DNA of 23,899 nucleotides from a virus. Both the position numbers and the translations under genes were made by a program. This document shows, one piece after another, positions 1 through 23,899 of the stretch (its first letter is position 1; each line of letters opens with the position of its first letter). The notes beneath the pieces were generated by a model. It had not been told where the DNA came from, did not search any database, and saw nothing but the letters and a program-made list of their open reading frames with translations. The DNA lies in IMG/VR virus record IMGVR_UViG_3300030104_000251, positions 1-23,899 of that record; one strand, 5' to 3'.

Positions 1-150
1 CTTAAAGAGGGTAGATATACTCTCGATATGGTTAAGATTGACAGAAAAGTCAGAGAAGTAATTAGCCAGATCAAACTCGCAGAAGCAGAAAAAGCTGATG
101 TAGAGAATAGAATAGACGCTGCGGCCCCACAAGTTTCAGTAGCTACTTAA
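1..150 (+). CDS. C-terminal end of an unknown phage gene (5' end outside window)
   Basis: Frame 1 is open from the first base to a TAA at 148-150 and encodes the last 49 residues of a protein. The visible part is highly charged, with a heptad-like run (IDRKVREVISQIKLAEAEK) expected to be helical or coiled coil, and a short Ala/Pro-rich tail ending in VSVAT. I do not recognise the family. From its place just before a head-type gene it could be a head or scaffold-type protein, but nothing in these residues proves that. An in-frame ATG at 28-30 also exists, so a very short gene cannot be excluded, although the frame is open upstream to the window edge. Confidence 0.6.
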   Translation, partial: LKEGRYTLDMVKIDRKVREVISQIKLAEAEKADVENRIDAAAPQVSVAT

Positions 151-197
151 TAAAAAGCTACATCGTTGAATAAATTCAATTCACACTACAGGCTCTC

Positions 198-226
198 TTG
201 CGCTCTATTAAAATGTAGTATATATA
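198..226 (+). promoter_or_regulatory. Possible sigma70-like promoter
   Basis: TTGCGC (198-203) is followed after 17 bases by TATATA (221-226), a usable -35/-10 pair in a longer AT-rich tract. Transcription would start near 233 and give a roughly 50-base leader before the ATG at 285. The strong terminator after the downstream gene fits a dedicated transcript. In such AT-rich DNA, chance matches are common, so this is only suggestive. Confidence 0.33.
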
Positions 227-268
227 TTAGCTAAATAAATTGGTTATCGTAAAAAATAACTGGCGTTT

Positions 269-276
269 AGGAGGCG
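269..276 (+). promoter_or_regulatory. Shine-Dalgarno site that sets the start at 285
   Basis: AGGAGGCG lies 8 bases before ATG 285 (core AGGAG at 269-273). The same reading frame is open upstream to a TTG at 240, but that codon has no ribosome binding site, and this site would then lie inside the gene. The ATG at 285 is therefore the better start. Confidence 0.8.
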
Positions 277-284
277 CTGATAAT

Positions 285-1013
285 ATGACAACACACTTTA
301 CTTCAGGAGTCACAAACGTAGTGACAGGAGGAACTGGTGAAAAATTAAAACAACCAGATCCAATTAAATACCACGTTTATCATGAGGACTTCGACAAATA
401 CACAGCTAGTGACTGGGTTATTACTACAACTGAAGGCGGTGGCGGAGACGCAACTGAAGCTTTAGGAGATGGTGATGGCGGTTTATTAGTTGTAACAAAC
501 GATGCAGCAGACAATGATTCTGATGAGTTTCAATGGGCTGGTGGTTCAGGCGGAGTAATTGAATCTTTCAAATACGAAGCTGCAAAAGGTCTATACTTTA
601 AAACTAGATTTAAAGTAAGCGACGCAACTCAATCTGACTTTGCGGTTGGTTTAATCATCACTGACACAGCGTTTATTGATGGTACAACTGATGGTATCTT
701 TTTCAGAAAAGCTGATGGTTCTACTTCTATGGAATTAGTCATAGAAAAAGACAGCACAGAAACAACTGTTTCTTGTGGAACTGCAGCTGATGATACTTTC
801 ATGACTTTAGGATTTTATTATGATCCAAGAGACAGAAAGTTTCATGTCTACAAAGATAATGTAAAAGTTGGAACCGGTGTGAATACAAATGCTCCAGACA
901 ATGAAGATTTGGCTGTTTCATTTGGAATTCAAAACGGTGAAGCTGCTGCGAAAGTAATGACTATGGATTACGTTTCAGCAGGAAAAGAGAGAACAGCTAA
1001 TACTGAACTTTAA
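285..1013 (+). CDS. Head-type structural protein, beta-sandwich (decoration or capsid-associated)
   Basis: This encodes 242 residues from ATG 285. The protein is acidic and beta-rich, with alternating strands such as GLYFKTRFKV, FAVGLIITD, DGIFFRKADGS, TLGFYYDPRDRKFHVYKDN and a closing MTMDYVSAGK. This pattern resembles concanavalin-like jelly-roll (LamG-type) domains. Proteins of this type sit in the head module of many uncultured marine phages. A decoration or capsid-surface protein is the likeliest role, and a major capsid protein is a less likely alternative because no HK97-like features are visible. It appears to be its own transcription unit, with a promoter-like leader and a strong terminator just after it, which suggests high expression. 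No signal peptide or membrane segment is seen. Confidence 0.6.
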   Translation: MTTHFTSGVTNVVTGGTGEKLKQPDPIKYHVYHEDFDKYTASDWVITTTEGGGGDATEALGDGDGGLLVVTNDAADNDSDEFQWAGGSGGVIESFKYEAAKGLYFKTRFKVSDATQSDFAVGLIITDTAFIDGTTDGIFFRKADGSTSMELVIEKDSTETTVSCGTAADDTFMTLGFYYDPRDRKFHVYKDNVKVGTGVNTNAPDNEDLAVSFGIQNGEAAAKVMTMDYVSAGKERTANTEL

Positions 1014-1022
1014 TAAGTAATA

Positions 1023-1050
1023 GTGTGGGCTTCGGCCCACACAAATTTTT
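1023..1050 (+). terminator. Intrinsic terminator with UUCG tetraloop
   Basis: GTGTGGGC (1023-1030) and GCCCACAC (1035-1042) form a perfect 8-bp stem around a TTCG loop, followed by AAATTTTT (1043-1050). The stem is GC-rich in an otherwise AT-rich region, which argues against chance. It lies 9 bases after the stop of the head-type gene and immediately before the ribosome binding site of the next gene. Transcription probably drops here, with some read-through to the genes downstream. Confidence 0.9.
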
Positions 1051-1062
1051 AAGGAGAAACAA

Positions 1063-1686
1063 ATGTCAACAGACGTAAAGAGTAAAACATTCTTAAACAG
1101 TTTATCTGCTGCAACAGCATCAGTAGCTGCATTACAGACTACAAGTGGAGCTGAAAATTTATCTTTGGCAGCAGCAGCTGGGACAGGTGCGTTTCATCAA
1201 ACAGACCAAGCATGTAAACTTACTATAACTTGCGGAGCAGATATGAGTGGAGTTACTTTCACTGTGACTGGAACAGATATTGCAGGTGATGCATTATCAG
1301 AAGCAATAACTGGACCAAACGCAACTACAGTAACAGGCAGTAAATTTTTTAACACTGTTACTCAAATAGCTACTAGTGGTGCAGTTGGAACAAACACTTC
1401 AGTTGGAAACGCTGCAGGAACTACAGGCGGACAAGCCGTTTTAACAGCTGGTAGAACTAGAGTAAGAGGAATGCACATTACAACTGGTGGAACTGTAGGA
1501 AATATATCTTATTTCAATACATCACCCGTATCAGGAACGTCTTTATTTTCTTTTCAAGTTGCAACAACTACAAAAGATTATATTGATCCATATATTCCAG
1601 ATGATGGAGTATTATTTGATGCAGGGGGATATATAGATATTCCAGCAGGAACAGCAGTGAGTGTTACTACATTCTTTGATGGATAG
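1063..1686 (+). CDS. Virion structural protein with Ig-like beta domain, unknown precise role
   Basis: This encodes 207 residues. The start is supported by AAGGAG at 1051-1056. The composition is Ala/Thr/Gly-rich with very few charged residues, typical of exposed virion proteins. Roughly residues 50-110 (KLTITCGADMSGVTFTVTG, then SEAITGPNATTV and FNTVTQIATSGA) look like a small beta-sandwich module often seen in marine phage structural proteins. The second half has GRTRVRGMHITTGGTVGNISYF and an end rich in Gly/Asp. Position between the head-type protein and the adaptor suggests a head or head-tail surface protein. I cannot assign a named family with certainty. Confidence 0.6.
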   Translation: MSTDVKSKTFLNSLSAATASVAALQTTSGAENLSLAAAAGTGAFHQTDQACKLTITCGADMSGVTFTVTGTDIAGDALSEAITGPNATTVTGSKFFNTVTQIATSGAVGTNTSVGNAAGTTGGQAVLTAGRTRVRGMHITTGGTVGNISYFNTSPVSGTSLFSFQVATTTKDYIDPYIPDDGVLFDAGGYIDIPAGTAVSVTTFFDG

Positions 1687-1694
1687 GAGGTTAA

Positions 1695-2447
1695 ATGGCC
1701 AACACTACCTCGGGAACAACAACATTTGATAAAACTTTTGCTATTGATGAAATAGTGGAAGAAGCTTTTGAACGTATTGGTCAACAAAACGTTGCAGGTT
1801 ATCAATTAAAAAATGCTAGAAGATCTTTAAATATATTGTTTCAAGAATGGGGCAATAGAGGCATTCACTATTGGGAAATAGGCTCAACAAATTTAGATCT
1901 TATAGAAGGTCAGGCAGATTATGATTTTTTTAGATCAAGTGATGATGGAACGTCAGCAACAACTACGGATCCATCTGGTGTGTTTGGAGTATCCGATATC
2001 CTTGAAGCACAATTAAGATCAAATAGAACTCAAACAACACAATCAGATAGTCCTATGACAAAAGTAGATAGATCTACTTATGCAGGCTTTTCGAACAAAT
2101 TATCTAAAGGCACACCTAATCAATATTGGGTAGAGAGATTTATAGATAAAGTTACGATACATATTTATCCAACACCAGATTCAACAAATGCATCTAAAGA
2201 TATGCATTTCTTTTTTATAAAAAGAATACAAGATATAGGCGATTATACTAATGCAACTGATGTACCATTTAGATTTGTGCCTTGTATGGTATCAGGACTT
2301 GCATATTATTTAGCACAAAAATATCAACCACAATTAATTCAACCTATGAAATTAGTTTACGAGGATGAATTAGGAAGAGCTTTAGCGGAAGATGGTTCAG
2401 CCTCTAGCACACATATTACACCTAAAGCTTACTACCCAGGAGCATAA
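1695..2447 (+). CDS. Head-tail adaptor / tail accessory factor (P22 gp4-like)
   Basis: This encodes 250 residues from ATG 1695, preceded by a perfect AGGAGG at 1685-1690. The N-terminal part (DEIVEEAFERIG, then QLKNARRSLNILFQEWGNRG and HYWEIG) has the helical pattern of the P22 gp4-type adaptor that binds under the portal. The remainder is a beta-rich insertion plus helices, including the end FVPCMVSGLAYYLAQKY, which resembles the C-terminal helices of tail tubular/adaptor proteins. The expected role is to attach to the portal ring after DNA packaging and to begin the short tail. Its stop overlaps the next start (TAATG). The family call rests on motif pattern only. Confidence 0.65.
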   Translation: MANTTSGTTTFDKTFAIDEIVEEAFERIGQQNVAGYQLKNARRSLNILFQEWGNRGIHYWEIGSTNLDLIEGQADYDFFRSSDDGTSATTTDPSGVFGVSDILEAQLRSNRTQTTQSDSPMTKVDRSTYAGFSNKLSKGTPNQYWVERFIDKVTIHIYPTPDSTNASKDMHFFFIKRIQDIGDYTNATDVPFRFVPCMVSGLAYYLAQKYQPQLIQPMKLVYEDELGRALAEDGSASSTHITPKAYYPGA

Positions 2448-2848
2448 TGGCAGATTACGGAAGTTTTAAAGATTTTATTGAAAGCACAGGAGATGAAGAA
2501 CTTTTAGATCTTTATGTTGAAGGTTTAAAATTAAAAGATTTTTCTAAACTAGAAAAAAAATTAAAAGAAAAAGGATATCAACCTGGAGAATATGCTAAAG
2601 GTGGTAGAGTTAATTATTCAGAAGGAACAAAAGATATGAAAATGGCTGGGTACATAGACCCTATGTCAGAAAAAAATGACATGGCTATAGAGATGTTTGG
2701 TAAACAATTAAAAGATTTAACAGAACCAGAATTAGAATTATTAGACGAAGAGATTGACAGATTAAGATCTAAATTAATGGCTAAAGGTGGTAGAGTAGAC
2801 AAACCTTTAGGACCTGGTGGTGCTAAAAAGAAAAAAGGTAAAAAATAA
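2447..2848 (+). CDS. Small virion-associated protein with KDFIESTGDEEL module and two AKGGRV motifs
   Basis: This encodes 133 residues. Residues 5-55 form a compact helical module (GSFKDFIESTGDEELLDLY, then an EGL-x-DF-KL segment ending in AKGGRV). The same module reappears near the C-terminus of the large protein at 15538-16950, with about 35 of 51 residues identical by hand alignment. AKGGRV occurs twice here (residues 50-55 and 112-117). Between them lies an acidic helix (FGKQLKDLTEPELELLDEE). The C-terminus is Lys-rich (KKKKGKK). No catalytic motif is visible. The start overlaps the stop of the adaptor gene, which suggests translational coupling. The function is unknown, and a virion assembly or encapsidation role is inferred from the shared module. 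Confidence 0.6.
   Translation: MADYGSFKDFIESTGDEELLDLYVEGLKLKDFSKLEKKLKEKGYQPGEYAKGGRVNYSEGTKDMKMAGYIDPMSEKNDMAIEMFGKQLKDLTEPELELLDEEIDRLRSKLMAKGGRVDKPLGPGGAKKKKGKK
2459..2611 (+). repeat. First copy of the KDFIESTGDEEL coding module
   Basis: Codes for residues 5-55 of the 133-residue protein and matches 16522-16674 about 14 kb downstream. In this copy the module starts right at the N-terminus of a stand-alone gene, which suggests it can fold on its own. Confidence 0.75.
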
Positions 2849-3342
2849 TGGCAAAGTACGCAACAGGAAAATACGCACGAGCAATATCAGATAGATCAGG
2901 TATGGAATTTCCATACAAAGAAATGGTTAGAGAATGGAATGGTTCATTTGTTCACGTGTCTGAGTTTGAACCAAAGCAACCACAATTAGAACCAAAACCA
3001 ATGAACGGAGATTCTATATCTTTGAGACACGTAAGACCTGACAGAATAGAAACTGCTGTTCCTAATCTTTTACCTTTAAATGCATTTACTACTACAAATG
3101 GATCTGCAACAATATCTGTAAACGAACCAAATCATGGTAGATCAACAAGTGATACTGTTAGATTTAGAGATGCAGAAGTTGTTGGAGGCGTGGCTGCAGC
3201 AACAATAAATTTAGCCACAGGGTACACAATTACTAAAGTAGATGATGATAATTATACCTTTGCAACTGCAACGACATCTAGTATAACTGAAACAGGGGGA
3301 GGCGGCTCTGCATCAGCAGGACCAGTAACAGTAACGGCATGA
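2848..3342 (+). CDS. Conserved marine-phage structural protein with C-terminal beta domain
   Basis: This encodes 164 residues. The N-terminal part is distinctive (YARAISDRSGMEFPYKEMV, then EWNGSFVHVSEFEPKQPQ) and is the kind of segment found beside adaptor genes in marine phages. Residues about 78-164 form a beta domain (AFTTTNGSATISV ... HGRSTSDTVRF ... YTITKVDDDNYTF). Its opening pattern matches a segment of the large stabilisation protein at 11939-12202. The exact role is unknown, and a head-tail joining or surface protein is plausible. It overlaps the preceding gene (TAATG) and the following gene (ATGA). Confidence 0.6.
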   Translation: MAKYATGKYARAISDRSGMEFPYKEMVREWNGSFVHVSEFEPKQPQLEPKPMNGDSISLRHVRPDRIETAVPNLLPLNAFTTTNGSATISVNEPNHGRSTSDTVRFRDAEVVGGVAAATINLATGYTITKVDDDNYTFATATTSSITETGGGGSASAGPVTVTA

Positions 3343-3542
3343 TTAAAAAAATTAAAAATTTTATTTGTAGTTTATTTGGTATTAAACAATGTGAGTGTCC
3401 AGAGGATGAGCATATAGAATTTTATACAAAAGTTCCAGAACCAGAAATAAAAGTTCACATTGAAGAACCAAAAAAATGTGGAACACATAATAGATTTAAA
3501 AAAAGTTGTCCGATTTGTAGAGAACTAGCGAGGAATACATAA
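3339..3542 (+). CDS. Mini zinc-finger protein, 67 residues
   Basis: This encodes 67 residues, starting on the ATGA overlap with the previous stop. The N-terminus is basic and hydrophobic (MIKKIKNFICSLFGIK), a short amphipathic helix. The C-terminal part has C47-x2-H50-x6-C57-x2-C60, a plausible single zinc site in a treble-clef or ribbon-like knuckle. A further CEC pair lies at residues 18-20 and could be a second half-site. The middle is acidic and Glu/Pro-rich. The protein lies inside the head-tail joining operon, which argues for a role in virion assembly. DNA or protein binding is possible but not shown. Confidence 0.55.
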   Translation: MIKKIKNFICSLFGIKQCECPEDEHIEFYTKVPEPEIKVHIEEPKKCGTHNRFKKSCPICRELARNT

Positions 3543-4246
3543 TGGCAGGATTAAGTGCGTCAGGATTAAAAACACAAATAAGAAGTTATACTGAAACAGA
3601 CTCAAATGTTTTAACAGATGCTGTTTTAGAAAATATTATTTTAAATGCACAATATAGAATTTTTAGAGATGTGCCTATAGATGCAGATAGAAAACAACAA
3701 ATAGGTAATCTAGTTACAGGTCAAGAATCTATTAACGCGCCAGCTGGTGCAGTATTTATAAGAGGAATACAAGTTTATGATTCAACATCAGCAACAACTG
3801 GTGCAAATGTTTGGTTAGAAAAAAAAGATGTTACATATCTACAAGAATATATTTCGTCAACAGAATCTGCAAAAAGAGGCCAACCAAAGTATTACGCCAT
3901 GTTTGGTGGGGCTACAGGTGAGTCAGACACTACATCTGGTAGAATGATATTTGCCCCTGTTCCTGATACAACATACAAATTTAGAGTTCATTATAATGCA
4001 GCCCCTGCACTATTAGAAAATAACGATACAAATTATATTAGTCTAAACTTTCCAAATGGCTTATTATATTGTTGTTTATCAGAGGTATATGGGTTTCTAA
4101 AAGGTCCGATAGATATGTTGACATTATATGAAAATAAATATAAACAAGAAGTACAAAAGTTTGCTCTTGAGCAAGTTGGTAGAAGACGAAGAGATGACTA
4201 CACTGATGGCACTGTTCGTACACCAATAAACTCAGCAAACCCGTAG
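3542..4246 (+). CDS. Second adaptor-like protein (tail tubular / head-tail connector type)
   Basis: This encodes 234 residues. The N-terminal helical part (SGLKTQIRSYTETDSNVLTD, then LENIILNAQYRIFRDVPID and DRKQQ) is the usual opening of adaptor/tail-tubular-A-type proteins. The rest alternates strands and helices: GAVFIRGIQVYD, KDVTYLQEYIS, YYAMFGG, RMIFAPVPDTTYKFRVHY, GLLYCCLSEVYGFLKGP. The end is basic (GRRRRDDYTDG). It would bind the first adaptor or the portal to extend the short tail. Having two adaptor-like genes four genes apart suggests a two-layer connector. It starts at a TAATG overlap with the zinc-finger gene. Confidence 0.6.
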   Translation: MAGLSASGLKTQIRSYTETDSNVLTDAVLENIILNAQYRIFRDVPIDADRKQQIGNLVTGQESINAPAGAVFIRGIQVYDSTSATTGANVWLEKKDVTYLQEYISSTESAKRGQPKYYAMFGGATGESDTTSGRMIFAPVPDTTYKFRVHYNAAPALLENNDTNYISLNFPNGLLYCCLSEVYGFLKGPIDMLTLYENKYKQEVQKFALEQVGRRRRDDYTDGTVRTPINSANP

Positions 4247-4256
4247 GAGAAAAATT

Positions 4257-4697
4257 ATGGCAATAACATCTGCAGTTTGCACAAGTTTTAAAGTAGAACT
4301 TTTAAAAGGAGTTCACAATTTTAGCGCATCAGGTGGAAACACTTTTAAAATTGCATTATTTACCAGTGATGCATCTTTAGGGGCTGCTACAACAGCATAT
4401 TCAACATCTAATGAAATTAGTAACACATCTGGATCAGCTTATTCAGCAGGAGGAGCAACGCTTACAAGTGTTGATCCAGCTGCTTCAGGCACAACAGCAG
4501 TTTGTGATTTTAGTGATGTAAGTTATACTTCAGCAACTTTTACTGCAAATGGATGCATGATATATAATGATTCAGCATCTGGAGACCCTGCATGTGTAAT
4601 TGTAGCGTTTGGCTCCGATAAAACTGTAACATCAGGAACTTTTACAATTCAATTTCCAACAGCAGACGCAAGCAACGCAATCATACGATTAGCCTAA
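4257..4697 (+). CDS. Beta-rich structural protein, marine-phage conserved type
   Basis: This encodes 146 residues. AGGAG precedes the ATG. The order of motifs (SFKVELLKGVHNF, FKIALFTSDASLGAAT, AYSAGGATLTS, VCDFSDVSYTSATFTANG, CMIYNDSASGDPACVIVAFG, TSGTFTIQFPT) is typical of a frequent family in uncultured marine phages, found next to connector and tail genes. The predicted fold is all beta, with no charged core and no catalytic motif. A tail or connector surface component is the best guess. Members of this style are usually annotated only as hypothetical or structural. Confidence 0.65.
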   Translation: MAITSAVCTSFKVELLKGVHNFSASGGNTFKIALFTSDASLGAATTAYSTSNEISNTSGSAYSAGGATLTSVDPAASGTTAVCDFSDVSYTSATFTANGCMIYNDSASGDPACVIVAFGSDKTVTSGTFTIQFPTADASNAIIRLA

Positions 4698-4711
4698 AGG
4701 AGTAACGACAC

Positions 4712-5836
4712 ATGTCCGTTACTAGAACCTACACAGTAACGGTGGTTTCCACCGACTCTGGAAATAAATATTTTATTGATGGTGTTCAACAAGATACTTT
4801 AAATTTAGCTGAAGGTGGAACTTTTAAATTTGATCAAGCAGATTCTTCAAACGGTTCTCATCCTTTAAGATTTTCAACAACAAGTGATGGCACACATAAC
4901 TCTGGAAGCGAGTATACAACTGGTGTTACAACTAGTGGAACACCAGGGTCATCTGGAGCATACACACAAATTGAAGTAGCAGCCTCTGCACCAACTTTAT
5001 ATTATTATTGTAGTAATCACTCTGGAATGGGTGGACAAGCAAATACAATTAGTGGGGATTCTTATGGTGCATTTGGTTGGAGTTCAAATTCTTGGGGAAT
5101 TAATTCTCTTACTGTTGGTTGGGGAGCTGATGCGTTTAATGATTCTGTCTCTACTTGGGGAGATGTAGGAGATGAAATAGTTTCACTAACAGCGCCAGAT
5201 GCAATTTCTTCAAAAGTCAGTGTTGGTTCTGCGTGGAATGATGATACATGGGGCGAAGAACAATCATGGGGTCAATTTACATTAACACCAGCAGATGTAA
5301 TGGGGTTAACAGGAGTTTCTTCAACATCATCTGTAGGTTCTGTTTCATTTACAATTGATGCTACCGCTGCAGTTACAGGTGTTTCTTCAACATCATCTGT
5401 TGGTTCTTTATCGCCTGCTGATGTTATGGGACTTACAGGTGTTTCTTCAACATCATCTGTTGGATCAGTTAGTATTGCTGATGTAATAGGACTTACAGGA
5501 GTTTCTGCAACTTTTAATGTTGGTAGCTTTAGTATTGGATCAAGTCCTGTTATAAACTTAACAGGTCAAACAATAACTGTATCTGGTGGATCAATAGATC
5601 CTTTAGCTATTGCTCAAGGTTTAACAGGTCAATCAATAACTTCAGCAGTAGGATCGGTTACTGTTGCTGATTTAGTTTTAGGTATATCAGGTGTGGAAGC
5701 AACTGCTTCTGTAGCTACTTTTGGAACTGCAACTGGCTTTGGAATTCAGGCATATTCTAGCGTTGACACAGGTTCAAATTCTTCGTATACAGATGTTGCA
5801 ACTGGATCAAATACAAGCTATAGTGACGCTGCATAG
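4712..5836 (+). CDS. Tail appendage protein: cupredoxin-like N-terminus, Trp-rich linker, GVSSTSSVGS repeats
   Basis: This encodes 374 residues, with AAGGAG before the ATG. Residues 1-112 look like a cupredoxin: a beta-rich start, His50 in GSHPLRFS, then YYYCSNHSGMGG with Cys100, His103 and Met106. Cys-x2-His-x2-Met with an upstream His is the ligand pattern of type 1 copper proteins with amicyanin-like spacing. Residues 121-188 are Trp/Gly-rich (GWSSNSWG, STWGD, DDTWGEEQSWG). Residues 190-335 carry repeats of the LTGVSSTSSVGSVS type. The C-terminus has two TGSN(S/T)SY units. No signal peptide is seen. Location before the fibre genes indicates a virion appendage. Copper binding is an inference from residues; the domain may only keep the fold. 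Confidence 0.65.
   Translation: MSVTRTYTVTVVSTDSGNKYFIDGVQQDTLNLAEGGTFKFDQADSSNGSHPLRFSTTSDGTHNSGSEYTTGVTTSGTPGSSGAYTQIEVAASAPTLYYYCSNHSGMGGQANTISGDSYGAFGWSSNSWGINSLTVGWGADAFNDSVSTWGDVGDEIVSLTAPDAISSKVSVGSAWNDDTWGEEQSWGQFTLTPADVMGLTGVSSTSSVGSVSFTIDATAAVTGVSSTSSVGSLSPADVMGLTGVSSTSSVGSVSIADVIGLTGVSATFNVGSFSIGSSPVINLTGQTITVSGGSIDPLAIAQGLTGQSITSAVGSVTVADLVLGISGVEATASVATFGTATGFGIQAYSSVDTGSNSSYTDVATGSNTSYSDAA
4859..5029 (+). other. Predicted type 1 copper ligand set (His50, Cys100, His103, Met106)
   Basis: The codon for His50 begins at 4859, and the Cys100/His103/Met106 cluster lies at 5009-5029. The four residues sit in the order and spacing expected for a blue-copper centre. This marks the segment to examine for metal binding. 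Confidence 0.5.
5279..5716 (+). repeat. Degenerate tandem repeat coding for LTGVSSTSSVGSVS-like units
   Basis: Three copies of TTTCTTCAACATCATCTGT are nearly or fully identical within this region, each followed by a GGTTCT- or GGATCA-type codon pair. Downstream units are more diverged (GVSATFNVGSFS, GQTITVSGGSID, GQSITSAVGSVT, GVEATASVATFG). Units of about 17-22 codons alternate with ADVMGLT or ADVIGLT spacers. The high DNA identity of the first copies suggests recent expansion by slippage or recombination. Confidence 0.8.
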
Positions 5837-5846
5837 GAGATAAAAT

Positions 5847-7223
5847 ATGGCATCAACATATACGGGACTAGGAGTCGAACTTCAAGCAACTGGTGAAAAC
5901 GCCGGAACTTGGGGAACAAAAACTAATACAAATTTACAAATTATAGAACAAATATCAGGTGGATTTACACAACAAGCAGTATCTGATTCTGGAGATACAG
6001 ATCTTGTTGTATCTGATGGATCAACTGGTGCAACTCTTGCGCACAGAATGATTGAGTTTACAGGAACTATTTCTGCTGGAAGAAACGTAACTATACCTAT
6101 CGATGTTCAAACTTTTTACTTTTTAAAAAATTCAACAAGTGGCTCTCAAGTTGTAACTTTTAAATATGTTTCTGGAAGTGGAAGCAGTGTAGCAGTAGCT
6201 AATGGAGCAACTGTGGTAGTATTTGCTTCTGCAAACGATGGCACAAACCCTGATATTATTGACATGGGTTTTGGTTCAGGTGATGTAACACTTACTGGAA
6301 CACAAACTTTAACAAACAAAACTTTAACAGCTCCTAAAATTGTAGATGCAGGTTTTATCGCAGACGCAAATGGGAATGAACAAATTATATTTCAAACAAC
6401 ATCTTCAGCAGTAAATGAGTTAGAAGTAACTAACGCTGCAACAGGTAATCCACCAATCTTAGGTGCAAGTGGAGAAACTAACGTTGATGTTCATATAAAA
6501 CCAAAAGGCACTGGAGAAACTAGAATTGGAACAGGGGCAGCAAATGCTACTCTTACATCTAGTGGAGCACATGATTTAATATTAGATACAAACTCAGGTT
6601 CTAACTCAGGTACAATTACAATAACTGACGGAGCAAACGGAAATATTAATATAGCACCAAATGGCGATGGTGTTGCTCAAGTTGGTGGAGCTGCAATAAA
6701 AGTTGCAGGTAAAGAAACTATTTGGGTTCCAGCTGCTGCAATGTATGGCGCAACAACAAACCCAGCTGACGCACAACAAGTTGAAACAACAGCAACAAGA
6801 CCTGATATGAAAGTATTAGATTTTGATAAAGACACAGATCAATTTGCACAATTTTCAATAGCGATGCCTAAATCATGGAATGAGGGAACATTAACTTATC
6901 AAGTATATTGGACACCAGGTTCTACAAATACAGGTGATTGTATTTTTGGATTGCAAGCTGTTGCATGTGCAGATAACGATACTATTGATGTTGCTTATGG
7001 AACTGCAATAAATGTTACGGATGCCGGAATAGGAACAGTTGAGGATCAACAAATTTCATCAGAAAGTAGTGCAGTAACAGTTGCGGGTTCTCCTGCAGCA
7101 GGTGAATTAACTTATTTTCAATTATTTAGAGATGCAAATGCTGGTGGAGATACTTTTACTGCTGATGCAAGAGTGCTTGGAGTTAAAATATTCTTTACTA
7201 CAGATGCAGCTAACGACGCATAA
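5847..7223 (+). CDS. Tail fibre / appendage protein
   Basis: This encodes 458 residues, with TAGGAG before the ATG. The N-terminus (YTGLGVELQATGENAGTWG, then TNTNLQIIEQISGG) is a common opening of marine phage fibre-like proteins and may be the virion-anchoring part. The middle has a NGATVVVFASANDGTNPD strand and TLTGTQTLTNKTLTAPKI, a repeat motif typical of trimeric fibre shafts. Then comes a stretch rich in Gly/Asn/Thr with short strands (VDVHIKPKGTGETRIGTG, TITITDGANGNINIAPNGDG). Residues about 290-458 form a separate beta domain starting KETIWVPAAAMYG, likely a C-terminal head. No enzyme motif is seen. The role is host attachment or support of the adhesin encoded next. Confidence 0.7.
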   Translation: MASTYTGLGVELQATGENAGTWGTKTNTNLQIIEQISGGFTQQAVSDSGDTDLVVSDGSTGATLAHRMIEFTGTISAGRNVTIPIDVQTFYFLKNSTSGSQVVTFKYVSGSGSSVAVANGATVVVFASANDGTNPDIIDMGFGSGDVTLTGTQTLTNKTLTAPKIVDAGFIADANGNEQIIFQTTSSAVNELEVTNAATGNPPILGASGETNVDVHIKPKGTGETRIGTGAANATLTSSGAHDLILDTNSGSNSGTITITDGANGNINIAPNGDGVAQVGGAAIKVAGKETIWVPAAAMYGATTNPADAQQVETTATRPDMKVLDFDKDTDQFAQFSIAMPKSWNEGTLTYQVYWTPGSTNTGDCIFGLQAVACADNDTIDVAYGTAINVTDAGIGTVEDQQISSESSAVTVAGSPAAGELTYFQLFRDANAGGDTFTADARVLGVKIFFTTDAANDA

Positions 7224-7235
7224 AAGGTTTAGAAT

Positions 7236-8195
7236 ATGAGAAAAATACCTGGAGAAAATTTAACCACAAACGGTAAAGGGACTAAAACTAAAAAGTCCAC
7301 TAGAGGTAAGACAATGTTTGGATACAATGTCTTAGGTTTTGGATCTGGTGGTCCTAACGCAGAATTTATATGTGCATCAGGTGGTACAATAACAACTTCA
7401 GGAAATTTTAAAATACACACTTTTACTGGACCAGGAACTTTTACAGTTAATGCTGTAGGTAATGCATCTGGATCAGAAACTGTTGATTATTTAATTGTAG
7501 CTGGAGGTGGAGGTGGATCTCCAGGACCAAGTGGAGGAAATGCCGGAGGCGGTGGCGCAGGTGGCTTTAGAGCTAGTTCAGGAACTGCATCAGGATGTTA
7601 TACTGCTGGTCCATCACCTGTTGTTGGTCCAGTTTCCGCTTTACCAGTTAGTGCAACTGGTTATCCAATAGTAGTTGGAGGCGGTGGACCTGTTGGAAAA
7701 AATCAAGGATCAACTTCATCCGCATTTTCACTTAGTTCTGCTGGTGGCGGAGGTGGAGCGGCCTCAAGTCAAGGAAATCTTCCAGGTGGAGATGGAGGAT
7801 CAGGCGGTGGAGGTTCTACTCCAGGTGCTAATGGAGGTTCTGGAAATGTACCTCCTGTAAGTCCACCACAAGGAAATGATGCTGGCGGAGGACCAGGCGG
7901 CGGCGGAGGCGGCGGCATAGGTAGTGCAGGTTCAGCTTACGGATTTGCAGGTAGCGGAGGTGAAAGTGTAATTACTGCTTCTCCTGTTTATTATTCTGGT
8001 GGAGGATATGGCGGTGATCAAAGATTTAGTCCAGGCGGACACTCACCCGGACCAAATGGTAGAACAGGAATAGGATCAAATGGAGCTGCTAATACAGGTG
8101 CAGGAGGGTCTGCTGGAGCAGAAAGTCCTGCTCCATCAACAACTGGAGGTAGTGGTGGTTCAGGAATAGTTGTTATAAGGTATAAATATCAATAA
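7236..8195 (+). CDS. Glycine-rich tail-tip / adhesin-like protein
   Basis: This encodes 319 residues from ATG 7236, or 293 from ATG 7314 (MFGYNVLGFGSGG), which also has an SD-like AGAGGTAAG before it. After a short beta start (KIHTFTGPGTFTVNAVG, then VDYLIVAGGGGG) comes a long glycine-rich region with poly-Gly runs and many Pro-Gly pairs (GSPGPSGG, TPGANG, SPGGHSPGPNG). It ends with GGSGIVVIRYKYQ. This is the architecture of glycine-rich receptor-binding domains, where Gly runs pack as polyglycine II helices. It is the likeliest host-recognition protein in the window. The Pro-Gly content makes it a candidate substrate for the hydroxylase-like genes that follow shortly after. Confidence 0.72.
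   Translation: MRKIPGENLTTNGKGTKTKKSTRGKTMFGYNVLGFGSGGPNAEFICASGGTITTSGNFKIHTFTGPGTFTVNAVGNASGSETVDYLIVAGGGGGSPGPSGGNAGGGGAGGFRASSGTASGCYTAGPSPVVGPVSALPVSATGYPIVVGGGGPVGKNQGSTSSAFSLSSAGGGGGAASSQGNLPGGDGGSGGGGSTPGANGGSGNVPPVSPPQGNDAGGGPGGGGGGGIGSAGSAYGFAGSGGESVITASPVYYSGGGYGGDQRFSPGGHSPGPNGRTGIGSNGAANTGAGGSAGAESPAPSTTGGSGGSGIVVIRYKYQ
7302..7310 (+). promoter_or_regulatory. SD-like site for alternative start ATG 7314
   Basis: AGAGGTAAG lies 3 bases before ATG 7314, in frame with the upstream ATG 7236. The 26 residues between the two starts are Lys/Thr/Gly-rich and unlike the rest of the protein. MFGYNVLGFG is the more usual opening for the family style. The upstream start has only a weak AAAAGG nearby. 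Confidence 0.4.
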
Positions 8196-8203
8196 GGAAA
8201 AAT

Positions 8204-8653
8204 ATGGCACATTTTGCAAAAATATCTGAAGAAAACCTAGTACTACAAGTTTTAACACTTGATAATAAAGACATGTTAAACGCTGATGGTGTTGAAGTTG
8301 AATCGATAGGTCAACAGTATTTAGAAACACACAATAACTGGCCTGCAGAAATGTGGATTCAAACATCTTACAATACATATAACAATCAACATAATTTAGG
8401 TGGAACACCTTTTAGAGGTAATTACGCAGGCATTGGTTATGAATGGGATAACGATAATCAAATCTTTTGGCCTCAAAAACCATATGCATCTTGGTTAAAA
8501 GATATGACTACAGTTAGTTGGAAATCACCAATTGGCGATGCTCCAGCATTAACAGCTGAACAACAATCACAAAATACAGCTGATACTCATGCTTGGGAAT
8601 ATATTTGGAATGAATCAGGACAGACTTGGGACTTGACAGATTATAAAGCATAA
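8204..8653 (+). CDS. Conserved tail-associated protein (MAHFAKI type)
   Basis: This encodes 149 residues, with AAGGA before the ATG. The opening MAHFAKISEENLVLQVLTLD and the middle TPFRGNYAGIGYEWDNDNQIF, PQKPYASW and EYIWNESGQTWDL match a protein style common in marine cyanophages and pelagiphages, next to tail fibre genes. Aromatic residues are abundant (Trp and Tyr), as in carbohydrate-binding surfaces. No catalytic residues are recognised. From its place directly after the adhesin-like gene it may be a fibre accessory or chaperone-like protein. The function is unknown. Confidence 0.65.
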   Translation: MAHFAKISEENLVLQVLTLDNKDMLNADGVEVESIGQQYLETHNNWPAEMWIQTSYNTYNNQHNLGGTPFRGNYAGIGYEWDNDNQIFWPQKPYASWLKDMTTVSWKSPIGDAPALTAEQQSQNTADTHAWEYIWNESGQTWDLTDYKA

Positions 8654-8671
8654 ATTAGAAATAGTAGTAAT

Positions 8672-9175
8672 ATGCAGAAGAAAGTATTAAGTGAACAAGC
8701 ATTATATTATGGTGATGTTTCAATGCCAAAAGGTTTTGAAATAGACAGACATAAATTATCTACAGATACCTTACAATCACAAATTCAAAATAAAGAATTT
8801 CCATTTTCTAGGACTTGGGATATGTTAACTACTTATATAAGAGATCATATAAATTTAGAGTATAATTTTCAATTAGTTAATAAACAAACATGGGGTAATT
8901 TTTATAAACCTAAAGAAACAACAATTCCATTACTTAATATTGATCCAGTAGATTTGCGAAACTCACCAGACTTTACTTTATTGTATGGTGTAGAAGTTAA
9001 AGACTGCATGGTTAGAATACATTATGAAGATAACAGAAGAAAAGGAAGATCATGGGATATGTCTTTGACTAATAATCAGTTTATTATGTTTCCATCAACT
9101 AATATGTATTATTTAATTAATAATCAAAAGGATAATTTAAATTTCGTACAAACAATAACGTATGAATATATCTAA
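8672..9175 (+). CDS. Degenerate double-stranded beta-helix protein beside oxygenases, no metal ligands seen
   Basis: This encodes 167 residues. No clear ribosome binding site is seen. The start is GFEIDRHKLSTDTLQSQIQN, followed by a helical segment and the conserved-looking IPLLNIDPVDLRNSPDFTLL. The C-terminal end (VRIHYEDNRRKGRSWDMS, then NQFIMFPSTNMYYLINN and LNFVQTITYEYI) parallels the last strands of the neighbouring oxygenases, where FPS is followed by the distal His and Arg. Here the His position is Tyr, and there is no HxD motif. It therefore probably has the fold without iron-dependent catalysis, or is a divergent partner. It overlaps the next gene by 14 bases, which implies coupled synthesis. 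Confidence 0.55.
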   Translation: MQKKVLSEQALYYGDVSMPKGFEIDRHKLSTDTLQSQIQNKEFPFSRTWDMLTTYIRDHINLEYNFQLVNKQTWGNFYKPKETTIPLLNIDPVDLRNSPDFTLLYGVEVKDCMVRIHYEDNRRKGRSWDMSLTNNQFIMFPSTNMYYLINNQKDNLNFVQTITYEYI

Positions 9176-9794
9176 TTACTATTGGTATTTTAAATCTGCA
9201 TTAACACCTAGATTTTGTGATGAAGTAATTAAATATGCTAATAATCAAAAAGAAGTTATGGCAAGAACTGGTAGTTATGGAAATAGACCATTAAATAAAC
9301 AAGAAGTATTAAATTTAAAAAAAAAAAGAAACTCTGATTTAGTATGGTTAAATGACACCTGGATATATAAAGAACTACATCCTTTTGTGCATGAAGCAAA
9401 TAGAGCAGCTGGTTGGAATTTTGATTGGGAAAGATCTGAATCTTGTCAGTTTACAAAATATAAATTAAATCAATATTATGATTGGCATTGTGATAGTTGG
9501 GATAAACCTTATGATAGACCAAATGATCCAGAGCACGAAAAAATTAGAAAACTATCTATGACTTGTCAGTTAACAGATGGTTCAGAATACAAAGGTGGTG
9601 AATTAGAATTTGATTTTAGAAATTATGACCCACATATGAGAGATGAATCAAAACATAGAATACAATGTAAAGAAATATTACCTAAAGGATCTATTATTGT
9701 ATTTCCTTCATTTGTATGGCATAGAGTTAAACCAGTAACTGCTGGCACAAGATACAGTCTTGTTGTTTGGCATTTAGGAAAACCATTTAGATAA
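9162..9794 (+). CDS. 2-oxoglutarate/Fe(II)-dependent oxygenase, prolyl-4-hydroxylase-like
   Basis: This encodes 210 residues. It carries the full facial-triad pattern: H109-C-D111 in YYDWHCDSWD, distal His187 in FPSFVWHRV, and Arg197 in AGTRYSLVVW as the expected 2-oxoglutarate carboxylate ligand. KGGELEFDF between them is a typical strand of prolyl-hydroxylase-like members. Length is usual for a single-domain enzyme. The reaction would be hydroxylation with 2-oxoglutarate and O2, giving succinate and CO2. The substrate is not shown. It starts inside the preceding gene and shares TAATG with the next. An 11-A run lies in the coding sequence at 9317-9327. This is the clearest active enzyme of the block. 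Confidence 0.8.
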   Translation: MNISNYYWYFKSALTPRFCDEVIKYANNQKEVMARTGSYGNRPLNKQEVLNLKKKRNSDLVWLNDTWIYKELHPFVHEANRAAGWNFDWERSESCQFTKYKLNQYYDWHCDSWDKPYDRPNDPEHEKIRKLSMTCQLTDGSEYKGGELEFDFRNYDPHMRDESKHRIQCKEILPKGSIIVFPSFVWHRVKPVTAGTRYSLVVWHLGKPFR

Positions 9795-10426
9795 TGTATT
9801 TAAATAATTATTTTAATACAACAATATGGTTTGAACAAAAACTTGACTGTCTTAAAGTATTGAATAAAGCTTCTAACAAATATATTAAAGAAGCAAAGAA
9901 TAAAGAAAAAAAATATATAAAAGAATATGGTGACTTTGGACGATCATTTCATTCAAAAACTTTATTAATGGACAATGATTTTTTAGATTTTAAAAATTAT
10001 ATTGGTCAAAAATCTTGGGAATATTTAGATCATCAAGGTTATGATATGACTCAATATACAACTATGTTTTCTGAAATGTGGGTTCAAGAATTTGCTAAAA
10101 AAGGTGGTGGTCATCACTCTGCACACATACATTGGAATTGCCATGTATCAGGTTTTTATTTTTTAAAATGTAGTGATAAAACATCATATCCAATATTTCA
10201 TGAACCACGAATAGGAGCACGTGTTACAAAATTAAAAATGAAACCAGATAGAAAAGGTATATGGGGTGGAGAAGAACTTATAAACTTTAGACCTACACCA
10301 GGTGCATTAATTATATTTCCAGGGTTCTTGGAACACGAGTTTGCAGTAGATCATGGAATAGAACCATTTAGATTTATACATTGGAACATACAAGCTGTTC
10401 CAAAAGAAATGGCTAAAGATGTTTAG
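9794..10426 (+). CDS. Putative 2OG-Fe(II) oxygenase, HxH variant
   Basis: This encodes 210 residues. The core reads HIHWNCHVSGFYFL (H111, H113) ... IFHEPRIGAR ... GALIIFPGFLEHEFAV (H181) ... PFRFIHWNIQ (R193). This follows the 2OG-FeII_Oxy_5-type pattern, where an H-x-H precedes SGxYYL and an FPS/FPG-x-L-x-H strand follows. The usual HxD acidic ligand is not at the standard place. Asp/Glu in the HEPR segment or a two-His arrangement may serve instead. The N-terminal 90 residues are helical and Lys-rich. It shares TAATG with the upstream enzyme and 8 bases with the downstream one. The substrate is unknown. Confidence 0.65.
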   Translation: MYLNNYFNTTIWFEQKLDCLKVLNKASNKYIKEAKNKEKKYIKEYGDFGRSFHSKTLLMDNDFLDFKNYIGQKSWEYLDHQGYDMTQYTTMFSEMWVQEFAKKGGGHHSAHIHWNCHVSGFYFLKCSDKTSYPIFHEPRIGARVTKLKMKPDRKGIWGGEELINFRPTPGALIIFPGFLEHEFAVDHGIEPFRFIHWNIQAVPKEMAKDV

Positions 10427-10976
10427 TATTTTTAGTTCTTATGTTAAAGAAGATTTTTTTACTTTAGATACTAAAAAAATAAAAAAAGAAATCTTAAATA
10501 TGAAAATAAAAAACAAAGGAAAAATAATAAGTAATTATGGTGGTTGGCAAAGTAAAAATTTTTTAAAAATAAATCAAAACTTTAAAGATTTATTTAATCA
10601 AATAAATTTATCTGTAAAAGAAGTAGAAAAAAATTTAGGTTTAGAAAAAAAATTATTTTTAAATTATTATTGGTGCAATATAAATTCTCTAAGTTGTTTT
10701 AATAGACCTCATAATCATTTAGGCGCTGTAATATCAGGAGTATATTATGTAAGCACTCCAAAAAATTCTGGTAATCTTATTTTTGAAAACTATGATAGTA
10801 ATAAACACATAACATATAAATTTGTAAAAAATTATAATGAATATAATTCTACAAAATGGACTATTTTACCTAAAGAAAATTTATGTGTTTTATTTCCATC
10901 TTATTTATTTCATTATGTTGAACCTAATTTAAATAAAAAAGAAAGGGTAAGTATAAGTTTTAATTATGGCTTTTAA
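10419..10976 (+). CDS. Putative 2OG-Fe(II) oxygenase, HxH variant, very AT-rich gene
   Basis: This encodes 185 residues. Key parts are RPHNHLGAVISGVYYV (H98, H100), NLIFENYD, and NLCVLFPSYLFHYVEPN (H165) with ERVSISFN (R176). This is the classic outline of the 2OG-FeII_Oxy_5-type family, also with H-x-H rather than H-x-D. The N-terminal 90 residues are rich in Lys and Asn. By hand count about 19% of bases from 10441 to the stop are G or C, clearly lower than its neighbours, so it may have been acquired separately. It overlaps the gene before by 8 bases and the gene after by 11. The substrate is unknown. Confidence 0.68.
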   Translation: MFSIFSSYVKEDFFTLDTKKIKKEILNMKIKNKGKIISNYGGWQSKNFLKINQNFKDLFNQINLSVKEVEKNLGLEKKLFLNYYWCNINSLSCFNRPHNHLGAVISGVYYVSTPKNSGNLIFENYDSNKHITYKFVKNYNEYNSTKWTILPKENLCVLFPSYLFHYVEPNLNKKERVSISFNYGF

Positions 10977-11589
10977 GAAGAAAAAATATACAGTTGTTCG
11001 TCAAGCAATATCAAAAGACCTTGCGGCTTTTGTTGCAAATTATTTTTGTATGCAAAAACAAGTTTATGATACTTGTATGCAAGCAAGATATTTTTCACCT
11101 TTTGAAAATATATTAGGTCATTATGAAAATAACACTGAACAAATACCAAACACCTATAGTCAATATGCAAATATAGCTATGGAAACTTTAATGTTAAAAT
11201 GTCAACCTCAAATGGAAAAAGTAACAGGTCTTAAATTATATCCAGCTTATACTTACGCAAGAATTTATAAAAAAGGTGATGAATTAAAAAGACACAAAGA
11301 TAGATTTAGCTGTGAAATATCAACTACTATGAATTTAGGTGGTGATGACTGGCCGATATATTTAGAGCCATCTGGAGAAACTGGTAAGAAAGGCATTAAA
11401 GTAGATTTAAAACAAGGAGATATGTTAGTGTATTCTGGTTGTGAATTAGAACATTGGAGAAAACCATTTAAAGGTAAAGAATGCGTGCAAGTATTTCTTC
11501 ATTATAATAATCGTAAAACTTTAGGATCAAAAGATAATATATTTGATAAACGTCTACATTTAGGTCTTCCATCTTGGTTTAAAAAATAG
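10966..11589 (+). CDS. 2OG-Fe(II) oxygenase-like protein
   Basis: This encodes 207 residues. H110-K-D112 (ELKRHKDRFSCEIS) gives the HxD pair. H163 in GCELEHWRKPF is the distal ligand, and KECVQVFLHYN is the last strand, with Lys171 or Gln175 where Arg is usual. The segment TTMNLGGDDWPIYLEP and the GDMLVYSG turn before the distal His fit the double-stranded beta helix. This type is seen repeatedly in marine phages and differs from the prolyl-hydroxylase-like member upstream. It ends the oxygenase block, with a 58-base AT-rich gap before the plug protein gene. Activity is likely from the ligand set, and the substrate is not known. Confidence 0.72.
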   Translation: MAFKKKKYTVVRQAISKDLAAFVANYFCMQKQVYDTCMQARYFSPFENILGHYENNTEQIPNTYSQYANIAMETLMLKCQPQMEKVTGLKLYPAYTYARIYKKGDELKRHKDRFSCEISTTMNLGGDDWPIYLEPSGETGKKGIKVDLKQGDMLVYSGCELEHWRKPFKGKECVQVFLHYNNRKTLGSKDNIFDKRLHLGLPSWFKK

Positions 11590-11611
11590 TATATTATAAT
11601 ATTAATATAAT

Positions 11612-11639
11612 TTGAAAACTAAGCTTTTTCATATATAGT
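11612..11639 (+). promoter_or_regulatory. Possible promoter before the plug protein gene
   Basis: TTGAAA (11612-11617) and TATAGT (11634-11639) are separated by 16 bases, each matching five of six consensus positions. The gap 11590-11647 is one of the few non-coding gaps in the window. The predicted start of transcription would be only a few bases before ATG 11648, giving an almost leaderless message, which lowers confidence. There is only a weak GTGAG as ribosome binding site. Confidence 0.28.
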
Positions 11640-11647
11640 GAGCGATT

Positions 11648-13858
11648 ATGCTACAAAAAATAGGTTTTCAGCCAGGTATAAATAAACAAATCTCAGAAAC
11701 TACAGCAGAAAGTCAATGGGTAGACTGTGATAATGTTAGATTTAGATATGGATCACCAGAAAAAATAGGTGGTTGGAATCAATTAGGAAATGTTAATGAA
11801 AACGAACTTACTGGAGCAGGACGTGGACTTCATCATTTTGTTAATAGTTTAGGTAGAAGATATGCAATAATCGGCACAAACAGAATTTTATACGCATACT
11901 CTGGAGGTGTATTTTATGACATACACCCTATTAAATCTACAACAACGCTTACAAGTGCATTTAGCACGACTAACGGATCACCAACTGTTACAATAACTTT
12001 CTCATCTGGTCACGGTATCAATCCACAAGATATAGTTTTATTAGATAGTTTTAGTTCAGCAACTAATTCTAATTATAGTGCATCTGATTTTGACGATAAA
12101 AAATTTATGGTGACATCTGTACCAACAACTACAACTATTACAATTACAATGCCATCAAATGAATCGGGTTCTGGTGCAACAACATCAGGAGGTATTAGAG
12201 TACAACATTATTTTCCTGTTGGATCTGCTGTTCAAGAAAAAGGATTTGGATGGGGCCTTGGATCTTGGAGTGGAGAATCATCTTCCGCTGTAACTACAAC
12301 TTTAAACGGTGCTTTAGGTGATAATGCATTTGGAACAGGTGGTTCTGGAACTTCTATTGTTTTAGCTGATGCAACACAATTTCCTAGCACAGGAACTAAT
12401 TTTATAAAAGTAGGAACAGAAGAAATATCTTATACAGGAGTCACAGGTGGAACTACATTAACAGGTATTACAAGAGCTGTTAGAGGAACAACAAGAGCGG
12501 CACATAGTGATGGTGCAACTGTAACTAATACTACGGACTTTGTTGCTTGGGGTGAAGCAGCATCAGGTGACTTGGTATTAGAGCCCGGTATGTGGTCACT
12601 GGATAATTTTGGTGACAAAGCAATTTGTTTAATTCACGATAGTGCATGTTTTGAGTGGGACTCTAGTTTATCAAATGCTACGGATACAAGATGCACGATT
12701 ATAACAGGAGCACCAACAGCATCAAGACATATGGTTGTATCAACACCGGATCGTCACTTAGTTTTTTATGGAACAGAAACAACAATAGGAAATACAGCAA
12801 CACAAGATGATATGTTTATTAGATTTTCAGATCAAGAAGATATTAATACTTATACACCAACAGCAACCAATACTGCTGGTACACAAAGACTAGCTGACGG
12901 ATCACAGATTAGAGGAGCTATCAGAGGTAGAGATGCAATTTATGTTTGGACTGATACAGCATTATTTACACAACGTTTTGTTGGTCAACCATTTACGTTT
13001 GCCTTTTCACAAGTTGGAACCAACTGTGGACTTGCAGGACAGAATGCATGCGTAGAAGTTGATGGTGCTGCTTATTGGATGTCAGAAAATGGTTTTTTTA
13101 GATATGCTGGTAAATTAGAATCATTACCATGTTTAGTAGAAGATCATGTTTATGATGATATAAATTTAGAATCTGGTAACCAAATGGTATCTGCTGGATT
13201 AAACAATTTGTTTGGTGAAGTTATATGGTTTTATCCAAGTTCAACATCATCTGTTGTAAATAAAATGGTTGCATATAATTATTTTGATTCATCACCACAA
13301 AGACCAGTATGGACTGTTGGCACATTAGCTCGAACTATGTGGCAAGATTCTGCAGTATTTACTAAACCACACGCTTTAGAATACGATGCATCAACAGATA
13401 CATCTTTTGATGTTGTAGGCAACACAGAAGGTAGAACAGCCTACTATGAACACGAAACAGGAACAGATCAAAATAAAAACGGAACAATTACAGCTATTAC
13501 ATCAAACATATCATCAGGAGATTTTGATATTACACAAGCAAGATCAGCACAAGGACAACAAACTGGTGTTGCAACATTTAAAGGTGATGGAGAGTTTTTA
13601 ATGAAGATAAGAAGATTTATACCTGATTTTATATCTCAAACTGGTAATACACAAATTACATTAGAAGTTAGAAATTTTCCGAATGACACACAAGCTAGTT
13701 CTGCACTTGGACCTTTTACTGTAACATCATCTACACAAAAAATAGATACACGTGCAAGAGCTAGAGCTATTGCATTAAAAGTAGCAAATACAGGTGCATC
13801 TCAAAGTTGGAAACTAGGAACTTTTAGATTAGATATACAACCGGACGGTAGAAGATAA
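11648..13858 (+). CDS. Packaged-DNA stabilisation / head-closure protein (P22 gp10-like)
   Basis: This encodes 736 residues. The N-terminus (GFQPGINKQISETTAESQWV, then CDNVRFRYGSPEKIGGW) is the hallmark opening of the gp10-like stabilisation proteins that sit below the adaptor and plug the tail. Two inserted beta segments are visible. One is at residues about 98-185 (AFSTTNGSPTVTITFSSGHG). The other is at about 220-295 (FIKVGTEEISYTGVTGG, then ITRAVRGTTRAAHSDGA). The remaining sequence is propeller-like, with blades such as RHLVFYGTE, DAIYVWTDTALFTQRFVG and AAYWMSENGFFRYAG, ending in RLDIQPDGRR. The usual P22 protein is shorter, and the two insertions explain the extra length. It overlaps the next start by TAATG. 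Confidence 0.75.
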   Translation: MLQKIGFQPGINKQISETTAESQWVDCDNVRFRYGSPEKIGGWNQLGNVNENELTGAGRGLHHFVNSLGRRYAIIGTNRILYAYSGGVFYDIHPIKSTTTLTSAFSTTNGSPTVTITFSSGHGINPQDIVLLDSFSSATNSNYSASDFDDKKFMVTSVPTTTTITITMPSNESGSGATTSGGIRVQHYFPVGSAVQEKGFGWGLGSWSGESSSAVTTTLNGALGDNAFGTGGSGTSIVLADATQFPSTGTNFIKVGTEEISYTGVTGGTTLTGITRAVRGTTRAAHSDGATVTNTTDFVAWGEAASGDLVLEPGMWSLDNFGDKAICLIHDSACFEWDSSLSNATDTRCTIITGAPTASRHMVVSTPDRHLVFYGTETTIGNTATQDDMFIRFSDQEDINTYTPTATNTAGTQRLADGSQIRGAIRGRDAIYVWTDTALFTQRFVGQPFTFAFSQVGTNCGLAGQNACVEVDGAAYWMSENGFFRYAGKLESLPCLVEDHVYDDINLESGNQMVSAGLNNLFGEVIWFYPSSTSSVVNKMVAYNYFDSSPQRPVWTVGTLARTMWQDSAVFTKPHALEYDASTDTSFDVVGNTEGRTAYYEHETGTDQNKNGTITAITSNISSGDFDITQARSAQGQQTGVATFKGDGEFLMKIRRFIPDFISQTGNTQITLEVRNFPNDTQASSALGPFTVTSSTQKIDTRARARAIALKVANTGASQSWKLGTFRLDIQPDGRR

Positions 13859-14853
13859 TGAGTATATTAGATGCACTTTCAAAACACAGTATGTTTTCTG
13901 AAACATTAGATACATTAAATAGAGATCCTTTAACAGCACACCAAATGAAAGGTTTTGATTTTGCAAAAAACTTTCCTGGTGCAGTGCCTGGTGGAGTATA
14001 TACTCCAACTTCTTTTTTAGGACCTATACTTTCTAAAGGATATCAATATGGTCAAGAGTTAAGTAGAGCTATGTTAGATGGATTAGGTGGTGTTACTATA
14101 GGTGATGCACTTTCAAAAGCAGGAATACAATCAGATGCAAATATTAAAGGCATGCAAAAAAAAGGTTTTGACATGGATACTTATAAACAAAATTTACAAG
14201 ATTTTAATATCGACAACGTAACTTTTGCTAATTCTTTTGGTATACCAACTCTTAAAAATAAATTTGCAAATATTGGAAAAAAAATTAGCGATGCTGTTAT
14301 TAGTCCGTTAAACGCTTATGAGTTTAATCCTAATGAAATACAATCAAAAATAAACGCAGCAAAAAATAGAGAAGAATTAAATAGAATAGGTTTATTGGCC
14401 TTTGATGATGCAGGACTTACACTACCGGATTATGAAGAGTTTGCACAAAAAGCTAAACCAGGTTTTAATTTAAATTTTGCAAAACAACTAGGATCAGGTG
14501 CTCTTGGTATATTGACAGGTAATCCGTTTATTGGATTATTAGCTAGAGGTATAGGTGCTTTAGGAAGTAGAACTAATTTACCAGGAATAAGAGGTGGTAT
14601 TGATTTACAAGGAGATACAGGATTAGACACATTTAGAAGATCTACTAGTCTTGCAGATTTCTTTCAAAGAAGAAGAGATCAAAAAGCAAGAGACGAAGCA
14701 GCTAAAATTGGAGCAATGAAACAAGCGGCTCAAAATTTGGATTATGAGTATGATGCTTATGTAGGTGGAAATGGCGGAGGCGGCGGCGGATTTAGCGGAC
14801 CTTCTCCAGGATCTCAAGGACCTGGTGGTTCAGATGAAATGGGTAGTTTTTAA
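13858..14853 (+). CDS. Internal-virion-type protein, hydrophobic segment and Gly-rich tail
   Basis: This encodes 331 residues. Residues 211-236 (GSGALGILTGNPFIGLLARG) are strongly hydrophobic with small residues and could insert in a membrane, as in ejected internal proteins. Before that, the protein is mixed helical (FDFAKNFPGAVPGGVYTPTS is a recognisable opening). The C-terminal 90 residues are a basic helix (FFQRRRDQKARDEAAKIG) and then a Gly/Pro-rich end (VGGNGGGGGGFSGPSPGS). No catalytic motif is seen. It begins the internal-protein cluster directly after the plug gene. An ejection protein is the best guess. Confidence 0.55.
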   Translation: MSILDALSKHSMFSETLDTLNRDPLTAHQMKGFDFAKNFPGAVPGGVYTPTSFLGPILSKGYQYGQELSRAMLDGLGGVTIGDALSKAGIQSDANIKGMQKKGFDMDTYKQNLQDFNIDNVTFANSFGIPTLKNKFANIGKKISDAVISPLNAYEFNPNEIQSKINAAKNREELNRIGLLAFDDAGLTLPDYEEFAQKAKPGFNLNFAKQLGSGALGILTGNPFIGLLARGIGALGSRTNLPGIRGGIDLQGDTGLDTFRRSTSLADFFQRRRDQKARDEAAKIGAMKQAAQNLDYEYDAYVGGNGGGGGGFSGPSPGSQGPGGSDEMGSF

Positions 14854-15017
14854 TGGCTAAGATAGTACAAGTATTAACAAGACCATCACAACAATATGAT
14901 TATACTGTTGCTGAAGCACAAACAAGAGATATAGATGGTATTATAGTAAAACTAAATACTACATATCAACAAGAACTAAAAGATGAGGTAGAAGCTCAAA
15001 ACTTCTTTTTAAATTAA
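14853..15017 (+). CDS. Small conserved-looking protein, 54 residues
   Basis: ATG at 14853 overlaps the previous stop, and TAA at 15015-15017 overlaps the next ATG. The product is 54 residues, opening MAKIVQVLTRPSQQYDY and ending EVEAQNFFLN. It is mainly helical, with a central IDGIIVKLNTTYQQELKDE amphipathic segment. This style (a short protein with VLTRP near the start and a terminal aromatic pair) recurs beside internal-protein genes in marine phages. Stop-start joins at both ends and an ATG in phase with the operon support translation. The function is unknown. Confidence 0.6.
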   Translation: MAKIVQVLTRPSQQYDYTVAEAQTRDIDGIIVKLNTTYQQELKDEVEAQNFFLN

Positions 15018-15358
15018 TGGCAAATAGTTTTTTAAATAAAAAAGTAGATTTAACTACAACAGATTTAACAACATTATATACAGTGCCAAGTGCAAAAACA
15101 GCTGTAGTAAAATCTATATTAGTTTCCAATGATGCAGGATCTGGTTGTAATATAGATGTTACTTTAGTCGATGCCAGTGGTAATATATTTAGTCTATTTA
15201 AAACAAAGACCATAGCAACAATTACTACAACAGAACTTTTAACTAACCCACTTGTAATGGAAGAAAGTGAGATACTAAAGGTACAAGCTTCTGACGCGAA
15301 TGAGCTGCACGTCATAGCTTCTTTATTAGAAATACAGCCGAGAGAGGTAACAGCATAA
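15017..15358 (+). CDS. Small beta-sandwich structural protein
   Basis: This encodes 113 residues. Alternating strands are visible: DLTTLYTVPSAKTAVVKSIL, then NIDVTLVDASGNIFSLFK, TTELLTNPLVMEESEILKVQ and LHVIASLLEIQPRE. This matches a widespread small jelly-roll type in marine phages, usually found as a minor structural protein. The composition is Ser/Thr/Val-rich with few aromatics. The start shares TAATG with the upstream gene, and the stop shares TAATG with the downstream one. No enzymatic residues are seen. It may decorate the tail or join internal proteins. Confidence 0.65.
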   Translation: MANSFLNKKVDLTTTDLTTLYTVPSAKTAVVKSILVSNDAGSGCNIDVTLVDASGNIFSLFKTKTIATITTTELLTNPLVMEESEILKVQASDANELHVIASLLEIQPREVTA

Positions 15359-15528
15359 TGCAAGAAATTAAACCTGAAAAAATTATAGAAAAGATAACAA
15401 ATAAGAAAACAGGCGAAGAATACACTAATGACAACGAATGGAAGTCAAAGGGTATATCACCAGAGGACATCAGAAGAGATGTAACAGTGGTGATGCCAAG
15501 CCTTGATTTTCTAGGTAAAACCAAATAA
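15358..15528 (+). CDS. Small conserved-looking protein, 56 residues
   Basis: ATG at 15358 lies in the TAATG join, and TAA is at 15526-15528. The product has 56 residues. It opens with a charged helix (KPEKIIEKITNKKTGEEY), followed by KGISPEDIRRDVTVVMPSLD and FLGKTK. The segment IRRDVxVxxPSLDxxGKTK is a recognisable ending for small proteins near internal-protein genes in marine phages. It lies 9 bases before the next start and is coupled to the upstream gene. The function is unknown; assembly of internal proteins is only a guess. Confidence 0.58.
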   Translation: MQEIKPEKIIEKITNKKTGEEYTNDNEWKSKGISPEDIRRDVTVVMPSLDFLGKTK

Positions 15529-15537
15529 GATAGATAG

Positions 15538-16950
15538 ATGGCCATTTCAAGATCACAACAACCAAGACAAATGTACGGACTAGGGAGCTTCGTAAAGAAG
15601 GTAACTAGAAAAATAACTAAACCTATAACTAAAGTAGCTCAAAAAATAGTACCAAAAGAAATAGCAGGTATTATGAGAACTGCTGCACCTTTTTTGCCAC
15701 CAGGATATAGAGAAGCAGCATATCTATTAGGTACAGCAAAACAAACTGGTAGAATTAGTCCTGTAGATTTAGCATTAGTTCTTGCACCACAAGTTGGAAG
15801 AATGAAAGTTGGTGATAGTGGTTTAACTGTGAAACAACAACTTGGTGCTTTGGATGTGCCTTTTTCAGATAAAACTTTAGGAGAGTTTTTTGTAGGAGCA
15901 CCAGCAGACTCAGGAATAGATGTAAAGACAGTAGCAGGACCAGTTCCAGGAGCTTCAGGATCTGCAACTGGCACAGCAACATTAGGAGCAAGTGAGGCAA
16001 CATCAGGTTTATTTGGTAAAGGTGGAGAAATGTTTCAACTTGGTAAAGGAACTTTACCTGGAACTGGAGGAGAAGCAGCAAAACAATCGTTTGGTATAAT
16101 GGATACAGGAGCAGGACAAACTTTATTTGGACAAGCTGGAGATCCTACAAAAGTAAGTAAGGCTAAAGTATTTGGTTATGGAACAAGTTTGTATTCATTA
16201 CTAACAGCGGCTAAAACTCCTGAAGAAGCAGGAAATTTATTAGTTGAACAAACAGGTAATTCTGATGACTATGAAAGAGGTTATCAAATGTTTTCAGTAT
16301 TAAAACCAGGTATATTTGATATTCCAGAAGAATTTAGATTAACTAAATCTGGAGGCGGTGCAAGAATTCTACCAGTTAAAGAAGGTGGTTTGATAAGAAC
16401 TAATTATGCAATAGGTAGTGATGACAAACCAGTATTACCAGATGACCCAACAAAACCAATAAATCCTTTTGCACCAAAACCAATTAAACCATTAGAAGAT
16501 AATAAAATGGCTAGTGGTTTTGGAAGTTATAAAGATTTTATAGAGTCAACAGGTGACGAGGAACTTATGGATCTTTATATAGAAGGTTTAAGTTCAGGAG
16601 ATTTTACAAAGTTATTAGATGCATTAAAAAGAAAAGGTTATCAAAGTAGAGATCTAGCTGCAGGTGGTAGAGTAGGGTTGGCTCTTGGATCAATGCCCAC
16701 GGCCCAAGAATCAGGCTTAGGAGGGCTTCCAATTGAGGCAGATATGAGGTATACAGGAGGCTTCATGCCATACGGCGCAAAAGAAAAAGCCGATGACGTG
16801 CCTGCTAGATTAAGCAAAAATGAATTTGTATTTACTGCTGATGCTGTTAGAGCAGCAGGTGGAGGCAGTGTTAATGAGGGTGCTAAAAAAATGTATCAAA
16901 CAATGAAAAAATTAGAAGCAAAACCTGAAGCAAAAGGAATGGTAGCATAA
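15538..16950 (+). CDS. Large internal-virion-type protein with KDFIESTGDEEL module and DDVPARLS motif
   Basis: This encodes 470 residues. The N-terminal 60 residues are basic and amphipathic (FVKKVTRKITKPITKVAQKI). The middle is Gly/Ala-rich with no clear fold. Residues 329-379 repeat the module of the 133-residue protein at 2447-2848, beginning right after an internal Met324 (MASGFGSYKDFIES). This suggests that a once separate gene was fused here. Next is GGRVGLALGSMP, then the conserved C-terminal motif KADDVPARLSKNEFVFTADA, which recalls the terminal segment of tape-measure-like proteins, and a helical end. No enzyme motif is seen. It starts after a short gap and shares TAATG with the next gene. 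Likely ejected or internal, but this is inferred from position. Confidence 0.6.
   Translation: MAISRSQQPRQMYGLGSFVKKVTRKITKPITKVAQKIVPKEIAGIMRTAAPFLPPGYREAAYLLGTAKQTGRISPVDLALVLAPQVGRMKVGDSGLTVKQQLGALDVPFSDKTLGEFFVGAPADSGIDVKTVAGPVPGASGSATGTATLGASEATSGLFGKGGEMFQLGKGTLPGTGGEAAKQSFGIMDTGAGQTLFGQAGDPTKVSKAKVFGYGTSLYSLLTAAKTPEEAGNLLVEQTGNSDDYERGYQMFSVLKPGIFDIPEEFRLTKSGGGARILPVKEGGLIRTNYAIGSDDKPVLPDDPTKPINPFAPKPIKPLEDNKMASGFGSYKDFIESTGDEELMDLYIEGLSSGDFTKLLDALKRKGYQSRDLAAGGRVGLALGSMPTAQESGLGGLPIEADMRYTGGFMPYGAKEKADDVPARLSKNEFVFTADAVRAAGGGSVNEGAKKMYQTMKKLEAKPEAKGMVA
16522..16674 (+). repeat. Second copy of the KDFIESTGDEEL coding module
   Basis: Bases 16522-16674 code for residues 329-379 of the 470-residue protein and correspond to 2459-2611. 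Over the first 69 bases, about 56 are identical by hand alignment, and differences fall mostly at third codon positions. About 35 of the 51 residues are the same. This indicates an intragenomic duplication or exchange followed by divergence under selection on protein sequence. Confidence 0.75.
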
Positions 16951-17900
16951 TGGCTGAAACAGTAACACAGATACAATCGGCACCAGATTATTTAAAACCT
17001 GGTATAGAAAAATTTTTAGAAGGTCTAACAGACCAAGCTGGTCAAGATATAGATACATCCAAGTTTGCACCACAAGTGGTGGGACTTGGAGCATTACAAC
17101 AACAAGCTCAACAACAAGCAGCAACACAAGCGGGTCTTGGTACATTACAATTTGATCCAACTACTGGAGCAGTATCAGGTGTTCAAGGAACAGGTGTTGC
17201 AGGGTTTCAACCGTTTTTACAAACAGCTCAACAAACTATTGGTGGTGTGCAGCCTTTTATTACTGCAGCAGCAAGTAGAACAGGACCAACTGCATTTCAA
17301 GCTTTTGAATCGCCGTATCAAACAGCAGTAAGAGATGCAACTCTTGCACAATTTGATGAGCAAGCAAAAATAAGAGAACAAGGTATTAAAGATCAAGCTG
17401 CTCAATTAGGTGCATTAGGTGCAGGTAGAACAGGTGTGCAACTTGCAGAGTACGGTAGAAGATCTGATATGGATAGAGCATTATTACAAGCACAATTAAA
17501 TCAAGCAGGTTTCACACAAGCAAATCAATTAGCTGCACAAGCATTTGGTCAACAAGGTCAACTTGCAGGATTACAATCTGGTTTAGGCACTCAACAATTA
17601 GGATTAGCACAAGTGCAACCACAATTAGCTGCCGGTGCAATAGGCATGTCACAAGGACTAGGTCAATCTGATTTAGCATTTAGACAAGCTATTCAAGATG
17701 CATCAGCACAAGCAAATCAAATGGCTGCGTTTGAACCAATAAATAGATTAGCTAGATTTGGACAAGGACTAACTGGAGTAGGTGGTATGTTAGGAACTGT
17801 TTCAACTCAAACAGGACCAGCGGCTCCTGTACAAAGTCCTTTAGCAGGAGCATTACAAGCAGGAATAGGAGCATTTAGTTTAGGTAAACTATTTGGATAA
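16950..17900 (+). CDS. Gln/Ala-rich internal (ejection) protein
   Basis: This encodes 316 residues. The composition is strongly Gln/Ala/Gly with long helical stretches: GLGALQQQAQQQAATQ, DATLAQFDEQAKIREQG and AQAFGQQGQLAGLQ. This is the usual look of T7 gp14-type or P22 gp7-type ejection proteins. A PFITAAASRTGP segment and a SPYQTAVRDATLAQ segment are typical of marine versions. The C-terminus is Gly/Ala-rich and hydrophobic (AGALQAGIGAFSLGKLFG). It would travel with the DNA into the host and help form a channel. It shares TAATG with the previous gene and lies 2 bases before the next start. Confidence 0.65.
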   Translation: MAETVTQIQSAPDYLKPGIEKFLEGLTDQAGQDIDTSKFAPQVVGLGALQQQAQQQAATQAGLGTLQFDPTTGAVSGVQGTGVAGFQPFLQTAQQTIGGVQPFITAAASRTGPTAFQAFESPYQTAVRDATLAQFDEQAKIREQGIKDQAAQLGALGAGRTGVQLAEYGRRSDMDRALLQAQLNQAGFTQANQLAAQAFGQQGQLAGLQSGLGTQQLGLAQVQPQLAAGAIGMSQGLGQSDLAFRQAIQDASAQANQMAAFEPINRLARFGQGLTGVGGMLGTVSTQTGPAAPVQSPLAGALQAGIGAFSLGKLFG

Positions 17901-17902
17901 GT

Positions 17903-18907
17903 ATGAATTATAAAGTTATGCAAAGACCTATGTTTAAGATGGGAGGCAAAGCTGCCTCGCAAGGCACAGGTATTACATCAGGTTTAGATGAAAAAGTAAA
18001 CATGACAGATGGTAGAGTAAACTACCAAGATGGACCAATAACAAGTCAAGATTTTCTTAGATCAGCCATGGAAAAATATAATAGAAGACAACAAAATCTG
18101 GCAGACATGAACAATTTAATAAATCTACAAGCTCTTGGTAAAGTTGGTAATATTTTATCTACAGAAGAATCTAATAATCCACTTGATATAATAAAAAATA
18201 TTGCAATGTCAGGGGCCGATATAGCATTACCAGCTTTATCAGCTAAGAAAAAATTAAGTGCGAAATTAGATGATCCATCAGTAGATCTTGCGTTTGCTAA
18301 AGCACTTAAAACAGGCACTGGAGGTTTTTCAACTAAATTAAAATCTCAAGCTGCGTTAAAATTAATACAACAAGATATTAATAAATTAAGAAACGCTTTA
18401 ACACAAGACGATGCAAATAAAGAAGTAATTAATAGACAAATAAGTGAGTTACAAGAACAAAAAAGAATTTTCTTAAGCGGAAATCCTTATTTAGAAGCAG
18501 TAGAATTATATTACAAATTTGACATAAAAGGTAAACAAGGATTAGAACCAGATGCCAAAGATTTAGAAAAATACTTAAAATTTACGAGTGGTGGTAATGC
18601 TATGGGAGGCACACCAAATAGAGTTGAAAGACAAATGGGTTCGCCAATGATGGGTGAACAACAAATGGCAAATCCTATGGCTGTCGAAAGACAAGACGTT
18701 GCCATGGAAACTCAAGGTCAAGGCAATAATGTTTACAATATGTTAAGAGCTAGACTACCACAAGAAATTACTGATGAAGTTGTAAAATTAATTTCATATA
18801 ATAAAGAAGCATTTGCTGATTTTGCAAGCATTAAAAATCAAGAAGATGTAACATCTTTTAACGAAAAATACGGTGTAGAGTTAGTCATTGATGTGGCTAC
18901 CGTTTAA
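17903..18907 (+). CDS. Internal-virion-associated protein, unknown function
   Basis: This encodes 334 residues. The N-terminus is basic, Met-rich and Gly-rich (MQRPMFKMGGKAASQG), then DGRVNYQDGP, which repeats the GRVNY motif of the 133-residue protein. After that come helices (SAMEKYNRRQQNLADMNNLI) and a small hydrophobic stretch (IAMSGADIALPALSA). Then there is a helical part with Gln/Asn/Lys, a Met-rich linker (GGTPNRVERQMGSPMMGEQQ) and a C-terminal helix-strand end. No enzyme motif is visible. The start is 2 bases after the previous stop with no clear SD. It lies directly before the giant protein, in the ejection-protein order of short-tailed phages. Confidence 0.55.
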   Translation: MNYKVMQRPMFKMGGKAASQGTGITSGLDEKVNMTDGRVNYQDGPITSQDFLRSAMEKYNRRQQNLADMNNLINLQALGKVGNILSTEESNNPLDIIKNIAMSGADIALPALSAKKKLSAKLDDPSVDLAFAKALKTGTGGFSTKLKSQAALKLIQQDINKLRNALTQDDANKEVINRQISELQEQKRIFLSGNPYLEAVELYYKFDIKGKQGLEPDAKDLEKYLKFTSGGNAMGGTPNRVERQMGSPMMGEQQMANPMAVERQDVAMETQGQGNNVYNMLRARLPQEITDEVVKLISYNKEAFADFASIKNQEDVTSFNEKYGVELVIDVATV

Positions 18908-18912
18908 GGAGG
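18906..18912 (+). promoter_or_regulatory. Strong Shine-Dalgarno site before the giant internal protein
   Basis: AAGGAGG lies at 18906-18912, overlapping the stop of the previous gene (TAA 18905-18907) and 3 bases before ATG 18916. This is one of the best ribosome binding sites in the window and supports the chosen start. Confidence 0.8.
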
Positions 18913-18915
18913 CAC

Positions 18916-21900
18916 ATGGCAGAAAGTTTTTTTGACAAGATAAAAAATCTTGGTACTAACTCTAGACAAGATCGTTTGAAAGCTGAGATAGATAAACCAG
19001 GAGCAGTTTTAGATAATGTCTACCGTGAGTTTGTAAGCGAACTACCTGGTGAAGTTAGACTTGAAGTAGATAGATATTTAGACATATTTAAAAATAATCC
19101 TCTCCCTGTAATAAATTTTTTAGATGAATATAAACAAAAAGGAAGCTCTGATTATTTTAAAAAAACATCTGTCTCAGATTTATCCGGAGTAGCTGATGAT
19201 AATGACTTAGCAAGATTTTCTGATTTTAAAGTATTTGGTCCTACTAGATACGACATGATTTATAGACCAGAGTCTGAGTCTGGCAAACAAAACATGCAGA
19301 AAATGATAGAGGGTAAAGTATTCCAACTTGCTGCAGGGCCAACACATGGTATCTATACAGGTGTTAGAGGAACAGCAGAATTACTTGCTGCACTATCTGA
19401 TTTATATTTAGATACAGAAACACTAGATAATGTTGAAAAAGCATTACCACAAATATCTTTAGAAGACATTTATGGAGATAACGCTGGAGGGATAGCAAAG
19501 TTTTCTTCTATACTTACACAATATGGAACAGGTTTTGCTCTTGCACAAAAGATTTCAAAAAAATTATTTGGTCAAGCAGTTAAAACTAAATTAGCTAAAA
19601 AAATAGCAGATAAAGCAGCCAAATCAGCAGTAACACAATCTGGTGTTAATCTTGCAAAATATGGTGGTTACTGGGTATTACCTGCATTTGCAGCTGATAC
19701 AACTGTTTCTGCAATAGGACAAAGATCTGTAGGTGATATATTTGGAGATGAAACCGGTAATTTTTTAGAAAAAGCTTTAGCAAATACAAAATTAGAAAGT
19801 TTAGAAGAGATAACAAATCCTAAAGAATATGCAGCTGCAGTATTAAGAAATAAATTAAAATTTGGTACGGAGGGCACGGCATTTTTAGGAGCATTAAAAT
19901 TAGTAGGTCCCTCTATAAAATTTGGTGCAAAAGGAACAGGTATTATATTAAGTGAAGTTGTAGATCCTGTACTTACAGGCACGACAAAATTATTAGCTAG
20001 TGAAAAATCTGGTTTACCAACATTATTTAGATCTGTATCAAAAGGAATTGATAATAGTATGACTAAATTAGGAATACCAAAACAAGAACTTTGGAAATTT
20101 TCTGAATATGGTTTAAATATAAAAAATTCTATGTTTAGAGCCATAGATGCATTTTCTCAAAATTTTAAATCAGGTGGTCCTTTTAATATTCAAGCTAGAA
20201 ATGAACTTAAAAAATTAGATGGTTTAAATAGATCTGCAAAAAAATCTACAGATATTTTCATGAAAGATTTAGATAGAAAAATGTATGAATTAGCGGGTGC
20301 TGGATTTAATGACATATTATTTAACACACAAACTGCTAATCAAGCTCTTAGATATTGGAGTAAAGTATTAGAATACATGCGAGGTAGTGTAAAATTAAAT
20401 CAATTACCAGAATCATTACGATCTTCATCTTTTGCTATTAGAACTTTAATAGATAATTATGCGTTAGATTTACAACCTATACTTAAAACTATGAATGTTA
20501 AAGATGATATTATAAAAAATATGGGTAGATATTTACATCAATCTTATGAAATATTTAAAAATAGTAAATTTAGAGCAGACAAATCAACTTATAAAAAAGC
20601 TATAGATTATTTTGTAAAATTACAAAGATCATTTAATAAAGGTATATCTAAAACAGATGCAAATATAGAAGCAACAGCTTTAGTAAATAGAATACTTACA
20701 ATAGGTCGTTCGGAAGGTTCAACTCCTTCACAAAGGTTAAAAACAATAGTAAATGCAGCAGAAAGTTTAAACATACCTAAATCAACATTTAAAAAATTTT
20801 TTGGTGATGAAAAATATCTACCAGATGAAATAGCAAATTTATTAGGTAAAGTGAATGACCCTAAACAAATTATTATGGATACAATTGTTGAAATGGCTCA
20901 CACTGCAAATAGTGCAAAAGCATACAAAGAAATAGCTAATTTTGGTATGAATAATTTTATTTTTAGAAATAGAAGAGATTATATTGAGTTTGCAAAAAAA
21001 AATGGAATTACATCACCTAGAGATTTAGTAGAGATAAAAATTAACAAACCTTATAATTTAGATCTGCAAAAAATATTTAAAACTGGTAACGAACCTATGT
21101 TAACTTTACCTGAAATAGCAAAAGCCATGAAAGACAATACACTAATCATGGATCAATTGTTAAAACTACCTTTTATGAAATCTGCACTTGCAATCAAAGC
21201 AGCAGTGCAAATGAACAAAACAGTTTTATCTTTAATGACACAGATGCGTAACATAACTACAGCTGGTATGTTTGCAACAGCGAACGGACATATTGGAAAA
21301 GGTGCAAGTGTTGCAGATAATTTTAGAATATTGTTTGATGATTTAGTTGGAACAACTAAAGATCCAAAAAAACTTAAAGAAACAATAGAAGAAGCATTAG
21401 AAAATGGAGCTATAGACTCTTCTACAATTGCACAAGAATTAGAGCAGATGATACCAGAACTTATGGGTGGAACTAGAGTGCCTACTAGTATTACAACTAA
21501 AGGGGTTAAAACAACAACAATACTTCAAGGAACAACTTCCGACAATATTTTTGCACATCTTTTTTCAAACAAAGGAGCTTTGGGTAGAGTGGTTGGTAAA
21601 TCAATAGAAGCATATCAATTAGGTGATAACTTATGGAAATTATATGGGTATAATTATGTTAAATCACAATTAACTCCTGCGTTAAGAAATTTAAATGATG
21701 TTAAACAATATTTTAGAGATGTCTATAAATATGAATTTAGACCGATAAGAGCAGATGGCACAAAAAAAACATTAGAGGATGCTATCAAAGAAATAGCTGG
21801 TATCGAAATAAGAGATACATATCCAAATTATTCTATGATACCTACATTTGTTCAAAACGTTAGAAAGTTTCCTTTTCTTGGAAACTTCGTTGCTTTCGTA

Positions 21901-23385
21901 TCAGAAATGTACCGAAATTCTTTTCAAATAACAAGAGGTGCTATGCGTAAGATGCAATCTGAAAACCCATACATTAGACAGATTGGAGCTAGACAATTAA
22001 TTGGGTGGACTACAACAGTTGGAATTGCAACACCAGTTGTACTAAATGCTTCTCAAAAAATGACTGGTATTACAGAAGAAATGTATAAAGCTTACAAAGA
22101 TAGATTTGCACCAGATTATGAAAAAGCATCAGATATGATACCAGTTACAGAGCAAGAAAAAGACGGTAGTTGGAAAGCAAGTAATTTTTCTTACCTTGTA
22201 CCATATGCAGATGTAGCTGCTCCAGTTAAAGAAGCTTTTCAAACTTTTAGAGAAGGTAAAGACACTGATGAAAGCACAGCATTATTATTTGCAAAATCTT
22301 TAAAAGATGGAGTTGTAAGAGCATTCTCACCATTCCTCTCTAAATCAATCGCTTTTGAAACAAGTTTAGAATTAACACCAGATAGTAATTTACAATTTAG
22401 AACTAAACAAGGTGGTTTAATAGCTGATATAAAAAATGACCCTGATTGGTTTTCAAAGGTATTATACCACGCATACAGAAAAGTAACTCCTACAACTATT
22501 AGAAGTGCTGAAGAAATCTTTCAGGCTTTTAATGGTAATTTATCTAAATCTGCAATTAAAAGAGATTTATTTGATACAGTATTAAAAGTTTTGACTGGAT
22601 TTAGTATACAAAAACAAAATCCAAGACAAAATATGAGATTTAAATTAGGTAATTACTCAGGACAATTAGGAAGTATAAGAAGTTCATTTACTAATGATGT
22701 TAACAACGCACAAAAATTACAAAAAGATGTTAGATTTTTAAAAAGAGGTTTACCAGCAGAAACAATTGCAAATGAATTTGAAATATTACAATCTAATTCT
22801 TATAGAGTTTTATCAGAAGTTTACAAAGATGTAGAGGCTTTACGTACTTTAAATTTTACTGAAGCAGAAATACGAGAAATGTTGTCAGGCCGTAGAGCCT
22901 TATCAGATGAAGACGTTAATATGGTTATGTTAGGAACATTTAATCCTGAAAAAGTACCTACTTTCAAAAAAAATTCTGCATTAGCTAATACTATAAAGTA
23001 TATTAATCAAGAACTTGGAACAAATTACACAATAACTGATTTTGTAAATCTTTCTAAATTATATGAAATAGAAAATAAATACAGAACAATCCCTCTTGGT
23101 TTATCAGAAACAGAGAGACAAGAATTTTTAAGAGCTACACCAACAAGAAAAATTGAAGAACTAGAACCAAAAATTGAAGAACAAATAGACACAATAAAAA
23201 AACAATTACAAAATCAAAGAAGCGACGCACCACAACCAGTTAAACCAGCTGCACCTTTTTTACCGAACCCACAAATAGCTAATCTTTTTGCGGCAAATGT
23301 TAATCCACAAACAGGGTTGACACAAACTGAGTCTGCATTACTATCACCAGAAGAACAAATTATTGCTAAGAGGCTAAGAACATAA
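18916..23385 (+). CDS. Giant internal virion / DNA-ejection protein, 1489 residues
   Basis: This encodes 1489 residues, of the size class of T7 gp16 (about 1300 residues). Visible parts are an N-terminal charged region, a long helical middle, and hydrophobic segments such as YWVLPAFAADTTVSAIG, TEGTAFLGALKLVGPSIKFG and QLIGWTTTVGIATPVVLNAS. There is a conserved-looking block FPFLGNFVAFVSEMYRNSFQ with the following GAMRKMQSENPYIRQ. The C-terminus is Pro/Asn-rich and closes with GLTQTESALLSPEEQIIAKR. I do not see a clear transglycosylase motif (no Glu in a lysozyme-like AxGLMQ pattern), so any peptidoglycan-opening activity must be elsewhere or use another fold. The role, inferred from size, position and family style, is ejection through the host envelope. 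Confidence 0.65.
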   Translation: MAESFFDKIKNLGTNSRQDRLKAEIDKPGAVLDNVYREFVSELPGEVRLEVDRYLDIFKNNPLPVINFLDEYKQKGSSDYFKKTSVSDLSGVADDNDLARFSDFKVFGPTRYDMIYRPESESGKQNMQKMIEGKVFQLAAGPTHGIYTGVRGTAELLAALSDLYLDTETLDNVEKALPQISLEDIYGDNAGGIAKFSSILTQYGTGFALAQKISKKLFGQAVKTKLAKKIADKAAKSAVTQSGVNLAKYGGYWVLPAFAADTTVSAIGQRSVGDIFGDETGNFLEKALANTKLESLEEITNPKEYAAAVLRNKLKFGTEGTAFLGALKLVGPSIKFGAKGTGIILSEVVDPVLTGTTKLLASEKSGLPTLFRSVSKGIDNSMTKLGIPKQELWKFSEYGLNIKNSMFRAIDAFSQNFKSGGPFNIQARNELKKLDGLNRSAKKSTDIFMKDLDRKMYELAGAGFNDILFNTQTANQALRYWSKVLEYMRGSVKLNQLPESLRSSSFAIRTLIDNYALDLQPILKTMNVKDDIIKNMGRYLHQSYEIFKNSKFRADKSTYKKAIDYFVKLQRSFNKGISKTDANIEATALVNRILTIGRSEGSTPSQRLKTIVNAAESLNIPKSTFKKFFGDEKYLPDEIANLLGKVNDPKQIIMDTIVEMAHTANSAKAYKEIANFGMNNFIFRNRRDYIEFAKKNGITSPRDLVEIKINKPYNLDLQKIFKTGNEPMLTLPEIAKAMKDNTLIMDQLLKLPFMKSALAIKAAVQMNKTVLSLMTQMRNITTAGMFATANGHIGKGASVADNFRILFDDLVGTTKDPKKLKETIEEALENGAIDSSTIAQELEQMIPELMGGTRVPTSITTKGVKTTTILQGTTSDNIFAHLFSNKGALGRVVGKSIEAYQLGDNLWKLYGYNYVKSQLTPALRNLNDVKQYFRDVYKYEFRPIRADGTKKTLEDAIKEIAGIEIRDTYPNYSMIPTFVQNVRKFPFLGNFVAFVSEMYRNSFQITRGAMRKMQSENPYIRQIGARQLIGWTTTVGIATPVVLNASQKMTGITEEMYKAYKDRFAPDYEKASDMIPVTEQEKDGSWKASNFSYLVPYADVAAPVKEAFQTFREGKDTDESTALLFAKSLKDGVVRAFSPFLSKSIAFETSLELTPDSNLQFRTKQGGLIADIKNDPDWFSKVLYHAYRKVTPTTIRSAEEIFQAFNGNLSKSAIKRDLFDTVLKVLTGFSIQKQNPRQNMRFKLGNYSGQLGSIRSSFTNDVNNAQKLQKDVRFLKRGLPAETIANEFEILQSNSYRVLSEVYKDVEALRTLNFTEAEIREMLSGRRALSDEDVNMVMLGTFNPEKVPTFKKNSALANTIKYINQELGTNYTITDFVNLSKLYEIENKYRTIPLGLSETERQEFLRATPTRKIEELEPKIEEQIDTIKKQLQNQRSDAPQPVKPAAPFLPNPQIANLFAANVNPQTGLTQTESALLSPEEQIIAKRLRT

Positions 23386-23579
23386 TGGGAATTGAACCAA
23401 AGACTAATAGAGAACATATTATATCTATAAACGGTCACATAACTGGATTAAAAAGAGACGTAAAACATATGCACTACGGAATTCACAGATTGGGCGGCAA
23501 GATAGACAGGATCTATTGGGTTTTATTAGCTACGGTGGGGGCTGTAGCATTTCAATTATTGGATAAATTTGTATTTTGA
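23385..23579 (+). CDS. Holin-like one-TM lysis protein
   Basis: This encodes 64 residues. Residues 8-42 form a charged amphipathic helix (EHIISINGHITGLKRDVKHM), and residues about 43-60 (IYWVLLATVGAVAFQLLD) make one membrane segment with a short end. The shape resembles XhlA/hemolysin-type holin or holin-associated proteins. It shares TAATG with the upstream gene, and the following endolysin-like gene starts inside its stop (TGATG). This gives a lysis cassette. A spanin is less likely, because there is no lipobox or signal. The call rests on topology and context. Confidence 0.6.
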   Translation: MGIEPKTNREHIISINGHITGLKRDVKHMHYGIHRLGGKIDRIYWVLLATVGAVAFQLLDKFVF

Positions 23580-23899
23580 TGAATCTTTCACGAAACTTTA
23601 CTCTCTCAGAGTTAATTAAATCAGACACTGCAATACGTAGGGGCATTAACAATAACCCTAACGCAGAACAAATAGAAAAACTAAAAGCATTGTGTGAAAA
23701 TATTTTACAGCCGGTACGTGACCATTTTGGCAGGGTAAAGATAACGAGCGGTTTCCGTAGCAGTGAGTTGTGTCTAGCTATCGGTAGCTCTGCAAATTCA
23801 CAGCATGCAAAAGCTGAGGCGGCTGACTTCGAATGTATTGGCGTAGACAACGCTGAACTTTTTGATTGGATAAAAAATAATTTGGAGCCAGATCAATTA
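23579..23899 (+). CDS. M15-type peptidase endolysin, 3' end beyond window
   Basis: ATG at 23579 overlaps the preceding TGA, and the frame stays open to the last base (107 residues seen). The opening NLSRNFTLSELIKSDTAIRR and ILQPVRDHFG-x-VKITSGFRS are the standard start of M15A peptidase domains. SQHAKAEAADFE holds the first His (H76) and the Asp (D83) of the zinc site at the correct spacing. The usual Gly between them is Ala here. The second His, expected in the missing end, is not visible. The enzyme would cut peptide bonds of peptidoglycan for host lysis, with release controlled by the upstream holin-like protein. Confidence 0.82.
   Translation, partial: MNLSRNFTLSELIKSDTAIRRGINNNPNAEQIEKLKALCENILQPVRDHFGRVKITSGFRSSELCLAIGSSANSQHAKAEAADFECIGVDNAELFDWIKNNLEPDQL

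Follow-up and report, generated by a model that had tools for sequence, protein, structure and literature searches.

Why would a marine phage carry a run of overlapping genes of the 2-oxoglutarate (2OG)/Fe(II) oxygenase fold inside its virion module, and on what would the encoded proteins act? The question is raised by five same-strand (+) open reading frames, here called A to E, at positions 8672–11589 of IMG/VR record IMGVR_UViG_3300030104_000251, an HTVC023P-type pelagiphage, of which a stretch of 23,899 nucleotides (the window) was analysed. An interpretation of the bare letters (hereafter, the original prediction) had described these five ORFs as an overlapping block, and the description was confirmed, including the position of each start codon, which is ATG in every case. 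It had also given the overlaps as 4–14 bases; since those of A/B, B/C, C/D, and D/E measure 14, 1, 8, and 11 bp, the actual range is 1–14 bp.

Location of the block and the families of A, B, C, and D

The block lies, as predicted, between tail genes and the gene of a virion structural/stabilization (“plug”) protein. Upstream is a gene for a glycine-rich tail protein (glyR, 7236–8195, +; PF21722 Gly_rich_2, 51 bits against a cut-off of 24.3; phrog_2295, 6e-34), a candidate substrate and adhesin. It is followed by the immediate upstream neighbour of the oxygenase genes (pre, 8204–8653, +), which encodes a 149-aa tail-region protein of phrog_7759 (1e-31) and is a candidate substrate or tail-fibre assembly factor. 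The plug gene (11648–13858, +; phrog_3287, 1e-93) closes the block. A scan for promoters and terminators gave no excess over shuffled sequences.

Three of the five genes have curated oxygenase relatives. The core gene B (9162–9794, +) belongs to PF13640 (57 bits, cut-off 27) and phrog_61 (9e-39), resembles the PKHD hydroxylase PiuC, and has the ligand motif H109/D111...H187...R197xS, with the Fe ligands His109-x-Asp111 encoded at 9486–9494, the distal His187 at 9720–9722, and Arg197 at 9750–9752 (all +). Its ligand residues are invariant in 20 relatives, and the two His ligands are present in 155/155 members of the wider family. The core gene C (9794–10426, +; phrog_81) is of the PF13759 type (45.8 bits, cut-off 27), scores 57.4 against TIGR02466, below the cut-off of 62.5, and matches structure 3bvc (2.9e-4). 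Its motif, H111xH113...H181...R193, has ligands that are conserved in relatives, with His111-x-His113 encoded at 10124–10132 and the distal His181 at 10334–10336 (+). D (10419–10976, +), with the motif H98xH100...H165...R176xS, matches PF13759 (81.2 bits, cut-off 27), TIGR02466 (110 bits, above the cut-off of 62.5), and structure 2rg4 (6e-7).

The core gene A (8672–9175, +) matches no Pfam family, and a profile sequence search against the PDB returned no match. Its AF2 model, of medium confidence (pLDDT 62.6), nevertheless resembles PHD2 and the PF13759-type structures 3bvc and 2rg4 in Foldseek (probability 1.00, E-values 1.3e-4 to 4.9e-4, TM ~0.6), and its profile matches that of family C at 97.6%. 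The model and the profile match together place A in the double-stranded beta-helix fold. In the alignment of its relatives, a metal-binding H/D/E triad is not conserved, and A is very probably a non-catalytic pseudo-oxygenase, as judged from its sequence. The presence of metal-ligand motifs in B, C, D, and E and their absence from A thus agree with the original prediction. So does the view that the block comprises at least three types and not simple tandem copies, with B in PF13640, C and D in PF13759, and A and E outside Pfam.

Gene E and its coupling to B

The core gene E (10966–11589, +; phrog_2954) carries an HxD...H triad of the Fe(II) double-stranded beta-helix type (H110/D112...H163), encoded at 11293–11301 for His110-x-Asp112 and 11452–11454 for the distal His163 (+), and this triad is invariant in 54/54 sequences. 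When the profiles of E and A were first compared pairwise with those of B and C on shallow alignments, the outcome was negative. Because matches for both appeared only with deeper alignments, controls were added: E matched B at 94.6%, and at 92.3% after fused proteins were removed, while six unrelated families all stayed below 1%. By profile–profile comparison and Fe triad, E can be assigned to the 2OG-Fe(II) superfamily and is remotely related to B. Other searches were less informative. None of 10 E proteins matched any Pfam family, a profile sequence search against the PDB found no match, and the AF2 model is poor (pLDDT 51.6), without a significant PDB match. In BFVD, the top match of this low-confidence model is an unnamed 256-aa protein, and the best named one is a Hokovirus 2OG oxygenase (probability 0.80). 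The proposal that all five genes have the 2OG-oxygenase fold holds as to fold type, with the structural check favourable for A, the Pfam check for B, C, and D, and the profile–profile comparison for E. Catalysis is a separate matter, as A probably has none, and E has C/Y/H-x-Q in its last strand in place of the usual 2OG-binding RxS, which makes its use of 2OG uncertain.

In databases and papers, E is named “ferrochelatase.” We reject this identity: the window contains no match to PF00762, whereas 8/14 control genomes are positive. Instead, E appears, from its sequence relationships, to be a misnamed partner oxygenase of B. The two are coupled well beyond this phage, B lying within three genes of E in 68/80 diverse loci of unrelated phages, and 28 E–B fusions were found, with E N-terminal in every one. 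Some E homologues are placed elsewhere (Syn30).

The surroundings of cellular E homologues bear on the likely substrate. Lasso-peptide cyclase, B2, and NTP-transferase genes are nearby in 5/22 bacterial loci; other neighbours are kinases, a glycosyltransferase, and ATP-grasp genes. With CanE, an Fe/2OG enzyme that hydroxylates a lasso precursor (PMC9266682), as a parallel, the block could belong to a phage-borne RiPP-like pathway that modifies a small secreted peptide instead of a virion protein. This is very unlikely, as no precursor-sized gene is evident within the block, whose overlaps leave no intergenic room, and a precursor, leader protease, and Asn-synthase-like cyclase are absent among the annotated window proteins, as is a PqqD-like gene among the annotated neighbours. 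We consider it highly improbable that these enzymes hydroxylate, hypermodify, or repair DNA or RNA. Phage 2OG enzymes do include AlkB-like ones (PMC7824862), and one cellular E homologue scores weakly against PF13532 (22 bits, below the cut-off of 31), but no window protein has a match among nucleic-acid-oxidising families, and the genes sit in a tail module and are paired with sulfotransferase and halogenase genes.

Core order, cargo slots, and the candidate substrate

Across 76 complete relatives, the genes are linked and not scattered: every block (76/76) lies on one strand and has 3–7 genes, with a near-constant core order A-B-C-E and 0–3 cargo genes distributed over three slots. D occupies the C|E slot in only two relatives, so that what is conserved is the core of A, B, C, and E and not the five genes as a unit, D being interchangeable cargo. 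Median dN/dS values of 0.15 (A), 0.185 (B), 0.20 (C), and 0.11 (E) indicate purifying selection on the core genes, and A-B-C-E is thus not a chance ORF structure. Nor is such a block unusual, as had been supposed: each of two IMG/VR searches gave at least 600 matches, similar or larger oxygenase blocks occur in cyanomyoviruses (S-RSM4), and multiple 2OG genes in this phage group were reported in 2022 (PMC9599517).

Other cargo includes further 2OG oxygenases, Trp halogenase, sulfotransferase, and carbamoyltransferase (NodU-like) genes. The suggestion of a dedicated hydroxylation system is accordingly too narrow, because these other chemistries share the slots; a modification system would be the best reading of the sequence. 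The same sharing of slots with non-2OG enzymes weighs against published readings in which such genes are auxiliary metabolic genes tuning host 2OG/nitrogen (the relevant passages of Sullivan 2010, PMC3037559), haem (Wittmers 2022, PMC9599517, from the ferrochelatase partner), or iron metabolism (PMC12753301, from iron uptake during HTVC027P infection). Many specific, non-orthologous enzymes per operon would be a poor means of lowering 2OG, and E is not a ferrochelatase; we regard a metabolic role as quite unlikely.

The position of the block points to the tail. The order pre→A occurs in 113/118 loci and glyR→pre→A in 92/99, and phrog_3287 lies within five genes downstream of E in 62/62 judgeable relatives. 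HTVC033P has a match to pre at 40% identity, and phrog_7759 adjoins E or 2OG genes in P-RSM4, S-RSM4, HTVC008M, and DSL-LC04; against this, phrog_7759 is also found where there are no oxygenases. Among the families that adjoin divergent E/B blocks are those of tail fibres, tail-fibre assembly, Gp38 adhesin, and Mtd, and these neighbours are modestly enriched in glycine-rich phrog_2295 (15/117 vs. 5/110, Fisher p 0.023); for tail-fibre assembly alone, enrichment is not significant (p 0.10).

We judge the chances to be about even that the block is a late, modular tailoring cassette acting on a ribosomally synthesised product, for which the tail-fibre adhesin encoded next to it is the likeliest candidate. 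A would be the ligand-less scaffold of its core, E and B a two-component Fe(II) oxygenase (a single polypeptide in many other phages), and C the HxH-type oxygenase, while cargo genes such as D would swap in different chemistry. Overlapping translation would allow the enzymes to be made along with the tail-fibre proteins, and they would oxidise side chains of the substrate, the most likely target being the adjacent glycine-rich/phrog_7759 adhesin system, so that the receptor-binding surface is changed or protected. Collagen-type X-Pro-Gly prolyl hydroxylation of the glycine-rich protein is unsupported, since Pro-Gly is not enriched in such proteins (0.88 of expectation). Counting against the tailoring reading, glyR of the window has no Trp as a halogenase target. 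A literature search for hydroxylation of phage tail fibres by such clusters found nothing direct.

Alternatively, the cassette might decorate a host-surface glycan or make a modified small molecule during infection, for superinfection exclusion or competition. Carbamoyltransferase, sulfotransferase, and halogenase cargo would suit sugar or small-molecule tailoring, which was put forward for a cyanophage S-SSM6a cluster (Iyer et al. 2021, PMC7824862); glycosyltransferase genes lie a few genes downstream in HTVC023P and HTVC027P, and the glycosyltransferase or kinase neighbours at some cellular E loci fit as well. However, in unrelated phages the block keeps a fixed place within the virion module beside tail-fibre genes, no genes for scaffold synthesis or export were seen in it, and cellular E–B is linked to ribosomal-peptide clusters, which together make this alternative rather unlikely. 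Returning to tail-protein tailoring, a tentative extension is that it is a widespread phage system that decorates tail-fibre adhesins, with an E+B core, a ligand-less scaffold, and exchangeable cargo, producing receptor-binding surfaces whose chemistry is diversified beyond the 20 amino acids. The E+B core would then be one shared with bacterial ribosomal-peptide tailoring pathways, and the cargo an exchangeable hydroxylase, halogenase, sulfotransferase, or carbamoyltransferase.

Significance and comparison with known systems

Phages of the HTVC023P type rank with the most abundant that have been described from the ocean (PMC9599517), and their hosts, SAR11, are the most abundant ocean bacteria. 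In a 2024 time series (PMC11561400), seasonal phages were enriched in only three categories, two of which were phrog61 and phrog2954, exactly the families of B and E; phrog2954 was treated there as ferrochelatase. Should E be an oxygenase partner of B, this seasonal signal and the account of “haem” auxiliary metabolic genes would change meaning; if the substrate is an adhesin, host recognition would be varied by chemistry as well as by sequence.

Precedent for a viral enzyme that hydroxylates viral polypeptides is the prolyl 4-hydroxylase of PBCV-1 (Eriksson 1999, as cited in PMC9301287), which is a single gene of an algal virus, while the phage tail proteins here lack Pro-Gly enrichment. CanE, which acts on a ribosomal peptide (PMC9266682), resembles the phage block by analogy of enzyme class; unlike the CanE system, the block has no visible precursor, leader protease, or cyclase. 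The 10-gene halogenase/carbamoyltransferase/2OG cluster of the jumbo cyanophage S-SSM6a has the same mix of tailoring enzymes and was proposed to serve secondary metabolite synthesis or capsule decoration (PMC7824862). In T4-like cyanophages, the same families are clustered beside tail genes (the S-RSM4 block), and the account of these genes by Sullivan 2010 (PMC3037559) covers 2OG, “Hyp. with ferrochetalase domain” (T4-GC 615, which is the E family), PrnA, and carbamoyltransferase genes; the passages concerned read them as nitrogen/2OG or host genes and propose neither an E–B unit nor tail tailoring.

The closest account is that of Wittmers et al. 2022 (PMC9599517), in which the same genes of the same phage group, many 2OG genes with “ferrochelatase” partners in HTVC023P-type pelagiphages, were already noted to be co-located and the two kinds to be adjacent. 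We did not find the fixed core, the cargo slots, the re-identification of E, E–B fusion, or the lasso link described in the literature, and the pseudo-oxygenase A and the non-2OG cargo likewise go beyond that study. There, gene order was said to be variable, with genes near one another but non-adjacent, and the “ferrochelatase” was regarded as a haem enzyme; in the relatives compared here, A-B-C-E form a near-constant core into which cargo slots are set, and E appears to be the Fe(II) double-stranded beta-helix partner of B.

Gene layout and the conserved core

The window is 23.9 kb of viral sequence from IMG/VR; among isolates, the Pelagibacter phage HTVC023P and phage 023Pt_psg01 come closest to it. 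Genes A (8672-9175), B (9162-9794), C (9794-10426), D (10419-10976) and E (10966-11589) all lie on the plus strand, flanked by plus-strand genes for a glycine-rich tail protein (glyR, 7236-8195, PF21722) and a 149-aa tail-region protein (pre, 8204-8653, phrog_7759) and by a plus-strand stabilization gene downstream (11648-13858, phrog_3287). The overlapping five-gene block of the original prediction is present, although its 4-14 bp range of overlaps is not, as these measure 14, 1, 8, and 11 bp. Of 86 cargo-free cases among the listed matches from relatives, 82 likewise show a 14-bp overlap of A with B, and the overlap lengths suggest that translation of A-E may be coupled. Elsewhere in the virion module, two ORFs (2447-2848 and 15538-16950) have in common a segment like GSxKDFIESTGDEELxDLYxEGL...KGYQ...GGRV; one of the two proteins is small, and in the other, of 470 aa, the segment lies in the C-terminal half.

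Relatives were collected in two IMG/VR searches (at least 600 matches each). Among the matches listed, pre immediately precedes A in 113/118 loci, and the order glyR-pre-A is kept in 92/99; relatives (L009-L161) have between one and four tandem copies of the glycine-rich gene, which is single in the window. The complete A-to-E block was found in 76 of the listed contigs, on a single strand in every one. Plain A-B-C-E accounts for 35 of these; in nearly all others, one to three genes are inserted at the A|B, the B|C, or the C|E slot, and C is missing from three. D is itself an extra gene, present in the same slot in two listed relatives, so that among these matches the A-B-C-E core is kept, but the proposed five-gene set including D is not kept as a unit. 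Other extras include a dozen or so unrelated 2-oxoglutarate (2OG) oxygenases, a Trp halogenase (PF04820), sulfotransferases, and a NodU-like carbamoyltransferase. Cyanomyoviruses have the same enzyme mix around E, and in S-RSM4 eleven consecutive genes, mainly from these families, are bounded by a tail fibre with pre and by neck gene g13. The sister phage HTVC027P has three oxygenase genes of different families in the same place on the opposite strand (L006:6295-7956), and in the SAR11 phage Mosig the genes after an oxygenase run carry the annotations haem oxygenase and phycocyanobilin:ferredoxin oxidoreductase (L005:10984-12220).

Enzyme families and the identity of E

As originally predicted, several oxygenase types are present, and A lacks metal ligands. 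B is a PF13640 oxygenase with an intact HxD...H...RxS (nearest PDB entry, PKHD hydroxylase PiuC); C and D, of the PF13759 type, have HxH...H and their nearest PDB entries are 3bvc and 2rg4, and D carries R-x-S. A has no notable family match in Pfam, NCBIfam, or PHROG; its AF2 model (pLDDT 62.6) matches PHD2, 3bvc, and 2rg4 with a Foldseek probability of 1.00, its family profile matches that of C at 97.6% (profile-profile), and its dN/dS of 0.15 indicates constraint equal to that of the enzyme genes. A is a pseudo-oxygenase, probably serving as a scaffold or substrate-binding subunit.

E matches phrog_2954, a family named ferrochelatase. The family has carried that name since at least Sullivan et al. 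(2010; PMC3037559), who list T4-GC 615, the number borne by PRSM4_049, as “Hyp. with ferrochetalase domain.” E is not a ferrochelatase: PF00762 is silent in the window, yet detected in 8/14 control genomes. None of ten E proteins matched a Pfam model, and a Methylomonas homologue reached 22.4 bits against PF13532, below the cut-off. Every one of 54 non-redundant E proteins keeps both His and the Asp of an HxD...H triad. The deep-alignment profile of E matches that of B at 94.6%, HxD aligned on HxD, and at 92.3% with fused proteins removed, while six unrelated control families each scored under 1%. The AF2 model of E is of poor quality. E lacks the usual RxS, which makes its use of 2OG uncertain. 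Genes labeled “DNA endonuclease V” or “DNA endonuclease” within these blocks (L002:6980-7462, L220:10390-11380, L216:8238-8753) are mostly 2OG-oxygenase-like, the L216 copy exceeding the PF13640 cut-off, and are likely another misnaming.

E-B pairing and a link to lasso peptides

A B-type gene lies within three ORFs of E in 68 of 80 diverse E loci, and in 28 the two form one protein, E first every time; cyanophage S-SCSM1 has a further fusion. B directly adjoins E in P-RSM4, S-CAM8, and Mosig and falls within its block in HTVC008M, S-RSM4, and HTVC033P. Syn30 is an exception: there B is absent from the vicinity of the E homologue (L215:5878-6477), which is flanked by a DNA methyltransferase and a clamp-loader gene. 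From this gene pairing, E and B are predicted to act jointly.

In 84,980 species genomes of bacteria and archaea, E homologues occur at 22 loci, a few of which appear viral (e.g., L359, L369). Five of the 22 (L372, L373, L364, L370, L371, all chromosomal; from Methylomonas, two Methylobacter, an erythrobacter, and an acidobacterium) also contain lasso-peptide genes, namely those for the isopeptide-forming cyclase (NCBIfam 262 bits, under the cut-off of 525), B2 leader protease (65, over the cut-off of 33), or associated nucleotidyltransferase. If every genome is taken to hold two clusters of this kind, five of 22 would arise by chance with a rough probability of 4e-6. E and B adjoin each other in L372 and L373, and the pair is next to the lasso-peptide genes; E and a B-type oxygenase are possibly an undescribed tailoring pair in such clusters. 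Together with CanE, a proven Fe/2OG hydroxylase of lasso peptides (PMC9266682), this location suggests that the substrates are ribosomal polypeptides. No precursor-sized gene is evident in the phage A-E block, and the adjoining tail proteins are therefore the nearest candidates.

Proposed role and comparison with earlier work

Families, ligands, the coupling of E with B, the core/cargo structure, location, and selection are observed; the most likely reading of the block, at about even odds, is an enzyme set that modifies the tail adhesin during its production. Expression would be late, E+B and C would perform core oxidations on the adhesin, A would aid substrate binding, and cargo genes would determine the final chemistry, presumably to the benefit of the phage. 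At the 80 E loci, matches to the Gly-rich phrog_2295 number 15/117 among proteins up to two genes from the block vs. 5/110 further off (p 0.023), and those to tail-fibre-assembly families 7 vs. 2 (p 0.10). These p-values are indicative only, because near and far proteins share contigs and kinship among the contigs was removed only in part. Tail-fibre, Gp38 adhesin, and Mtd families are also among the neighbors. Counting against adhesin modification, the glycine-rich protein shows no Pro-Gly enrichment, the window copy of glyR has zero Trp, and the tailoring enzymes would fit glycans too.

In the literature searched, with subscription journals mostly outside its coverage, we found no description of the fixed core, cargo slots, E-B unit, E re-identification, or lasso-peptide link. 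A 2024 study (PMC11561400) found seasonal phages enriched in phrog61 and phrog2954, the B and E families. Iyer et al. (2021; PMC7824862) interpreted a related cyanophage cluster as serving secondary-metabolite or capsule decoration, and Wittmers et al. (2022; PMC9599517) described eight non-orthologous 2OG genes with “ferrochelatase” partners in these phages, the phylogeny of which could not be analyzed. The latter authors present the genes as near rather than adjacent and varying in order, in contrast to the A-B-C-E core described here.
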